The translations under genes and the position numbers were made by a program. The notes beneath the pieces were generated by a model. The model made no database searches. It saw nothing but the letters and a program-made list of their open reading frames with translations, and was not told where the DNA came from. Below, in pieces: positions 1-64,000 of a stretch of 64,000 nt of DNA. Within the stretch, counting starts at the first letter, position 1. Each line of letters opens with the position of its first letter. The DNA comes from Halorussus gelatinilyticus (lineage in GTDB: Archaea > Halobacteriota > Halobacteria > Halobacteriales > Haladaptataceae). The DNA lies in assembly GCF_023238445.1 (NCBI RefSeq), contig NZ_CP096658.1, positions 2,666,001 to 2,730,000 of the forward strand, written 5' to 3'.

Positions 1-1
1 G

Positions 2-421
2 ATAGAGGCCAGCGGCGAGAACCCGAAGGCGCTGGACACGGTGGGCGTGGACGTGCGGAAGGTCCGCTACTCGGGCGTTCTACTGTCCGGATTCTTCTCG
101 GGACTCGGCGGTGCCGGCCTCGCCCTGGGGCGCGTCGGCCAGTTCATCGGCGGCGGCGAGACGATGATAAGCGGCCGGGGCTGGATCGGCATCACGGCCT
201 ACCTGTTCGGCAACTACAACCCGCTGGGCGCGTTCGGCGCGTCGTTCCTGTTCGCCAGTCTGGACGCGCTCCAGATTCGCCTCCAGCAACTGGGTTACTC
301 CATTCCGAGCGAACTCATCGGCATCATTCCCTACGTGACGGTCATCGTCGTGCTGGCGTTCGTCGGCCGCACCCGGATTCCGGACGCGGCGGGCGACCAC
401 TACGAGTCCGGCGAGGAGTAG
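2..421 (+). CDS. ABC transporter permease, C-terminal part (sugar/nucleoside type)
   Basis: This is the last 139 codons of a gene that enters from the left edge; the frame is open from base 2. It encodes an inner-membrane permease of the simple-sugar/nucleoside ABC class that works with BmpA-type binding proteins. The visible N-terminal stretch GENPKALDTVGVDVRKVRYS matches the cytoplasmic coupling loop of this family. It is followed by glycine-rich helices (SGFFSGLGGAGLAL), the GRGWIGITAYLFGNYNPLGA block and a final hydrophobic helix before a short acidic tail. The cytidine deaminase and uridine phosphorylase that follow suggest nucleoside uptake, but that substrate is inferred from context. 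The start and any operon partners lie outside the window. Confidence 0.82.
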   Translation: MEASGENPKALDTVGVDVRKVRYSGVLLSGFFSGLGGAGLALGRVGQFIGGGETMISGRGWIGITAYLFGNYNPLGAFGASFLFASLDALQIRLQQLGYSIPSELIGIIPYVTVIVVLAFVGRTRIPDAAGDHYESGEE

Positions 422-515
422 CGAACCGCGTCGGCGAACGCTTCGGCTTCTGTTCTCCGGATTCCGGCGTGAATCTCGATGACGGGCTTTACTATCGTGG
501 GACCGTACTACCGTT

Positions 516-806
516 GTGAAAGTCGAATCAGCGATGCGTCGCGTCCGCGACGCCGACGACGCCGACCCCACGGAGGCCGACGACCGCGACCAGCAGTACG
601 AGATGTACCGGAAGACGTTCCGGGCGCTCGAAGACGTGACGCCCGACGACGACGACGAGGGAATCGCGGTCGTCGCCGACTGGATTATCGAACGACTGGA
701 GACGGGTGACGGACGACCGAGTTCGAAGGCGGTGCGTCAACGAGCGCAGAAGTACTGCCGACAGAACGGCTACGAGGTGTCGAACAACGACTGGATGGGT
801 CGGTAA
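516..806 (+). CDS. Small haloarchaeal hypothetical protein, paralogue of the protein at 22899-23195
   Basis: 96-residue acidic protein of unknown function. The GTG at 516 is chosen because a TATA-like CTTTACTA begins 29 nt upstream, as expected for a leaderless transcript; an in-frame ATG at 534 is the alternative. Two predicted helices (around YRKTFRALEDV and VADWIIERLE) are followed by a conserved C-terminal block, PSSKAVRQ...YCRQNGYEVSNNDW. The 98-residue protein at 22899-23195 has the same helix order and a matching end (PSAERVRE...ICRD...VSGNDW), so the two form one family. There is no signal peptide or membrane segment, so it is probably cytoplasmic. No function can be assigned. Confidence 0.75.
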   Translation: MKVESAMRRVRDADDADPTEADDRDQQYEMYRKTFRALEDVTPDDDDEGIAVVADWIIERLETGDGRPSSKAVRQRAQKYCRQNGYEVSNNDWMGR

Positions 807-941
807 CGGGCCGACCCGAACCGCTCGGACCGACGCGAACCGCTCGCTGGCCCAACTCGCCGCGCTCGCCGGACCAGGTCGACGCTCGTTCCTCCGAGAC
901 GAACGAGCGACCGCGCCGTCGCGCGTCGTGGCGTCCGGGCG

Positions 942-1331
942 CTACTCCAGCATCTCCTCGGTGATGGTGTTGGGCAGGAGTTCGCCGAGGGCGTACTCGC
1001 TCGTCTCGTCGCCCCCTTCGTCGCAGACCACCGGCAGGTCGTCGTCGCAGAACTCCGCGAGCGTCTGGCGGCACATTCCGCAGGGAGTCACGCCGTCTCG
1101 CGCGCCGGAGCTGACCGCCAGCTCCGAGAAGTCGCGGTGGCCCTCCTTGACCGCCTCGGCGATAGCGACCTCCTCGGCGTGGAGCGAGTTACTGTAGTTG
1201 GCGTTCTCGATGTTACAGCCGACGTAGACGCTCCCGTCGGCCGTCCGGAGCGCCGCGCCGACCGTGTAATCCGAGTACGGGACGTGAGCCCGCTCCTGCA
1301 CCTCGCGGGCGGCCTCGATGAGTTCGTCCAT
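942..1331 (-). CDS. cdd: Cytidine deaminase
   Basis: Hydrolyses cytidine/deoxycytidine to uridine/deoxyuridine in pyrimidine salvage. The 129-residue protein has the family zinc site: an H-A-E motif (NSLHAEEVAIAEA) supplying one metal ligand and the catalytic glutamate, and PCGMCRQ supplying two cysteine ligands. Length fits the short tetrameric class, although those enzymes normally have Cys where this one has His. The ATG at 1331 is preferred because a TATA-like ATATTTGA (1359-1366) sits about 30 nt upstream; an in-frame ATG at 1343 would be only about 20 nt from it. With the permease on its left and uridine phosphorylase on its right it forms a nucleoside-salvage neighbourhood. Confidence 0.9.
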   Translation of the reverse strand: MDELIEAAREVQERAHVPYSDYTVGAALRTADGSVYVGCNIENANYSNSLHAEEVAIAEAVKEGHRDFSELAVSSGARDGVTPCGMCRQTLAEFCDDDLPVVCDEGGDETSEYALGELLPNTITEEMLE

Positions 1332-2126
1332 CGTGGCGGCCATTGACGGCCGCCGGTCAAATATCTCCCGTCTGCGTGCGGCGGTGTCGTCTCCGTTTTG
1401 CACTTTCGGGCGGCTTCATCCGCAGACACCCGACGGCGGACCGCCTCGACCCCGACCCGAAGGTTCAAATCCGAAGCTGGGACGAACCCCGCTCGGACGT
1501 TTCGCGCCGTTGCGGGCCAGATAGCTGGCGAGTCAGTCAGCAGTGTCGCTCGGCCGTACCGTCGTTCGCTGGCGGGACGACGATACTGCCCCATCCCGTA
1601 ACGGCCAGTCCGACTACCCTGAGAGAGGGCTGTACCACGCAAGAAAATCGGGTCGCGGTGACGGAGCAACGTCGCCGCGACGCTAAGAGGGACCGTTTCC
1701 GGGCGGACCGCGAGAGGCTTGTCTGACCACCGGCCGGACAGTGACCACCGAACTGAACTGCCACTGCCGACTGCACAACGACCACCGACCGCGCTGAAGC
1801 CGACTCCGAGGAGTCACCGCACGGCACCCGCAACCGCTCCGCGACGGCTACCGCGAGCCTCACGCCTCCCCAGCCTCGCGGCCACATCCGCGGCCGCCGT
1901 CCACCGTCGGAAGCGAGTTCCGACGAGCCGTGCGCTCACGTCCGTTCGCACAGACCTCGCGCAGATGGGCGCGTCGCCAGCGGCGACGCACCCGCACGCG
2001 CCGGGTCGAATGTCGAAGCCATCGCGCCGGGGAGGAGGCGTAACTCGGCGCACGCCGAGCCGCCGCTATCTCGCTCCCGAGAGCGCGACGAACCCTTTAA
2101 GCCGCGCCGCCGAGTGAGCCTTCGGC
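1332..2126. other. Long intergenic region between cdd and udp, no supported gene
   Basis: About 800 bp between divergently read genes. The left end holds the cdd promoter (ATATTTGA on the minus strand at 1359-1366). The right end holds the udp promoter (CTTTAAG about 32 nt before its ATG). The middle is open in several frames, but the translations are rich in Arg, Ser, Pro and Thr and lack the acidic bias of real genes here. A tRNA T-arm-like word at 1463-1473 has no cloverleaf around it. No strong hairpin, riboswitch or repeat was recognised. Confidence 0.55.
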
Positions 2127-2948
2127 ATGACCGGCGACAGCGAAGACCCGAACGACGACGTGCAGTATCACATCGAGGTCGGCGAGGGCGACGTGGCCGA
2201 CGCCGTGCTCCTGCCCGGCAACCCCGAGCGCATCGAGAAGATAACGCAGTTCTGGGACTCGGCCGACGAGATGGCCAGCCACCGCGAGTACCGGACCGTC
2301 ACGGGCGACTACGAGGGGACGCCCATCAGCGTGACCTCGACGGGCATCGGGAGTCCCTCGGCCGCCATCGCGGTTGAGGAGTTAGCCCGCGTCGGGGCGG
2401 ACACGTTCCTCCGGGTCGGCTCGTGCGGTGCCATCCAGCCCGACATGGAGGTCGGCGACCTCGTTATCTCGACGGGCGGCGTCCGTCAAGAGGGCACCAG
2501 CGACGCCTACGTCCGCGAGGACTACCCCGCCGTGGCGGACTACGAGGTCGTCTCCGCGCTCGTCGCCGCCGCGGAGCGCCTCGACTACGACTACCACACC
2601 GGCGTCACGATGAGCGCCGACAGCTTCTACGCCGGGCAGGGCCGCCCCGGATTCGAGGGCTTCGAGGCCGCCGGGAGCGACGAACTCGTCGAGAACCTCA
2701 AGGACGCGAACGTCAAGAACATCGAGATGGAGGCCAGCGCCATCATGACGCTCGCCAACATCTACGGGCTTCGGGCCGGTGCGGTCTGCTCGGTGTTCGC
2801 CAACCGCGAGACCGGCGAGTTCCTGACCGAGGGCGAGAACCGCGCCGCCGAGACCGCGAGCCTCGCGGTGAAACTCCTCGCGCAGATGGACGAGAAGAAG
2901 GCGGAAGCGGACGTGGACCGGTGGCATCCCGGTCTGAGTCTGGAGTGA
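2127..2948 (+). CDS. udp: Uridine phosphorylase / nucleoside phosphorylase
   Basis: Cytosolic enzyme that splits uridine (possibly other nucleosides) with phosphate to base plus ribose-1-phosphate. The 273-residue length and motifs fit PNP/UDP family 1: LLPGNPERIEKI at the N-terminus, RVGSCGAIQ (phosphate-binding loop) and NIEMEASAIM (ribose-binding Met-Glu). The ATG is leaderless, with CTTTAAG about 32 nt upstream. It follows cytidine deaminase functionally, taking the uridine that enzyme makes. The methyltransferase start lies 4 nt after the stop, so the two are probably co-transcribed. The exact nucleoside specificity cannot be read from sequence. Confidence 0.88.
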   Translation: MTGDSEDPNDDVQYHIEVGEGDVADAVLLPGNPERIEKITQFWDSADEMASHREYRTVTGDYEGTPISVTSTGIGSPSAAIAVEELARVGADTFLRVGSCGAIQPDMEVGDLVISTGGVRQEGTSDAYVREDYPAVADYEVVSALVAAAERLDYDYHTGVTMSADSFYAGQGRPGFEGFEAAGSDELVENLKDANVKNIEMEASAIMTLANIYGLRAGAVCSVFANRETGEFLTEGENRAAETASLAVKLLAQMDEKKAEADVDRWHPGLSLE

Positions 2949-2952
2949 GGAG

Positions 2953-3549
2953 ATGACCGACCGCGACACCATCGCCACCTACCAGTCGGTCGCCGACGAG
3001 TACGAGGAGCGCCACCGCGACCGCTCGGTCGTCCGCGAACTGGTCGAGGAGTTCCTCGCGGCGCTCGACGTCGCGACCGACAGCGACGCCGCCCGCGTCG
3101 CCGACGTCGGCTGCGGTCCCGGCTGGGAGTCGGCCGCCTTCGCGGACCGCGGCCACGAGGTCGTCGGCGTGGACCTCACGCCCGCGTTCCTCCGCGACGC
3201 CGCCGACCGCGCGCCGAACGCGTCGTTCGCCCGGATGGACATGCGACGCCTCGGCGTCGCCAGCGACGCCTTCGACGGTCTCTGGGCCTGTGCGTCGTTC
3301 CTCCACGTTCCACGCGAGGACGCGCCCGCGACCCTCCGGGAGTTCCGGCGGGTGCTTCGACCCGGCGGAGTTCTCTGTCTCTCGGTCGCCCGCGGCGACG
3401 GCGAGACGGTCGGGGACACCTACGACGACGACCGGCGGCGCTTCACGCTGTACCGGGCCGACGAACTGCGGGAACTGGTCGCGGACGCGGGCTTCGAGGT
3501 GGAGTCGGTCGCAGACGGGGACTGGATTCAGGTGTTCGGACGAGCGTAG
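2953..3549 (+). CDS. Class I SAM-dependent methyltransferase
   Basis: 198-residue Rossmann methyltransferase. Motif I is VADVGCGPGWES, followed by an acidic residue closing strand 2 (VVGVDLTPAFLRDA), motif IV-like FDGLWACASFLHVP and the LREFRRVLRPGGVL segment typical of the Methyltransf_11/25 group. The start ATG is preceded by GGAG and lies 4 nt after the udp stop, so it is likely translated from the same mRNA. The substrate is unknown; nothing ties it to nucleoside metabolism except position. Its TAG stop directly abuts the stop codon of the converging stress-protein gene, leaving no intergenic base. Confidence 0.8.
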   Translation: MTDRDTIATYQSVADEYEERHRDRSVVRELVEEFLAALDVATDSDAARVADVGCGPGWESAAFADRGHEVVGVDLTPAFLRDAADRAPNASFARMDMRRLGVASDAFDGLWACASFLHVPREDAPATLREFRRVLRPGGVLCLSVARGDGETVGDTYDDDRRRFTLYRADELRELVADAGFEVESVADGDWIQVFGRA

Positions 3550-4467
3550 CTACTCGTCGTCTCCCGGCGCGCGGACCGAGAGGACGGGCACCTCCGACGT
3601 GCGGACGAGTTTCGCGGTCGTACTGCCGATGAAGTAGCGTTCGATACCGGTCCGGCCGTGGGTACCTATCGTTATCAGGTCCACGTCGTTCTCGTCGGCG
3701 TAGTCCAACAGCGTCGAAGCGGGGACGCCCTCCCGGACGTCGGTCACGGCGTCGAGTCCCGCCTCGCGGGCGCGCTCGGCGACTCGTTCGGTCGCGCTCT
3801 CCCCGCGAGCTTCGAGATCGTCGAACAGGTCGGTCGTCGAACCCACGTCCACGCCCTCCTCGGTCCACGAGTCGGCTCCGGTCGCCACGGCCTGCACGTT
3901 CACGACGTTGACCGCGTGGACGGTCGCGTCGTACCGCTCGGCGATGGCGAGACAGTGGTCCACCGCGACGTCGGCGCAGTCGCTCCCGTCGGTCGGAATC
4001 ATCACGTCGTCGTACCCCTCGCCGACGACGCTCCGGTCGGTCACGTGCGCGGTGAACACCGGCACGTCCGAGAGGCGGACGACGCGCTCGGTCACGCTCC
4101 CGGTGGTGTAGCGTTGGATACCGGTCCGGCCGTGGGTGCCCATGAACACGATGTCCGCGTCGTTCTCGTCGGCGTATTCGAGGATGGCCTCGGCGGGCTT
4201 GCCCTCCACGACCGCGGTCCGCACGTCGTCGTCGGGGTCGGCGAGTTCCGCCGCGTCCGAAAGCGTCTCTCTGGCGCTATCTTCGAGTTGGCTGACGAAC
4301 TCTTCGCTTACGCCGCCCGCGTTGAAGAGTCCGCCGGCCGACTGCACGTCCACGACGGTTATCAGGTGAACGGTCGCGCCGAACCGGCGCGCGAGGCCCA
4401 GAGCGTGTTCCGTGGCGCGTTCGGCGGGGTCGCTCCCGTCGGTGGGGACGAGGATGGTGTCGTACAT
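3550..4467 (-). CDS. Tandem universal stress protein (two UspA domains)
   Basis: 305-residue cytosolic protein made of two UspA domains, about residues 1-145 and 155-300. Each begins with a ILVPTDGSD / VMIPTDGSD strand-loop and ends with the ATP-binding signature GTHGRTGI(Q/E)RY..GS. Such proteins bind ATP/AMP and are induced by stress; the client process is not visible here. The minus-strand promoter CTTAAG lies about 37 nt before the ATG. It is monocistronic, with its stop codon touching that of the methyltransferase on the plus strand. Confidence 0.88.
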   Translation of the reverse strand: MYDTILVPTDGSDPAERATEHALGLARRFGATVHLITVVDVQSAGGLFNAGGVSEEFVSQLEDSARETLSDAAELADPDDDVRTAVVEGKPAEAILEYADENDADIVFMGTHGRTGIQRYTTGSVTERVVRLSDVPVFTAHVTDRSVVGEGYDDVMIPTDGSDCADVAVDHCLAIAERYDATVHAVNVVNVQAVATGADSWTEEGVDVGSTTDLFDDLEARGESATERVAERAREAGLDAVTDVREGVPASTLLDYADENDVDLITIGTHGRTGIERYFIGSTTAKLVRTSEVPVLSVRAPGDDE

Positions 4468-4536
4468 GCGGTCTGTGGCTCGCTACGACGGGGCGACTCT
4501 TAAGAAAGGAGGGAGTTCTCAGTGGTAGGAATTCCG

Positions 4537-5679
4537 TTACAGCAAGTCGGCGTCCACGAGCCTATCGACCGCCTCGCCGATGCGCTCCTCGCTGTTGGCG
4601 TAGGAGATGCGGGCGTAGCCCGGCGCGCCGAACGCGCTCCCCGGCACGGTGGCGACGTGGGCCTGTTCGAGAGCCTGCTCGCACCACGTCTGGTCGTCCT
4701 CGGCGACCTCCATCATCAGGTAGAAAGCGCCGTCGGGTTCGGGGGCCGCGACGCCCTCGGCGTCGAGTCTGTCCAGCAGGAACTCGCGGCGCTCGGCGAA
4801 CGCCTCGACCATCTCGCCGACCGACTCGTCGGTGTTTTCGAGGGCTTCGACGCCCGCGTGCTGGACGAAGTTGGTCGCACAGGAGACCGAATGGGAGTGG
4901 AGCTTTCCGGACTGGGAGACCAACTCTTCGGGACCGGCGTAGTAACCGAGTCGCCAGCCTGTCATCGAGTAGGCCTTCGAGAAGCCGTTGACGGTGACGG
5001 TCCGGTCGGCCATCCCCTCGAAGGTGCCGAGGCTGGTCGGGTCCGGTCCGTAGGTAATCTCCTGATAGATTTCGTCGCTGACGACGGTCACGTCGTGTTC
5101 GACCGCGAGGTCGGCGACGCCCGCGAGCGCGTCGTCGGAGTAGACCGCGCCGGTCGGGTTGTTCGGCGAGTTGACCACCAGCAGTTCGGTCTCGTTCGAG
5201 ACGGCCTCGCCGAGTTCGTCCAGCGCGGGTTCGAGTTGGAAGTCGTAGGGCGCGAGGTCGACGCGGTTCAAGTCGCCCCCTGCGAGCTTGACCATCGCCT
5301 CGTAGGAGACCCACGCGGGGTCGAGCAGGACCACCTCGTCGCCGTCGTCCACGAGGGTCTGGACGACCTCGTAGAGCGCCTGCTTCGCGCCCGGCGTGAC
5401 GACGACGTTCTCGGCCTCGTGGTCGAGACCGTCGGTCCGCAACTTCTCGGCGATGGCGGCCTTGAGTTGGGGAATCCCGTTGGAGGACGTGTAGCCGGTG
5501 TGGCCCGCGTCCATCGCCTCCTTCCCGGCCTCGACGACGTTTTCGGGCGTCGGGAAGTCGGGTTCGCCGACGCTGAGATCCACCACGTCCGCGCCCTCGG
5601 CCTCCAGTTCGGCCGCGAGGTTGCTGATGGCCAGCGTCGCGCTCGGTTCGACTCGTCGAATTCTGTCTGAAAAGTCCAT
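4537..5679 (-). CDS. PLP-dependent aminotransferase, aspartate aminotransferase family (class I/II)
   Basis: 380-residue fold-type I aminotransferase. Visible landmarks are VGEPDFPTP near the N-terminus, the NSPNNPTGA loop, SDEIYQEI with the PLP ring-contacting Asp, the Schiff-base lysine in NGFSKAYSMTGWRLGY, and a C-terminal ARISYANS arginine for the substrate carboxylate. The family transfers amino groups between aspartate or other amino acids and 2-oxoglutarate. The ATG lies one nucleotide after the lumazine synthase stop, so the two genes form an operon. Specificity (aspartate, aromatic or alanine) cannot be decided from sequence. Confidence 0.87.
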   Translation of the reverse strand: MDFSDRIRRVEPSATLAISNLAAELEAEGADVVDLSVGEPDFPTPENVVEAGKEAMDAGHTGYTSSNGIPQLKAAIAEKLRTDGLDHEAENVVVTPGAKQALYEVVQTLVDDGDEVVLLDPAWVSYEAMVKLAGGDLNRVDLAPYDFQLEPALDELGEAVSNETELLVVNSPNNPTGAVYSDDALAGVADLAVEHDVTVVSDEIYQEITYGPDPTSLGTFEGMADRTVTVNGFSKAYSMTGWRLGYYAGPEELVSQSGKLHSHSVSCATNFVQHAGVEALENTDESVGEMVEAFAERREFLLDRLDAEGVAAPEPDGAFYLMMEVAEDDQTWCEQALEQAHVATVPGSAFGAPGYARISYANSEERIGEAVDRLVDADLL

Positions 5680-5680
5680 C

Positions 5681-6082
5681 TTAGAGTTCCTCCGCGAGTT
5701 CGACCGCGGCGTCTACCGCCTCTTTGCCTTTGTCCACGCGCTCGCGGGCCTCCGCGGCCGACATCCCCGGCCCGCTCACGCCGAAGGTAACCGGCTTGTC
5801 GCGGTCGAGGCTCACGTCGGTCAGGCCCTGCGCGGCGGCGTCGGCGATGACTCGGTCGTGGTCGGTGTCGCCGGTCACTATCGTCCCGACCACCGCCACG
5901 GCGTCTATCTCCTCGCGCCGGGCCAACCGGTCGGCCGCCAGCGGCGCGTCGTACGCGCCGGGGACGCGGAGGGTCTCGACCACCTCGGCCCCGCGGTCGG
6001 CGGCGGCCTCGTGGGCGTGTTCTTCCATCTGGTCGGTGACTTCGCGGTTGAACCGCGAGACGACGAGACCGAGCGAAACCAT
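5681..6082 (-). CDS. ribH: 6,7-dimethyl-8-ribityllumazine synthase
   Basis: Condenses 5-amino-6-ribitylamino-uracil with 3,4-dihydroxy-2-butanone 4-phosphate in the penultimate step of riboflavin synthesis. The 133-residue protein has the archaeal RibH layout: LVVSRFNREVT at the N-terminus, VPGAYDAPLAA, VVGTIVTGDTDHDRVIADAA (phosphate and catalytic-His region) and VTFGVSG. Promoter CTTTTACT lies about 29 nt before the ATG on the minus strand, divergent from the Agl23-like gene. It is the first gene of a two-gene unit with the aminotransferase. Confidence 0.93.
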   Translation of the reverse strand: MVSLGLVVSRFNREVTDQMEEHAHEAAADRGAEVVETLRVPGAYDAPLAADRLARREEIDAVAVVGTIVTGDTDHDRVIADAAAQGLTDVSLDRDKPVTFGVSGPGMSAAEARERVDKGKEAVDAAVELAEEL

Positions 6083-6132
6083 GTCCGGGTGGAGGTCTGG
6101 CCGAGTAAAAGAACTACCGTTCTCCGGAAAAC

Positions 6133-6139
6133 TTGTATC
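6133..6139 (+). promoter_or_regulatory. TATA box of the Agl23-like gene, fixes its start
   Basis: TTGTATC begins exactly 30 nt upstream of the ATG at 6163. An in-frame TTG at 6133 is therefore part of the promoter and not a start codon. Confidence 0.5.
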
Positions 6140-6162
6140 CCTCGGGATGCTTCCCGGAAACG

Positions 6163-7929
6163 ATGACTGCAGACGAGAAGTCCGCGAACGCCCGGCGCTG
6201 GACCCCCGAGTCCGTGAGCGCCTTCGAGCGGGCGACGGGAACGCGCGCCGCGCTCGCGGTGCTGGCGGTGACGCTGTTGTCGCTGGCGCTCCGGTTCTTC
6301 GCGCTCGGGTCGCGGGTGTTCCACTGGGACGAGGGTCGGGTCGGCTACTGGATTCTTCGCTACGCCGAGAACGGCATCTGGGAGTACCACGCCGTCATCC
6401 ACGGGCCGTTCCTCTATCACGTCAACAAGTACCTGTTCCAGTTGTTCGGCGCGAGCGACTTCGTGGCGCGCGTGCCGGTCGCGGTGGTCTCGGGACTCCT
6501 GCCGCTCACCGCGTGGCTGTTCCGCGAGCGACTCGACCGCGTCGAGATGGTCACGGTCGGTCTCTTCTTCGCGGCGAACCCCATCGTCCTCTACTACTCG
6601 CGGTTCATGCGCAACGACGTGCTTCTCGCGGCGTTCATGGTGTACGCGCTGGCGTTCTACGCCCGCCTGTTCGACACCCGCAAACCGCGATACCTCTACG
6701 CGGGGACGCTGATGCTCGCGCTGGCGTTCACGACGAAGGAGAACGTGCTGGTCTACGTCGTGACGTGGGTCGGCGCGGCGGTCCTCCTGCTCGACCACCG
6801 ACTCCAACTCGTCGCCGGGGCCGACGACCGGAAGGCGTTCCTGCGCGAGCGGGCCCGCGAGACGTGGGACGCGCTCTGGCGCGACGGGTGGGCGCTCCAC
6901 CTCGTCGCGGGACTCCTGTTTTTCTTCGCGGTCGTAATCTTCTTCTACGCGCCCCGGTCGCGGGGCATTCCGGAACCCGGCCTCTGGAAGGCGTTCTCGA
7001 ATCCGGGGACGTTCCCCGCGGTAATCGAGGAAGCGACGGTCGGGTCGTGGGAGTCGTTCGTCGGCAAGTGGGGAGAGGGCAACCAGAAGTCGTACCTCGA
7101 CACGTTCAAGTCGCTCGGGGCGGTCCTCTGGAAGAGTTCGGCCGCGCTGCTGGCGCTCGCGGGCGTCGGCTTCCTCGTGGACCGGTACGTCGGCGACGAG
7201 CCGCGCGACGTGGTGGCGTTCGCGTTCTACTGGGGTTTCGTCAGCATCCTCGGCTACCCCGTCATCGTGGAGAACGCCTTCCCGTGGGAGGTCGTCCACG
7301 CCGTCGTCCCGCTGGCGATTCCGGCGGGAGTCGGTCTCGCTATCCTCGTCCGGTGGGGAACCGAGGCCGTGACCGAGGGCGACGCGGTGAGCGCGACGCT
7401 GGCGGTCCTCCTCGTGTTGCTGGTCGCCGGGCAAGTCGCCACGACCGCGGCCACGACGACGTACATGCACCCGGCCGACCAGTACCTGGACGACGGCGAG
7501 TCCGAGCGGAACGCGCTCGTCCAGTACGGCCAACCCGCGGAGGGCATCCGGCCGACGCTCGAACGCGTGCGCTACGCCGCGACCCACAACGAGGGAACCG
7601 ACGTGCTGTACTACGGCTCGGACTTCTACGTCGCCGACGAGTCCCAGAACGACAGGTGGGCCGCGGGCGGCGGGTGGTACGACCGCCTGCCGCTCCCGTG
7701 GTACACCGAGCAATACGGCGCGAAGGTAGACAGCACGACCGACCTGCAGGAAATCGGCTCGAACCCGCCGCCGGTCGTAATCGCCCGCGCCGGTGACCGA
7801 CAGGCCGTCGCCCAGCGACTCGACGGCTACCGAGCCTTCGAGGAGGAACTGACTCTCTGGGGGAGCGAGACGGTCTTCTTCGTGGACGAGGATTCGCTTC
7901 CGCCCGAGCAACGCGGCGGGTCCGTCTGA
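6163..7929 (+). CDS. GT-C type membrane protein, flippase-associated Agl23 family
   Basis: 588-residue polytopic membrane protein of the TIGR03663 (Agl23) family, related to dolichyl-phosphate-mannose glycosyltransferases. After a short cytoplasmic head comes helix 1 and then the luminal acidic motif FHWDEGRVGYW, which corresponds to the catalytic Asp/Glu loop of GT-C enzymes. IHGPFLYH and YYSRFMRND follow, then further membrane segments and a soluble C-terminal domain from about residue 435. The family is linked to lipid-linked sugar handling in archaeal N-glycosylation, but its exact reaction is unproven. The ATG at 6163 is set by the TATA box 30 nt upstream. Confidence 0.83.
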   Translation: MTADEKSANARRWTPESVSAFERATGTRAALAVLAVTLLSLALRFFALGSRVFHWDEGRVGYWILRYAENGIWEYHAVIHGPFLYHVNKYLFQLFGASDFVARVPVAVVSGLLPLTAWLFRERLDRVEMVTVGLFFAANPIVLYYSRFMRNDVLLAAFMVYALAFYARLFDTRKPRYLYAGTLMLALAFTTKENVLVYVVTWVGAAVLLLDHRLQLVAGADDRKAFLRERARETWDALWRDGWALHLVAGLLFFFAVVIFFYAPRSRGIPEPGLWKAFSNPGTFPAVIEEATVGSWESFVGKWGEGNQKSYLDTFKSLGAVLWKSSAALLALAGVGFLVDRYVGDEPRDVVAFAFYWGFVSILGYPVIVENAFPWEVVHAVVPLAIPAGVGLAILVRWGTEAVTEGDAVSATLAVLLVLLVAGQVATTAATTTYMHPADQYLDDGESERNALVQYGQPAEGIRPTLERVRYAATHNEGTDVLYYGSDFYVADESQNDRWAAGGGWYDRLPLPWYTEQYGAKVDSTTDLQEIGSNPPPVVIARAGDRQAVAQRLDGYRAFEEELTLWGSETVFFVDEDSLPPEQRGGSV

Positions 7930-8018
7930 GCAGCGGCCGAACTGAATAGCCACGTTCTTGTACAACTCCCGGCCGAGTTGGCAAATCTTATGCAGGGGCG
8001 TCTACAACTGCCGACCAG

Positions 8019-9194
8019 ATGAGCGACAGCGAGATGATTGGCGTCGTCGGCGGGGGACAGCTCGGTCGGATGCTGGCGGAGGCGGCAGCGCCGCTCGGCG
8101 TCGAGGTGGTCGTCCTCGACCCCACGTCCGAGTGCCCGGCATCGCCGGTCGCCCGCGACCAGATCGTCGGCGACTTCGACGACGAGGAGGGAATCCGGGA
8201 GTTGGCCGCGCGCGCGGACTACTTGACGTACGAAATCGAGTTGGCCGACCCGGACGTGCTGGAACGGGTCGCCGACGAGTACGACGTGCCCGTCAACCCC
8301 GACCCCGAGACGCTCCGGACGATTCAGGACAAGTTGGTGCAGAACCGCGCCCTGCGAGACGCCGGGGTGCCGGTGCCGGACTTCCGGCGAGTGGACGACC
8401 GCGAGGACCTGCTGGACGCAATCGAGGAGTTCGGCTACCCCGTGATGCTCAAGGCCCGCGAAGGCGGCTACGACGGCCGGGGGAACGTCCCCGTCGCGGA
8501 CGAGAGCGAAGTCGAGGACGCCCTCGAACAGGTCGAGGGCGGCGCGGTGGTCGAGGAGTTCGTGGACTTCGAGCGCGAGGTGTCGATAATCGGCGTGAAG
8601 GGCACAGACGGCGAGACCGCGACCTTCCCGCTCGGCGAGAACGTCCACCGCGAGGAGATTCTGCGCGAGACGGTCGTTCCGGCCAGAACGAGCGAGGCCG
8701 TCGCCGAGCGCGCCCGCGAGGTCGCCGAGGACGTGCTGGAGATGCTGTCGGGGCGGGGCGTCTACGGTATCGAGCTGTTCGAGACCAGCGAAGGAGAAAT
8801 CCTCGTGAACGAAATCGCCCCGCGGCCGCACAACTCGGGCCACTACACCATCGAGGGCGCGCTGACCTCACAGTTCGAACAGCACGCCCGCGCCGTGACG
8901 GGCCGACCGCTGGGCGCGACCGACCTCAGGAGTCCCGTGGTCTCGGCGAACCTGCTGGGCGACGGCGACGAGCGCCGGGACGCGAACCCGGCCGGCGACG
9001 AGGCGATTCTGGCCCATCCGGGCGCGAGCATCCACTGGTACGGGAAACACGAGGTGTACCCCCTGCGGAAGATGGGCCACTTCACGGTGGTCGGCGAGGC
9101 GCGAAGCGGTTCGCCGGACGAGGCGGACGACGAGACGACCGACGAACTACTCCGCGCGGCCCGCGACCTGCGCGACGAGGTGACTTTCGAATGA
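8019..9194 (+). CDS. purK: N5-carboxyaminoimidazole ribonucleotide synthase
   Basis: ATP-grasp enzyme that makes N5-CAIR from AIR, bicarbonate and ATP in de novo purine synthesis. The 391-residue protein starts with IGVVGGGQLGRMLAEAA, has LTYEIE and the IQDKLVQNRAL segment, the ATP-grasp glycine loop (KAREGGYDGRGN) and the metal/substrate block NEIAPRPHNSGHYTIEGA. A TCTTATG promoter lies about 33 nt upstream. The stop overlaps the purE start (ATGA), giving translational coupling. Confidence 0.94.
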   Translation: MSDSEMIGVVGGGQLGRMLAEAAAPLGVEVVVLDPTSECPASPVARDQIVGDFDDEEGIRELAARADYLTYEIELADPDVLERVADEYDVPVNPDPETLRTIQDKLVQNRALRDAGVPVPDFRRVDDREDLLDAIEEFGYPVMLKAREGGYDGRGNVPVADESEVEDALEQVEGGAVVEEFVDFEREVSIIGVKGTDGETATFPLGENVHREEILRETVVPARTSEAVAERAREVAEDVLEMLSGRGVYGIELFETSEGEILVNEIAPRPHNSGHYTIEGALTSQFEQHARAVTGRPLGATDLRSPVVSANLLGDGDERRDANPAGDEAILAHPGASIHWYGKHEVYPLRKMGHFTVVGEARSGSPDEADDETTDELLRAARDLRDEVTFE

Positions 9195-9832
9195 GCGACG
9201 ACGAACTCCGGACTCTCATCGACGACCTGCGAGCGGAGGCACAGCGCGACAGGGACCCCGAGGCGACGCCGGAAATCGGCATCGTGATGGGGAGCGACTC
9301 GGACCTCGACGTGATGGCGGGGTCCGAGGAGGGACGGCCCGGAGCCTACGACGCCCTGACCGAACTGGGCTTCGAGGAAGTGACCGACTACGACGACCCG
9401 CCCGAGGCCCGATTCACCTTCGAGACGTACGTCGTGTCGGCCCACCGGACGCCAGAACTGATGTACGCCTACGCCGAGACCGCCGAGGAGCGCGGTCTGG
9501 ACGTGATAATCGCGGGGGCCGGCGGCAAGTCCGCGGACCTGCCGAACATGACCGCTTCCATCGCCTACCCGCTCCCGGTCGTCGGCGTGCCGGTCCAAGA
9601 GAAGTCCCTGCCCTCGGTCGTGGGGATGCCGCAGGGCGCACCGCTCGTCGCGGTGGACGCGGGCAAGTCGTTCAACGCGGCGCTGTCGGCGGTCCAGATG
9701 CTCTCGCGCCAGCACGACGAACTGCGCGAGCGACTGGTCGAGTACCACGACGACTTGCAGGCGGGCGTCGCGGACGTGTCCCGGCGACTCCACGAGGAGG
9801 GGACGCCGGGCTTCCGCGAGTCGAACGAGTGA
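9191..9832 (+). CDS. purE: N5-carboxyaminoimidazole ribonucleotide mutase
   Basis: Moves the carboxyl group of N5-CAIR to give CAIR, the step after PurK. 213 residues: IGIVMGSDSDLDVM (phosphate site), SAHRTPE with the catalytic His, AGAGGKSADLPNMTAS and PVVGVPVQEKSLPSVVGMPQ. Compared with bacterial PurE (about 165 residues) it has an N-terminal extension, an insertion before the SAHRTPE motif (EEGRPGAYDALTELGF...DPPEARF) and an acidic C-terminal tail. The ATG at 9191 overlaps the purK stop by 4 nt. Confidence 0.94.
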   Translation: MSDDELRTLIDDLRAEAQRDRDPEATPEIGIVMGSDSDLDVMAGSEEGRPGAYDALTELGFEEVTDYDDPPEARFTFETYVVSAHRTPELMYAYAETAEERGLDVIIAGAGGKSADLPNMTASIAYPLPVVGVPVQEKSLPSVVGMPQGAPLVAVDAGKSFNAALSAVQMLSRQHDELRERLVEYHDDLQAGVADVSRRLHEEGTPGFRESNE

Positions 9833-10468
9833 ACCCGAGCGACCGCGAGGCGGGTGATTGGGTCCCCGGCCGGTCGTAATCGCTCGTTTCTGGTCGATGA
9901 AAGTCTCTAGAAGTGCGCCGTAGTTCTTTCAGAACGGTAGCGTGGTATCTATCGGCCCGTGCCGCGCGACGACGCTCGGACGATTCGGTAGCAATCGGTT
10001 TTCTCCGTGCGCGTGCGAGCGCATCGCCTCGCTGGCAGCGAGGCGACGCGCCCGCAAAGGAGTTCACCGCCGGAAACCGTGGCACTCGACCGCTCGGGAA
10101 CGACGACCGCTCTCGGAGGCGGTGGTCGAGTCGGCGCGCAGTTTGCGGGAGTCGGCGTGCAGTTCGCGAGAACTAACAGAACCGACCGACCGGGCGACCG
10201 TCCCGACCCCGATATCCGACGCGTCCGACCGTTTCGTCGCTCGTTCGGCCGGTTTGATGGGCTTAACGTCAGGAATTTGGTATCGCGCTGTGTCGGTTCC
10301 GAAGACGCTCCCCCTCGGAACCGCGACTCCGACGCGAAATATCCGCTTTCCCGACAGTATCCGTCAAGCCGACGAACGGGGGTTGAGGCCGCCAGATTCG
10401 TCCGAATCGCAAGAATCAACGCTTATGAGGGTGCGCTCATAATCTCGGGATGGTAGGAGAATATCCGC
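9833..10468. other. Intergenic region between purE and nuoA, no supported gene
   Basis: About 635 bp. Short open frames exist on both strands but translate to Arg/Ser-rich sequence without haloarchaeal acidic bias. A strong hairpin lies at 10021-10049 (10-bp perfect core stem with a GGC loop). AT-richer patches near 10267 and 10440 include the nuo promoter. No tRNA or known RNA fold was recognised. Confidence 0.5.
10438..10444 (+). promoter_or_regulatory. Likely promoter of the nuo operon
   Basis: CATAATC begins 31 nt before the nuoA ATG, the expected spacing for a TATA box giving a leaderless or near-leaderless transcript. A GGAG stretch lies about 12 nt before the ATG. Confidence 0.45.
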
Positions 10469-10879
10469 ATGAATCCATGGATAGCTATTGGCGCGTTAGC
10501 GCTGGTGGGGCTGTTGATACCGCTCGGGATGATGGCGGTCTCCAGCCTCATTCGGCCGACCGTGCCCGAAAAAGGTAAAACCGCCACCTACGAGAGCGGC
10601 GAGGTGCCGACGGGCGGCACGCGAATCCGATTCAACATACAGTACTACATGGTCGCGTTGCTGTTCGTCGTCTTCGACATCGAGACCGTCCTCATCTTCC
10701 CTTGGACGGTCATCTACAGGAACGCGGTCTCGATGGACGGCGTCGGGCTGACGAATGCGCTGGCCCCGATGTTGCTGTTCATCGCCGTTCTCGTCGTCGG
10801 TCTCGGCTGGGCGTGGCGTAACGGTGCCGTACGGTGGGTGCGCAATCCCGACCGTTCGCAACGGAGCGTGGATAGATAA
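10469..10879 (+). CDS. nuoA: NADH dehydrogenase-like complex subunit A
   Basis: 136-residue membrane subunit with three predicted helices, at the junction of the membrane and peripheral arms of complex I. Recognised by the loop TYESGEVPTGGTRIRFNIQY and the conserved helix VALLFVVFDIETVLIFPW with its buried acidic pair. The YECG cysteine common in bacterial NuoA is Ser here. First gene of an 11-gene operon; its TAA overlaps the nuoB ATG by one base. Confidence 0.93.
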   Translation: MNPWIAIGALALVGLLIPLGMMAVSSLIRPTVPEKGKTATYESGEVPTGGTRIRFNIQYYMVALLFVVFDIETVLIFPWTVIYRNAVSMDGVGLTNALAPMLLFIAVLVVGLGWAWRNGAVRWVRNPDRSQRSVDR

Positions 10880-11580
10880 TGAGCAACGAACCACGGGACA
10901 CGATTCACAGTAGTACAGCCCCGCAGACCAAGACTCGCGAAGCCCGGATGGAGGGCGTGGACAACCGGTTCAACTCGAAGCTTCGGGAGGCGTTCGGCTC
11001 GTCGCCGTTCATCCTCACGAAGTTCGACAAGTTCATGAACTGGGTTCGGGGGTCGTCGATGTTCATGCTGCAGTTCGGTATCGCGTGCTGCAGCATCGAG
11101 ATGATGCACACCTACGCGGTCAAACACGACCTCGACCGATTCGGCGCGGGCGTGCCGCGCGCGTCGCCGCGACAGGCCGACGTGATGATCGTGCCGGGGA
11201 CCATCGTCTCGAAGTTCGCCCCCCGGATGAAGCGCGTCTACGACCAGATGCCCGAGCCCAAGTTCGTCGTCAACATGGGGTCGTGTTCCATCTCGGGCGG
11301 CCCGTTCCAGGAGGGCTACAACGTCATCAAGGGTGCCGAGGAGGTCATTCCGGTGGACATCCACGTCCCCGGCTGTCCGCCCCGCCCCGAGGCGCTGGTC
11401 TACGGCGTCGCCAAGCTGCAGGAGCGCGTCGCCAACGGCGAGACCAGTCCGGTGACGGTCAAGCCCTACGAGCTGGAGGAGTTCGGCGACCTCGAACGCG
11501 ACGAACTCATCGACAAGCTCGCCGACGACATCGACGAGGACACCCTCGTCATGCGCTACAACTGGGCTGATTCGCCATGA
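10879..11580 (+). CDS. nuoB: NADH dehydrogenase-like complex subunit B (cluster N2)
   Basis: 233-residue peripheral subunit carrying the terminal 4Fe-4S cluster N2 that hands electrons to quinone. All four ligands are visible: the tandem cysteines in [10 protein letters not shown], the single Cys in [12 protein letters not shown] and the one in [11 protein letters not shown]. It has an N-terminal extension of about 50 residues and an acidic C-terminal tail typical of haloarchaea. It overlaps nuoA by 1 nt and nuoCD by 4 nt, so translation is probably coupled. Confidence 0.95.
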
Positions 11581-13247
11581 GTTCCCAAGAGAAGACACCC
11601 GAGGGGGACCTTCCGGCGGTCGAGGGCGTCGATTACGACGCCATCGAGGCGATGCTCGGCGAGCGCGTCCTCGGACGCGAGAGCCACCTCAACGCCGAGG
11701 GGTTCGTCGTCCGACCCGACGAAGTCGAGGAGACGCTCGAAATCCTGCGCAACGAGGCCGGATTCGACCACCTCTCGATGCTCACCGCGCAGGACTACCC
11801 GGACCGCTACGAGAGCATCTACCACCTCAAGAAGTACGACGACCCGACCCAGGAAGTCAGCGTCGTCGTCCCCACCGACCCGGAGAACCCGACCAGCGAG
11901 TCGGCGGCGTCGGTGTACAAGACCGCGGAGTGGCACGAGCGCGAGGCCTACGATCTCGTGGGCGTCGAGTACGAGAACCACCCGGACCTGCGGCGCATCC
12001 TCCTGCCCGAGACGTGGCAGGGTCACCCGCTGAGTGGTGACTACGATCAGGACAAACCGCAACTCGTCACGTTGCAGGAACACGTCAACCCGCTCGCCGA
12101 GAGCCAAGAGGACAGCGAGTCGGACACGATGTTCCTGAACATCGGGCCCCACCACCCCGCGACTCACGGCGTCCTGCACGTCAAGACCGTCCTCGACGGC
12201 GAGCAGGTCGCGGACGTGGAACCCGACATCGGCTACCTCCACCGCTGCGAGGAGCAGATGTGTCAGAACGGGACCTACCGCCACCAGATCATGCCGTACC
12301 CCGACCGCTGGGACTACGCGTCGGCGGGCCTGCTCAACGAGTGGGCCTACGCCCGCGTGGCGGAGGACCTCAACGACATCGAGGTGCCCGAGTACGCCCA
12401 GATAATCCGGACGATGAGCGCCGAGCTGTGTCGCATCGCGTCGCACATGCTCGCGCTCGGGACGTTCTGTCTGGACATCTACGGCGACTTCACGGCCATC
12501 TTCATGTACGCCATGCGCGACCGGGAGAAGGTTCAGAACCTTCTGGAGGACCTGACCGGCCAGCGCATGATGTTCAACTACTTCCGGCTGGGCGGGGTCG
12601 TCTGGGACCTTCCGGAACCCCGCGAGGAGTTCTTCGGCAAGATCCGGGACTTCCTCGACGACCTGCCGGAGACTCTGGAGGAGTACCACGACCTCATCAC
12701 GGGCAACGAGATTTTCCAGAAGCGCACCATCGACACGGGCGTCCTCACGCCCGAGAAGGCCAAGCAGTACGGCTGTACGGGACCGGTCGCCCGCGGGTCG
12801 GGCGTCGATTACGACCTGCGGCGCGACGACCCCTACGGCTACTACGACGAACTCGACTGGGACGTCGTGACCGAAGACGGCTGTGACAACTTTGCGCGCC
12901 TCCTCGTCCGGATGCGAGAGGTCGAGGAGTCGGCGAAGATAATCAGCCAGTGCGTGGACCTGCTCGAAGACTGGCCCGAGGACGAGCGCGACATTCAGGC
13001 GAACGTCCCGCGGACGCTCAAGCCCGACCCCGACACGGAAGTCTACCGCGCCGTCGAAGGCGCGAAGGGCGAACTGGGCATCTACATCCGGTCGGACGGC
13101 ACCGACAAACCCGGCCGGTTCAAGATTCGCAGTCCGTGTTTCAACAACCTCCACTCGCTGGAGGAGATGGCCGAGGGCGAGTACGTGCCCGACCTCGTGG
13201 CCGCGCTGGGTAGCCTCGACGTGATTCTCGGGGAGGTGGACCGCTGA
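11577..13247 (+). CDS. nuoCD: NADH dehydrogenase-like complex fused subunits C and D
   Basis: 556-residue fusion. Residues of about 1-180 are NuoC (30-kDa type), including the EWHEREAYDLVGVEYENHPDL block and the LLPETWQGHPL end. Residues from about 185 are NuoD (49-kDa type), starting at FLNIGPHHPATHGVLH, which lines the quinone pocket, and continuing through IGYLHRCEEQM, MSAELCRIASHML and the C-terminal FKIRSPCFNNL. The fusion resembles that of E. coli. Together with NuoB it makes the quinone-reducing end of the complex. The stop overlaps the nuoH ATG by one base. Confidence 0.95.
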   Translation: MSSQEKTPEGDLPAVEGVDYDAIEAMLGERVLGRESHLNAEGFVVRPDEVEETLEILRNEAGFDHLSMLTAQDYPDRYESIYHLKKYDDPTQEVSVVVPTDPENPTSESAASVYKTAEWHEREAYDLVGVEYENHPDLRRILLPETWQGHPLSGDYDQDKPQLVTLQEHVNPLAESQEDSESDTMFLNIGPHHPATHGVLHVKTVLDGEQVADVEPDIGYLHRCEEQMCQNGTYRHQIMPYPDRWDYASAGLLNEWAYARVAEDLNDIEVPEYAQIIRTMSAELCRIASHMLALGTFCLDIYGDFTAIFMYAMRDREKVQNLLEDLTGQRMMFNYFRLGGVVWDLPEPREEFFGKIRDFLDDLPETLEEYHDLITGNEIFQKRTIDTGVLTPEKAKQYGCTGPVARGSGVDYDLRRDDPYGYYDELDWDVVTEDGCDNFARLLVRMREVEESAKIISQCVDLLEDWPEDERDIQANVPRTLKPDPDTEVYRAVEGAKGELGIYIRSDGTDKPGRFKIRSPCFNNLHSLEEMAEGEYVPDLVAALGSLDVILGEVDR

Positions 13248-14347
13248 TGTTCGACCTCCTTCCGCTCCAAGCGCAGGCAGAACCGCTGCTGCCCGAGACC
13301 ATCGGAAAGTGGCTGTTCGGCGCGAACATGGCCCCGTGGCAGGAGGCCGTCGCGGCGTTCCTCGCCGCGTTCCTCATCGGCAACATCATGCTGGCGATGA
13401 CCGGCGTCGCCGGGCCGTGGGCCAAGCGGAAGATCACCGCCGCGTTCACCGACCGCATCGCGGTCAACCGCCACGGTCCCGCGGGCCTGCTCATCATCGT
13501 GGCCGACGCGGTCCGCCTGCTCGGCAAGGAACTCATCATACCGGACGGTGCGGACCGACCGGCGTTCGACCTCGCGCCCATCGTGATGGCCGGGTCGGCG
13601 CTGCTCGGGTTCGCGGTCATCCCGATGGGACATCTCTTCGGCGTCAACCTGCATCTGGCCGACCCCGAAATCGGGATGGCCTACGTGTTCGCGGTCGCCT
13701 CCATCGCAACGCTCGCGCTGGCGATGGCGGGCTACGCGTCGAACAACAAGTACTCGCTGATGGGCGGTCTGCGCGCCATCGCGCAGAACATCGCCTACGA
13801 GATTCCGCTGGTCCTGACCGCGGCGTCGGTCGTGCTGTTCACCGACTCGCTCCGGATGAGTACGATAGTCGCGGCCCAGCAGCAACCGCTCTTCACTATC
13901 GCCGGAATCACGATTCCGTCGTGGTTCGCGTTCGTCAACCCGTTCGCGTTCGTCCTGTTCGTGGTGGCGAACCTCGCGGAGGTCGGCCGGAACCCGTTCG
14001 ACATTCCGGAAGCGCCGACCGAGATCGTCGCCGGATACCAGACCGAGTACTCGTCGGTGTACTTCGTGCTGTTCTACCTCGGCGAGTTCCTCCACATCTT
14101 CCTCGGCGGCGCTATTATCGCGACGCTGTTCCTCGGCGGCGCGAGCGGCCCGTTCCTGCCGGAGTCGCTGAACTTCGTCTGGTTCGTCGTGAAGATCTGG
14201 GCCGTCTTCCTGTTCACGCAGTGGGCGCGGTCGGCGGTGCCCCGCGTCCGCATCGACCAACTCATCGAGATCGGCTGGAAGGGCATGCTCGTGTTGAGCT
14301 TCGCTAACCTCGTCCTGACGGCCGTCATCGTCGGGGTGATGCTCTAA
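13247..14347 (+). CDS. nuoH: NADH dehydrogenase-like complex subunit H
   Basis: 366-residue membrane subunit with about eight helices that forms part of the quinone chamber. Diagnostic features are the NRHGPAGLL loop after helix 1 and the acidic matrix loop EVGRNPFDIPEAPTEIVAG followed by YQTEYSS, which couples quinone chemistry to proton channels. A short N-terminal amphipathic extension precedes the first helix. One-base overlaps with nuoCD and nuoI show tight packing of the operon. Confidence 0.95.
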   Translation: MFDLLPLQAQAEPLLPETIGKWLFGANMAPWQEAVAAFLAAFLIGNIMLAMTGVAGPWAKRKITAAFTDRIAVNRHGPAGLLIIVADAVRLLGKELIIPDGADRPAFDLAPIVMAGSALLGFAVIPMGHLFGVNLHLADPEIGMAYVFAVASIATLALAMAGYASNNKYSLMGGLRAIAQNIAYEIPLVLTAASVVLFTDSLRMSTIVAAQQQPLFTIAGITIPSWFAFVNPFAFVLFVVANLAEVGRNPFDIPEAPTEIVAGYQTEYSSVYFVLFYLGEFLHIFLGGAIIATLFLGGASGPFLPESLNFVWFVVKIWAVFLFTQWARSAVPRVRIDQLIEIGWKGMLVLSFANLVLTAVIVGVML

Positions 14348-14808
14348 TGATCGGAGTACTGAAATCAATGGCGACGACGCTGAAGCACGCACTGGACGGG
14401 TCCACGTTCACGGTCGAGTACCCGGAAGTGGCACCCGAAGTAAGCCCCCGATTCCGCGGGGTCCACAAGTTCAGCCAAGAGCGCTGCATCTGGTGTCGTC
14501 AGTGCGAGAACGTCTGTCCGAACGACACGATTCAGATCGTTCAGGACGACCAGCGCAACGGCGAGCAGTACAACCTCCACATCGGACAGTGCATCTACTG
14601 TCGGCTGTGCGAGGAGGTCTGTCCGGTGGACGCCATTCTGCTCACGGAGAACTTCGAGTTCACGGGCGACACCAAAGACGACCTCGTGTACAACAAAGAG
14701 CAGTTGAAGAACGTCCCGTGGTACAAGGACTTAGACCCCCTCGAATCCCGCGAACCCGACCGGGGCGCGTGGATCGGCGAGGGCGAAGGCGAGGTGGACT
14801 ACCAGTAG
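14347..14808 (+). CDS. nuoI: NADH dehydrogenase-like complex subunit I (two 4Fe-4S clusters)
   Basis: 153-residue ferredoxin-like subunit with clusters N6a and N6b. Both CxxCxxCxxxCP motifs are intact: CIWCRQCENVCP and CIYCRLCEEVCP. Because no NuoEFG genes follow, this subunit is the likely docking point for the electron donor, for example reduced ferredoxin; that is inference. Its ATG overlaps the nuoH stop. About 50 nt separate its stop from the nuoJ1 ATG, the only real gap in the first part of the operon. Confidence 0.95.
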   Translation: MIGVLKSMATTLKHALDGSTFTVEYPEVAPEVSPRFRGVHKFSQERCIWCRQCENVCPNDTIQIVQDDQRNGEQYNLHIGQCIYCRLCEEVCPVDAILLTENFEFTGDTKDDLVYNKEQLKNVPWYKDLDPLESREPDRGAWIGEGEGEVDYQ

Positions 14809-14821
14809 TCCATCTCGAAAC

Positions 14822-14828
14822 GTTAAAA
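14822..14828 (+). promoter_or_regulatory. Possible internal promoter before nuoJ1
   Basis: GTTAAAA lies in the nuoI-nuoJ1 gap, 29 nt before a GTG (14851) and 38 nt before the preferred nuoJ1 ATG (14860). Spacing suits an archaeal TATA box, so the membrane-arm genes J to N could be partly transcribed on their own. Confidence 0.3.
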
Positions 14829-14859
14829 GGACGAATACGAGAATTTCAAGGTGACTGAA

Positions 14860-15138
14860 ATGGCATACGAGCTACTCACGTTCGGGCTGTTCGCTCTCGT
14901 CACGATAGCGAGCAGTCTGGGCGTCGTCCTGGTGCGGGACGTTTGGCACTCCGCGTTACTGCTGGGTGTCGCGCTGATCTCCGTCGCTGTACATTACGTG
15001 ATGTTACAAGCGGAGTTCCTCGCGGCCATGCAGATACTCGTCTACGTAGGCGGGGTGTTGGTGCTCATCACGTTCGCCGTGATGCTCACGCGCCAGGCCA
15101 AGACAGGTGAATCGAAAGAGGAGGTGACCGACGTATGA
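14860..15138 (+). CDS. nuoJ1: NADH dehydrogenase-like complex subunit J, N-terminal half (J1)
   Basis: 92-residue protein with three predicted helices covering the N-terminal half of NuoJ, including VLVRDVWHSALLLGVAL and the FLAAMQILVYVGGVLVLITF helix that carries the conserved pi-bulge region. The ATG at 14860 is preferred over the in-frame GTG at 14851 because GGTGA lies 6 nt before it. The second half of NuoJ is the next gene, overlapping by 4 nt. Confidence 0.88.
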   Translation: MAYELLTFGLFALVTIASSLGVVLVRDVWHSALLLGVALISVAVHYVMLQAEFLAAMQILVYVGGVLVLITFAVMLTRQAKTGESKEEVTDV

Positions 15139-15572
15139 GCGACTACGACGACGACAGAGCCGAACGCGGACTCAGCGTCGAACCGGACACCGACGATAGA
15201 GAACGCAAGTGGCCCGGCGTGGCCGCGGTCGCGCTCTTCGCGGTGATGGCGTGGCTCTTCGTCGGAGCGGAGTTCGGCGAGGCCGCCGGCTTCCCCGACG
15301 GACCCTCGATTACCGCGAGCATCGGCTACGCGATGTTCAACATCAACGCGCAGAACGCCGTGCCGAGCGAAGGGATGCTCGTCGTGTTCGAGATTATCGA
15401 CCTCGTGCTGGTCGCGGCGCTGGTCGGCGCGGTCATGCTGGCCCGGCGCGACGACGGCGGCGAGATTACCTCGGCCCTGCGCTCGGACGCGGTCGAGCAG
15501 GAGCCCTCGCCCGGCGAAGTCGTCGCCGACGGGGGTACCGAACCGACGGACTCGACGGGAGGTGAGCAGTGA
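15135..15572 (+). CDS. nuoJ2: NADH dehydrogenase-like complex subunit J, C-terminal half (J2)
   Basis: 145-residue protein with two predicted helices (VAAVALFAVMAWLFVGAEF and VFEIIDLVLVAALVGAVMLA), flanked by acidic head and tail segments. Position and the terminal helix identify it as the C-terminal half of NuoJ, encoded separately. It overlaps J1 by 4 nt and its TGA shares a base with the nuoK ATG. The first 25 and last 35 residues are highly acidic and probably solvent exposed. Confidence 0.85.
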   Translation: MSDYDDDRAERGLSVEPDTDDRERKWPGVAAVALFAVMAWLFVGAEFGEAAGFPDGPSITASIGYAMFNINAQNAVPSEGMLVVFEIIDLVLVAALVGAVMLARRDDGGEITSALRSDAVEQEPSPGEVVADGGTEPTDSTGGEQ

Positions 15573-15874
15573 TGGTTCCGGTTCAGTACTACCTCCTGCT
15601 CTCGGCCGCCGTGTTCTGTATCGGCGTGTTCGGCATCCTGACCCGGCGGAACGCGCTGCTGTTCCTGATGAGCGTGGAGCTACTGCTGAACGCGGCGAAC
15701 ATCAACCTCGTCGCGTTCTCGAACTTCCACGGCAATCTGACGGGCCAGACGTTCAGCCTGTTCACGCTGGCGCTGGCGGCCGCGGAGGTCGCGGTCGGCA
15801 TCGGCATCATCCTCGTGTTGTATCGTAACTTCAAGGACGTGGACGTGAACGAAGCGACGACGATGAGGTGGTAA
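15572..15874 (+). CDS. nuoK: NADH dehydrogenase-like complex subunit K
   Basis: 100-residue, three-helix membrane subunit homologous to MrpC. The two buried glutamates of the proton path are visible in SVELLLNAANINLVAF and LAAAEVAVGIGIILVLYR. The ATG at 15572 overlaps the J2 stop (TGATG); a GTG three bases earlier is less likely. Confidence 0.93.
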   Translation: MVPVQYYLLLSAAVFCIGVFGILTRRNALLFLMSVELLLNAANINLVAFSNFHGNLTGQTFSLFTLALAAAEVAVGIGIILVLYRNFKDVDVNEATTMRW

Positions 15875-15878
15875 ACGT

Positions 15879-17927
15879 ATGGCAGCACTCCCCTTCGAAC
15901 TGGCACCGGCCATCGCGGCCCTGCCGTTCGTATCGTTCCTGATCGCGTTGCTCGTCGGAGCGTTCGCTCCGCGACTGCTCCCCAAGGGCGGGGCGATTCC
16001 GGGCATCCTCGCAACGGGCGGCTCGCTCCTGCTGTCGCTGTGGGCGTTCCTGACCGTCTCGGGCGGCCAGACGTACCACGAGTACATCACGTGGGTAGCG
16101 GGCGCAGGCGAAGCGACGTTCGACCTGCATCTGGGCATTCTGCTCGACCCGCTCTCGACGATGATGCTCATCATCGTCTCGCTGGTCGCGTTCCTCGTCC
16201 ACATCTTCAGCCTCGGCTACATGAACGACGAGGGCGAGACGGGGCTGCCCCGGTACTACGCCGGTCTGGGCCTGTTCACCGCGAGCATGCTCTCGTTCGT
16301 GTTCGCGGACAACCTGCTCATGGCGTTCATGTTCTTCGAGCTGGTGGGCCTGTGTTCGTTCCTGCTCATCGGCTTCTGGTTCCGCGACGCGGCCCCGCCG
16401 AGCGCGGCGAAGAAGGCGTTCCTCGTCACCCGGTTCGGCGACTACTTCTTCCTCGTCGGACTGGTCGGCGTCTTCGCCACCTTCGGCACGTCGATGTTCG
16501 TGCCGACCGAGGGCGAACACGCGATTCACTCGTTCCCCCACATGGCCGAACTCGCCCTCCTCGAGGGCGAAACCGCCGGGATAACGACGTATCTCGGTCT
16601 CGACCCCCAGACGTGGTTCGCGGTCCTCGGACTGCTCATCCTCGGCGGCGTCGTCGGCAAGTCCGCGCAGTTCCCCCTGCACACGTGGCTGCCCGACGCC
16701 ATGGAGGGCCCGACCCCGGTCTCCGCGCTGATTCACGCGGCGACGATGGTCGCGGCGGGCGTCTACCTCGTCGCGCGCATCTACGGGTTCTACGCCCTGC
16801 TGCCGAACGTGCTGGCGCTCATCGCGTTCGTCGGCGGCTTCACGGCGCTGTTCGCGGCGACGATGGGCGTCGTCAAGAAGGAGATAAAGCAGGTGCTGGC
16901 GTACTCGACCATCTCCCAGTACGGCTACATGATGCTCGGACTGGGCGCTGGCGGCTACGTCGCGGCGACCTTCCACCTGATGACCCACGCGTTCTTCAAG
17001 GCGCTGCTGTTCCTCGGCGCGGGGTCTGTCATCATCGCGATGCACCACAACGAGAACATGTGGGACATGGGTGGCCTGAAGGACCGCATGCCCGTGACCT
17101 ACTACGCGTTCCTCTCGGGGTCGCTCGCGCTCGCGGGCATCGTCCCGTTCTCGGGCTTCTGGTCGAAGGACGAGATTCTGTTCGAGGCGCTGGCTCGCGG
17201 GATGGAGAACCCGATTCTCCTCGCCGCGTACGCGATGGGTCTGCTCGCGGTGTTCTTCACCGGGTTCTACACCTTCCGAATGGTCGCGTTGACCTTCCAC
17301 GGTGAACCCCGGTCCGACACCGCACGCGACCCCCACGGCGTGCGCTGGAACGTGAAGGGACCGCTCGCGGTCCTCGGAATTCTGGCCGCGGTGGCCGGAC
17401 TGGTCAACATGACCCCGGTCGCGGAACTGACGGGTCTGCACATCGAGTACCTGCACAACTGGCTCGGTGGCCCGCTCGAAGCGACCTCGGTCCACACCTA
17501 CACGCACATCCTCGAAGAGGCCGGCGTCCACCACGCGGAACTCTCGCCCATCCTGCCCGGCCTCGTCTCGCTGGCGCTGGCGCTCGCGGGTGCCGGACTC
17601 GCGTGGAAGCTCTACGCCGTGCCGGACCCCGACGAACACACGGACAAGCTGGGCGGCGCGAAGACGGTGTTATTCAACAACTACTACCAAGACGAGTATC
17701 AGGTCTGGCTCGCGACCGGTCTCACCCTGCCGCTGGCCCGCGCCGCGGACAAGTTCGACCAGGGCGTCATCGACGGCGTCGTGGACGGCGTCTCCAGCGT
17801 GAGCCTGACGGGTGGCGACCGCATCAAGCGAATCCAGACCGGCGTGGTGTCGAACTACGCCTTCCTGCTGACGGCGAGCTTCGTCGTCCTGCTCGTCGTT
17901 CTCGGACTCGTTGGAGGTTGGTTCTGA
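15879..17927 (+). CDS. nuoL: NADH dehydrogenase-like complex subunit L (antiporter-like)
   Basis: 682-residue antiporter-like subunit at the distal end of the membrane arm. Key blocks: MFFELVGLCSFLLIGFWF with the conserved Glu, FPLHTWLPDAMEGPTPVSAL and LIHAATMVAAGVYLVAR, IKQVLAYSTISQYGYMMLG with the half-channel lysine, and the long C-terminal part that includes the lateral helix and the final membrane anchor. It belongs to the same operon with only 4 nt after nuoK. Confidence 0.94.
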   Translation: MAALPFELAPAIAALPFVSFLIALLVGAFAPRLLPKGGAIPGILATGGSLLLSLWAFLTVSGGQTYHEYITWVAGAGEATFDLHLGILLDPLSTMMLIIVSLVAFLVHIFSLGYMNDEGETGLPRYYAGLGLFTASMLSFVFADNLLMAFMFFELVGLCSFLLIGFWFRDAAPPSAAKKAFLVTRFGDYFFLVGLVGVFATFGTSMFVPTEGEHAIHSFPHMAELALLEGETAGITTYLGLDPQTWFAVLGLLILGGVVGKSAQFPLHTWLPDAMEGPTPVSALIHAATMVAAGVYLVARIYGFYALLPNVLALIAFVGGFTALFAATMGVVKKEIKQVLAYSTISQYGYMMLGLGAGGYVAATFHLMTHAFFKALLFLGAGSVIIAMHHNENMWDMGGLKDRMPVTYYAFLSGSLALAGIVPFSGFWSKDEILFEALARGMENPILLAAYAMGLLAVFFTGFYTFRMVALTFHGEPRSDTARDPHGVRWNVKGPLAVLGILAAVAGLVNMTPVAELTGLHIEYLHNWLGGPLEATSVHTYTHILEEAGVHHAELSPILPGLVSLALALAGAGLAWKLYAVPDPDEHTDKLGGAKTVLFNNYYQDEYQVWLATGLTLPLARAADKFDQGVIDGVVDGVSSVSLTGGDRIKRIQTGVVSNYAFLLTASFVVLLVVLGLVGGWF

Positions 17928-19457
17928 ATGTGGATTGAAGCACTCATCGCGGTGACGCTGGTGAGCGCGTTCGCGGTGGTCCTCGCCCCGAACAAGGTGG
18001 CGGGCAAGCTCGCGTTCGCGCTCAGCCTGCTCCCGCTCGTCGGGAGCCTCTGGATGTACAGCACGTACGAGGCCAGCGGTAACGCCCTCTTGGAGGGCAG
18101 CGAACTGGCCTTCGAGACGAACGCAGAGTGGGTCACCGCGGGACCGTACGCGCTGAACTGGCACGTCGGTCTCGACGGCATCAGCATGCCGCTGGTCGCG
18201 CTGACCACGGTGCTGACGTCGCTGGCCCTGCTGGCGTCGTGGACCCCCATCGACGAGCGTCAGAGCCAGTTCTACGGCCTGATGCTGTTCCTGGAGGCGA
18301 GCCTGTTGGGCGTCTTCTCGGCGCTCGACTTCTTCGTCTGGTTCGTCTTCTGGGAGATGGTGCTGGTCCCGATGTACGTTCTCATCGGCGTCTGGGGCGG
18401 CCCGCGCCGCAAGTACGCGGCCATCAAGATGTTCGTCTACACGAACATCGCGTCCCTCGTGATGTTCATCGGGTTCATCGCGCTGGTGTTCGGGCTCGGC
18501 GACTCGGTGACGAGCCTCGACATGCCCGCCATCGCGCAGGCGCTCCGCGCGGGCGAACTCGGCGGTCTCGGCCCGGTCAGCGCGGGCACCCTGAAGGTGG
18601 CGGCGTTCGTCGCCATGTTCGCCGGGTTCGCGGTGAAGGTCCCGGTCGTCCCGTTCCACACGTGGCTGCCGGACGCCCACGTCGAGGCCCCGACGCCGGT
18701 CTCCATCATGCTGGCCGGGGTCCTGCTGAAGATGGGTACATACGCCCTGCTCCGGTTCAACTTCACGATGCTGCCGAACGTGGCGCAGAACAACGCGCCC
18801 ATCATCGCGCTGTTCGCGGTCGTCAGCGTCATCTACGGCGCGATGCTGGCGCTGGCCCAGTCGGACCTCAAGCGCATCGTGGCGTACTCCTCGGTCTCCT
18901 CGATGGGGTACGTGATTCTGGGCCTCGTCGCGTACACGCTGTACGGCATGGGCGGCGCGACCTTCCAGATGGTCGCCCACGGTCTCATCTCGGGACTGAT
19001 GTTCATGTCGGTCGGCGTCATCTACAACACGACCCACACCCGGATGGTCTCGGACATGTCCGGGCTGGCGAGCAAGATGCCGTTCACCGTCGCGGTGTTC
19101 GTCGCGGGCGCGTTCGGCTACATGGGCCTGCCGCTGATGGCCGGCTTCGCCGCGGAGCTGTTCATCTTCCTCGGCTCGTTCGGCGCGTTCGCCGGCTCGG
19201 TGTGGTTCACGGCCGCCGCGATGTTCGGCATCGTCGTGGTCGCGGGCTACCTCCTGTTCGCCATGCAGCGCACGCTGTTCGGACCGTTCGAGTTGGAGAC
19301 CGACTACGAGGTCGGCCCGGCCGCGTTCCACGACGTGGCCCCGCTCGTGGTCCTCATCCTGCTGGTCATCCTGCTGGGCGTCGAACCGAGTATCTTCTAC
19401 ACGATGATTCAGGACGCAGTGAATCCGCTGGTTCCGCCGGTCGGAGGTGGTGCATAG
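17928..19457 (+). CDS. nuoM: NADH dehydrogenase-like complex subunit M (antiporter-like)
   Basis: 509-residue proton-pumping subunit. Recognised by FVFWEMVLVPMYVLIGVWGG (conserved Glu), VPVVPFHTWLPDAHVEAPTP followed by VSIMLAGVLLKMGTYALLRF, and LKRIVAYSSVSSMGYVILG. It starts immediately after the nuoL stop with no intervening base, and nuoN starts immediately after its own stop. Confidence 0.95.
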   Translation: MWIEALIAVTLVSAFAVVLAPNKVAGKLAFALSLLPLVGSLWMYSTYEASGNALLEGSELAFETNAEWVTAGPYALNWHVGLDGISMPLVALTTVLTSLALLASWTPIDERQSQFYGLMLFLEASLLGVFSALDFFVWFVFWEMVLVPMYVLIGVWGGPRRKYAAIKMFVYTNIASLVMFIGFIALVFGLGDSVTSLDMPAIAQALRAGELGGLGPVSAGTLKVAAFVAMFAGFAVKVPVVPFHTWLPDAHVEAPTPVSIMLAGVLLKMGTYALLRFNFTMLPNVAQNNAPIIALFAVVSVIYGAMLALAQSDLKRIVAYSSVSSMGYVILGLVAYTLYGMGGATFQMVAHGLISGLMFMSVGVIYNTTHTRMVSDMSGLASKMPFTVAVFVAGAFGYMGLPLMAGFAAELFIFLGSFGAFAGSVWFTAAAMFGIVVVAGYLLFAMQRTLFGPFELETDYEVGPAAFHDVAPLVVLILLVILLGVEPSIFYTMIQDAVNPLVPPVGGGA

Positions 19458-20951
19458 ATGGCGTTCCAACTACCGACGTGGATGGCGCTCGGTCCGACGC
19501 TCGCGCTCGCGCTGACCGGTCTCCTGCTGTTGGTGTTCGACAGCATCACGCCCAGTTCGACCGACCGGGGGCTGCTGGCCGGGACCGCGACTCTCGGGTC
19601 GCTGGTCGCGGTCGGTCTCTCGGCGTGGTACCTGCTGGCTGGCACGGGCAGCGAGCCGATCGTCCTCTACGGAGACGCGCTCGTCGTCGACACGATGAGC
19701 CTGTTCTTCACCTTCGTGTTCGCCAGCGTGACCGCGCTGGTGTCGGTCGCTAGCTTCGACTACCTGCGCGACCACTCCTACCAGGCGGAGTACTACGCGC
19801 TGGTCACGCTCGCCGCGACGGGGATGACGCTGATGGCGTCCGCGAACAGCCTCGCGGTCGTGTTCGTCAGCCTCGAACTCTCCAGCCTGCCGTCGTTCGC
19901 GCTGGTCGCCATCCTCAAGAGGAACCGCGGGAGCGTCGAGGCCGGACTCAAGTACTTCCTCATCGGAGCGCTGTCGTCGGCCATCCTCGCCTACGGCATC
20001 AGTCTGGTCTACGGCGTCACCGGTTCGCTCCTGCTGCCCGAAATCGCCAGTTCGGTCGGCGGAACCGACCTGACCGGCGTGCTGGGGCTGGGCGTCCTGA
20101 TGATGCTCGGCGGGTTCGCCTACAAGACCTCCGTGGTGCCGTTCCACTTCTGGGCACCCGAGGCCTACGAAGGCGCGCCCGCGCCCATCTCGGCGTTCCT
20201 CTCGTCGGCCTCGAAGGCCGCCGGGTTCGCCGTCGCGTTCCGCGTGTTCGTCGTCGCGTTCCCCATCCAGCAGTTGGTCACGGGAGCCGCGACGGGCGTG
20301 GACTGGGTCCTCGCGGCCCAGATTCTCGCCGTCGTGACGATGACGCTCGGTAACTTCGCGGCCGCCACGCAGGACACGGTCAAGCGGATGCTCGCGTACT
20401 CGTCGGTCGGGCACGCGGGCTACGTCCTCATCGGTCTCGCCGCGCTGTCGGGCGGGAACAACGCGTTCGTGCTGGCCGGCGGGATGAGCCACCTGCTCGT
20501 CTACGGGTTCATGAACACGGGCGCGTTCCTGTTCATCGCCCTGACCGAGTACTGGTCGGTCGGCCGCCGGTTCGAGGACTTCAACGGGCTGGCCTCGCAG
20601 GCACCGTTCGCCTGCACGGTCATGACCCTGTTCCTGTTCAACCTCGCGGGCCTGCCGGTCGGCGGCGGGTTCATGAGCAAGTACTTCCTGTTCGGCGCCG
20701 CGGTCGGTGCCGGATTCTGGTGGCTCGCGGCCGTGGGTGCCATCAACAGCGCGCTGTCGCTGTACTACTACTCGCGCGTCGTGAAGGCGATGTGGATAGA
20801 GGACGCCTCGGGCGAGTTCGACATCGAGTCCAAGCCCGCGGGCCTCTACGCCGCGCTGGCCGCCGCCGCCGTCGTGACCGTGCTGCTGTTGCCCGGATTC
20901 GGTCCGGTCTGGCAGTACGCGACCGAGGCCGCCGAGGCCATCGTGGCCTGA
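19458..20951 (+). CDS. nuoN: NADH dehydrogenase-like complex subunit N (antiporter-like)
   Basis: 497-residue proton-pumping subunit, last gene of the operon. Features: SLELSSLPSFALVAILKR with the half-channel Glu, YKTSVVPFHFWAPEAYEGAP and KRMLAYSSVGHAGYVLIGL. The operon ends here; a T5 run at 20981-20985 follows the stop. No nuoE, nuoF or nuoG lies next to it. Confidence 0.94.
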   Translation: MAFQLPTWMALGPTLALALTGLLLLVFDSITPSSTDRGLLAGTATLGSLVAVGLSAWYLLAGTGSEPIVLYGDALVVDTMSLFFTFVFASVTALVSVASFDYLRDHSYQAEYYALVTLAATGMTLMASANSLAVVFVSLELSSLPSFALVAILKRNRGSVEAGLKYFLIGALSSAILAYGISLVYGVTGSLLLPEIASSVGGTDLTGVLGLGVLMMLGGFAYKTSVVPFHFWAPEAYEGAPAPISAFLSSASKAAGFAVAFRVFVVAFPIQQLVTGAATGVDWVLAAQILAVVTMTLGNFAAATQDTVKRMLAYSSVGHAGYVLIGLAALSGGNNAFVLAGGMSHLLVYGFMNTGAFLFIALTEYWSVGRRFEDFNGLASQAPFACTVMTLFLFNLAGLPVGGGFMSKYFLFGAAVGAGFWWLAAVGAINSALSLYYYSRVVKAMWIEDASGEFDIESKPAGLYAALAAAAVVTVLLLPGFGPVWQYATEAAEAIVA

Positions 20952-20980
20952 CGGAGCGACCTCGACTCTTCGCGGTTCGA

Positions 20981-20985
20981 TTTTT
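20981..20985 (+). terminator. T-run terminator after the nuo operon
   Basis: TTTTT about 30 nt after the nuoN stop in otherwise GC-rich DNA. Oligo-T tracts act as archaeal intrinsic terminators; no hairpin is required. Confidence 0.35.
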
Positions 20986-21121
20986 CCGGTCTGTTTCTCG
21001 CCGAGCCGCCGCGACGCCGAGACTCTGAGACCGCGAGACCGGTCGAAAAACTCCGTACGCCGACCGCAAAGCGACCGTAGACGGTAGACTTTAGGCCGCG
21101 CAACGGGAACCCGCGGGTAGA

Positions 21122-22612
21122 ATGGTTTCGCGGCTGGTGCTGGGGTGTGGAACCGTCGGTCAGACCCTCGTAGAGGCGATAGCCGACGGCGAACACAGCA
21201 TGCTGGTCGTAGACGACGCCGAGAGCCGCATCGACGCGCTCCGCGAGGAGGGCGTCTCCGCGACGCTCGGGGACCCGACCGACCGCGAGACCGTGCGCGC
21301 GGGTGTCGAGGGCGCGGAAGTCGTCGTCGTCGCCGACCGCGACCCCGCGGCCAACCGCGAGGCCGCCGAACTCGCGGCGGAGCTGTTCCCCGAGGCGTAC
21401 ATCATCGGCTACCTCGGCGAGGACTGCGACTCCGACCAGCGCGAGACGATAGCCGCGCTGGCCGACCACGTCATCGACCCGACCGCAGCGTTGGTCGAGC
21501 AGGTGCTGGCGGTGGCGACCGGCGACCACGCGATTCGGACCGTCAACCTCCGGCGGGCGATTCGACGCATCGACGGCACGCTCGCGGTGTTCATGCACGA
21601 CAACCCCGACCCCGACGCCATCGCCAGCGCGGTCGCGCTCTGTCGCGTCGCCGAGGAGATCGGCGTCGAGGCGGTCCCCTGCTACTTCGGCGACATCTCC
21701 CATCAGGAGAACCGGGCGTTCGTCAACCTGCTGGAGTTGGACCTCCGGAACTTCGCGGCGGGCGAGGCGGTGGACTTCGAGGAGTTCGGCGGCATCGCGC
21801 TCGTCGACCACTCCCGGCCGGGCGTCAACGACCAACTGCCCGAAGACACCGAGGTGGACATCGTTATCGACCACCATCCGCCGAAGGAGCCCCCCGAAGC
21901 CGACTTCGTGGACCTCCGGAGCGACGTGGGCGCGACCTCGACCCTGCTGGCCGAACACATCCAGCGGCTCGGCATCGACCTCTCCGAGGAGGTGGCGACC
22001 GGTCTCCTCTACGGCATCCGCGTGGACACGAAGGACTTCTCGCGGGAGGTCTCGACCGCCGACTTCGAGGCGGCGTCGCACCTCCTGCCCCACGCCGACG
22101 TGGGGACGCTCGAACGGGTCGAGAGCCCGTCGGTCAGCCCCGACACGTTCGAGACCATCGCGCGCGCCATCCGGAATCGCCGCGTCGAGGGGACCGTGCT
22201 GGCGTCCTGCGTCGGGTCGCTGTCGGACCGCGACGCGCTCGCGCAGGCGGCCGACCACCTGCTCGACATGGAGTCCATCACGACGACGCTGGTCTACGGG
22301 TTCCGCGACGGCACGGTGTACGTCTCGGCGCGCGCCCGCGGGACCGACGTGGACCTCGGCGAGACGCTCCGTTCGGCGTTCGACCAGATCGGGAGCGCGG
22401 GCGGCCACGCCGACATGGCGGGCGCCCAGATTCCGCTCGGTCTCCTCGGCGCGGTCGAAGACGAAGAGGAGGCCTCGCTCACGACCGTCGTCAGCGACGT
22501 CATCACCTCGCGGTTCTTCGAGACGATTCGATCGACGCCGGGAAGCGACGGCGAGTACGCCCACGGCGGCGACGCGAGTTTCGAGGCGACCGTCGTCGAC
22601 CCGGAGGACTGA
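21122..22612 (+). CDS. RCK_N (TrkA-N) domain fused to DHH-DHHA1 phosphoesterase
   Basis: 496-residue cytosolic protein. Residues 1-140 form a Rossmann RCK_N domain with LGCGTVGQTL and an acidic VVDDAE strand end, as in K+ channel regulators. Residues 150-320 are a DHH domain: HDNPDPDAIAS, LVDHS and the motif D250-H251-H252. A DHHA1 domain follows with GGH at 427-429. DHH-DHHA1 enzymes cleave nanoRNA, pAp or cyclic dinucleotides with Mn2+. The fusion suggests nucleotide- or potassium-linked control, but the substrate is inferred. CTTTAGG lies about 33 nt upstream of the ATG. It stands alone after nuo. Confidence 0.85.
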   Translation: MVSRLVLGCGTVGQTLVEAIADGEHSMLVVDDAESRIDALREEGVSATLGDPTDRETVRAGVEGAEVVVVADRDPAANREAAELAAELFPEAYIIGYLGEDCDSDQRETIAALADHVIDPTAALVEQVLAVATGDHAIRTVNLRRAIRRIDGTLAVFMHDNPDPDAIASAVALCRVAEEIGVEAVPCYFGDISHQENRAFVNLLELDLRNFAAGEAVDFEEFGGIALVDHSRPGVNDQLPEDTEVDIVIDHHPPKEPPEADFVDLRSDVGATSTLLAEHIQRLGIDLSEEVATGLLYGIRVDTKDFSREVSTADFEAASHLLPHADVGTLERVESPSVSPDTFETIARAIRNRRVEGTVLASCVGSLSDRDALAQAADHLLDMESITTTLVYGFRDGTVYVSARARGTDVDLGETLRSAFDQIGSAGGHADMAGAQIPLGLLGAVEDEEEASLTTVVSDVITSRFFETIRSTPGSDGEYAHGGDASFEATVVDPED

Positions 22613-22898
22613 CCGGCGAGCGCCGTTCCGAGACCGTACTCACACGTCTGAGAACTCCCTAAACTCGTTTCGGAACGGCAGAACACAGTTTCATCCGTGG
22701 GCGACGCGGTGCTGTGCGTTACGTTTCGAGAGGCGTCGGCATCGGTTCGTTTCGCGGTCACCACACGGTAGCGGTCACGGTGCAGAGCGGTGACGGCAAC
22801 GACTTCCGCAGCGCCGCAAGCCGACGTTCCCGCCGTCCACCGTCCCGGCCCCGAAAACGCCCACCAAGTATTCCTCCGAAAATCACGTCAGGAGTGCC

Positions 22899-23195
22899 AT
22901 GAGCATCACGCAGTCGATGCACGACATCGACCGCGCCGTCCGGGACGTCGGAACCCGAGACGAGTACGAGGCTGACGAGGAAGGCCGGTCGCCTCGACGG
23001 GTCTACGAGAGGTCCATCGAGGAGGTCGGCGAGGTCGCGGGCAAGACGGAAGCCGAGCGCATGGCGTTGTGGATAGAGACGACGATTCGGAACGAGCAGG
23101 CGCTCCCCTCCGCCGAGCGCGTCCGCGAGGAGGGCGCGGACATCTGCCGCGACGTGGACGAGTCGGTGTCGGGGAACGACTGGCTGAACGCGTGA
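22899..23195 (+). CDS. Small haloarchaeal hypothetical protein, paralogue of the protein at 516-806
   Basis: 98-residue acidic cytoplasmic protein of unknown function. A GGAG ribosome-binding site lies 4 nt before the ATG. Predicted helices around VYERSIEEVGEV and MALWIETTIR precede the C-terminal block PSAERVRE...ICRD...VSGNDW, which matches the protein at 516-806 in order and spacing. It stands alone between the phosphoesterase and the acetyl-CoA synthetase on the opposite strand. Confidence 0.78.
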   Translation: MSITQSMHDIDRAVRDVGTRDEYEADEEGRSPRRVYERSIEEVGEVAGKTEAERMALWIETTIRNEQALPSAERVREEGADICRDVDESVSGNDWLNA

Positions 23196-23337
23196 GAGTC
23201 GGATTTACAGCCACAGCGTCGAAAGGGTAGAACGCCTCGAAGGCCCCCGGTCGCTGCCGGTCGCTCAGACGACTGCACCGACGCCAGCGACCGGTCCCTT
23301 TACCCCGCCCGGCGGTAGTGTGCGTCGGCGAACGCCC

Positions 23338-25329
23338 TCAGTCCCCGCCGACCTTCCGCTGGATGTCCTCGACGACGTCCGGGTTTCGGAGCGTGCTTGT
23401 GTTGCCCAACTCCTCGCCGTTGGCGATGTCCTCCAGCAGGCGTCGCATTATCTTGCCCGAGCGCGTCTTCGGGAGTTCGGGCGTGAAGACGACCTGTTCG
23501 GGCCGAGCGATGGGACCGATTGCGTCCTCGACGCCCTCCTCGATGCGCGAGCGCATCTCGTCGTCCTCGTCGTAGCCGTCTTCGGTGATGACGTAGGCGT
23601 AGACCGCTTCGCCCTTCACGTCGTGTTTACCGCCGACGACCGCGGCCTCCGCGACGCCCTCGACGCCGACGATTGCGCTCTCGATCTCCATCGTGCCGAG
23701 GCGGTGGCCCGAGACGTTGAGTACGTCGTCCACGCGCCCGAGGACGGTGATGTACCCGTCGTCGTCTATCTTCGCGCCGTCCTCGGGGAAGTACACCCAA
23801 TCGTCCATGTCGTCGGACTGGGTGTCGGAGTACTCCGCCCAGTACTCCTCGATGTAGCGCTCGTCGTTCTGGTACAGCGTCCGGAGCATCCCCGGCCACG
23901 GCTTCTGGACGGTCAGATAGCCCGCCTCGCCGGGGGCGACCTCGTCGCCGTTGGGGTCCACGACCTGCGCGTCCACGCCCGGCAGGGGCGGTCCCGCAGA
24001 GCCGGGTTTCATCGTCTTGACGCCGGGCAGGGTCGTGACCATCATCCCGCCGGTCTCGGTCTGCCACCACGTGTCCACGATGGGGCAGGACTCGTCGCCG
24101 ACGTGCTTGTAGTACCACTTCCACGCCTTCGGGTTGATGGGTTCGCCGACCGTCCCGAGCAAGCGCAGCGAGGAGAGGTCGTGCTGCTCGGGGTACTGGC
24201 TACCCCACTTCATGAACGCCCGAATCGCGGTCGGCGCGGTGTAGAGTTGCGTCGTCTCGTACTCCTCGATTATCTCCCACAAGCGGTCGCGCTCGGGGTG
24301 GTCGGGCGTGCCCTCGTACATCATCGTCGTCGTGCCCAAGGCCAGCGGGCCGTAGACGATGTAGGAGTGGCCGGTGATCCAGCCGATGTCCGCCGAGCAG
24401 AAGTAGGTGTCCTCGGGTTTGACGTCCAGTACCGCCTGCGAAGTCCACGCGGTCCACGCGAGGTAGCCCCCGGTCGTGTGCTTGACGCCCTTCGGTTGAC
24501 CGGTCGTGCCGGAGGTGTACATCAGGAACAGCATGTCCTCGGCGTCGCGCGAGACCGGTTCGACCTCCGCGCCCGACTGTTCGTCCACGAGGTCCCGATA
24601 GTAGCGTTCGTTCGACTCCAAGTCGTGGCCGTGGCCGTGTTCGCCGAGTCGGTCCACGACCACCACGTCCGACACGTCGTGGCCCACGTCGCCCAGTCCT
24701 TCGCGGGTCTTCTCGTAGTGGTCGAGGGGGTCGCCGCGCCGATAGTAGCCGTTCGCGGTGACCAGATACTCGGAGTCGGCCGACTCCATCCGGGTCGCCA
24801 GCGCCTCCGCGGAGAAGCCGGCGAAGACGACCGAGTGGGGTGCGCCGATGCGCGCGCAGGCCAGCATGGCGATGGGTAACTCCGGAATCATCGGCATGTA
24901 CATCGTTACCACGTCGTCCTCGCCGACGCCCAACTCCTTCAGCGCGGCCGCGAACTCGTTGACCTCGCGGTGCAACTCCTCGTAGGTGTACGTTCGATTC
25001 TCCTCGTCGGTGGGTTCGCCGACCCACTCGATGGCGGCCTCGTCACCGCGCTCGTCCAGATGTCGGTCCAGACAGTTCGCCGAGGCGTTGAGCTTCCCGC
25101 CGGTGAACCACTCGTAGAACGGCGGGTTCGAGGCGTCCAGCACCTCGTCGTACGACTCGTCCCAGTCCAAGAGTTCGGCCGCCCGCTCCCAGCACTCGGG
25201 CCAGTCTTCCTCGAACTCGTCGTAGATGGAATCGTCGGAGACGTTCGCCTGCGATACGAACTCCGCTGGCGGCTCGAACTCGTCTTGCTCTTCGAGCCGT
25301 GCTTCGAGTTCGGCGGTATCTTCGGACAT
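23338..25329 (-). CDS. acs: Acetyl-CoA synthetase (AMP-forming)
   Basis: 663-residue enzyme activating acetate with ATP and CoA to acetyl-CoA in the cytosol. Motifs: AEP block YTSGTTGQPKGVKH (ATP phosphates), VDTWWQTETGG (acyl pocket with the Trp pair typical of acetate specificity), YFPEDGAKIDDDGYITVLGR (ATP ribose) and the C-terminal PKTRSGKIMRR lysine that is acetylated in bacteria. The ATG at 25329 is chosen over a GTG at 25350 because the TATA box CTTTATT (25361-25367, minus strand) would be too close to the latter. Confidence 0.95.
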   Translation of the reverse strand: MSEDTAELEARLEEQDEFEPPAEFVSQANVSDDSIYDEFEEDWPECWERAAELLDWDESYDEVLDASNPPFYEWFTGGKLNASANCLDRHLDERGDEAAIEWVGEPTDEENRTYTYEELHREVNEFAAALKELGVGEDDVVTMYMPMIPELPIAMLACARIGAPHSVVFAGFSAEALATRMESADSEYLVTANGYYRRGDPLDHYEKTREGLGDVGHDVSDVVVVDRLGEHGHGHDLESNERYYRDLVDEQSGAEVEPVSRDAEDMLFLMYTSGTTGQPKGVKHTTGGYLAWTAWTSQAVLDVKPEDTYFCSADIGWITGHSYIVYGPLALGTTTMMYEGTPDHPERDRLWEIIEEYETTQLYTAPTAIRAFMKWGSQYPEQHDLSSLRLLGTVGEPINPKAWKWYYKHVGDESCPIVDTWWQTETGGMMVTTLPGVKTMKPGSAGPPLPGVDAQVVDPNGDEVAPGEAGYLTVQKPWPGMLRTLYQNDERYIEEYWAEYSDTQSDDMDDWVYFPEDGAKIDDDGYITVLGRVDDVLNVSGHRLGTMEIESAIVGVEGVAEAAVVGGKHDVKGEAVYAYVITEDGYDEDDEMRSRIEEGVEDAIGPIARPEQVVFTPELPKTRSGKIMRRLLEDIANGEELGNTSTLRNPDVVEDIQRKVGGD

Positions 25330-25488
25330 GAGTTCAGTTCGAATACTCACTCAGGAGAGCAATAAAGGTTGCCGCGAGTTAGCACGCCAGAATCCGCGGA
25401 AAGCGCGCCTGTCCGTCGCACCGAGTCCGGAAACGCCGCGTTACACCTCTCGTTTGCGACGTGTCCGCTGTCGGATACTCCCGACTGC

Positions 25489-25707
25489 TCAGTTCAGCGC
25501 CTCGACCTCGTCGGTCAAATCCTCGGGACCGTCCACCGGTCCGTTGACGAACAGGCCGTGCGCGATGAGCAGGGCCGCCGTCACGCCAGCGATGGTGACG
25601 GCCGTCGGGAGCGCGAGCGAGGTCAACACGCCGATTCCGGCCCCCGTCGCCATCGTAGCGAAGATGGCGACCAGCACGAGGTCGTAGTATTGGACTGTGT
25701 AGTTCAC
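25489..25707 (-). CDS. Small membrane protein, function unknown
   Basis: 72-residue protein with two predicted transmembrane helices (LVLVAIFATMATGAGIGVL and a second around TIAGVTAALLIAHGLF) and an acidic C-terminal tail. The GTG at 25707 is preferred because an AT-only run (25730-25741, minus strand) lies about 30 nt upstream and would be coding in a longer version. No family was recognised. It lies downstream of the amidase on the same strand with a 93-nt gap. Confidence 0.65.
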   Translation of the reverse strand: MNYTVQYYDLVLVAIFATMATGAGIGVLTSLALPTAVTIAGVTAALLIAHGLFVNGPVDGPEDLTDEVEALN

Positions 25708-25800
25708 GAGAGAGCTTCGAGGCGCGCTCGGAAAAAAATTTGGCCGCCGACACTGCACTGCGGGTGACGTTCGGCGAACCGGTCCGCGTCGCCGGACCGC

Positions 25801-26403
25801 TCAGTACTGGTTGACGAGGTCGATGAAGTAGTCCCAGTCCCAGTTGGCACCGGGGTCGGTGTGGGTACTTTCGGGAACCTGCGAGTGAGCGATGATGCCG
25901 CCGTTGGCCGGATTCGCAGCGTCGTAGGGGACGCTGCCGGGATGCTGTTTCGGAACGCCGTACTGCTCGCAGAGGTACGCACAGAGGTCCGCGGACTTGC
26001 GGTACTGGGCGTCCTCGTAGGTCTCGCTGACGTAGCCGCCGTGTTCGATGCCGATCGAGTAGTCGTTGTAGTTCGACCCGCCCGCGTGCCAGCCGATGTT
26101 CATGTCGGCGAGGCTCTGGTACAGGTAACCGCTCTCGGCGACGGTGTAGTGGGCGCTCACGTTGGCGTCGGGGTCCTGGAACCAGTTGACCGCGCTGCTG
26201 GCCGACCCCTGCACGGTGTGGATGACGATCCAGTCGATCTTACCAGCGCCGCGGTCGGCGGCGGTGTAGTTGCTGGAGTGGGCTGCTTCCCAGTCGACTC
26301 CGGGCTTGGCAGCCGCCGCGGTTCCCGAGAGGGCCGCGGTACCGGTGAGACCGACAGTACTTGCTGCGCCGAGCTTCTTCAGGAAGTTTCTTCTCGAACT
26401 CAT
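25801..26403 (-). CDS. Tat-exported N-acetylmuramoyl-L-alanine amidase family protein
   Basis: 200-residue Amidase_2 (PGRP-fold) protein. Residues 1-33 are a Tat signal (SRRNFLKK, hydrophobic stretch, AAAA cleavage region) with no lipobox Cys, so it should be released outside the cell. Likely zinc ligands are H62 (VIHTVQG), H173 (IAHSQVP) and D183 (HTDPG), the usual His-His-Asp/Cys set; the DPG...WDWDYF end is typical. The family cuts the muramyl-peptide bond of peptidoglycan, which haloarchaea lack, so its target may be bacterial walls; that is inference. The promoter region is AT-rich with a perfect inverted repeat. Confidence 0.83.
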   Translation of the reverse strand: MSSRRNFLKKLGAASTVGLTGTAALSGTAAAAKPGVDWEAAHSSNYTAADRGAGKIDWIVIHTVQGSASSAVNWFQDPDANVSAHYTVAESGYLYQSLADMNIGWHAGGSNYNDYSIGIEHGGYVSETYEDAQYRKSADLCAYLCEQYGVPKQHPGSVPYDAANPANGGIIAHSQVPESTHTDPGANWDWDYFIDLVNQY

Positions 26404-26415
26404 GCGAATGAATAC

Positions 26416-26440
26416 ATTAATCACGGAGATTAATATAATT
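26416..26440 (-). promoter_or_regulatory. Amidase promoter with a perfect inverted repeat
   Basis: The arms ATTAATC (26416-26422) and GATTAAT (26428-26434) are separated by 5 nt. The right arm runs into the AT-only TATA region (26431-26440), which lies about 30 nt upstream of the amidase ATG. A dimeric regulator bound here would cover the TATA box and start site. Confidence 0.5.
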
Positions 26441-26494
26441 TCTCATACAGTTTTACACTAGTAAACAAGTCTGAAAGCAACGATTCGGCCGATT

Positions 26495-28195
26495 TTATGC
26501 GACGTTGACAGTTTCCTGATACGACCCGTACTCGGCCTCGAACACCTGCATGATTTCGCCCATCGTGGCGTAGGCTTTCACCGCGTCGACGATGGCGGGC
26601 ATGACGTTCTCGTCGTTCTGGATGGCGTCGTCGATGGCTTCGAGCGCGGCCTCGACCGCCTCGTCGTCGCGTTCGTCCTTGACTTCGGCGAGTCGGTCGA
26701 GTTGCCGCTGTTGGGTCTCCTCGTCCACCTTGAGGATGTCGGGTCGGGTGTCCTCCTCTATCTCGTACTTGTTGACGCCGACGACCGTCTCCTCGCCCTC
26801 CTCGACGCGCTCCTGGTACTCGTAGGAGGCGTCCTGAATCTCGCGGTGGAAGTAGCCCTGTTCGATGCCCGCCAGCACGCCGTCGCGGACCGACCCGTCG
26901 CCCATCTCCTTTATCTCCTCGATGTAGGCCATCGCCTTCTCCTCGGTTTCGTCGGTCAGGCTCTCGACTGCGAACGAACCGCCGAGCGGGTCGGCGATGT
27001 CGGCCGCGCCCGACTCGTCGGCGATGATCTGCTGGGTCCGGAGCGCGACCCGGACCGCCTTCTCTGAGGGGAGCGCGAGCGCCTCGTCGAAGCTGTTGGT
27101 GTGGAGGCTCTGGGTCCCGCCCAGCACGCCGGCGAGCGCCTGAATCGTCACCCGGACCACGTTGTTCAGTGGCTGTTGGGCGGTCAGGCTCTGGCCCGCG
27201 GTCTGGGTGTGGAACTTGAGCTGCTTGCTGGCGTCCTTCTCGGCACCGTACCACTCGTCCATGACGTTCGCGTAGATGCGCCGAGCGGCGCGGAACTTGG
27301 CGACTTCCTCGAAGATGGAGTTGTGGGAGTTGAAGAAGAACGAGAGTTGGGGCGCGAAGTCGTCCACCTCCATCCCGCGGTCGAGACAGTCCTCGACGTA
27401 GGCGAACCCGTCGGCCAGCGTGAACGCGAGTTCCTGAATCGCGGTCGAACCCGCCTCGCGGATGTGGTAGCCCGAGATGGAGACCGGCTTGATTTTGGGC
27501 GTCTCCTCGACCGCGAACTCGATGGTGTCGGTCACGATGTCCAGCGACGGTTCGGGCGGGATGACCCACTCCTTCTGTGCGATGAACTCCTTGAGCATGT
27601 CGTTCTGGAGCGTTCCGCGAATCTCCTCGCGCTGGACGCCCTGCTGGTCGGCCAGCGCGATGTACATCGCGTAGATGACCGGCGCGGAGGGGTTGATGGT
27701 GAAGGAGGTCGAGACCTCGGCGAGGTCGATGCCGTCGAAGAGAATCTCCATGTCTCGGAGGGTGTCCACCGCGACGCCCTCCTTGCCGACCTCGCCGTCC
27801 GAGAGCGGGTCGTCCGAATCCTTGCCCATCAGCGACGGCATGTCGAAGGCGGTCGAGAGACCGGTCTGGCCCTCGTCGATGAGGTAGTGGAACCGCTCGT
27901 TGGTCTCTTCCGCGGTGCCGAATCCGGCGAACTGGCGCATCGTCCACGTCCGGCCGCGGTACATCGTCGGGTACGGGCCGCGGGTGTAGGGTTCCTCGCC
28001 GGGGAAGCCCAGGTCCTCCTCGTAGTCGAGGTCCGCCACGTCGTCGGGGGTGTAGAGTCGGTCCACTTCGAGGTTCGACACGGTGGCGAATCGGTCCTTG
28101 CGCTCCCCGTAGGCGTCGAGTACGGGGTCCAAGGTCTCGTCTTCCCACTCGTCTTTCGCGTCGCGTATCTCCGCGAGGTCGTCCTCGTCGTACAT
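26495..28195 (-). CDS. Methylmalonyl-CoA mutase, large (catalytic barrel) subunit
   Basis: 566-residue substrate-binding barrel that, with a separate B12-binding subunit, interconverts (R)-methylmalonyl-CoA and succinyl-CoA. Landmarks: GPYPTMYRGRTWTMRQFAGF, TAFDMPSLMG, ISGYHIREAGSTAIQE and HTQTAGQSLTAQQPLNN. There is no C-terminal DxHxxG cobalamin motif, so the B12 domain is encoded elsewhere. The ATG at 28195 has CATTATCC about 28 nt upstream. The frame stays open beyond it to 28831, but that stretch runs antisense into the ABC permease gene and is not coding. It serves propionyl-CoA metabolism. Confidence 0.92.
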   Translation of the reverse strand: MYDEDDLAEIRDAKDEWEDETLDPVLDAYGERKDRFATVSNLEVDRLYTPDDVADLDYEEDLGFPGEEPYTRGPYPTMYRGRTWTMRQFAGFGTAEETNERFHYLIDEGQTGLSTAFDMPSLMGKDSDDPLSDGEVGKEGVAVDTLRDMEILFDGIDLAEVSTSFTINPSAPVIYAMYIALADQQGVQREEIRGTLQNDMLKEFIAQKEWVIPPEPSLDIVTDTIEFAVEETPKIKPVSISGYHIREAGSTAIQELAFTLADGFAYVEDCLDRGMEVDDFAPQLSFFFNSHNSIFEEVAKFRAARRIYANVMDEWYGAEKDASKQLKFHTQTAGQSLTAQQPLNNVVRVTIQALAGVLGGTQSLHTNSFDEALALPSEKAVRVALRTQQIIADESGAADIADPLGGSFAVESLTDETEEKAMAYIEEIKEMGDGSVRDGVLAGIEQGYFHREIQDASYEYQERVEEGEETVVGVNKYEIEEDTRPDILKVDEETQQRQLDRLAEVKDERDDEAVEAALEAIDDAIQNDENVMPAIVDAVKAYATMGEIMQVFEAEYGSYQETVNVA

Positions 28196-28296
28196 AGTTG
28201 CAATAATTGCTCGAAGGATAATGAATCTGCGTACATCTGCGTCCGGAACGGGCGACCGCGACCCGACAGGGAAAGGAAGCAGCGAAAGACGAACGG

Positions 28297-29091
28297 TCAG
28301 TACTCGCCCAGCACGCCGCGCTCGCGGGCCTTCCGCTGGATGATTCGGAAGAGACCGTAACCGACGCCTAGATAGACGACGGCCAGGCCGGCCAGCAGCG
28401 CGAGGTCGGCGGGCGGAAGTTCCAGCAGGGTCTTCTGCTCGCTCATCGACTGCCGGAGGAGGTAGCTCCCGAGCGAGAACGGCGCGAACTTGAACGCAGG
28501 GAACTGCTCGACGGGTGCCGCGATGAGACCGATGAACGCGAACTGCATGAGTTGGAACGCGCTCTCGACCCGCTTGTACAGCAGGGCGAGACCGCCGAAG
28601 ATGTAGCCCAGTCCGACCGCGGGCGCGAGCGTCAACACGAGAATCGGGACGACGGTGAGGACGTTGAAACTCAGCGTGACCTCGGCCGACACCAAGGTCA
28701 TCGTCACGACCATCAACCCGAGCAGCGTCGAGGCGAGGAACAGGCTCACGCAGACGTTCACGAAGGTCTTGACGCCGACGATGCGGTCGAACCCGAGCGG
28801 CGACATGTAGAGTTGCTCGAGCGTGCCCCACTGGGCCTCGTTGTTGATGTTGCCCGCGATGGACGAGTAGGCGCTCATGATGAGCATCCAGAGGAAGTAG
28901 CCCACGATGATGCCCTCTATCGAGTCGGTGATTGCCGCCCCGGCGACCTGTCGGCCGCCGAAGAACATCACCGCGAACAGCAGGTACATGCTGACGATTT
29001 GGGCGACCGTGTTGAACAGGTAGCGCCGCATCAGGATGAGCGACTTGAGGAACGACGCTCGACCGAAGAGGTAGAGGTGTCGGACGTTCAC
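28297..29091 (-). CDS. ABC-2 type transporter permease
   Basis: 264-residue membrane protein with about six helices. The cytoplasmic segment NNEAQWGTLEQLYMSPLGFD is characteristic of ABC-2 permeases. Its start overlaps the end of the ATPase gene by 4 nt, so the two form one exporter and are translated together. The substrate (lipid, polysaccharide, drug or other) cannot be told from sequence. Confidence 0.87.
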   Translation of the reverse strand: MNVRHLYLFGRASFLKSLILMRRYLFNTVAQIVSMYLLFAVMFFGGRQVAGAAITDSIEGIIVGYFLWMLIMSAYSSIAGNINNEAQWGTLEQLYMSPLGFDRIVGVKTFVNVCVSLFLASTLLGLMVVTMTLVSAEVTLSFNVLTVVPILVLTLAPAVGLGYIFGGLALLYKRVESAFQLMQFAFIGLIAAPVEQFPAFKFAPFSLGSYLLRQSMSEQKTLLELPPADLALLAGLAVVYLGVGYGLFRIIQRKARERGVLGEY

Positions 29092-30116
29092 GCTCGACCC
29101 TCCACAGTTCGGGACTCGTCGGCCGGTTCGCTTCCGCGCTCGCTCTCGGTCTCGTCCTCGCCGGTCACTTCGAGGAACACGTCTTCGAGGTCGGGTTGGA
29201 CGACCGACACCGACCGCGGCGTCAGGTCGAACTCCTCGAGGGTCCGCATGAGGTCGTGGACGCGGTCGCCCTCGGCCATCGAGACCTCACAGACCGTCCA
29301 GTCGCCGCGCTCGCGCCACTCGGCCACGTCGAACTCGCGTTCGAGCGTCCGGCGGGCCGTCGTGGACATGTCGTCTTCGACGACCACCTCGTAGGCCTGG
29401 GTACGGAACAGTTCGACCAAGCCCGACACCGACTCGTCGGTGACGATTTCGCCGTCGTCGATGATGATGACGCGGTCACAGAGGTCCTGCATCACGTCCA
29501 TGTCGTGACTGCTCAGGACGACCGTCCGGTTCTCTTGGGTCACGAGGCGGTCGAGTTCCTGCCGGAGGTCGTGGGAGGCCTCCACGTCGAGTCCGAGCGT
29601 CGGTTCGTCCAGAAAGAGGACGGGCGTCTGGCGGACGAGCGCGCAGGCCAGCGCGGTCTTCTGTTTCATCCCCCGCGAGAGGTTCTTGACCGTCTCGTCG
29701 GCCTTGTGGTCGATGTTCAGCAGTTCCATCAACTCGTCGTGTTCGTCGCGGTGGTTCCGCGGGTCGATGCCCTGCAACGACGAGAAAAAGGAGATGTTCT
29801 CTCGGACCGTCAGCCGCCAGTAGACGTTCCGCGCGCCTTCGAGGACGGCGCTGACCTTCTCGTACACGTCGTCGTCCTCGTGGACGTTCACGCCATCGAC
29901 TCGAATGTCGCCCTCGTCGGGCAGGACGACGCCGAGAATCGACTTGATGATCGAGGTCTTCCCGGCCCCGTTCGGACCCAGCAGTCCGACGACGGACCCG
30001 CGCTCGACCTCGAAGGAGACGTCGTCCACCGCCACGACGCTCCCGTCTGCGTAGGTCTTGCGCATGTTCTCGACGGAGATGACCGGCTGTTTTTGTCGCC
30101 GTTCCGTTGGCTGCAT
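29088..30116 (-). CDS. ABC transporter ATP-binding protein (ABC-2 partner)
   Basis: 342-residue ATPase. Walker A GLLGPNGAGKTS, Q-loop region, signature NLSRGMKQK (Ser-Arg-Gly variant), Walker B VLFLDEPTLGLD and the H-loop SSHD are all visible within residues 15-230. A C-terminal regulatory domain of about 110 residues and an acidic tail follow. The ATG at 30116 is preferred; the stretch upstream that would extend the protein is the promoter (TTTTACA, 30 nt away). It pairs with the permease by a 4-nt overlap. Confidence 0.88.
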   Translation of the reverse strand: MQPTERRQKQPVISVENMRKTYADGSVVAVDDVSFEVERGSVVGLLGPNGAGKTSIIKSILGVVLPDEGDIRVDGVNVHEDDDVYEKVSAVLEGARNVYWRLTVRENISFFSSLQGIDPRNHRDEHDELMELLNIDHKADETVKNLSRGMKQKTALACALVRQTPVLFLDEPTLGLDVEASHDLRQELDRLVTQENRTVVLSSHDMDVMQDLCDRVIIIDDGEIVTDESVSGLVELFRTQAYEVVVEDDMSTTARRTLEREFDVAEWRERGDWTVCEVSMAEGDRVHDLMRTLEEFDLTPRSVSVVQPDLEDVFLEVTGEDETESERGSEPADESRTVEGRA

Positions 30117-30140
30117 GATAGGGAGGAATCGATAGGGAAG

Positions 30141-30150
30141 TGTAAAATTT
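30141..30150 (-). promoter_or_regulatory. TATA region of the ABC-2 exporter operon
   Basis: On the minus strand AAATTTTACA lies about 30 nt before the ATG at 30116. It coincides with the first codons of a longer possible reading (ATG at 30155), which argues for the shorter protein. Confidence 0.45.
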
Positions 30151-30346
30151 TCCATCCCGGTTCAGGGTTATTTTTCGTGGAGAAGCGGTCTGACCCATGA
30201 TACCGTCGAGTTTTCGCCGACGGCGAACGACCGAAACTCCGGGAGAGGCACGATAACGACACGCACGCCGCCGAAACGAGCGGACACCCTCTCACGATGG
30301 GGGAGTAAGGAGAACCCAGACCCGACGTACCGCGAATCCACCCGAA

Positions 30347-31174
30347 CTACTGCAATCGCTTCGTCGTCTCCACGAGGGGGTGGCGGGCGTAGTCCACGAC
30401 CTTCACGTCCTCCAGACCCTCCAGTCCCTCCTTCTCGGCGGTCTTGGCCATCCCCAGTTCCACGTCCTCGTCCACGAGGATGACGTAGGCGTCCATCGTG
30501 TCGATGTCTATCTTGTCGGCGGCCATCACGCGGTGGTGGCCGTCCGCCAGCAGGAAGTCGCCGTCCGAACTCTCGGGCGCGCAGTCGATGACCACGAGGG
30601 GTTCGGCCAGACCGCGCTCCAACTCGTAGGTCCGGCCCTCCAACTCGTCGGCGTAGACCTTGCCCTGCGTCGGGGTGAGGTCGTCCAAGGGAACCTCCCG
30701 GCGGGTCTGCTCGACCTCGGTGTCGTGGATGGATTCGAGGGTGCGCATGAGTTTCCCGACCTTCTCGGGCGTCGCGCGCTCGATTTGGGACCGAATGACG
30801 TCCGTGTTCGAGATGATGCCCACGAGGTTGCCCGCGTCGTCCACGACGGGGAGCTTCTGGATGCCGGACCGAAGGATGACGCGGGCCGCGTCGTTGACGT
30901 CCATGTCGGGGTGAGCGACGATGAGGTCCTGGCTCATCACCTTGAAGATGGGCTCCTCGTCCTCGGCCAGAAGCAGGTCGCGTGCGCTGACGAATCCCTC
31001 GACGCGTCGGCCGTCGCAGACCGGATAGCCGTTGTGCTTGTCGCTCTCGGCGATGCGCCGGGCGACCTCCTCGACGGTGGCGTCGGGCGAGACCGTCGCC
31101 ACGTCGCGGGTCATGTAGTCTTTGACTTTCGGCTTGCCTTCGGCCGTGCCGCCGTCCGGTGCCGCCACGTCCAT
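30347..31174 (-). CDS. Two CBS domains fused to a ParB/SerK-fold domain
   Basis: 275-residue cytosolic protein. Residues 15-130 are a CBS pair (VKDYMTRDVATVSPDATVEE and LIVAHPDMDVNDAARVIL...GIISNTDVI), which usually binds adenosyl ligands. Residues 155-275 form a ParB/sulfiredoxin-like domain with the D-G-H-H-R motif at 211-215. In Thermococcus a protein of this fold annotated as ParB turned out to be an ADP-dependent free-serine kinase, so a kinase role is as plausible as DNA binding. No ParA or parS is seen nearby. CTTTTCA lies about 31 nt upstream of the ATG. Confidence 0.8.
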   Translation of the reverse strand: MDVAAPDGGTAEGKPKVKDYMTRDVATVSPDATVEEVARRIAESDKHNGYPVCDGRRVEGFVSARDLLLAEDEEPIFKVMSQDLIVAHPDMDVNDAARVILRSGIQKLPVVDDAGNLVGIISNTDVIRSQIERATPEKVGKLMRTLESIHDTEVEQTRREVPLDDLTPTQGKVYADELEGRTYELERGLAEPLVVIDCAPESSDGDFLLADGHHRVMAADKIDIDTMDAYVILVDEDVELGMAKTAEKEGLEGLEDVKVVDYARHPLVETTKRLQ

Positions 31175-31367
31175 GCGTGAAACTCACGCGCCGGTCGGTG
31201 AAAAGGGTTCCCGGTCTCCGCCCCCGAGACGACGGTCGCCCGGCGCGACTCGACGGACACCGACCCTCCCGACCGACACCGACTTTCTGACCGACGCCGA
31301 CCCCTCCGACCGACCGCGACTCCGGACCACCCCCAATGTATATCACGAAAGTCGGTGATTTTCCCGT

Positions 31368-33044
31368 ATGCGCAAACCGTTGCTCGTGACCGACTTCCTC
31401 GACAGGGCACGGGAGTACTACGGCGACGAGGCGGCCGTCCTCGCCACGACGGGCGAGCGCTACACCTACGAGCAGTTCGGCGAGCGGGCCGACCGCCTGT
31501 CGGCCGCGCTCGCCGACCGAGGCATCGGGAAGGGCGACCGGGTGGCCGTGCTGGACCCCAACACTCACTACCACCTCGAATCGGCCTACGGCATCGTGCA
31601 GTTGGGCGCGGTCCACACCCCGCTGAACTACCGGCTGACGCCCGAGGACTTCGAGTACATCCTGAACGACGCCGGGGTGGACGCAATCGTCGCGGACTAC
31701 GAGTACGCCGAGAAGGTAGAAGCGATTCGAGACGAGGTGCCGACGGAGATCTTCATAGTCAACGACGCCAGCGAACTCGGGGCCGACGAGTCGGAAGTCG
31801 GCGAATCGGAGTCCGGGGGCGACGAATCGAGCGTCGAGGAGTGGGGCGAGTGGGAGGACTTCGAGGAGGTGATTCGGAGCGCCGACCCGGACGACTACGA
31901 CCGTCCGGAGATGGACGAGGACGACGTCATCACCATCAACTACACGTCCGGGACGACGGGCGACCCGAAGGGCGTGATGCGGACCCACCGCACCGAGACG
32001 CTCCACGCCTACCTCGTCACGGTGCATCAGGAGATTCGCGACGACGACGTGTACCTCTGGACTCTGCCGATGTTCCACGTCAACGGCTGGGGTCACATCT
32101 ACGCGATTACCGGGATGGGCGCGACGCACGTCTGCACCCGCGGGGTCAACGCGGCCGAAATCTTCGACGTGGTGGCCGAGGAGGACGTGTCGTATCTGTG
32201 TGCCGCCCCGACCGTCCTGAACCGCCTCATCGAGTACTACGAACGAACCGAGGTCCGGACGACCGGCGAGAACCCGGTCCGGGTCGCCACCGCGGGGTCG
32301 GCTCCGCCGGAGGCGACCATCAGGACCGTCGAAGACGAGTTCGGCTGGTATCTCAAGCACGTCTACGGCGCGACCGAGACCGGGCCGCTCGTGACCACCT
32401 CCGACGCCCGCAGGCTCCTGCCCGAGGGCGACGAGCGGTTCTCGCTGAAGAAGCGACAGGGCATTCCCTACCTCGGCACCGAGGTCGCCGTCGTGGACGA
32501 GGACGGCGAGGATGTCCCCCGCGACGACGAGACGCTGGGCGAAATCGTCGTCCGGGGCAATCAGGTCATGGAGGGCTACTGGGAGAAGCCCGAGGCGACC
32601 GAAGAGGCGTTCTCCCGGCGGCGAGACGGGTGGTATCACACCGGCGACTTGGCGGTCGTGGACGAGAACGGGATGCTCTCGATACAGGACCGCAAGAAGG
32701 ACATCATCGTCTCGGGCGGCGAGAACATCTCCAGCATCGAACTCGAAGACGTCCTCTTCGAACACGAGGCGGTGGGCGACGCGGCCGTGATTCCCGCGCC
32801 GAGCGACGAGTGGGGCGAGACGCCGAAGGCGTTCGTCGTCCCGGCCTCGGGCGACCCCGACGAACCGGGCGCGACCGAGCAGGAGATTCGGGAGTTCACG
32901 AAGGAGCGGTTGGCCTCCTACAAGGCGATTCACCGCGTCGAGTTCGTGGAACGCCTCCCCCAGACCGCGACGGGGAAGATTCAGAAGTACGAACTCCGCG
33001 AGCGCGAGTGGGACGACGAGGAGCGGATGGTGGGTCAGGGATAG
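31368..33044 (+). CDS. AMP-dependent acyl-CoA ligase (fatty-acid type)
   Basis: 558-residue adenylate-forming ligase. ATP-phosphate loop NYTSGTTGDPKGVMRTH, MFHVNGWGH, the HVYGATETGP switch motif, WYHTGDLAVVDENGMLSIQDR and the C-terminal catalytic lysine in LPQTATGKIQKYELRER are present. An acidic Glu/Ser-rich insertion sits near residues 133-165 (ADESEVGESESGGDES). The family activates medium- or long-chain fatty or aryl acids to CoA thioesters. A TATATCAC box lies about 29 nt before the ATG. The HAD gene follows after 91 nt on the same strand. Confidence 0.9.
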   Translation: MRKPLLVTDFLDRAREYYGDEAAVLATTGERYTYEQFGERADRLSAALADRGIGKGDRVAVLDPNTHYHLESAYGIVQLGAVHTPLNYRLTPEDFEYILNDAGVDAIVADYEYAEKVEAIRDEVPTEIFIVNDASELGADESEVGESESGGDESSVEEWGEWEDFEEVIRSADPDDYDRPEMDEDDVITINYTSGTTGDPKGVMRTHRTETLHAYLVTVHQEIRDDDVYLWTLPMFHVNGWGHIYAITGMGATHVCTRGVNAAEIFDVVAEEDVSYLCAAPTVLNRLIEYYERTEVRTTGENPVRVATAGSAPPEATIRTVEDEFGWYLKHVYGATETGPLVTTSDARRLLPEGDERFSLKKRQGIPYLGTEVAVVDEDGEDVPRDDETLGEIVVRGNQVMEGYWEKPEATEEAFSRRRDGWYHTGDLAVVDENGMLSIQDRKKDIIVSGGENISSIELEDVLFEHEAVGDAAVIPAPSDEWGETPKAFVVPASGDPDEPGATEQEIREFTKERLASYKAIHRVEFVERLPQTATGKIQKYELREREWDDEERMVGQG

Positions 33045-33135
33045 GGAGTCGAACTTGTACTGCTCGTCGTTCTTCCGGTTCGCTGCGGTCGGAGCCGAAA
33101 CGTGAAGGACGAGCGCGAGGTACGTAGAGCGAACT

Positions 33136-33813
33136 ATGAGCCACGAGGACGAGGCGCTCTGCTTCGACATGTACGGCACGCTCTGCGACACGAGTAGCGT
33201 CACCGCGGCGCTCGGCGACCACCTCGCCATCGCGGACGGGTTCGTCGCCGACGTGGACGCCCTCTGGCGGCGTACCCAGTTGCGCTACGCCCAGCAGGTC
33301 GCGCTGATGGACGAGTACCGACCGTTCGCGGAGGTCACGGAGCGCGCGCTCGACTACGCGCTGGAGTTCTACGACCTGAACCCTCCGGAGTCGGCCCGCG
33401 ACGAGATAATCGCGGCGTACGACGAGTTGGACCCCTACCCCGACGCCGCCGACGCGCTGGCCGAGTTGGGCGAGACTCACACTGTGGTCGTCCTCTCGAA
33501 CGGCAACCCCGAGATGTTGGAGGCGCTCGCGGAGAACGCCGGACTCGCCGCGCACTTGGACGACGTGGTGAGCGCTCACGAGGTCCGGACGTTCAAGCCC
33601 GACCCCGCGGTGTACCGCAACGCCGCCGACCGACTCGACAGGTCGCTCGCCGAGTGCCGACTGGTCTCGTCGAACCCGTGGGACGTGGCGGGCGCGGCCG
33701 GCGCCGGGATGGCGACCGCGTGGGTGAACCGGACGCGCGAACCCCCGGAAGCGGTCGGCGGGGAGGCGGACCTGACCGTCGAGTCGCTGTCGGCGCTCTC
33801 GAACTCTCTATAA
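33136..33813 (+). CDS. HAD hydrolase, haloacid dehalogenase type II family
   Basis: 225 residues. Motif I CFDMYGTLCD (nucleophile Asp11), motif II VVLSNGNPEM, motif III Lys in VRTFKPDPAVY and motif IV VSSNPWDVAGAAGAGM are all intact, as in the L-2-haloacid dehalogenase group. Members may be dehalogenases or phosphatases; the Asn-Pro-Trp-Asp motif IV favours the dehalogenase-like subgroup. Cytosolic. It may share a transcript with the acyl-CoA ligase, but no functional link is evident. Confidence 0.87.
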   Translation: MSHEDEALCFDMYGTLCDTSSVTAALGDHLAIADGFVADVDALWRRTQLRYAQQVALMDEYRPFAEVTERALDYALEFYDLNPPESARDEIIAAYDELDPYPDAADALAELGETHTVVVLSNGNPEMLEALAENAGLAAHLDDVVSAHEVRTFKPDPAVYRNAADRLDRSLAECRLVSSNPWDVAGAAGAGMATAWVNRTREPPEAVGGEADLTVESLSALSNSL

Positions 33814-34020
33814 CCGTCCGCGGACCGGGCATTAGCGCGGAGCGAGAGGACTTGCGGGCCACCGAGAGATGTTGATGTGCTAACACTCTACAGGGGGAAG
33901 GAAATATCGTCCCCTCGTGCCGTCAACGCTTCGCTACTCGGAGAGCCGCGAGATATTTTACAGGTTCGCCGCCGGAATCTTCCCGTATGATTATTAATGA
34001 TGTAACCGTCCCGTGATAGC

Positions 34021-35349
34021 ATGGCACGGGGAGAAAAAGCTGACGTGTCGCGCCGAGACGTAGTGAAGATGGCCGGAGCGTCCGGTCTCGCGGGGTTAGC
34101 CGGGGTCACGGGGAGCGCAAGCGCACAGGAGTATCCGCCCATCGGGAACTTCCCGATTCAGGGCGAGGCCGCGACGTTCGGGTTCACGGTCCCGCAGTCG
34201 GGACCCTACTCCTCGGAGGGGCAGGACGAGCTCCGGGCGTACAAACTGGCGGTCGAACATCTGAACAACGGGGGCGGTTGGGTAGACAGTTGGAACGGTC
34301 TATCCGGTAACGGCGTCCTCGACAAGGAGATCGACTTCGTGTCGGGTGACACCGCGACCGACGCCGACCAGGCCCGCCAGACGGCCCGCCGGATGATTCA
34401 ACGCGACCAAGCCATCATGCTGTCTGGTGGCTCGTCGAGCGCAGTCGCCATCGCCATCCAGGAGTTGTGCCAGCGCGAGAAGGTCCAGTATCAGTGCTGT
34501 CTGACTCACTCGAACGAGACCACGGGCAAGAACTGCGTCCGGTACTCCTTCCGGGAGATGTTCAACGCCTACATGACCGCTCAAGCGCTGGTACCGCCGG
34601 TCACGAAGGAGTTCGGCAAGGACCAGCAGTTCTACCAGCTCTACGCCGATTACACGTGGGGCAAGACCGTCGAGTCGTCGGTCCAGAAGTTCTTCACCGA
34701 AGCGGGGTGGTCTCAGATTAACAGCGTGGCGACCCCGCTGGGAACTAAGGACTTCTCGTCGTACCTCTCGCAGGTACCCCGGAAGAAGACCGACGTCCTC
34801 TTCCTCGACCACTACGGTCTCGATGGCGCGAACTCGCTGAGCCAGGCCATTTCCATGGGACTGGACAAGGACATGGAAATCATTGTCCCGCTGTACAACC
34901 GACCGATGGCCCAAGCTGCGGGCGGAGCCATCGAGGGTGTCTTCGGCACCGTCGCGTGGGACTCCCAGATCGACAACCAGCCGTCGAACGACTTCACGCA
35001 GGCGTTCCAAGACAAGTACGCCCGCATCCCGTCGGGGCCGGCCCAACTGGCCTACGCCCAGACGCTCCAGTACGCCGCGGCCGTCGAGCGAGCGGGCACC
35101 TTCTACCCGCCGGAGGTCATCAAGGCGCTGGAAGGCTATGAGTACGACAACTTCGGCATGGGGCCGGAGTTGATGCGCAAGTGCGACCATCAGGCCCAGC
35201 GCGCGGTGCCGGTCGTCAAGGGACTGCCGGCGAGCGAGCAGAAGCAGGGCCAGTTCTTCGAGATAGTCAACCTGACGCCGCGGGACACGCTCGGCTACGC
35301 CTGCGACGAGGGTCCGGCCGCCCGTTGCGACCTGGGTCCGTACGAGTAG
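34021..35349 (+). CDS. ABC transporter substrate-binding protein, branched-chain amino acid/urea type
   Basis: 442-residue periplasmic-binding-fold protein (Peripla_BP_6). The N-terminus has a Tat motif SRRDVV, a hydrophobic stretch and a SASA cleavage site near residue 35, but no lipobox Cys. The mature protein includes FTVPQSGPYSSEGQDE, GGSSSAVAIAIQE and a cysteine-rich segment YQCCLTHSNETTGKNC. It binds the ligand for the LivHMGF transporter that follows. ATTATTAATG, 31 nt before the ATG, is the likely promoter. The ligand could be branched-chain amino acids, urea or amides. Confidence 0.87.
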   Translation: MARGEKADVSRRDVVKMAGASGLAGLAGVTGSASAQEYPPIGNFPIQGEAATFGFTVPQSGPYSSEGQDELRAYKLAVEHLNNGGGWVDSWNGLSGNGVLDKEIDFVSGDTATDADQARQTARRMIQRDQAIMLSGGSSSAVAIAIQELCQREKVQYQCCLTHSNETTGKNCVRYSFREMFNAYMTAQALVPPVTKEFGKDQQFYQLYADYTWGKTVESSVQKFFTEAGWSQINSVATPLGTKDFSSYLSQVPRKKTDVLFLDHYGLDGANSLSQAISMGLDKDMEIIVPLYNRPMAQAAGGAIEGVFGTVAWDSQIDNQPSNDFTQAFQDKYARIPSGPAQLAYAQTLQYAAAVERAGTFYPPEVIKALEGYEYDNFGMGPELMRKCDHQAQRAVPVVKGLPASEQKQGQFFEIVNLTPRDTLGYACDEGPAARCDLGPYE

Positions 35350-35404
35350 ACGGAGCGGCGGGTCGGTAGCTACCCCGTTCGGGGTTCAAACGAAGGAACC
35401 AACC

Positions 35405-35410
35405 TTTATG
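35405..35410 (+). promoter_or_regulatory. TATA box for the liv permease operon
   Basis: TTTATG begins exactly 30 nt before the ATG of the mini-ORF at 35435, predicting a transcript that starts at or next to that ATG. It gives the permease and ATPase genes a promoter separate from that of the binding protein. Confidence 0.5.
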
Positions 35411-35434
35411 TTTGCGAGAGGATACCACACAGAC

Positions 35435-35485
35435 ATGGTGGGGAATCGGACTGCGACTACGACAGACCGGGAGGAGAGACCGTGA
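35435..35485 (+). CDS. Leaderless 16-codon mini-ORF overlapping the livH start
   Basis: Reads MVGNRTATTTDREERP and stops at TGA 35483-35485, which overlaps the livH GTG (35482-35484) in the GTGA arrangement used for coupled genes. A TATA box lies exactly 30 nt upstream of its ATG, so its start should be the 5' end of the mRNA. The livH ribosome-binding site GGGAGGAG (35469-35476) lies inside it. It could be a leader peptide that tunes livH translation. The peptide has no recognisable function and could be a chance ORF. Confidence 0.45.
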   Translation: MVGNRTATTTDREERP

Positions 35486-36417
35486 GCGTCCTCGCCGAGG
35501 TACTGACCGTCCTGCTGAACGGGCTTCAGCAGGGCGCTATCTACGTGCTGGTCGCCATCGGTCTCTCCATCATCTTGGGGACCTTGAAGTTCGTCAACTT
35601 CGCGCACGGCGCGCTGTATCTCATCGGGACGTACCTCGGTCTCCTCGTCACGCTCGAAATCAACGTTACGGACGGGAAACTCGCAGACTGGGGGTACACG
35701 CCCATCGGTCTCGAATGGGGCTTTCTGCCGGCCCTGATAATCGTCCCGATACTCGTGTTCGGCGTCGGCCTGCTGATGGAGCGGTTCGTCGCGCGACCGT
35801 TCTACGACCGGCCGGACACCGACCAGATTCTGCTGACCTTCGGGCTGGCAATCGTGATTCAGGAGGTGTTCAAGATTCTGTTCGGCGGCCAGAGCTACAA
35901 CTTCGCACGACCCGGATGGGCCAGCGGACAGGTCGGGCTCCCGATTATCGGGACGTTCCCCGAGTGGCGGCTCTACATCATCGGGATTACTGCCGCAATC
36001 GTCGTGCTGGTGTACGGTCTCATCGAGTACACCGACTTCGGGCTGGTCGTTCGCGCGGGGACGCGAGACGCCGAGATGGTCGAACTGCTCGGCATCAAGC
36101 TCTCGCGGCCCTACCTGATGGTGTTCGGGGTCGGCGCGGCGCTGGCGGGCGTCGCGGGCGTCGTCGGCGGGCCGCTGTACGCGGTCAACCCCAATATCGG
36201 GACCGAGGTGCTGGTGCCGTCGTTCCTCGTCGTGGTCATCGGCGGGGTCGGCTCCATCGCGGGCGCGGTCCTCGGGGGGATTCTCATCGGCGAGACGCTG
36301 GCCGTCATGGTCGCGGTCGCGCCCCAGTGGTCGCAGGTCGGCATCTACGTGCTGGCGGCCGTCGTCCTGCTGGCGCGGCCGCAGGGACTGCTCGGCTCCG
36401 AGGAGGTGGCCCCGTGA
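35482..36417 (+). CDS. livH: Branched-chain amino acid ABC transporter permease (LivH type)
   Basis: 311-residue membrane permease with about eight helices. Family features: LLNGLQQGAIYVLVAIGLSI at the N-terminus, LKFVNFAHGALYLIGTYLG, the central FGLVVRAGTRDAEMVELLGI coupling loop and VVIGGVGSIAGAVLGGILIG. The GTG start is set by a strong GGGAGGAG 5 nt upstream. It overlaps livM by 4 nt. Part of livH-M-G-F, the inner-membrane translocator fed by the upstream binding protein. Confidence 0.9.
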   Translation: MSVLAEVLTVLLNGLQQGAIYVLVAIGLSIILGTLKFVNFAHGALYLIGTYLGLLVTLEINVTDGKLADWGYTPIGLEWGFLPALIIVPILVFGVGLLMERFVARPFYDRPDTDQILLTFGLAIVIQEVFKILFGGQSYNFARPGWASGQVGLPIIGTFPEWRLYIIGITAAIVVLVYGLIEYTDFGLVVRAGTRDAEMVELLGIKLSRPYLMVFGVGAALAGVAGVVGGPLYAVNPNIGTEVLVPSFLVVVIGGVGSIAGAVLGGILIGETLAVMVAVAPQWSQVGIYVLAAVVLLARPQGLLGSEEVAP

Positions 36418-37622
36418 GCGACGAACCGACCGAGACCCCCGACGCCGCCGAAGAAACCGGGAGCGTCGTCGATCGGACACAGCGCGAACTCCCATCGTGG
36501 GAGCGCGTCCGCGAGAGCGAACTGTTCGTGGTCGGCGCGACGACGGTTGCGGTCGCGGTCTTCCCGTGGCTGTTCTCCCGCGCGCCGGTCGTCAGCGGCG
36601 TGTTCCGCGGGTATCAGGACTTGGCGACGCTCATCCTCATCTGGGGCATCTTCGCCATGGGGTTCAACTTGCTGTTGGGGTACACGGGGCTCCTCTCGTT
36701 CGGCCACGCCGCGTTCTGGGGCGGCGCGGCGTACGCCGCGGGCGTGTTCAGCGCGCAGGTGTCGTCCAGCCCCATCCTCGTCATCCTCGCGGGCACGTCG
36801 TTCGCGGCGCTGTCGGCGTGGATTCTCGGATTCATCTCGCTGCGTCGAGGCGGCATCTACTTCGCCATCCTGACGCTGGCGTTCGGCCAGATGGCCTACT
36901 ACATGGCGCTGTCGCCGCTGGCGTGGATTACGGGCGGCGAGAACGGCTTCACCGGCGTCCGAATCGGCGCGCTGTTCGGCGTGTTCGACCTTCGGTACCC
37001 CGTACCGATGCTGGACTGGCTGCTCGGGACGTGGAAGTACGTGCTGGTCGGCGGGGTCGCGGTGCTGTGCGTCGCGGTCGCCAACCGCATCCTCCACTCG
37101 CCGTACGGGATGGTGTTCCGGGCGATTCGGGAGAACGACCAGCGCGCGGAGTTCGTCGGCCTGAACGTCTGGCGCTACAAGCTGATGGCCTTCGTAATCT
37201 CCGGGGCGTTCGCGGGCGTCGCCGGGAGCCTCTACACCATCTACAGCGCCTACGTCCCGCTGTCGTCGTTCTACTGGACGACCAGCGGCGAGGTCGTCAT
37301 CATGGCCGTGCTGGGCGGGGTCGGGTCGCTGTTCGGTCCCATCCTCGGCGCGGGCATCTACCTCTACGTCGAGAACATCGTCAGCGGCATCCAGCAGTTG
37401 ACCCTGCCGTTCACCGGGCCGAACGAGTGGCTGACGCTGGTCGAAGAGCCGGTCGTCCTCCTCGACGGGTTCGGGGCCTACTGGCACCTCATCTTGGGCC
37501 TCGTCTTCGTCGGGGTCGTCGTCCTCTTCCCGCGGGGCATCTGGGGCCTCCTCCAGGACCTCGGGGGCGCGCTCCGGCGACTCGGCGGGAGCGCAGTGAA
37601 TCGGCTGGGAGGTGGTCGCTGA
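36414..37622 (+). CDS. livM: Branched-chain amino acid ABC transporter permease (LivM type)
   Basis: 402-residue permease. An acidic cytoplasmic head of about 35 residues precedes the first helix. Typical LivM sequence follows: LLLGYTGLLSFGHAAFWGGA, LRRGGIYFAILTLAFGQMAY, ITGGENGFTGV, FRAIRENDQRAEFVGLNVWR and VLGGVGSLFGPILGAG. The GTG at 36414 overlaps the livH stop (GTGA). The frame is open further upstream, but that part lies inside livH and is not coding. Forms a heterodimer with LivH. Confidence 0.9.
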   Translation: MSDEPTETPDAAEETGSVVDRTQRELPSWERVRESELFVVGATTVAVAVFPWLFSRAPVVSGVFRGYQDLATLILIWGIFAMGFNLLLGYTGLLSFGHAAFWGGAAYAAGVFSAQVSSSPILVILAGTSFAALSAWILGFISLRRGGIYFAILTLAFGQMAYYMALSPLAWITGGENGFTGVRIGALFGVFDLRYPVPMLDWLLGTWKYVLVGGVAVLCVAVANRILHSPYGMVFRAIRENDQRAEFVGLNVWRYKLMAFVISGAFAGVAGSLYTIYSAYVPLSSFYWTTSGEVVIMAVLGGVGSLFGPILGAGIYLYVENIVSGIQQLTLPFTGPNEWLTLVEEPVVLLDGFGAYWHLILGLVFVGVVVLFPRGIWGLLQDLGGALRRLGGSAVNRLGGGR

Positions 37623-38380
37623 TGGCGCTCCTCGAAACCGACGGTCTCACCAAGTCGTTCGGCGGACTGGTGGCGGTGGACGACGTGGACCTCGCAATCG
37701 AAGAAGGCGAGTCCATCTCGGTCATCGGACCGAACGGCGCGGGCAAATCGACGCTCATCAACCTCGTCACGCGGATGTTAGACGCCAGCGAGGGCGACAT
37801 CTCGTTCAAGGGCGACTCGATTCTCCACGACGAACCCCACGAGGTCGTCCAGAAGGGCGTGAGTCGGTCGTTCCAGACCGCCTCCATCTTCCCGGAGCTG
37901 TCGGTCGAGGAGAACGCCCAGATCGCGGCGCTGGCGGCCGAACACGGCTCGTTCAAGCTCAACTTCCTGCGCCACCGCAACAACTACGGCGAGGTCGATA
38001 GGTTGGCCCGCCGGACGCTCGACGCGGTGGGACTGCTCGGCCAGCGCGACGTGGCGGCGGAAGACCTGCCGTACGGCGACAAGCGCAGGCTGGAGTTGGG
38101 AATCGCGCTGGCGAGCGAGCCCGACCTGTTGCTGATGGACGAACCGACCGCAGGGATGTCGCCCGAGGAGACCGCCGACACGGTGAAACTCGTCGAGCAG
38201 GTCAAAGAGGAGTTGGACCTGACCATCCTGCTGGTCGAACACGACATGGAGGTCGTCTTCAACGTCTCGGACCGCATCGTCGTGTTGAACCGCGGGAGCG
38301 TCATCGCGGAGGGGTCGCCCGAGGAAGTGCAGGGCGACCCCGACGTGCAGGAGGCGTACCTCGGAGGTGTCGAGGGGTGA
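37622..38380 (+). CDS. livG: Branched-chain amino acid ABC transporter ATP-binding protein (LivG type)
   Basis: 252-residue ATPase. Walker A ISVIGPNGAGKST, Q-loop SRSFQTASIFPELSV, the degenerate signature LPYGDKRRLELGIAL typical of LivG (in place of LSGGQ), Walker B DLLLMDEPTAGMSPEE and H-loop LVEHDMEVV. Its ATG shares a base with the livM stop, and its end overlaps the livF GTG by 4 nt. Confidence 0.93.
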   Translation: MALLETDGLTKSFGGLVAVDDVDLAIEEGESISVIGPNGAGKSTLINLVTRMLDASEGDISFKGDSILHDEPHEVVQKGVSRSFQTASIFPELSVEENAQIAALAAEHGSFKLNFLRHRNNYGEVDRLARRTLDAVGLLGQRDVAAEDLPYGDKRRLELGIALASEPDLLLMDEPTAGMSPEETADTVKLVEQVKEELDLTILLVEHDMEVVFNVSDRIVVLNRGSVIAEGSPEEVQGDPDVQEAYLGGVEG

Positions 38381-39129
38381 CGCTCCTCGAATTAGAGGAC
38401 GTAGACGCCTTCTACGGTGAGAGCCACATCCTCCGTGACGTGACGATGAGCGTCGAGGAGGGCGAGGTCTGCTCGCTGCTGGGGCGCAACGGCGCGGGCA
38501 AGACCACGACGCTCCGGTCCGTCTCGGGTGCGCGCCCGCCGGCGGTCCGCGACGGGCGGATTCGGTTCAAGGGCGAGGACATCACCGCGATGGACCCCGA
38601 GGACATCTCGGCGCGGGGTCTCTCGCTGGTGCCCGAGGAACGGCGGGTCTTTCCGAACCTCACCGTGGCGGAGAACCTCCACCTCGCGGAGGTCTCGGAG
38701 AACCGCTCGAACACGGTCGGACGGTCGCTCGGGCAGGTGCAGGTCGAACACGTCGGGATGACGACCGACGAGGTGTACGACGAGTTCGAGCGACTCCGGG
38801 AGCGCAAGTCACAGAAGGCCGGGACGCTCTCGGGGGGCGAACAGCAGATGCTCGCCATCGCGCGGGCGCTCAAGCAGAACACCGACCTGCTGTTGCTGGA
38901 CGAACCGTACGAGGGGCTGGCACCCCAGATCATCGCCGACGTGGAGGACGCGATTCGGCGCATCAGCGAGTCGGGCACCACGATTCTGCTGGTCGAGCAG
39001 AACGCCGTCGCCGCGATGGACATCGCCGACCGGTGTTACGTCATCGACCAAGGGAGCATCGTCTTCGAGGGAACCGCGGACGCACTACGAGAGGATGACG
39101 AAACGAGAGACCGATACCTCGGCGTCTGA
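38377..39129 (+). CDS. livF: Branched-chain amino acid ABC transporter ATP-binding protein (LivF type)
   Basis: 250-residue ATPase starting at GTG. Walker A SLLGRNGAGKTTTL, LVPEERRVFPNLTVAENL (LivF hallmark), signature GTLSGGEQQMLAIARAL, Walker B DLLLLDEPYEGLAP and LLVEQNAV in place of the H-loop His, which is common in LivF. Compared with typical LivF (about 235 residues) it has a small insertion after the ENL segment. The last 35 nt overlap the thioredoxin-like gene in another frame. Confidence 0.93.
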   Translation: MTLLELEDVDAFYGESHILRDVTMSVEEGEVCSLLGRNGAGKTTTLRSVSGARPPAVRDGRIRFKGEDITAMDPEDISARGLSLVPEERRVFPNLTVAENLHLAEVSENRSNTVGRSLGQVQVEHVGMTTDEVYDEFERLRERKSQKAGTLSGGEQQMLAIARALKQNTDLLLLDEPYEGLAPQIIADVEDAIRRISESGTTILLVEQNAVAAMDIADRCYVIDQGSIVFEGTADALREDDETRDRYLGV

Positions 39130-39949
39130 AACCGAGGCGAGCGGCGGAACGGTCGCATCGACGGACGAACGAAACGCGCTCTTCGACGCGCTGGTCGCGG
39201 CGAACGTGCTGGCGGTCGGCGAGGCGGGCGGCGTCCGGACGACCGACGAGTTCGACGACACCCACGCCGTCTACCACGACTCGTACGTCGGCGTGGACGA
39301 CGCGACCTTCCACGAGGCGGTCGCGGCGACCTTCGGCCTGCCGGACGCGGACGCCGCGGCCGAACTCGTCGCCGACCGGGGCGTCTCGCGCGACGAGTTC
39401 GTGGTCTACCTCGCGGTCCGGTCGCACCTCGACGGTGCAGGCTCCGAATCCGCGTCCGCCGAGAGTGCAGACTGCGAGCCAGCGCCCGCCGATTCCACGA
39501 CCACCGACCGCGATTCCACGGAATCGCGGTCAACAGACGGAACGAGCGACGGCTCCGCGGAACCGCCGTCGGCCGACGACCTCGCCGCGATGGCGGCGAT
39601 GGTCTGGGAGGTCGTCCCCGACTCGCCGGTCCCGGCCCGACTCGCGGACGTGACCGACGACCCCGCGTCGTTCCTCGCGGGCCGCGACCGAGCGGTGGTC
39701 ACGGTCTGGAAGCGGTTCTGCGACCCCTGCGAGGCGGTCAAGGACGACCTCGAAACCGTCCTCGACGCGGTGCCCGACGACGCGGCGGTCGCGGGCATCG
39801 ACGGCGAGTCGGCCGTCGCGTTCTGCCGGACCCACGACGTGGAGTCCGCGCCGGGATTCCTGCTGGCGGACGGCGACGACCGCCGGACGGTCTGCGCGAG
39901 CGACGCCGACGCGGTGGCCGACCGGACGGCGTCGTTCTTCGGAGACTGA
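39095..39949 (+). CDS. Thioredoxin-like protein with an N-terminal haloarchaeal domain
   Basis: 284-residue acidic cytosolic protein. Residues 25-112 form a helical domain of unknown function (NALFDALVAANVLAVGEAGG...). A low-complexity Ser/Thr/Asp/Glu linker spans 115-165. Residues 180-284 look like a thioredoxin fold with a CxxC site at C209-C212 (KRFCDPC), a strand DDAAVAGIDGE and a cis-Pro position (SAPGFLL). Its ATG lies inside livF, so it is translationally coupled to the transporter. A redox role is inferred from the fold; why it follows a Liv transporter is unclear. Confidence 0.75.
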   Translation: MTKRETDTSASETEASGGTVASTDERNALFDALVAANVLAVGEAGGVRTTDEFDDTHAVYHDSYVGVDDATFHEAVAATFGLPDADAAAELVADRGVSRDEFVVYLAVRSHLDGAGSESASAESADCEPAPADSTTTDRDSTESRSTDGTSDGSAEPPSADDLAAMAAMVWEVVPDSPVPARLADVTDDPASFLAGRDRAVVTVWKRFCDPCEAVKDDLETVLDAVPDDAAVAGIDGESAVAFCRTHDVESAPGFLLADGDDRRTVCASDADAVADRTASFFGD

Positions 39950-40113
39950 TTTCCCGTCGGTAACGAAACGTTTTGGATTGCTTTAGATAGGTGTATCAAC
40001 GTAAGCCGTGTCAGTCCGACGGACTCCCACGCGTCGGCGCGAGGCCACGTCAGTGGCTGAGTCGTCGTCACCGCGGGCACGAGCGACGCGATTCCCGCGG
40101 GCGAGGCTACCTG

Positions 40114-41058
40114 TCACTGCGACCCGCGGACCGCGAGCGCGTCGGCGAGGTCGCCGGCGACGTCTACGATGGCCTCGTAAGCGCGGTCCACGTCGCGGAA
40201 CGTCATGAACCCGTGAACCATGTCCTCGTAGTTCTCGTAGCGCGTGGGAACGCCGTCGCTGACGAGTTGTTCGGCGTAGGCCTTCCCGCCGTCGCGGAGC
40301 GGGTCGAAGCCGGCGGTAAGGACGGTCGCCGGGGCGACGCCGGAGACGTCGCCGGCGTTCGTCGGGTCGGCGTAGGGGTTTCGCTCGTGGACGTCGCTCT
40401 CGAAGTAGCACTCCCGGAACCACTGCAGGTCCGCCTCGGAGAGGACGAGACCGGCGTGTTCCTCGACGGACTGGTGGTCGTCCTCGACGCCGACGCCCGG
40501 ATAGAGGAGGACCTGATACTCGATTTCCGGACCGTCGCGCTCGGCGGCCATGAGCGAGGCGACGGCGGCCAGCGCCCCGCCGGCGGAGTCGCCCGCGACC
40601 GCGACTCGCCCGTCGCCCCGGACCGCCTCGGGATTCGCGGCGGTCCACTCGACGGCGGCGTAGGCGTCCTCGACCGCCGCCGGAAACGGATGCTCGGGAG
40701 CGAGCCGGTAATCGACGGAGAGGACGGCGCAACCGCTCTCCCGCGCGAGGTGTCGGCAGAGCCACTCGTGGGTGGCGATGCTCCCCAGAACGTACCCGCC
40801 GCCGTGGAAGAACACGACGGTGGGGAACGGCCCGTCCGCGTCCGGGAGGTAGAGACGCGCGTCGAGGTCGCCGGCGGGACCGGGAATCGTCCGGTCGATG
40901 GTCGCCCCGACGCTCGGGAGGGTTCGGTTCTGGTACCACGTCGTCGCGCGACTGAGAAGCCGGAGGAGTTTGAGACCGCGGTGGCTGTGTGGCATCGGGA
41001 ACCGCTGCTGGCGTTCGACTGCCTCCAAGGCTTGGGGGTCGATTTCGTCGGCGTGCAT
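40114..41058 (-). CDS. Alpha/beta hydrolase, HSL-type esterase/lipase
   Basis: 314-residue carboxylesterase of the hormone-sensitive-lipase group. Oxyanion-hole motif FFHGGGYVLG, VDYRLAPEHPFPAA, nucleophile elbow GDSAGGALAA, and the acid and base of the triad in FDPLRDGG and MVHGFM. No signal peptide, so it is cytosolic, and its probable substrates are short-chain esters. On the minus strand CTTAGTTTC lies about 29 nt before the ATG. No operon partner. Confidence 0.9.
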   Translation of the reverse strand: MHADEIDPQALEAVERQQRFPMPHSHRGLKLLRLLSRATTWYQNRTLPSVGATIDRTIPGPAGDLDARLYLPDADGPFPTVVFFHGGGYVLGSIATHEWLCRHLARESGCAVLSVDYRLAPEHPFPAAVEDAYAAVEWTAANPEAVRGDGRVAVAGDSAGGALAAVASLMAAERDGPEIEYQVLLYPGVGVEDDHQSVEEHAGLVLSEADLQWFRECYFESDVHERNPYADPTNAGDVSGVAPATVLTAGFDPLRDGGKAYAEQLVSDGVPTRYENYEDMVHGFMTFRDVDRAYEAIVDVAGDLADALAVRGSQ

Positions 41059-41167
41059 ACGTGATCGTTGAGCGACCCGAAACTAAGCACCTCGGTTCCG
41101 GAAGACCCGGAATCGCTCCGAACCGGAACCCGAACCCGTTTTCACGGCGCGTCACGCACCCGAAGAC

Positions 41168-41821
41168 ATGGAAGACGCGGAGACGGAACGCCGCGAGGTC
41201 CGCGCGACGTACGACTACATCGCCGACCACTTCGCGCAGACCCGCGAGTACGCGTGGCCCGAGGTCGAGGAGTTCGTGGACGACGCCCCGTACGCCGCCG
41301 TCGCGCTCGACCTCGGGTGTGGCAACGGCCGCCACGCCGAACTGCTGGCGGACCACGCGGACCGCGTTCTCGCGGCGGACGCGAGCCGCGGCCTCCTCGA
41401 CACCGCCCGCGAGCGCGCCGCCGAGCGGGGCTTCGACGCCGACCTCGTGCAGGCCGACGCCGCGCGACTCCCCGTCCGCGACCGGACCGTCGAACTGGCC
41501 GTCTACGTCGCCACGCTCCACCACCTGCCGAGTCGGGCGGCGCGCGTCGGGAGTTTAGACGAACTCGCACGCGTTCTCGTACCTGAGGGCCGTGCGCTCG
41601 TCAGCGCGTGGAGTACCGCCCACGAGAAGTTCGGTCGAACGGAGGGCTTCGACACGACGGTCGATTGGACCCTACCCGGCGGTGAGACGGTCGAGCGGTT
41701 CTACCACATCTACTCGCCTGCGGAGTTCCGCGACGACGTAGCCGAGAGCGACCTCGAACTAGTGGACTTCGAGGTGTCGAGCGGGAACTGCTACGGCGTC
41801 GTGCGTCCGGCCGGTGAGTGA
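41168..41821 (+). CDS. SAM methyltransferase, Trm9/ALKBH8-like
   Basis: 217-residue class I methyltransferase. The N-terminus (YDYIADHFAQTREYAWPEVE) closely resembles the YDxIAxHFxxTRxxxWPxVxxF signature of eukaryotic Trm9, which methylates wobble-uridine side chains of tRNA. Motif I is ALDLGCGNGRH, followed by LAADASRGLL, DAARLPVRD and an ATLHHLPSRAARVGSLDELA segment. A Trm112-type activating partner is expected if the assignment is right, but none is encoded here. GTTTTCA lies 30 nt before the ATG. The nearby tRNA-Gly(UCC) has the wobble-U type that such enzymes modify; adjacency may be chance. Confidence 0.8.
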   Translation: MEDAETERREVRATYDYIADHFAQTREYAWPEVEEFVDDAPYAAVALDLGCGNGRHAELLADHADRVLAADASRGLLDTARERAAERGFDADLVQADAARLPVRDRTVELAVYVATLHHLPSRAARVGSLDELARVLVPEGRALVSAWSTAHEKFGRTEGFDTTVDWTLPGGETVERFYHIYSPAEFRDDVAESDLELVDFEVSSGNCYGVVRPAGE

Positions 41822-41958
41822 GTTTTTTAGTCTCGCGTGCGCGCCCCCGTGAGAGGGACCCCGAGAAATCGAACCCCGGCGGCAGGCCGCCCTCGAATCG
41901 GCGACCGAAACAGTAAGGCCCTTAATGCCGGGCGGCGAACGGAGAAACGTAGCACCGA

Positions 41959-42029
41959 GCGCCGGTGGTCTAGTGGTATGACTATGGCCTTCCAAGCCAT
42001 CGACCCGGGTTCAAGTCCCGGCCGGCGCA
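41959..42029 (+). tRNA. tRNA-Gly (anticodon UCC)
   Basis: 71-nt cloverleaf: acceptor stem GCGCCGG (41959-41965) pairs with CCGGCGC (42022-42028) with discriminator A42029; anticodon stem ATGGC/GCCAT closes the loop CTTCCAA with anticodon TCC at 41991-41993; T stem CCGGG/CCCGG around TTCAAGT. No CCA is encoded and there is no intron. Its last 22 nt belong to a perfect 45-bp repeat found again 162 bp downstream. Confidence 0.96.
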
Positions 42030-42052
42030 CTTCTCCGACGAACTACCCGGCG
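42008..42052 (+). repeat. Direct repeat copy 1 at the tRNA-Gly 3' end (possible attachment site)
   Basis: 45 bp starting at the T arm of tRNA-Gly and running 23 bp past its end. It is identical to 42170-42214. Sequence flanking the copies differs immediately on both sides, which defines the repeat sharply. Confidence 0.85.
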
Positions 42053-42169
42053 AGCAGTTCGTCTGCTCGCCGCCCGTGAGTCGGAACGTCGTGTTCGAGG
42101 GACTTGCGCCCTGCCAGTCGCATGCTCGCGCGACCGAGCGGAGCGAGGGGAGCGAGACCGTCTGGCTCC

Positions 42170-42214
42170 GGTTCAAGTCCCGGCCGGCGCACTTCTCCGA
42201 CGAACTACCCGGCG
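42170..42214 (+). repeat. Direct repeat copy 2 (possible attachment site)
   Basis: Perfect 45-bp copy of 42008-42052. The T-stem partner bases just upstream are not conserved, so this is not part of a second functional tRNA. The 117 bp between the copies carry no recognisable gene. Confidence 0.85.
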
Positions 42215-42272
42215 GCGGTCGCGCCGTCCGCCACAATTCTTACTCTCGTCGCTCACGTGGTTCTCTCCCGCG

Positions 42273-42821
42273 ATGCCAGACAATCCAGCGAAGCAGACGA
42301 GCGACGAAGTGGACCAGACGCAACTGGACCTCGCCCAGCAGGCCGGCGACGCCTACCGAGAAGCGCTCGACTACATGGCCGAGGAAGTCGCCCACACCGG
42401 CGGCAAGCAGGAGGCCGGCGATTACGTCGTCGGATTCGCCCAAGAGGAGGCCGAAGGGATGTACGTTCTGCAAGACGAGGGTCGCTTCGAGTGGGTCGAA
42501 CCCGACGACGAGAACTGCCACCTCGAAGTGGCGGTCTGCGACGCCGCGGACGGCCGGTTCGTCCCCGAGTGTACCGTCATCGCCACGCTGACTAGCGAGG
42601 ACGGCGAGGAGGTCGGCCCGACGCGACTCCCGCTCCTCTGGCACCCCGGTCTCTATCACTACGGGAAGGACCTCGAAGTGCCCGGCGACGGCACGTACAC
42701 CATCGACGTCCGGGTCGAACCGCCCGAGTTCAAGCGCCACGACGAGCAGAACGGCGACCGGTACGGCGAGACGGTCGCGGTCACGTTCGAGGACGTAGAC
42801 GTCGAGACCGGGCAGGACTGA
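42273..42821 (+). CDS. P19/Tp34-like metal-binding protein without signal peptide
   Basis: 182-residue protein. Residues 80-175 resemble the Iron_transport (P19/Tp34) beta-sandwich: H83-L-E85 matches the H-x-E metal pair, H129 in the LYHYG motif matches the DGPHYG His, VEPPEFKRH ends with H156 for the fourth ligand, and a TYTIDVRVEPP strand lies between. The family's methionine ligand is replaced by Leu122, with H124 nearby. Family members are normally periplasmic and act in iron/copper handling; this one has only an acidic helical head (residues 1-60), so it is probably cytosolic. Function is inferred from the fold. Confidence 0.68.
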   Translation: MPDNPAKQTSDEVDQTQLDLAQQAGDAYREALDYMAEEVAHTGGKQEAGDYVVGFAQEEAEGMYVLQDEGRFEWVEPDDENCHLEVAVCDAADGRFVPECTVIATLTSEDGEEVGPTRLPLLWHPGLYHYGKDLEVPGDGTYTIDVRVEPPEFKRHDEQNGDRYGETVAVTFEDVDVETGQD

Positions 42822-42949
42822 CGGTAGGTGGGGAGCGGGGCGAGCGGAGCTGGCGACAGGTGGGGCTGACGTGACCCGCCACAGAGCGTCCGAATATCTT
42901 GTAGGGGGTTAACATGTTCGGGCCGCATGGTTTTTCCCCCCTAAGACGT

Positions 42950-42965
42950 AAGTTGAATCCAACTT
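42950..42965 (+). promoter_or_regulatory. Small inverted repeat upstream of the Bat-like gene
   Basis: AAGTTG-AATC-CAACTT, a perfect 6-bp inverted repeat with a 4-nt spacer, 69 nt before the ATG at 43034. Could be an operator; no TATA box at a clean distance was identified here. Confidence 0.3.
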
Positions 42966-43033
42966 CGACCTCTATCGACGCGCGGGGCCGACGACCTCGT
43001 CCGGGGTCGAACCAACGGTGTTCGGGGACAACG

Positions 43034-46000
43034 ATGACGGGTCCGGTCCGCGTCCTCTACGTCACGGCGGACGCATCGACGGGCGAGCGCCTCGAAGAGC
43101 TCTTCGAGGAGGAACGACCAGCCGTCGCGTTCTCGTTCGTCACGAACGTCGAGCGGGCGCTCGACGTCGTGGATGCCGAGCGAATCGATTACGTCGTTCT
43201 CGACGCCGATTTTCCGGACCGGGCCGCCGCCGGGGAGGCCATCCGAGAGACCGAGGTGCGGGTCGGAATCGTCTCCTCGTCCCCGCCCGACGCCCACGGC
43301 GACGCCGCGAGCGAGCGACGCCACTACTCCGAGACCGAGCGCGTCCGGATTCTGGCGACCCGAGTCGAGCGAATCGTCTTGTCCGAGACCGCGTCCGACG
43401 GGGGCGTCGAGGGCGACCGGTTCCGCACGCTCGCCGAGGACCTGACGGACGCCGTCCTCGTCATCGACACCGAGAGTACGGTTCGGTACGCCAACCCCGC
43501 CGTGGCGGACATCTTCGGCTACCACCCGGACGAACTCGTCGGCGAGTCGCTCACCGTCCTCATGCCCGACGAACTCGCCGACGACCACGTCTCGGGGATG
43601 ACTCGATACCTCCGCGAGGGCGAGCGCCACGTCGATTGGGACTACCTCGAACTCCCCGGCGAGCGACGCGACGGGACCGAACTCCCGCTGGGCGTCTCGT
43701 TCAGCGAACTCGACGTGGACGGCGAGACGCGATTCACCGGCGTCGTCCGGGACATCTCCGAACGCAAGCGCCGGGAGTCGGAACTTCACGACCGGATTCA
43801 CCAGCAGGAGGCGCTGGCGGCGTTCGCCCGGCACGCGCTGGAGGACTGGCCGGTCGCCGACCTGATGAACGAGGCGGTCGAACTCGTCGCCGACGCGCTC
43901 GACAACGAGTACGCCGGCGTGCTGGAGTACCGCTCCGCCGAGGACGACCTGCTCGTCCGGGCGGTGTACGGCTGGGACGAAGACCTCGCGAACGCGGCCA
44001 CTATCGGCACCGAGCGCGACTCGCAGGCGGGCTACACCCTGCTCTCCGAGGAGCCTGTCGTGGTCGAAGACGTGGCGATCGAGGACCGATTCGACAGGGA
44101 CCGGTTGCTCGATTCGGCCGACGCGGTCAGCGGCGTCAGCGCCATCATCGGGTCGCCGGAAAACCCGTGGGGAATCCTGGGAACCCACGACACCGACCCG
44201 CGTTCGTACGCCGACTACGACGTGCAGTTCGTCCAGTCCATCGCCTACATCCTCACCACGGTCCTCCAGCGCCGCGAGCGCGAGCGGCGACTCGAACGCT
44301 CCGAGGCGATGCTCGACGCGGTGGACGACGGCCTGTACGCGCTCGACGCCGAGGGCCGATTCGTCGCGGCCAACGACGCTTACGCCGAACTGACCGGTTA
44401 CACCCGCGAACAACTGCTCGGCAGGCGCGCCGAATCGTTCTTCGCGGAGTCGCTCGGCGAGGAGATGCGGAACGTTCGGGAGGCGCTCGAATCCGGCGAC
44501 GAGGTAGTGACGCTGGAGGCGACGATGACGACCGCCGACGGCGAGTCGGTTCCCATCGAGGCCAGCGTCGCGTCGTTGCCCCTCGAAACCGGGACGGGTC
44601 GGGTCGGCGTCGTCCGCGACGTGTCCGACCGCAAGCGCCGAGAGCGGAAACTCACGTCGCTCAACGAACTGTTCCGGTCGCTGACCGAGGCCGAGACGCC
44701 GACCGAAATCTGTGACCTCGCGGTCGAGGCCGCCGTCGAGACGCTCGACTTCCCGAACGTCACCGTCGCGCTGTACGACGACGAGGCGAGCGAACTCGTG
44801 GCGACCGCCCAGCGGTGGACCGACGGCGAGATAGACGACGCGCTCGTCGGTCGCCACGCCGAGGACGTGGCGTGGCAGGCGTTCGTGTCGAGCGAGACGA
44901 AGGCGTTCGAGAATCTGGACGCCGAACTCGACGCCGACACCGAGATGGGGAGCGCGCTCGCGGTTCCGCTGGGTAAGTACGGCGTCTTCCTCGCGGCGAC
45001 TCCCGAACCGAACGGGTTCGACTCGACCGACCGCTCGCTCGCGGACATGCTGTGTTCGAACGTCAGGACCGCCCTGAACCGGGCCGAGCGCGAGGACACC
45101 CTCCGCGACCAGCGCAACGACTTGCAGGAGAAGAACCGCGAACTCGAACGGGTCAACCGCCTCAACAGCGTGATTCGTGACATCACGAAGGCGCTGACCC
45201 AAGCCAGCGCAGAGGACGACGCGATGCAGGCGGTCTGCGAGCGACTGACCGAGACCGGTCCCTACCGGTTTGCATGGTTCGGGACCTACAATCGGGCGAC
45301 CGGCGAGATTCGGCCGGAGGCCGGGGCCGGCGTCGAGGACGGCTATCTGGAGGCCGTCACGGTGACTGCGAAGGAGAGCGACGCGGAGGGCGGCGGTCCG
45401 GCCGGGCGCGCGGTCCGAACCGGCGAGGTGCAGGTCCAGAACGACCTGCTCGGCGACCCGCCGTTCGACCCGTGGCGTGAGCAGGCGCTCAAGCGCGGCT
45501 ACCGGTCGTGCGTGTCGGTCCCGGTGAGTTACGACGAGATGCTCCACGGAGTCCTGACGGTCTACGCCGACGAGACCGGGGTGTTCGACGACCTGGAGCG
45601 GGCGGTGCTGTCGGAACTCGGCGACACCATCGGCTACGCGCTCAACGCGCTCGAACAGAAGCAGGCGCTCGTGAGCGAGCGCTCGATAGAACTCGACTTC
45701 CGGATTCGCGGGTCCGAGAGTCCGATTTTGGCGTTCGCCGCCGACACCGGCGCGAAGTTCGAGTTCCAGAACGCGGTCCAGCGCGAAGACGGCCGACTCC
45801 ACACGTTCTTCACCATCGAGGGGGCCACCCCCGACGAGACGCTCGCGTTCGCCGATAGCGTGCCGTGGATAGAGGACGTTCGCCTCGTCACCGAACGCGA
45901 CGACGCGAGCCTCTTCGAGTGTACGCTCGCCGACCGCACCTTCCTCCGGTCGCTGATGGACCGCGGAGCGGTGCCGCGGACGATTATGGCGACCGAAGAC

Positions 46001-46339
46001 GGGGGCCGGTTCGTGGTTCGAATCCCGCAGCGCGCCGACGTTCGGACGTTCGTCAACCACTTCGAGGACTACTACGGCGAGGCGGAACTCGTCGCGCGCC
46101 GGGAGCGCGACGACCCGGTGATGACCAGACAGGACTTCGAGGCGGAACTCGCCGACCGACTCACCGACCGCCAGCGGGAAGTCGTCAAACTGGCGTACTT
46201 CGGCGGCTACTTCGAGTGGCCCCGCGGAAGCACCGCCGAGGAGATCGCGGAGGCGCTCGGCGTCTCCCAACCGACCGTGAGCCGCCACGTCCGGAGCGCC
46301 GAACGCGCGCTGTTCGGCCTCCTGTTCGAGAACGAGTGA
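43034..46339 (+). CDS. Multi-sensor Bat-type transcriptional regulator (receiver-like, PAS, GAF, HTH_10)
   Basis: 1101-residue regulator of the bacterio-opsin-activator family. Order by residue: receiver-like 5-115 with phosphoacceptor candidate D57; PAS 127-245 (TDAVLVIDTESTVRYANPAV); GAF about 255-425; PAS about 430-555 (DDGLYALDAEGRFVAANDAY); two GAF domains about 560-705 and 730-900; a Bat domain; and a C-terminal HTH_10 (LTDRQREVVKLAYFGGYFEW, then STAEEIAEALGVSQPTVSRH). It probably senses redox, oxygen or small ligands and binds DNA directly. The ATG at 43034 begins the receiver strand. HalOD1 and zinc-finger genes follow. Confidence 0.88.
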   Translation: MTGPVRVLYVTADASTGERLEELFEEERPAVAFSFVTNVERALDVVDAERIDYVVLDADFPDRAAAGEAIRETEVRVGIVSSSPPDAHGDAASERRHYSETERVRILATRVERIVLSETASDGGVEGDRFRTLAEDLTDAVLVIDTESTVRYANPAVADIFGYHPDELVGESLTVLMPDELADDHVSGMTRYLREGERHVDWDYLELPGERRDGTELPLGVSFSELDVDGETRFTGVVRDISERKRRESELHDRIHQQEALAAFARHALEDWPVADLMNEAVELVADALDNEYAGVLEYRSAEDDLLVRAVYGWDEDLANAATIGTERDSQAGYTLLSEEPVVVEDVAIEDRFDRDRLLDSADAVSGVSAIIGSPENPWGILGTHDTDPRSYADYDVQFVQSIAYILTTVLQRRERERRLERSEAMLDAVDDGLYALDAEGRFVAANDAYAELTGYTREQLLGRRAESFFAESLGEEMRNVREALESGDEVVTLEATMTTADGESVPIEASVASLPLETGTGRVGVVRDVSDRKRRERKLTSLNELFRSLTEAETPTEICDLAVEAAVETLDFPNVTVALYDDEASELVATAQRWTDGEIDDALVGRHAEDVAWQAFVSSETKAFENLDAELDADTEMGSALAVPLGKYGVFLAATPEPNGFDSTDRSLADMLCSNVRTALNRAEREDTLRDQRNDLQEKNRELERVNRLNSVIRDITKALTQASAEDDAMQAVCERLTETGPYRFAWFGTYNRATGEIRPEAGAGVEDGYLEAVTVTAKESDAEGGGPAGRAVRTGEVQVQNDLLGDPPFDPWREQALKRGYRSCVSVPVSYDEMLHGVLTVYADETGVFDDLERAVLSELGDTIGYALNALEQKQALVSERSIELDFRIRGSESPILAFAADTGAKFEFQNAVQREDGRLHTFFTIEGATPDETLAFADSVPWIEDVRLVTERDDASLFECTLADRTFLRSLMDRGAVPRTIMATEDGGRFVVRIPQRADVRTFVNHFEDYYGEAELVARRERDDPVMTRQDFEAELADRLTDRQREVVKLAYFGGYFEWPRGSTAEEIAEALGVSQPTVSRHVRSAERALFGLLFENE

Positions 46340-46445
46340 CGTCCGCTCGCGCCGAATTTAGATGTATAACACCCGGCGGTTCCCGGTGGGTATCTATATA
46401 TCGTTAATTCCTATGGGTACGGCACTCCATAGAATAGGATACAGA

Positions 46446-46769
46446 ATGAGTAAGACAATGAGCGGAGAAACGTTCGAGTCGCAGTCGGTCAGCCAGCGCG
46501 TCATCACCGCAGTCGCCGAGGAGACGGGCAAGGAACCGACGGAAGTGGGGCCGCTCTACCACGTCATCGACCCCGACGCGCTCGACCGTCTGTTCTCCGC
46601 GACCAGAGGGGGAAGTCGATCACAGGGGTACGTCGAGTTCACCTTCGCCGGTTGTGAGGTCGTCGTGTCCGGGGGCGGCGACGTCGAAGTCAGCGAGCGC
46701 GACCTGACCGCCGACATATCAGAGGATGCGGACGGGACGGCGCGCGTCGGAAGCTACGAAGAGGCGTAG
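46446..46769 (+). CDS. HalOD1 output-domain protein
   Basis: 107-residue single-domain protein. The block SVSQRVITAVAEETGKEPTE..GPLYHVIDPDALDRLF is diagnostic for HalOD1, a haloarchaeal output domain often attached to sensors or found alone. The ATG at 46446 is chosen because the HalOD1 core begins soon after; an ATG at 46413 is also in frame. A TATATATC box at 46393-46400 implies a short leader of about 20 nt. It follows the Bat-like regulator by about 107 nt, suggesting a signalling link. Confidence 0.8.
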   Translation: MSKTMSGETFESQSVSQRVITAVAEETGKEPTEVGPLYHVIDPDALDRLFSATRGGSRSQGYVEFTFAGCEVVVSGGGDVEVSERDLTADISEDADGTARVGSYEEA

Positions 46770-46836
46770 CGGAAGGGACGTGAAGCACGTACGAGGCGAC
46801 GACCGAGAGACCGATGCAAGACACCCGTGAACCGCG

Positions 46837-46873
46837 CCGACCGCCGACCGACCGACGCCGCCGACCGACCGAC
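46837..46873. repeat. Imperfect CCGA tetranucleotide tract
   Basis: A run of CCGA/CCGCCGA units directly upstream of the zinc-finger gene. The simple repeat explains why a longer, Arg/Pro-rich N-terminal reading is open there. Confidence 0.55.
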
Positions 46874-46897
46874 AGTCGAGCGACCGAGAGTGACGCC

Positions 46898-47056
46898 ATG
46901 AACGAGCGGTGTACCTACTGCGACGGTCGGATTCCCGCCGAGGAGTGGCATCCCGTCGCGACCGTTCGGGACGACGACGGCGACGTCGAAATCTATGCCT
47001 TCTGTAGCGAGCCGTGTCGGACTTCGTGGCGGTCCGAGTACGCGGACGACGACTGA
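46898..47056 (+). CDS. Small zinc-finger protein
   Basis: 52-residue protein with two cysteine pairs, C5-x2-C8 (CTYC) and C36-x3-C40 (CSEPC), spaced for one zinc ion, in the style of small haloarchaeal zinc-finger proteins. The ATG at 46898 is favoured because the upstream in-frame extension is low-complexity Arg/Pro sequence from a CCGA tract. Role unknown; it may bind protein or nucleic acid. Confidence 0.65.
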   Translation: MNERCTYCDGRIPAEEWHPVATVRDDDGDVEIYAFCSEPCRTSWRSEYADDD

Positions 47057-47085
47057 GTCCGTCTGCGGTAGTGCTTTTCCCGGCC

Positions 47086-49503
47086 TCACCCGGTGTCAGT
47101 GACTTCGTAGATGATCACGCCGTCCTCGCGGAACGCTACTTCGACGCCGGGGTACTGGCCGAACCGGAGGTCTTCTTCGTCGTAGCGCTCGCGGGCAGTC
47201 GGGCCGACGTAGATGTACCGCACGTCGTACTTCTCCAGCAGTCTGGCGCGAGTCCCCTGCGTGCCGGTGTAGATGAGGTCCACCTCTTCGGCCCGCGCCT
47301 TGGACACGTTCTCCCCGCGGTAGACTCCCTCCTGATACACCCACCCGACGACGGTGGGCAGTCCGGTCAGCGAGGAGGCCGGACTCGCCCACGTGTAGGG
47401 GTCGCGTCCCGGCGGTTCCACGATGTGGGGCTGGTCCGACCGGTTGTCGAGCCACGCGATTGCGGCCGCCTCGTCGGGGTGGCGGTCCTCGACGAACGCC
47501 TTCCCGTCGAGGGTCGGGTCGTCGATGCGGTGGTAGTCGCTGGTGAAGTGGCCGCCGAGCGCCAGGCCGCCGTACATCGCGGTCGAGACGACCAGTAGCG
47601 CCGCGACGCCGCTCGTGAACCCCTCGCGGTCGATGCCGACCGCGGGGAGTCGCCAGTCGGCGGGGCCGACCGACGCGACCAGACTCGCCAGCGCTCCGCC
47701 GGCGGCGGTCGCCCAGAGGACCCACACCTGCATGTACACCTTGAAGACGGTGTTGAACCGGCCGCCGATGGCGTTGTCCTGTACGTAGACGAACTCCACG
47801 AGCGTCACGAGTCCGGCCCCGGCGACGACCAGCACCGTCTCGTAGCCGACGCCGCGTTCGGTTCGCTCGCCGCCGACGGTCCGGAGCAACAGCCAGCCGA
47901 CCACCAGCAGGGGGACGACCAGCACCAAGACGGGGTAGTGCAGTCGCCACGCGAAGACGGCCACCGCGAGCGCGAGGAGCGTCGCGCGAACCGGCTGAAT
48001 CTCGAACGTGGCCCGCGTTCGCGGCCAGAGGAACGCCCCGAACACCAACAGGAAGGTCCCGTGGACGAGCAGGAGACCGACCGCGCTCGACTGCTCGGGG
48101 AGCAGGCCGATGCTCCGGTTGGTCGCCGACTGGAGGAGGATGCCGAAGACGAACGGCGCGACCCACGCGAGCGCCGCCGTGGCGACGACGCCCGTCACTG
48201 CGAACGCGCCGGCGATACGCCGACCTTCGCCGACGAGGAGGTCGCCGGGTGTCCGCGTCGGGGTCTCTCCGGCGGTCGCACTCGGGTTCCCGTCGTGTTC
48301 GCCGCCGTCGGCGACCGGTTCGGCCGTTTCGTCGGCCGACACGCCGGGAAACAGGCTCAACGGGTCGGCCGGCGAGAACAGGACCGCGAGCCAGACGACG
48401 CCGAGACCGGTCGGGAAACTCCAGACGTTGACGAGACCGAGCAGACCGACCACGACCGGGAGCGCTCCGAAGACGAGCGCCCGGCGTCGGCGAATCGCGG
48501 TCGGCCCGGCGCGGAAGTAGGCGAACCCGAGCGCGGCGATGAGAAGCAGGAACGGCGTGCTGAGCATGTGACCGTGGAGGTCGCCGTTGAGGAACGCGAA
48601 CAAGGGGAACTCGTTGATGGTGCCGGGAATCACCCTGCTCGGTGCCCAGTAGCCGAACTCGGCCAGCCCCTCCGTGAGCAGTTTGCCGGAGGTCGAGTCC
48701 GAGATAGGTTCTGCCAGCCAACCGGCGACGTCCCGTGCAACCTCGTCGGGCAGGAGCCAGACGAGTCCCGTGACCGCAGTGACGAGGTTGGCCGCGAAGC
48801 CGACGAAGAAGGCTCCGAGCGCGCCGCCGACGCGTCGGGAGGCCCCACGAGCGTCCGCGAGCGCGCCCGCGAGTCCGTACGCGACGGTGACGAGCGTCGC
48901 GTAGAACCCCGAGAGCGCGAGGTTGTAGGCGTACTGGCCTTCGGTTCCCGTGAGGTGGGTCAGGAGGGCGGACGCGAGGTGACCGCCGTAGTAGTAGAGG
49001 ACGTGGTCGCCCGCCCACCACATGTCTTGTGGAGGCAGGACGTCGGCCCGCAACAGCGACTTGAAGATGCCGAAGTCGAGGAACTTCTCGCCGCCGCCGG
49101 GTTGGAGCGCCGGGTCAACCGCCCGGACCGCGACGAGCAGGGCGAACGCTACGGCGAAGACGAGAGTCGTTTCCGCGTACGTGCGAAGCGGGAGCGCGTC
49201 CCCGCCGAACCGTCCGCCGTCTCGCTCGGAGTCGTCCGAATCGACCCGGACCGACCGGTCGCTCCAGAGGACGACCGCCGAGAGGCCGGCGAGGACAGCG
49301 ACGGCGAGGAACGCAGTCCACCGACCGAACCCGAGGTGGCCGACCCAGTAGCCGATCACGGTCACGACGGTCAGCGCCACGGGGAGGGCGAACGCGGCCC
49401 CTCGGTCCGGGAAGTCGGGGAATAGTCGAGCCGCGAGCGGCAGCGCGGCGAACGCGAGCGCCTGATAGACGACGAACCACAGCAGGACGAGCGCGTACTC
49501 CAT
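47086..49503 (-). CDS. DUF2298 (YYY-type) polytopic membrane protein
   Basis: 805-residue integral membrane protein with many helices. Family landmarks: N-terminal helix MEYALVLLWFVVYQALAF, GGGEKFLDFGIFKSLLRA, DMWWAGDHVLYYYGGH (tyrosine run that gives the family its YYY name), NEFPLFAFLNGDLHGHMLS and a soluble C-terminal domain. The fold is related to GT-C glycosyltransferases, and the family is found with the Agl23 type, of which a member lies at 6163-7929. The reaction is unknown. The ATG at 49503 has TTTATC exactly 30 nt upstream on the minus strand. Confidence 0.85.
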   Translation of the reverse strand: MEYALVLLWFVVYQALAFAALPLAARLFPDFPDRGAAFALPVALTVVTVIGYWVGHLGFGRWTAFLAVAVLAGLSAVVLWSDRSVRVDSDDSERDGGRFGGDALPLRTYAETTLVFAVAFALLVAVRAVDPALQPGGGEKFLDFGIFKSLLRADVLPPQDMWWAGDHVLYYYGGHLASALLTHLTGTEGQYAYNLALSGFYATLVTVAYGLAGALADARGASRRVGGALGAFFVGFAANLVTAVTGLVWLLPDEVARDVAGWLAEPISDSTSGKLLTEGLAEFGYWAPSRVIPGTINEFPLFAFLNGDLHGHMLSTPFLLLIAALGFAYFRAGPTAIRRRRALVFGALPVVVGLLGLVNVWSFPTGLGVVWLAVLFSPADPLSLFPGVSADETAEPVADGGEHDGNPSATAGETPTRTPGDLLVGEGRRIAGAFAVTGVVATAALAWVAPFVFGILLQSATNRSIGLLPEQSSAVGLLLVHGTFLLVFGAFLWPRTRATFEIQPVRATLLALAVAVFAWRLHYPVLVLVVPLLVVGWLLLRTVGGERTERGVGYETVLVVAGAGLVTLVEFVYVQDNAIGGRFNTVFKVYMQVWVLWATAAGGALASLVASVGPADWRLPAVGIDREGFTSGVAALLVVSTAMYGGLALGGHFTSDYHRIDDPTLDGKAFVEDRHPDEAAAIAWLDNRSDQPHIVEPPGRDPYTWASPASSLTGLPTVVGWVYQEGVYRGENVSKARAEEVDLIYTGTQGTRARLLEKYDVRYIYVGPTARERYDEEDLRFGQYPGVEVAFREDGVIIYEVTDTG

Positions 49504-49527
49504 CGGATTATAGGCGAGCGACCGAGC

Positions 49528-49533
49528 GATAAA
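49528..49533 (-). promoter_or_regulatory. TATA box of the DUF2298 gene
   Basis: TTTATC on the minus strand begins 30 nt before the ATG at 49503, which rules against the longer reading from 49536. Confidence 0.45.
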
Positions 49534-49665
49534 CATCTTGGGGTTCGAACCCCTCGAAGCGGCGTTCGCCGGAGGCGTGACGGGTCTCCACCGGGGACGA
49601 CTGTGAGGGCGCTGTCGGACTGCCGGTATCGAGAAAAATTCGCATACGGCTACCGAATCACAATC

Positions 49666-49671
49666 CTTATC
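49666..49671 (+). promoter_or_regulatory. Box A promoter of initiator tRNA-Met
   Basis: CTTATC begins exactly 30 nt before the mature 5' end of the tRNA at 49696. Confidence 0.5.
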
Positions 49672-49695
49672 TGTCGGTCGGCGTTACGATATGGT

Positions 49696-49770
49696 AGCGG
49701 GATGGGATAGCCAGGAGATTCCGGCGGGCTCATAACCCGCAGACCGGTGGTTCAAATCCACCTCCCGCTA
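49696..49770 (+). tRNA. Initiator tRNA-Met (anticodon CAU)
   Basis: 75-nt cloverleaf: acceptor AGCGGGA (49696-49702) pairs with TCCCGCT (49763-49769), discriminator A49770. The A1-U72 end pair and three consecutive G-C pairs (GGG/CCC) next to the anticodon loop CTCATAA are the archaeal initiator hallmarks, so this is iMet and not elongator Met. T loop TTCAAAT. No intron and no encoded CCA. A short CTTTTCC tract follows. Confidence 0.95.
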
Positions 49771-50076
49771 CTTTTCCAAAATCCAACGCCCGAGCAGTGA
49801 GCGTAGCGAACCCGAGCGTCGGATTCCGACGATGCCTCGAAGTGGATTCGGACTAACGAACGAATCGAGAGCGTAAACTCGACCGTCGAACGTGTCACCG
49901 TCTCACCTCTGGTCGAATAGGCCGGTCGCGTCGCTCGGCCGGTCCGCCAATTTGCAACGATTTTTGTCCACACAGGTCTCCGGTCGGGGTCGGCCGTCGG
50001 TGCGTGCGAAAATTAACTACCGAATGAGTTGCTCTCGGCCGCGGCTTTATTCACTGTCGCGGGACAACGTCCAACG
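49771..50076. other. Intergenic region after initiator tRNA
   Basis: About 305 bp. It starts with a T-rich tract that may end the tRNA transcript and ends with the promoter of the DJ-1 gene (CTTTATTC about 32 nt before its ATG). A T5 run lies near 49961. No gene or repeat supported. Confidence 0.5.
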
Positions 50077-50772
50077 ATGACTTCGGTACTGTTCGTAGTT
50101 AGCGAAGAGGGGTACTGGGGCGAGGAATGCGTGGACCCGCTGGAGACGCTCTCGGACACCGACGCCGACGTGGACGTGGCGACGCCGAGCGGGAACAAAC
50201 CGGTGGTAGACGACCGGTCCATCGACCCGGAGAACGTGGGCGAGGAGACCGCCGAGTGGGTCAAGGAAGTGCATCGGAACGACCAGCGACTCCAGAACCC
50301 GAAACCGATAGCCACGGCCGACGCCGACCAGTACGACGCCGTGGTGTTCCCCGGCGGCCACGGGACCAACTGGGACGTCAATCAAGACAAACACGCTCGC
50401 CGGCTCCTCCGGAAGGCGGTCGAGGGCGACGACGACCGGAAGGCGCTGGTCGTCTGTCACGCGGTCGGTCTGCTGGCGTTCACGCGCGACGGCGACGGCG
50501 GGATGCTGGTCGAGGGCCGCGACGTGACCGGCTTCCCGAACGAGTGGGAGGAAGACATCGTGGACGACCACGACCTGATGCCCGACGGCCGGAAACTCCC
50601 GTACTGGGTCGAAGACGAGGTGAGAGCCGCGGGCGCTAACTGGGACGCGGAACTCGACGCCGACGCGAGCGTCACGGTGGACGGCGACCTCATCACCGCT
50701 CGCGGACCGGAGTCGTCTCACGAGGGCGTGATGGCGCTCATCGAGGCACTCGGCGTCGCACCGCCCGCGTAG
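50077..50772 (+). CDS. DJ-1/PfpI family protein
   Basis: 231-residue cytosolic protein of the class I glutamine-amidotransferase-like superfamily. Nucleophile elbow VVCHAVGLLAF with Cys127 followed by His128, the FPGGHGTNWD loop and an N-terminal acidic residue in SEEGYWGEE fit the Hsp31/glyoxalase III-like branch. Such proteins detoxify methylglyoxal or repair glycated targets, but activity differs within the family. CTTTATTC lies about 32 nt upstream; an in-frame ATG at 50029 precedes that promoter and is rejected. Confidence 0.85.
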   Translation: MTSVLFVVSEEGYWGEECVDPLETLSDTDADVDVATPSGNKPVVDDRSIDPENVGEETAEWVKEVHRNDQRLQNPKPIATADADQYDAVVFPGGHGTNWDVNQDKHARRLLRKAVEGDDDRKALVVCHAVGLLAFTRDGDGGMLVEGRDVTGFPNEWEEDIVDDHDLMPDGRKLPYWVEDEVRAAGANWDAELDADASVTVDGDLITARGPESSHEGVMALIEALGVAPPA

Positions 50773-50825
50773 CGCGAACACACACTTTTATCAGCCGAGT
50801 CTCCCCACCGATAGACGAGAGTACG

Positions 50826-51104
50826 ATGGCGTTAGACACTCGCGGAGTTCTCGCAATCATCGCCGGACTCCTGATGACCGCCGCGCTCGTGGCGGCCCGG
50901 CGAGACGACAGACTGCTCGGGACGTGGATCATGATGATAGCGTTCGCCGTCGCTACGCTATGGTCGGTGCTGAGCATCTTCTGGGCGCAGTCGCATCCAA
51001 GTCCGCTCTCGCCGAGGCTCTGGATAACGATGGCCACGATGGCCGTCGCCGCGACAGTCTACTTCGGATATATGGGTCTCCACGGTGAGGGGTTAGGCGG
51101 ATAA
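50826..51104 (+). CDS. Small membrane protein, function unknown
   Basis: 92-residue protein with three predicted transmembrane helices (VLAIIAGLLMTAALVAARR, GTWIMMIAFAVATLWSVLSI, WITMATMAVAATVYFGYMGL). A CTTTTATC promoter lies about 37 nt upstream of the ATG. It is separated from the DJ-1 gene by 53 nt. No family recognised. Confidence 0.7.
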   Translation: MALDTRGVLAIIAGLLMTAALVAARRDDRLLGTWIMMIAFAVATLWSVLSIFWAQSHPSPLSPRLWITMATMAVAATVYFGYMGLHGEGLGG

Positions 51105-51217
51105 TACGGTTTCTAATCGACGTTTGACCGGCCAACCGAACGACGCGCTCGCCCTCGAATTGGTCTATACCACTATTTATCCTGTTGTTACTCTACCGTC
51201 ACCTCCCAATCAGTAGA

Positions 51218-51224
51218 TTTAAAT
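51218..51224 (+). promoter_or_regulatory. TATA box of the peptide transporter gene dppA
   Basis: TTTAAAT begins exactly 30 nt before the ATG at 51248 and so selects that start over in-frame ATGs at 51227 and earlier. Confidence 0.5.
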
Positions 51225-51247
51225 GCATGATTGCATACCACATTGGT

Positions 51248-53275
51248 ATGCCACACCGGCGCAACCAATCGGATGGTACGAACGATAGCCGACGGAAGTT
51301 CCTGAAAGCGAGTGGTGCTGGTGCCGTTGCCCTCTCTCTTGCTGGCTGTAGCGGCGGCGGCAGTGACACCAACCAGGACACGAGTACCAAAGAGCAGACG
51401 CCGACGAAGGGCGACAAGGTCGCGGAAGACATCACCCGCGGCGGGACGTTCGTCTACGGGATGGCCGCCAAACCCGACACGTCGAACATCCTGACCAGCA
51501 GTTCGGTCTACGCCGGCGTCGCTCTGTATCGAGTCTACGAGTTCGGTAACGAACTCGACCCCGTCACGCAGGAAGTCGTTCCGAACGTCTTCACGGACTG
51601 GACCATCGAGAAGGGCGACAAGCCGAGCGTCTACTTCAACATGCGGGACGGATTGAAGTGGAACGACGGCGAGGACTTCACCAAGGAGGACGTCCTGTTC
51701 ACGTACCGGTACTGCATGGAGAACAAGCCGGGCAACTACGCCTCCATCGTCGATCCGATGGAGAAGATTGCGGAGTCCTCGAAGGACAAGTGGGACTTCC
51801 GCGTGGACCTGTCGAAGCCCATCGGCTACTGGGAGTCCGACATCGTGGGCGGTCTACCGCTCCTTCCCAAGCACAAGTGGGAGGGGAAGGACTACAAGAA
51901 GTACAACCCGATGGAGGCCAACGACAACGGCCCCGTCGGTCTCGGTCCGGGCCACCTCACGAAGTTCGACCCCGACACCTCGATGCAGGTCGTCTTCGAC
52001 CACGACAACTACTTCGAGACCCTCAGTACCCTCGACTGGAAGAAGGAACACGACCAGGTCATCGCCGGCGGTCCGTTCCTCGACAAGATCAACTTCAAGG
52101 TCTACGGGAGCAGGACGGCGATGACGAACGCCTTCCTGCAAGGCGGCATCGACACTCACTACGGATCGATGAAGACCTCGAAGATGTCGGAGGTCAAGAA
52201 GAAGAAGGGCATGAAGCTCGTCAACGGTACGAGCAGCGGATTCTCCTACTTCGGCTTCAACGTTCGCCGCAAGCCCCTCGACGACGTGGGCCTCAAGCAG
52301 GCGATGTCGTTCATGTTCGACGAGCACTTCTGGATTCAGCGCCTCCAACAGGGCTACGCCATCAAGGGCGACTTCGCCCAGACGCCGGGGTACGCCAAGC
52401 CGCGACCCGACTACCAGTTCGCGGGTAAAGACCAAGTCTCAACCCACCCGGCGACCAACGCCTTCGACTTCCGGAACACCGAGGGGGCGACACCGGACAT
52501 AAAGGCCGTCCGGAAGTTCCTCACCAGTGGACAGGTCATCGACGGATCGTCGGGGACCTACGCCGGCAAGAAGTACCCCGGCAGCCTCTCGGGCATCAGC
52601 GCGAGTCAGTCGAAAGCCAAGTACGACTACACGTTCGGTCCGGTCAAGTCCAAGGTCCTCAAGGACTTCGACGGTGCGGACAAGGAGATTCGAGTGGACG
52701 GCAAGACGATCCCGGAGGTCATGGACGGCGACGCCATCACGATGTTCATCGACCCGCCGAAGAAGACGCCGAAGGAGGCCAAGGCCATCCAGCGGTGGGT
52801 CGACAACCTCAAGAAGCTCGGCATCCCGGTGAAGACCCAGGCGCTGTCGTTCAACACGATGTCCTCGAAGGTCTACTACGAGGAAGACTTCGACATCTAC
52901 CCGATGGGCTGGGGCGGCACCGGGCCGTTCGGCAGTTCGGCCTACTCGTTCTTCCACAGCGATCAGGCCGACGACCTCTCGGACGGCAACGAGGACAGCT
53001 TCATGTACAACTCCACCGGCTACGGTCTCTCCGGCGGGAGTGCCGACGACCTCCTGTCGAAAGCACGAACGGAGCTTGACCCCAAGAAGCGTAACAAGAC
53101 CACCGCGAAGGCGCTGGAGAAGATCTACCTCGACATGCCGTACTACCTGATGGACTACGCCAAGATGCGCTGGCCGGTCAACAACGAGAAGTTCGGTGGA
53201 TTCATCTCGAATCTCGTGGACCCGCCGTACGCCTCGTTCGGCTCGGAGATCAACAACATCCACCTGAAGAAGTAA
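51248..53275 (+). CDS. dppA: Peptide ABC transporter substrate-binding lipoprotein
   Basis: 675-residue SBP_bac_5 family protein. It has a Tat lipoprotein signal: SRRKFLKAS at 14-22, a hydrophobic core and lipobox LAGC with Cys34, then a Gly/Ser/Thr linker. The mature protein shows family signatures such as VYFNMRDGLKWNDGEDFTKE and DVLFTYRYCMEN. It captures oligopeptides or related solutes on the outer face for DppBCDF. The ATG at 51248 is set by the TATA box. A gap of 193 nt separates it from dppB. Confidence 0.9.
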   Translation: MPHRRNQSDGTNDSRRKFLKASGAGAVALSLAGCSGGGSDTNQDTSTKEQTPTKGDKVAEDITRGGTFVYGMAAKPDTSNILTSSSVYAGVALYRVYEFGNELDPVTQEVVPNVFTDWTIEKGDKPSVYFNMRDGLKWNDGEDFTKEDVLFTYRYCMENKPGNYASIVDPMEKIAESSKDKWDFRVDLSKPIGYWESDIVGGLPLLPKHKWEGKDYKKYNPMEANDNGPVGLGPGHLTKFDPDTSMQVVFDHDNYFETLSTLDWKKEHDQVIAGGPFLDKINFKVYGSRTAMTNAFLQGGIDTHYGSMKTSKMSEVKKKKGMKLVNGTSSGFSYFGFNVRRKPLDDVGLKQAMSFMFDEHFWIQRLQQGYAIKGDFAQTPGYAKPRPDYQFAGKDQVSTHPATNAFDFRNTEGATPDIKAVRKFLTSGQVIDGSSGTYAGKKYPGSLSGISASQSKAKYDYTFGPVKSKVLKDFDGADKEIRVDGKTIPEVMDGDAITMFIDPPKKTPKEAKAIQRWVDNLKKLGIPVKTQALSFNTMSSKVYYEEDFDIYPMGWGGTGPFGSSAYSFFHSDQADDLSDGNEDSFMYNSTGYGLSGGSADDLLSKARTELDPKKRNKTTAKALEKIYLDMPYYLMDYAKMRWPVNNEKFGGFISNLVDPPYASFGSEINNIHLKK

Positions 53276-53401
53276 CGACCGGGCGACCGCCGCTCGATCT
53301 TCGTTTTCGCCCGACGTGCCTACGAAGTAAGTACTACCGAGTAGGCGTTTGAAGGGGTTCTGTGCCGTGGTAAATCATCACATTGATAACGAACCTCCCC
53401 C

Positions 53402-53482
53402 ATGAACATCACGTATTTGCCAGAGTCGCGATTGAAGGAAGTAATCACACAGCAACCGAATACAAACTATGACAAGAATTAG
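53402..53482 (+). CDS. Possible 26-codon mini-ORF overlapping the dppB start
   Basis: Reads from ATG 53402 to TAG 53482 and overlaps the first 14 nt of dppB in another frame. It begins MNITYLPESR. Codon use is AT-richer than the surroundings and the upstream AT-rich stretch (GTAAATCA) is only a weak promoter match, so it may be untranslated leader. Recorded because the liv operon has a comparable arrangement. Confidence 0.25.
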   Translation: MNITYLPESRLKEVITQQPNTNYDKN

Positions 53483-54455
53483 CGCACGATACCTCGGCAA
53501 GCGGTTGGTTGTCTCCTACTTGACCCTGCTTGTCATCATGTCGCTGCTGTTCGTCCTCATCCGGAGCATGCCGGGTTCGTTCATCTCGACGATGATCACC
53601 CCGGAGCTGGATCAGGCGGACATCCAGCAGCTTCGAGAGACCTGGGGCCTCAACGAGCCGATTTGGCGGCAGTACATCGAGTTCATGATCAACTATCAGA
53701 CCGGCGACTTCGGCCGCTCGCCGACGTACAAGGCACCCGTCTGGGAGGTCATCATCAGTCGCTTCCCGCGGACGCTGGTCCTCTTCGGCGCGGCGTTCAT
53801 CGCCCAGTTTATCGTCGGCCCGCTCGTCGGAATGTACCTCGGCTGGTGGCGCGGCACCCGGAAGGACAAGACGATCTTCACGTCGAGCCTCGCGGTGTAC
53901 TCGATGCCGGCGTTCTGGCTGGCGTGGCTGGTCATCTGGCTGTTCAACTACGAACTCGGGTGGTTCCCCAGCACGTACATGTTCACGAAGTTCGCCGAAT
54001 TCGACTGGACCGTCGTGAACATCATCACCGACGTACTCAAGCACATCACGCTTCCGCTCGTCAGTATCGCGTTCGTCTCGTGGGTGGGTGCGATGTTGGT
54101 CATGCGCCCCGCGATGAACAACGTCACCAGCGAGGACTACGTGTTCCTCGCGCAGGCGAAAGGACTCAGCGAGCGAACCGTGATGATAAAGCACGCGGCC
54201 CGAAACGCGCTGATTCCGGTGGCGACCCAAGCAATCGTCGGTCTCGCGTTCCTGCTCAACGGGAGCGTCATCATCGAGAACGTGTTCAGTTGGCCGGGGC
54301 TGGGGCAGGTACTCGTCACCTCGGTCCTGAGCCGAGACTACCCCGTCTCGCAGGCCGCGTTCTTCATGCTCGCCATCCTTATCGTCGTCATGCGACTCGC
54401 GACCGACATCGCGTACACGTATCTGGACCCGCGAATCAAGTTCGGGGGTGACTAA
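53469..54455 (+). CDS. dppB: Peptide ABC transporter permease DppB type
   Basis: 328-residue permease with six helices. Family features: LGKRLVVSYLTLLVIMSLLFVL-like first helix with the FVLIRSMPG turn, LRETWGLNEPIWRQY, the coupling helix EDYVFLAQAKGLSERTVMIK followed by HAARNALIPV, and the FSWPGLGQVLVTSVLSRDYP end. Heterodimerises with DppC. Two nucleotides separate its TAA from the dppC ATG, with GGGGGTGA as ribosome-binding site. Confidence 0.93.
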   Translation: MTRISARYLGKRLVVSYLTLLVIMSLLFVLIRSMPGSFISTMITPELDQADIQQLRETWGLNEPIWRQYIEFMINYQTGDFGRSPTYKAPVWEVIISRFPRTLVLFGAAFIAQFIVGPLVGMYLGWWRGTRKDKTIFTSSLAVYSMPAFWLAWLVIWLFNYELGWFPSTYMFTKFAEFDWTVVNIITDVLKHITLPLVSIAFVSWVGAMLVMRPAMNNVTSEDYVFLAQAKGLSERTVMIKHAARNALIPVATQAIVGLAFLLNGSVIIENVFSWPGLGQVLVTSVLSRDYPVSQAAFFMLAILIVVMRLATDIAYTYLDPRIKFGGD

Positions 54456-54457
54456 CA

Positions 54458-55417
54458 ATGTCTACGGAAACCGAAAGCTCCTCACAGATCGACTCACTGA
54501 AGGAGCGCTGGCGACCTCGTATCGAGCGGTTCCGTCGCGGTTGGGACCGATTCACGCAGGAGAGGATGGGCGTGCTGGGCATCATCATCATGGTGATGTT
54601 CATCCTCTGGGCGCTCTTCCCCGACTTCTTCGCACCTCACTCGATGGAGTGGCGCGCGTATCTGGGCACCGAAGCCGGACGCCTCACGGCCGAGCAGGCC
54701 GAGTCGCTCCCGCATCCGCCGGCGTTCGGCGACCCGTTCTGGGCACCGCTCGGCACGAACTACGTCGGACAGGGCATCCTGACGCTCATCGTCCGAGCGG
54801 CCGACGACGCGCTGTACATCGGCTTCGCGGCCGGTCTGCTGTCGAGTCTGGTTGGCGTCCCGCTGGGACTCATCAGCGGGTTCTACGGCAACACGTGGAT
54901 AGACGAGACCATCCAGCGCGTCGTCGACGTGATGTACGGCCTGCCGTTCCTGCCGTTCCTCATCGTCCTCGTGGCGATTCGAGGCATCACGACGACGAAC
55001 ATCATTCTCGGCATCGCGGTTACGTCGTGGCTCAACAACTGCATCGTCATCCGCGGCGAGACCCTCTCGCTGAAGGAGCGCTCGTACGTCGAGTCCGCGA
55101 AGGTCGCGGGCGCGAGCGACACGCGCATCGTGTTCCGACACATCATGCCCAACGTCCTGCCGCTGGCGTTCGTCTTCCTCGCGCAGGACGCCGCGTCCGC
55201 CATCCTCGCACAAGCGTCGCTCGCGTACCTCGGACTGGCGGACTTCACCGCCAACTCGTGGGGACTGATGCTCCAGAACATCAAGTCGAACGGGTACGTC
55301 TTCGATGCCTGGTGGTGGCTCATCCCGCCGGGCATCTGCATCATGCTCATCGCGGCCGCGTTCTACTTCATCGGTTTCTCGATGGAGGACGTGACCAATC
55401 CGCAGGAGGACAGCTAA
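54458..55417 (+). CDS. dppC: Peptide ABC transporter permease DppC type
   Basis: 319-residue permease. After a cytoplasmic acidic/basic head of about 40 residues come helix 1, the extracytoplasmic domain with [20 protein letters not shown], and the coupling helix [20 protein letters not shown] with [15 protein letters not shown]. The ending (WGLMLQNIK...[20 protein letters not shown]) is typical. Part of dppB-C-D-F; dppD starts 1 nt after its stop. Confidence 0.93.
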
Positions 55418-55418
55418 C

Positions 55419-56564
55419 ATGTCACTACTCGAAGTAAACGACCTCTCGGTGCGCTACGACGCCGACGAGTCGAAGGTCCACGCCGTAGACGGCGTGAACT
55501 TCAGCGTCGAACACGGCGAGACGTTCGGTCTCGTCGGCGAGTCGGGGTGTGGCAAGACCACCCTCGGCAAGTCGCTCATTCAGTTGCTCGACGCGAACGG
55601 CTACGTCGAGAGCGGCGAAGTCTGGTTCGACGGAACGCTTCCCCAGTGGGAAGACGAGAACGGCGACCCCCGACGGGAAGTCATCGACGACGAACAGTAC
55701 CCCGTCCGCGAGGACGGGATGACCGACCTCACGGAACTGGACGACCAAGACATCCGGGACATCCGGTGGCGAAACATCGCGCTGATTCCACAGAGCGCGA
55801 TGAACGCCTTGAACCCGGTCTACGAGGTGGGCGACCAGATCATCGAGGCCATCCTCCGACACGAACCGCACACGACCCGCGAGGAGGCCGACGCCCGCGC
55901 CCGCGACCTGCTCGAACGGGTCGGTATCGAACCCGAGCGGGCCGACGACTACGCCCACGAGTACTCCGGCGGGATGAAACAGCGCGCGGTCATCGCCATG
56001 GCGATGGCGTGCAACCCGGACATGCTCATCGCCGACGAACCGACGACGGCCCTCGACGTCATCATCCAAGACCGCATCCTCGAAGAGATCGAGGAGCTAC
56101 AGGAGGAGTTCGACGTCTCCATCCTGGTCATCAGCCACGACATCAGCGTTATGGCCGAAATTTGCGACAAGCTGGGCGTGATGTACGGCGGCAAGATGAT
56201 GGAGAGCGGCCCGAAGCACGAAGTCCTCGAAAGCTCGGCCAACCCCTACACGCTCGGGTTGAAGAACTCCTTCCCGACGGTCAAGCAGGAACAGACCCAA
56301 CTGGTCTCGATTCCGGGGTCGCCCCCAACCCTGCTGGACCCCGGTAAGGGCTGTCGGTTCGCCGACCGGTGTCCGTTCGTCGTGGACGAGTGCCACACCG
56401 AGCATCCGCCGATGTACGACGTCGCCGCCGCCGAGGACGGGACGCGAACCGAAGCCGCCGACCGCCACGCGCACCGGTCGGCGTGTTACCGAGTGAACGA
56501 ACTCGAACGAATGCGCGAAGACGCAGCTCAGGAGGAAACATGGACCGAAACGCAGACCCACTAG
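55419..56564 (+). CDS. dppD: Peptide ABC transporter ATP-binding protein DppD type
   Basis: 381-residue ATPase. Walker [17 protein letters not shown]-loop [15 protein letters not shown], signature [17 protein letters not shown], Walker [16 protein letters not shown]-loop SHDISVM. The C-terminal oligo_HPY motif with cysteines ([15 protein letters not shown]...ACY) follows, which can hold an Fe-S cluster in relatives. An acidic insertion after the first strand-loop region (about residues 75-110) is haloarchaeal in style. It overlaps dppF by 25 nt. Confidence 0.93.
56531..56536 (+). promoter_or_regulatory. Strong ribosome-binding site fixing the dppF start
   Basis: GGAGGA lies 3 nt before the ATG at 56540, inside the end of dppD, and marks this ATG as the dppF start. 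Confidence 0.6.
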
Positions 56565-57904
56565 TCGAAGTCGAGAATCTCTCGAAGTGGTTCGGTATGT
56601 CTCAGGGGGTAATGGACCGCCTGATGGGCAACGAGCCGTCGCCCGTGAAAGCAGTAGACGACGTGTCGTTCACCATCAACGAGGGCGACATCATGGGCAT
56701 CGCGGGCGAGTCGGGGTGTGGCAAGACCACCCTCGGCAAGTTGCTCGTCCAACTCTACGAACCGACCCAAGGGAGCATCCACTTCGACGGCAACGACATC
56801 ACCGAGATGTCCAACGACGAGGAGAAGAAGTTCCGCAAGCGGGTCCAGATGATATTCCAGGACCCCTTCGAGAGCCTGAACCCGCGGATGACCGTCTTCC
56901 AGTCGGTCGTCGAACCGCTCCGCATCAACGACATGTACGGCGGGTACGACGAGCGCCGCGAACGCGTCATCGAGGTCCTCAACGAGGTCGGACTCTCGCC
57001 CGCCGAGGCGTACCTCAACGAGTTCCCCAAGGAACTGTCGGGCGGCGAACTCCAGCGCGTCGCCATCGCGCGGGCGCTGGTGGTCAACCCCGACTTCGTG
57101 GTCTGTGACGAACCCGTCTCGATGCTCGACGTGTCCATCCGGGCGGGCGTGCTGAACCTGATGAAGGAGCTACAGGAGGAGTACGGTCTGACCTACGTGT
57201 TCATCAGCCACGACCTCTCGCTCATCCGGTACATGTGCGACCGGACCGCCATCATGTATCTGGGCGACCTCATCGAGCAGGGGCCGACCGAGGAGGTGGT
57301 GATGAATCCAAAACACCCCTACACCGAGGCGCTGTTCGACGCGGTACCGGAGGTCGCGCCGGACGCCGAGCGCAAGCGCGCGAACGTGACCGGCGAGGTG
57401 CCCAATCCGCGGAACCCGCCCTCGGGCTGTCGGTTCCACCCGCGGTGTTCGAAGATTATCCCGCCACAGGACTGGACCGGCGGCCAACCCGCGTTCCGGC
57501 GGGCGTTCCAGTTCAAGCGGAAGGTGTTGACCGGGGACCTCGGCCCGGAGGACGTCGAGACCAGCGGCGAGACCGCGACCGGTCGCGCGGCCGAGGAACT
57601 GCTCGAACACGGCCTATCGCTCGAAGTCCCCGAGGAGCATCGCCCCGCGAGTCGGAGCGGGACGACTATCGACCCGGACCAGCTCGAACTGCCGCGTGAA
57701 GCGGAGAGCACGCTCCGGGAGGCCGCCGAGCGCGTCGTACAGGAGGACTACGACGGTGCGCGCGACGTGCTCGACGGCGCGTTCGAGACTATCTGCGAGC
57801 AGGAACACCCCGACCTCCGTGAGGCCGGACCGCAGATAACGGCGTGTCACCTCTACGAGGGCGAGTCCCGGAAAACGCGGAAAGCGCCGAGCGCGGACGA
57901 CTGA
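56540..57904 (+). CDS. dppF: Peptide ABC transporter ATP-binding protein DppF type, with split C-terminal motif
   Basis: 454-residue ATPase, longer than the usual 320-350. Walker [13 protein letters not shown] (57-68), Q-loop [12 protein letters not shown], signature [16 protein letters not shown], Walker [15 protein letters not shown]-loop SHDLS. The oligo_HPY motif starts normally at residues 296-303 (SGCRFHPRC), then about 105 acidic residues intervene before it resumes as [20 protein letters not shown] near 419-438. This insertion is unusual. Start fixed by GGAGGA in the end of dppD. Completes the dppABCDF importer. Confidence 0.9.
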
Positions 57905-57907
57905 CCG

Positions 57908-57937
57908 CGGACGACCACGGACGACCACGGACGACCG
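57908..57937. repeat. Short tandem repeat, three 10-bp units
   Basis: CGGACGACCA repeated three times (last base varies) just after the dppF stop. Such tracts can vary between strains. The T-rich word CTTTTCGGGTTTC near 57958 may then end the dpp transcript. Confidence 0.6.
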
Positions 57938-58034
57938 AGCGCGGTTCGGCGCAAACTCCTTTTCGGGTTTCGCCACTCCGTCGGCCGGTATCGAAAACGC
58001 TTATGTTATTCAAGAGACGCGTTTATGGTAGCAT

Positions 58035-58514
58035 ATGGCAGACCGAACGCTACTCCGTCCCCGGAAACCGGTCACGATGGGGTCGTTTCTCGTCGTCGCG
58101 CTCGTCACGGCGGCGCTGTTCGTCCCGACGTTCTCGGGGCATCTTGCCGTCATGAACACGGTCAGCATCGACGCGACCGCGACCGACGTGGCGATGTCGG
58201 AGGACGGCGACCAGCTCGTGGTCCAGATTCGGATTCACAACCCGACGCGGGCCGCGTTCACCGCGTCCTACGGGCAACTCTTCGGAAAGGTCGAGGGCAC
58301 TCAACTGACGGGCACCGGCAACGAGGTCGAGGAGACGACGGTTCCCGCGGGCGAAACCCGGACGCTGACCGCGCGAATCAGCGTTCCGGAGGAACACCGC
58401 GACCGGGCAGCACGAGCCGCGAAAGCGGGGAACATCGTCGTCACCGGACAGCTCGACGGGCGGATACGCGACCAGCGCGTCGAGGTGGAAGTCACGGAGG
58501 AGACCGATGGCTGA
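58035..58514 (+). CDS. Membrane-anchored extracytoplasmic protein, unknown family
   Basis: 159 residues: basic head, one predicted transmembrane helix (FLVVALVTAALFVPTF, about 17-36), then an outer domain rich in strands (VSIDATATDVAMSEDGDQLV, VQIRIHNPTRAAF, TVPAGETRTLTARISVPE). The pattern resembles an LEA14/WHy or Ig-like domain, but this is only a fold impression. TTATTC lies about 29 nt before the ATG. It overlaps the next gene by 8 nt, so the two are likely partners. Confidence 0.7.
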   Translation: MADRTLLRPRKPVTMGSFLVVALVTAALFVPTFSGHLAVMNTVSIDATATDVAMSEDGDQLVVQIRIHNPTRAAFTASYGQLFGKVEGTQLTGTGNEVEETTVPAGETRTLTARISVPEEHRDRAARAAKAGNIVVTGQLDGRIRDQRVEVEVTEETDG

Positions 58515-58953
58515 GCGCAACCTCGCGGGGACGCGACTCGGCTTCGGAGCAATCGGCGGGCGGCTCCGGCCGCTCGCCCTCGGGACGTTGACCGGCGTCG
58601 TCGCCGGGATGGGCGAATTCATGTTCCTGAAAGAGCAGTTCCTCCCGTGGGTCGTCACGGAGACGTGGGCGCTGGCTTTGGTCGCCGTTGCCGGCGCGTA
58701 CACCCACTTCCTCGCCAAAGACCTCGCCGAGAGCATCACGCTCTCGTTGGTCGCGATGACGGTCGGTCTCACCGTCCACGTCGTCGCGTGGATCGCGCCG
58801 CTGTGGTTGCTCGCGTACCCGCCGGGCGCGCGCGACCTCCTCCTGCCGAAGATGGTCGGCGAGGCCATCGCCAGCGGTCTGCCGCCGTACGTCATCACGT
58901 TCTACGGGTCGTACTTCGCCGCGTTGCTCCTCGGGGGATACTTGGAGGGCTGA
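58507..58953 (+). CDS. Polytopic membrane protein, unknown function
   Basis: 148-residue protein with about four predicted helices (LALGTLTGVVAGMGEFMFL, TWALALVAVAGAYTHFLA, SLVAMTVGLTVHVVAWIAPL, VITFYGSYFAALLLGGYL). Its ATG lies inside the end of the preceding gene in another frame, implying co-translation with that anchored protein. No known family recognised. Confidence 0.7.
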   Translation: MAERNLAGTRLGFGAIGGRLRPLALGTLTGVVAGMGEFMFLKEQFLPWVVTETWALALVAVAGAYTHFLAKDLAESITLSLVAMTVGLTVHVVAWIAPLWLLAYPPGARDLLLPKMVGEAIASGLPPYVITFYGSYFAALLLGGYLEG

Positions 58954-59104
58954 CCGCGGCGACGATTCTTTCGGGTCGTCTCCGACGGCGCGCCGCGTTC
59001 GCGGCGCGCCAACCGCACGAGGTCGTGCTGTGCAGTGCGGTCGCGGTAACTCCCGTATTCGAGTTCGAAAGGAAAATTCCAATCTTCGAATTCGTATCCC
59101 TGAG

Positions 59105-59110
59105 TTTATA
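59105..59110 (+). promoter_or_regulatory. TATA box of the gene at 59135
   Basis: TTTATA, a perfect archaeal TATA word, begins exactly 30 nt before the GTG at 59135 and fixes that start as leaderless. Confidence 0.55.
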
Positions 59111-59134
59111 GGCCGCCCGGCGCTACGTCACCCC

Positions 59135-59395
59135 GTGCCGAAGGACACGCCACAGCGGGACAAGACCGTCCGCGAGCGGGGGACCTACGCGAGTCACGGC
59201 GACGACCCGACGCTCGCCGGCTACCTCTCGTCGCTGTTTCTGGTGCTGTCCGTGCCGACGTTCATCGCCGCGGCCTACGGCGGCCACTGGCTCGGTCTCT
59301 ACGGCTACTCGGCCATCGTCCCGGTGTTCGCCGGACTGATACTCGCCTCGCTCGCGGTGGCGTTCTCGCTGATGCACTGGCTGACCGGGAGATAG
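59135..59395 (+). CDS. Small two-helix membrane protein, unknown function
   Basis: 86 residues starting at GTG (leaderless, TATA box 30 nt upstream). Hydrophilic head (KDTPQRDKTVRERGTYASHG) and two predicted helices (LSSLFLVLSVPTFIAAAYG, VPVFAGLILASLAVAFSLM). Converges with the opposite-strand group that ends at 59414. No family recognised. Confidence 0.7.
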   Translation: MPKDTPQRDKTVRERGTYASHGDDPTLAGYLSSLFLVLSVPTFIAAAYGGHWLGLYGYSAIVPVFAGLILASLAVAFSLMHWLTGR

Positions 59396-59413
59396 CCGAC
59401 CGACCGGACGAAG

Positions 59414-59626
59414 TCAGTAGACGTTCGTCCGGAGCGTCATGTAGAACACGACGACCATCGCGGCGACGATGAGCGAGAACTCGGCGCGCGTCGGCGAGTC
59501 CGATCTTCCGGCGAAGAAGAAAACCAGGCTCGTGATGCCCAGTCCCGCCGCCAACGCGAACAATAGCAACGTCCGGTTTCGCTCGTCGGTCAACCAGACG
59601 TACATCGATTCCTTCGGGTCGTCCAT
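59414..59626 (-). CDS. Small two-helix membrane protein, last gene of a four-gene unit
   Basis: 70 residues with a hydrophilic head (DDPKESMYVWLTDERNR) and two predicted helices (LLLFALAAGLGITSLVFFFA, FSLIVAAMVVVFYMTL). It starts 7 nt after the upstream gene. Unknown function; conserved operon spacing suggests a membrane complex with its neighbours. Confidence 0.7.
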   Translation of the reverse strand: MDDPKESMYVWLTDERNRTLLLFALAAGLGITSLVFFFAGRSDSPTRAEFSLIVAAMVVVFYMTLRTNVY

Positions 59627-59633
59627 GCGCGAG

Positions 59634-60167
59634 TCAGTACCAGATGCCCTTGTAGTCGCACTCGACCGGTTCCGTCGTGACGTTCTGGGCGAGCGCCATC
59701 GAGGTCAGCGCCACCTTCTCGTCGGCGGTGAACTCCGACTCCTCGTCGCGCCACTCGCAGATGCCGACGCCGACTTCGAGCCGCCAGTCACAGAGGGTCA
59801 TCAGCCACTCGTCGGGCAGGTCGTCCACGTCGTCTTCGAGGGAGGCGCGGAAGAGGTACTTGTAGGTCGTCTCGTTGCGGTCGCTGATGTCCTCGCCAGC
59901 CGCGTACTCGGGGAACGGCGGCGTGCCGAACAACTGGACGAGCCGGTACAGCGCGGTGCCGACGTCGCCGTCTACCGGTTCACCCGGTTCCTCGCTCATC
60001 GGCGCGCGTACGTCGAGGTCCTCGCGCTCGTTGATTACGTCTTCGACCAACACCTCGCCGTTCTCCCGACGGCGGCGAATTTCGCTTTGGGGAATCGGTT
60101 CGAGGACGAGATTCTGGAGCTTTTCGAGATCGGGCGCGTCGGGATGTGTGCGAACGTCCGTAGGCAT
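59634..60167 (-). CDS. Soluble acidic protein, unknown function, in a small-membrane-protein operon
   Basis: 177-residue soluble protein. The N-terminal part (LEKLQNLVLEPIPQSEIRRR) is helical; the C-terminal half contains TYKYLFRASLEDD, WLMTLCDWRLEVGVGICEWR and KVALTSMALAQNVTTEP, ending in Trp-Tyr. No nucleotide-binding or metal motif is seen. It lies 2 nt after the 83-residue membrane protein and 7 nt before the 70-residue one, so it probably sits at the membrane with them. Confidence 0.72.
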   Translation of the reverse strand: MPTDVRTHPDAPDLEKLQNLVLEPIPQSEIRRRRENGEVLVEDVINEREDLDVRAPMSEEPGEPVDGDVGTALYRLVQLFGTPPFPEYAAGEDISDRNETTYKYLFRASLEDDVDDLPDEWLMTLCDWRLEVGVGICEWRDEESEFTADEKVALTSMALAQNVTTEPVECDYKGIWY

Positions 60168-60169
60168 GG

Positions 60170-60421
60170 TTAGTAGGCGAAGTAGTTGAAGCCGCGCCAG
60201 CCGAGGTAGCCGACCACCAGCGTACCGACGCCGACGCCGATTACGGCGATGGCCTCGAAGCTACTGACGGCACCCTGTTGGATGGGGTCCAAATTGAAGT
60301 AGAGTGTGATACCGGTCGTGACGAGGATGTACCCGATCACGACGCCGAAAAGCATGACTGCCAACGATGCAAAACCCGCCGGACCGCGAAGGGGTTTCGG
60401 GACTTGTTCGCGTATCGCCAT
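60170..60421 (-). CDS. Small two-helix membrane protein, unknown function
   Basis: 83 residues, two predicted helices (FASLAVMLFGVVIGYILVTT, AIAVIGVGVGTLVVGYLGWR) joined by a short outer loop (LYFNLDPIQQGAVSS). A CTTTTAACC AT-rich word about 30 nt upstream could be its own promoter. Tightly packed with the 177-residue protein. Confidence 0.7.
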   Translation of the reverse strand: MAIREQVPKPLRGPAGFASLAVMLFGVVIGYILVTTGITLYFNLDPIQQGAVSSFEAIAVIGVGVGTLVVGYLGWRGFNYFAY

Positions 60422-60462
60422 GGTTTGTGGTATTATTCGCCAAGGTTAAAAGTTCCGTACTT

Positions 60463-60903
60463 TCACTCGCGCCCACTGCCGTCGTCGCCTCCGTTCCGGT
60501 GGTCACGACCCCGTTCGTCGGGTTCGTTCGGGCCGTCGTGTCCATCTCGACCGTCGCGTTCCTCTCGCTCGTCCGCATCCACGTGGTCGAGTCCGCCGCC
60601 GCCGAGCGGCGACATCTCGGGGTCGAACTCGCCGGACTGGTCGGGGTCGGGCGACTGCTCGTCGTCCCGCCCCGAGCGGTTCGGTTCGCCCGAGGGCATA
60701 TCGACGTACTCCTCGACCGGCGAGCGCAACCGGTAGCCCAGTGCGATGAAGATACCGCCGAGAATGATTCGCAGGACGACGTACGGCGAAGTCACGGCGA
60801 ACTCTCCGGTCACGACGCCGCCGTGGAGCGCCTCGCCCACGAGGAGCGCCCCGACCACGAGCAACACCGTACTCAGCATCGCCAAGAGCCGTACTGAAGT
60901 CAC
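60463..60903 (-). CDS. Two-helix membrane protein with acidic cytoplasmic tail
   Basis: 146 residues from GTG. Two predicted helices (LLAMLSTVLLVVGALLVGEA, PYVVLRIILGGIFIALGYRL) are followed by about 75 residues of Asp/Glu/Gly/Arg-rich low-complexity sequence. First gene of the minus-strand group 59414-60903, with 41 nt to the next gene. Unknown function. Confidence 0.65.
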   Translation of the reverse strand: MTSVRLLAMLSTVLLVVGALLVGEALHGGVVTGEFAVTSPYVVLRIILGGIFIALGYRLRSPVEEYVDMPSGEPNRSGRDDEQSPDPDQSGEFDPEMSPLGGGGLDHVDADEREERDGRDGHDGPNEPDERGRDHRNGGDDGSGRE

Positions 60904-61239
60904 GAACGGGGGTTGCGAGGCCCGGAAGTTACGCCTTCCGGTTTTTCGACGGGAAGGCCGGCTATCGCCGTCGGACCCGGTCTACAGAACCGTCAGTCGG
61001 CGAGAAACGCCGCGTTGTCGGACCGGCGACCACGCGACAACGATGAAAAATCGGACCAAAGTTTCTGGACCGGGATTCGGCCAGCGATTCGAGCTAGCGA
61101 CCGACGGCAACGTATCACGTTTCTATCCTGTCGGCCATAATTTTGATTATCCCTCCATTGAGCATGTAACGTAAACTATGACGATGTATCTGTTCTCTGT
61201 TACAAGGTTTTTTGCGTCATTAGCCGAGGGGAGTAGCCA
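60904..61239. other. Intergenic region before the secretion ATPase gene
   Basis: About 335 bp between divergent genes. It holds a hairpin followed by T5 on the plus strand (60922-60946) and an unusually AT-rich stretch (about 61137-61220) with words such as CATAATTTTGATTATC, likely the promoter area of the ATPase gene. A GAGGGGAG site precedes that gene's ATG. No gene supported. Confidence 0.5.
60922..60946 (+). terminator. Hairpin plus T5, terminator-like, without an obvious upstream gene
   Basis: CCGGAAG (60922-60928), loop TTACGC, CTTCCGG (60935-60941), then TTTTT. It is oriented on the plus strand, but the neighbouring gene is transcribed away on the minus strand, so it has no obvious transcript to end. 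Confidence 0.35.
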
Positions 61240-64000
61240 ATGAGCGACGAACGGGACGCCGGGGGTGACGCCTCCGACGAGGAACCACGGCGGGGCGACT
61301 CGGTCCGCGACCGGCCGGACAGCGACGGGAGCGACCGACACGCGCGCGACGATTCGGAATCCGGAGGCGTGGACGGGGCGACTGACGAAGGCACAGACGC
61401 ATCGACCGACGATACCGAGGCTGACGGTATCGAGTCCGGCGATAACGAGAGTGACAACGCCGAGTTCGACGATACCGGAACCGACGACGAAGGGAGCGAC
61501 GCGGCGGCCGACGACGCCGCTGACGACTCCGACGACGTCGAGGCGGAGGGTGAGTCCGACGAGAGTGACTCCGACGAGGGTGACTCCGAGGAGTCCAGCG
61601 ATAGCGAGTCGGATGCCGACGAGAACAGTTCAGCGGGTGACGCGGACGACGCGGACGGAGACCCCGACGACGAAACCGAGGGGCCGCGCTCGCTCGAACT
61701 CAGCGACGAGAAACTCGCCAGCGCGGGCGTCACGGTCGGCGAGTACGACTGGGAGGAGTTCAAAGAGGAGTTCTTCTACGAGAACGGGAGTCCGCCGACC
61801 AACTGGCGCGGGAAGGCCCGGCCCTTCGACCCCGAGGAGTACCTCGGTTACGACCCCGACGAGATCCCCGACCTGGTCGAGGAAGGCGCGGAGACCGCCG
61901 CGGGCCTGAGTGCGTACTTCGAAGCGTACCTCGACCCCGAGGAGACGCCGGTCGCGCTCGGCGAGTACCTCTGGGAACACTTCCGGTACGAGTACTACTA
62001 CGACGGCGAGGGGATGGCGCTCCCACGCGACGACGAGGGCGATGTCGTCCCCTTCGACCGGAGCGAGTGGCTCGGCCACGACGACGTCGGGGCCAGCGTC
62101 TTCGAGGCCGGATGCGCCGTCACCGACCTCAGCGCCTCGTTCGAGGCGTGGCTCGACCCCGCGACGACGCCCGTCACGAAGGGCGAGTACTACTGGGAAC
62201 ACTTCAAGTACGAGTACTACTACACCGACACCGACGTCACCGCGCCCGAGCGACCGCGGGACGACGAGGGCGAAATCGAGCGCTTCGAGAAGGAGGAGTG
62301 GCTCGGCTTCCCCGAGGAGGACCTCGAATCACTCCTCGCGGAGGGCGCACACGACGCGCGAAAGCTCCTCGAAATCGAGGACGAGCGCACCCTCGACGTG
62401 CCCGAGGAGTTAGACGAGGACGCCTTCTTCTCGACCGTCGAGGGCCACACCACGCTGGTCAATCGCTACGACCTCGAAAAGGAGGTCGCGCTCCCGAAGA
62501 AACGCCACTTCCGGGAGGTTGACCGCTACTGGGTCAACAAGCCCTACTCGTTCGTCGTCATCTTCCACTCCGCGAAGGAGAACGAGACCAAGTACTATCT
62601 CGTCGAGCCGTACTGCACCCCCATCGAGGACGACCTCAAGGAGTTCCTGACGAAGAAGCTTCGCTCCTCGATAAAGTACTCCAGCGACGACGTGGTGGTC
62701 GAAGCCGAAGACGAAGAGCGCGCCGAAGTCATCGAGCGCGAGGCCCTGCAACTGCTCGCGCGCTACGACCTCTACGCCGAGAACGACGGCGAGCGCGCCG
62801 AGCAGCTGAAGGAACTGCTCGACCGCTACGACGAGACCCGAGACGCCGTGAACGCCTACGTCGAACGCCTCCGCGAGGAGACCGACGAGGCGTTCGAACC
62901 GGTCCGGGAGTTCGTCGAAGAGCGCCGCGAGCGACGCGCCGAGGCGGCCGACCGGGGGGATAGCGCAGAAGACGGCGAAGCCGAACCCGGAGACGCGGCG
63001 GAAACCGACCCGGAAGCGGTCGAGGGGGTCGAAGCGTCGCCGGACGTCGACGAGCAGACCGACCCCGACGCCGCGACCGACGGCGAGGAGATCGCCGCGG
63101 ACGGGGGCGCGGTCGGCGACGACCCGGACGCGGGGACCGACGCCGAAGTCGAGTCGCCCGGCGAACCGGACGCGGCCGTCGCGTCCGCGACTCCCGGCGA
63201 CGAGGTGACTGACTCGGACGAGGCGGCCGCGGACGCCGACCGACCCGCGCCGTGGAATCCCGACGAACCGGACGAGGAGAGCGACCTCCCGGCGACGACC
63301 GACGAGGCGACCGAACCGCGCATCCGACTCGACGAGTACTTAGACCTCGACTTCGAGGCTGAGGGGAGCCTCCGTGAGCAGGTCCGGGCCGCGGTCGAGG
63401 CCAAAATCGCGGCGTTGGAACCCGACGAGGAGGGCGGACTCGACGGCATCGCGGTCCGGCCCGAACCGGTCCTCATCGAAGAGGACAGCGACGACCTCTC
63501 GGAGTATCAGGCCGAGAAGCTGCTCTACTACCTCCGGCGGGACTTCGTGGGCTACGAGCGCATCGACGGCATCAAGCACGACATCAACGTCGAGGACATC
63601 TCCTGCGACGGGTACAACTCGCCGGTCTTCGTCTACCACACCGACTACGAGCAGGTCATCACGAACGTCTACCACGGGAAGGACGAACTGGACGACTTCG
63701 TGGTCAAGATGGCCCAGCGGTCGGGCAAGGGCATCAGCAAGCGCCAACCGCAGGTGGACGCCACCCTGCCGGACGGCTCGCGCGCACAGCTCACCCTCGG
63801 CCGCGAAGTGTCGGACCACGGGACCAACTACACCATCCGGCAGTTCAAGGACGTGCCGTTCACCCCGGTAGACCTCGTGAACTGGAACACGTTCTCGCTC
63901 GAAGAGATGGCGTTCATGTGGCTCGCCATCGAGAACCACAAGTCGCTCATCTTCGCCGGGGGTACCGCGTCCGGGAAGACCACCAGCCTGAACGCGGTCT
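61240..64000 (+). CDS. PilB/GspE-type secretion (type IV pilus) ATPase, N-terminal 920 residues
   Basis: Runs off the right edge. Residues 1-150 are almost all Asp/Glu/Ser/Gly/Ala. Residues 167-385 contain three tandem units of about 74 residues (start motif GEYxWExF). A conserved N-terminal ATPase domain follows (RYWVNKPYSFVVIFHSAKEN...LVEPY), then an acidic linker (about 565-690), then the core: DINVEDISCDGYNSPVFVYH, TLPDGSRAQLTLG and Walker A GGTASGKTT at 907-915. This matches archaeal PilB/TadA-like motors that power pilus assembly. The ATG at 61240 has GAGGGGAG upstream. Walker B and the His box lie beyond the window. Confidence 0.88.
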   Translation, partial: MSDERDAGGDASDEEPRRGDSVRDRPDSDGSDRHARDDSESGGVDGATDEGTDASTDDTEADGIESGDNESDNAEFDDTGTDDEGSDAAADDAADDSDDVEAEGESDESDSDEGDSEESSDSESDADENSSAGDADDADGDPDDETEGPRSLELSDEKLASAGVTVGEYDWEEFKEEFFYENGSPPTNWRGKARPFDPEEYLGYDPDEIPDLVEEGAETAAGLSAYFEAYLDPEETPVALGEYLWEHFRYEYYYDGEGMALPRDDEGDVVPFDRSEWLGHDDVGASVFEAGCAVTDLSASFEAWLDPATTPVTKGEYYWEHFKYEYYYTDTDVTAPERPRDDEGEIERFEKEEWLGFPEEDLESLLAEGAHDARKLLEIEDERTLDVPEELDEDAFFSTVEGHTTLVNRYDLEKEVALPKKRHFREVDRYWVNKPYSFVVIFHSAKENETKYYLVEPYCTPIEDDLKEFLTKKLRSSIKYSSDDVVVEAEDEERAEVIEREALQLLARYDLYAENDGERAEQLKELLDRYDETRDAVNAYVERLREETDEAFEPVREFVEERRERRAEAADRGDSAEDGEAEPGDAAETDPEAVEGVEASPDVDEQTDPDAATDGEEIAADGGAVGDDPDAGTDAEVESPGEPDAAVASATPGDEVTDSDEAAADADRPAPWNPDEPDEESDLPATTDEATEPRIRLDEYLDLDFEAEGSLREQVRAAVEAKIAALEPDEEGGLDGIAVRPEPVLIEEDSDDLSEYQAEKLLYYLRRDFVGYERIDGIKHDINVEDISCDGYNSPVFVYHTDYEQVITNVYHGKDELDDFVVKMAQRSGKGISKRQPQVDATLPDGSRAQLTLGREVSDHGTNYTIRQFKDVPFTPVDLVNWNTFSLEEMAFMWLAIENHKSLIFAGGTASGKTTSLNAV
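61738..62395 (+). repeat. Three tandem units of about 74 residues inside the secretion ATPase gene
   Basis: The motif GEY-x-W-E-x-F recurs at residues 167, 241 and 315, an exact period of 74. Each unit ends with a E(Y/W)LG word (residues 200, 276, 353) and an acidic helix containing E(G/A). The units differ enough to be old duplications. Confidence 0.75.

Follow-up and report, generated by a model that had tools for sequence, protein, structure and literature searches.

What use is a peptidoglycan amidase to an organism that has no murein of its own? The question is raised by a gene on the minus strand of the window analysed here, a stretch of 64,000 nucleotides covering positions 2666001-2730000 of a one-contig, 3.67-Mb Halorussus chromosome (G000 in our set of relatives). 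Matches of 79-80% to plasmids of H. limi, H. vallis and H. aquaticus agree with this genus. The original prediction had taken its product for a secreted, peptidoglycan-amidase-like enzyme that may attack bacterial competitors or recycle muropeptides. The explanation that best accommodates our results, an exported amidase of actinobacterial origin that would digest bacterial walls for nutrition, is one that we hold, taken as a whole, to be a little better than evenly probable.

The gene, its export signal and its active site

The features of the gene and of its upstream region are the following.

25801..26403, minus strand: Amidase_2 gene, 200 aa, N-acetylmuramoyl-L-alanine amidase-like (open reading frame, Pfam profile, predicted fold)
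26308..26403, minus strand: Tat signal peptide, residues 1-32, with an SRRNFLKK motif, an A-rich end and no lipobox Cys (TIGR01409 and sequence; exact cleavage point putative)
25804..26307, minus strand: mature single Amidase_2 domain, residues 33-200 (profile match and model)
26218..26220, minus strand: codon of zinc ligand H62, equivalent to AmiE H60 (residue alignment, PMC2837410)
26044..26046, minus strand: codon of catalytic E120, the proton shuttle (residue alignment, AmiE comparison)
25885..25887, minus strand: codon of zinc ligand H173 (residue alignment, AmiE comparison)
25861..25863, minus strand: codon of H181, the transition-state residue, Lys in AmpD and His177 in AmiE (residue alignment)
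25855..25857, minus strand: codon of zinc ligand D183 (residue alignment, AmiE comparison)
26431..26438, minus strand: TATA-like element TTATATTA, ~31 nt upstream of the amidase ATG (sequence comparison; putative promoter)

The reading frame runs from an ATG at 26403 to a stop at 25801 on the minus strand, a strand that the original prediction had not given, and an alternative, GTG-extended frame begins at 26424. It is the only Amidase_2 copy in the genome, and its dN/dS of ~0.3 against near relatives indicates purifying selection. The match to Pfam Amidase_2 (PF01510) is strong (1.1e-31, 110.3 bits against a cut-off of 26) and fills the whole mature part, with neither a second domain nor a cell-wall-binding domain found by profile search or in the model. 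The mature part is acidic (21 D+E, 5 K+R, pI 4.4), as expected at high salt. In the case of the N-terminus, the NCBIfam Tat signal model TIGR01409 scores over its threshold (19.9 against 16.7), and the first Cys of the protein is found at position 141, so there is no lipobox. The Tat signal without lipobox that had been proposed is borne out, and the protein has the features of a predicted Tat substrate.

The five residues H62/E120/H173/H181/D183 match, position by position, the active site of AmiE (H60/E119/H165/H177/D179), in which the substitutions H60A, H177A and D179A each abolish lysis in vitro (PMC2837410). The zinc triad H62/H173/D183 had been named beforehand with the right numbering; the remaining two residues of the site are E120 and H181. 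An alignment of homologues, 52 from haloarchaea and 116 from actinobacteria, shows no variation at H62, E120 or H173. Position 183 is D or C in 52/52 haloarchaeal and 115/116 actinobacterial rows (1 gap), and position 181, always H in the 116 actinobacterial rows, can be H, K, T or R in the haloarchaeal ones. An AlphaFold model of the mature part, made with phage homologues added to the alignment, reaches a pLDDT of 91.7 and a pTM of 0.89, and supersedes an earlier full-length model on a narrow alignment (pLDDT 60). Its best PDB match by Foldseek is AmpD (E 4e-12, TM 0.77), with further matches to AmiA, AmiE, phage and staphylococcal amidases, and PGRPs. The profile score, the His-His-Asp/Cys triad, the Glu plus Lys/His pair and the amidase/PGRP fold all place the predicted protein in Amidase_2. 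A peptidoglycan-amidase-like enzyme in a murein-less organism, with a complete zinc site, stands as claimed, and both the enzyme class and the export are very probably as predicted.

We propose that the gene product is a zinc N-acetylmuramoyl-L-alanine amidase with the AmpD/AmiE (Amidase_2) fold, which would be exported already folded, through the Tat pathway. Once outside, it would detach the stem peptide from bacterial peptidoglycan, or from fragments of it, by cleaving between MurNAc and L-Ala. In such a mechanism, Zn held by H62/H173/D183 would polarise the carbonyl, E120 would activate water and H181 would stabilise the transition state. Judged from the sequence, extracellular digestion of bacterial wall is a likely activity, and one that we propose with good confidence.

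The protein was compared with several known types of enzyme. AmpD, AmiD and AmpDh2 share with it the fold, the zinc triad and the catalytic Glu, although their catalytic Lys is a His in the present amidase, and AmpD is cytoplasmic whereas the amidase is exported. A cytoplasmic AmpD-type recycling enzyme was rejected on the basis of the Tat signal and of the score against the AmpD equivalog PRK11789 (59.9 against a cut-off of 143). The AmiE domain of the Staphylococcus epidermidis autolysin has the same five active-site residues, including the His at the transition-state position, but belongs to a large, repeat-containing autolysin. Tat-exported single-domain Amidase_2 proteins of Streptomyces, such as WP_327341029.1 of Streptomyces sp. 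NBC_01324, have the same length (197 aa), a twin-arginine N-terminus, an HTDPG motif and 46% identity; they differ in lacking the 12-14 residue insert before H173, and their owners have peptidoglycan.

As for the upstream region, an element similar to the TATA-like one, CTAGAAAA-TATATTA, precedes most of the copies found at the same chromosomal site in relatives, its CTAG part being altered in the window (26431-26450, minus strand). A palindrome between the TATA-like element and the start, ATTAATC-TCCGT-GATTAAT, was considered as an operator and discarded as a chance occurrence, since it is not conserved in relatives.

Origin of the family and the mut-acs slot

In a tree of 105 rows, all 52 haloarchaeal sequences form one clade (97/99) among actinobacterial amidases, and two phage lysins fall outside; a phylogeny had been suggested earlier as a way of distinguishing bacterial from phage affinities, and the amidase groups with the actinobacterial enzymes. 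Among 295 genomes drawn from the archaeal phylum, matches occurred only in the window's own order; of 297 drawn from the actinobacterial phylum, 52 matched, with up to 53-54% identity. The simplest reading is that haloarchaea probably acquired the amidase once, from an actinobacterium, a direction that rests on the nesting and on the restricted archaeal distribution, other bacterial phyla having been sampled unevenly. An origin from a phage endolysin or provirus was rejected in view of the chromosomal mut-acs neighbours and of the position of the phage rows, outside the archaeal and actinobacterial ones, and a close-relative scan of viral contigs found no close viral relative. Several genomes from the phylum of Actinosynnema, of ~3-3.7 Mb (G679, G709, G734, G767, G778 and G853), carry 2-7 Amidase_2 copies each, and the closest bacterial counterparts of the haloarchaeal clade (51-54%) come from some of them; this group could point to the donor.

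Amidase_2 is found in 50/394 genomes of the class Halobacteria. One haloarchaeal branch is single-domain, with ~200 aa, and the 29-row clade of the amidase carries no wall-binding domain. Other haloarchaeal relatives are modular, bearing PG_binding_1 (L039), glucosaminidase with a weak SH3 match (L059) or, by sequence similarity, SH3-like repeats (L023). The SH3-like tail of this last paralogue is 66% identical to the tail of an M23 protein encoded in the window's genome, which indicates that wall-binding and catalytic parts have been shuffled in haloarchaea. Broken copies of the amidase or its paralogues also occur, one with a frameshift (G003:C3:92848-93448) and others, in G026, with in-frame stops (G026:C1:2514426-2515024 and 2478554-2479189).

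The gene lies in a slot defined by the following neighbours.

23338..25326, minus strand: acetyl-CoA synthetase-like gene (acs), slot flank (profile match, synteny)
26495..28210, minus strand: methylmalonyl-CoA mutase gene (mut), other slot flank (profile match, synteny)
25489..25707, minus strand: small two-helix membrane protein, conserved acs neighbour (synteny in relatives)

The Halorussus mut-acs interval (25327-26494 in the window, with equivalents in 16 other genomes) contains the amidase in 9 genomes and lacks it in 8. Its contents vary: it may be empty, hold the amidase alone, the amidase with an SH3-M23 gene, the amidase with a lipoprotein or methyltransferase-like gene, or other genes. 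Extra small genes occur at some of the filled and empty slots, namely the lipoprotein and the methyltransferase-like gene, as well as the SH3-M23 gene in H. vallis (G012). The lipoprotein-like gene, of ~280 aa with an LLAGCNSP lipobox, was seen in the slot with and without the amidase (L114 of G008, L134 of G004). The short two-helix neighbour noted in the original prediction is indeed present downstream, but the companion role suggested for it was rejected: the gene has a match in 28/28 Haladaptataceae genomes, stays by mut/acs where Halorussus genomes lack the amidase, and adjoins the amidase neither in the plasmid clusters nor in Haladaptatus.

The history of the slot differs from that of its occupant. 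In the tree of the mut and acs flanks, the window's genome is sister to G008 (97/95), whereas in the amidase tree it joins H. vallis (100/100), and the 105-row tree places the window copy in a plasmid-type clade, apart from the other seven copies that occupy the slot. In H. vallis, a dN of 0.003 separates the slot and plasmid copies over their mature parts. The amidase diverges faster than its flanks. Since the allele conflicts with the flank tree and has its affinities with plasmid copies, it has probably been exchanged at its site, likely through gene conversion or because a plasmid copy took its place.

The AnmK-NamZ-NagZ cluster and the predicted wall-degrading enzymes of this genome

The closest clade of the amidase comprises 12 rows (support 100/99), four of which lie inside an AnmK-NamZ cluster, in H. 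limi, H. vallis, H. aquaticus and a genome of another family (G115). On the plasmids of the first three, the amidase copy has a HAD hydrolase on one side and a serine hydrolase on the other. The cluster and a further wall enzyme of the window's genome are located as follows.

L100:8156-25364 (H. vallis plasmid NZ_CP100002.1): AnmK-NamZ-NagZ cluster, also found at L063, L101, L122 and L281-L293
G000:C1:3290902-3291663 (L123:7903-8664): Tat-type SH3-M23 endopeptidase, 253 aa, SH3-like plus M23, second predicted exported wall enzyme of the genome

The cluster genes encode AnmK, NamZ (DUF1343), NagZ, a serine hydrolase, HAD, SDR and GNAT proteins, a peptide-type ABC transporter, a creatininase-like protein, GH18 and IclR. 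AnmK and NagZ score above their NCBIfam equivalog cut-offs (442.6 against 387 and 234.6 against 207, respectively). We found the AnmK-NamZ cluster in five haloarchaeal families, with a total of at least 15 genomes. By Fisher tests, which ignore shared ancestry, NamZ accompanies AnmK in 15/15 genomes (p 3e-26) and Amidase_2 is found in 10/15 AnmK genomes compared with 40/379 others (p 8e-7); within Haladaptataceae, 15/15 genomes with AnmK have an Amidase_2 homologue, compared with 8/13 without it. The amidase lies inside only 4 of ~17 catabolic clusters inspected, and many amidase-bearing relatives also lack AnmK. No obvious signal peptide was seen at the start of the cluster NamZ, NagZ or serine hydrolase, so the amidase would be an exported protein among partners that are mostly cytoplasmic.

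In Bacillus subtilis, the MurNAc-recycling cluster murQRP-amiE-nagZ-ybbC(namZ) groups NagZ, the amidase AmiE and YbbC (NamZ) (PMC5061867), the name and activity of NamZ being those of Muller et al. 2021 as cited in PMC10936207. The haloarchaeal cluster around the sister copies resembles this arrangement of NagZ, NamZ and an amidase gene in a row, and differs in its AnmK, in its peptide-type ABC transporter and in the presence of Amidase_2 in only some genomes; it is missing from the window's genome. We consider the haloarchaeal cluster a probable peptidoglycan-sugar catabolic locus in archaea, and it may be more interesting than the amidase itself; the literature searched, with incomplete coverage, yielded no paper on it.

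AnmK and NamZ are both absent from the one-contig genome of the window, so the window amidase, unlike its sister copies, is not part of such a cluster. Cytoplasmic MurNAc recycling as in the relatives is therefore not encoded in this assembly, and MurNAc would be unusable by that route unless the assembly misses a plasmid. The genome does encode the SH3-M23 endopeptidase, and in H. vallis the amidase stop codon is immediately followed, in the same orientation, by an SH3-M23 frame of 71% identity. From what is known of the two families, amidase and M23 endopeptidase together would cut stem attachment and cross-links. A second M23-like match (1654121, 29 bits) was set aside, as it has no evident export signal.

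Two possible uses: feeding on bacterial walls or killing their owners

From the computed family, active site, export signal, fold, origin and gene neighbours of relatives, we infer an enzymatic activity, a substrate and a nutritional purpose. The most likely use would be the digestion of bacterial wall material, either debris or lysed neighbours, as a nutrient. In the case of the sister copies, the amidase products would feed a cytoplasmic set for MurNAc, GlcNAc and peptide catabolism; in the window's genome, the amidase, aided by the exported SH3-M23 protein, would release stem peptides and free glycan for other enzymes to use. We give scavenging about an even probability or slightly more, and favour it slightly over attack for the family because sister copies sit in the AnmK/NamZ/NagZ cluster. 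Of the two uses originally put forward, recycling is slightly preferred for the family, although its cytoplasmic MurNAc branch is not encoded here. In a more tentative vein, some haloarchaea may eat bacterial peptidoglycan by a dedicated pathway, of which the amidase would be the secreted arm, here a chromosomal orphan: exported amidase and M23 would act outside, a peptide-type ABC transporter would import the products, and NagZ, NamZ, the serine hydrolase and AnmK would process them inside.

The principal alternative is that the amidase and the SH3-M23 protein lyse living bacterial competitors in brine, the variability of the slot and the allele replacement being the traces of an arms race. 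Strock et al. 2025 have already described bacteria-killing archaeal peptidoglycan hydrolases: Woldo and Danwoldo of Halogranum salarium B-1, which like the amidase are Tat-exported and of bacterial origin, kill Halalkalibacterium halodurans (PMC12352652). The patchy presence, the plasmid copies, the allele replacement and the divergence faster than the flanks would also suit a weapon, as would the PG_binding_1, SH3-like or glucosaminidase domains of modular haloarchaeal relatives. However, Woldo and Danwoldo have M23 or glucosaminidase catalytic domains together with two PG_binding_1 domains (PMC12352652), whereas the amidase and its clade have no wall-binding domain; moreover, the nearest copies sit in a catabolic cluster, and comparison of gene neighbourhoods found no immunity, toxin or secretion-apparatus genes adjoining the amidase. 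A weapon is a possibility that we take seriously and yet consider the less probable use.

It is improbable that the gene is a passenger, a horizontally spread and perhaps decaying acquisition of little benefit here. Its presence or absence at one slot, with eight empty sites, and the frameshifted and stop-bearing copies in G003 and G026 would agree with such a fate, but the window frame is intact, with its catalytic residues kept and its low dN/dS, and the TATA-like element is kept upstream of the syntenic copies. Least probable is a non-catalytic sensor or binder of muropeptides, as suggested by the fold shared with PGRPs, since non-catalytic PGRPs have lost a zinc ligand and the amidase keeps all of them along with both catalytic residues, and is soluble, predicted to be exported and devoid of a signalling domain.

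With scavenging as the slightly preferred reading, the amidase bears on a choice that Strock et al. left open for archaeal hydrolases, between killing and scavenging of environmental peptidoglycan (PMC12352652). The location of its closest relatives inside a cluster of AnmK, NamZ, NagZ and transporter genes makes scavenging a concrete and testable alternative, and archaeal wall-cutters may serve feeding besides killing. What appears to be new, from sequence comparison, is a clade of exported amidases with a single domain, a slot whose content varies and whose allele has probably been replaced, and a connection between the clade and the peptidoglycan-sugar cluster. The survey of Strock et al. 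demanded a wall-binding domain (PMC12352652). Having Amidase_2 only, the amidase does not qualify as a modular archaeal peptidoglycan hydrolase, with catalytic plus wall-binding domain, and would fall outside that filter, although it shares other traits of the type described there: a signal peptide, bacterial origin and a patchy, plasmid-associated spread (the plasmid copies being those of relatives, not the window copy). Single-domain enzymes missed in this way are common in Haladaptataceae, where 23/28 genomes have an Amidase_2 homologue and most of the best matches are single-domain.
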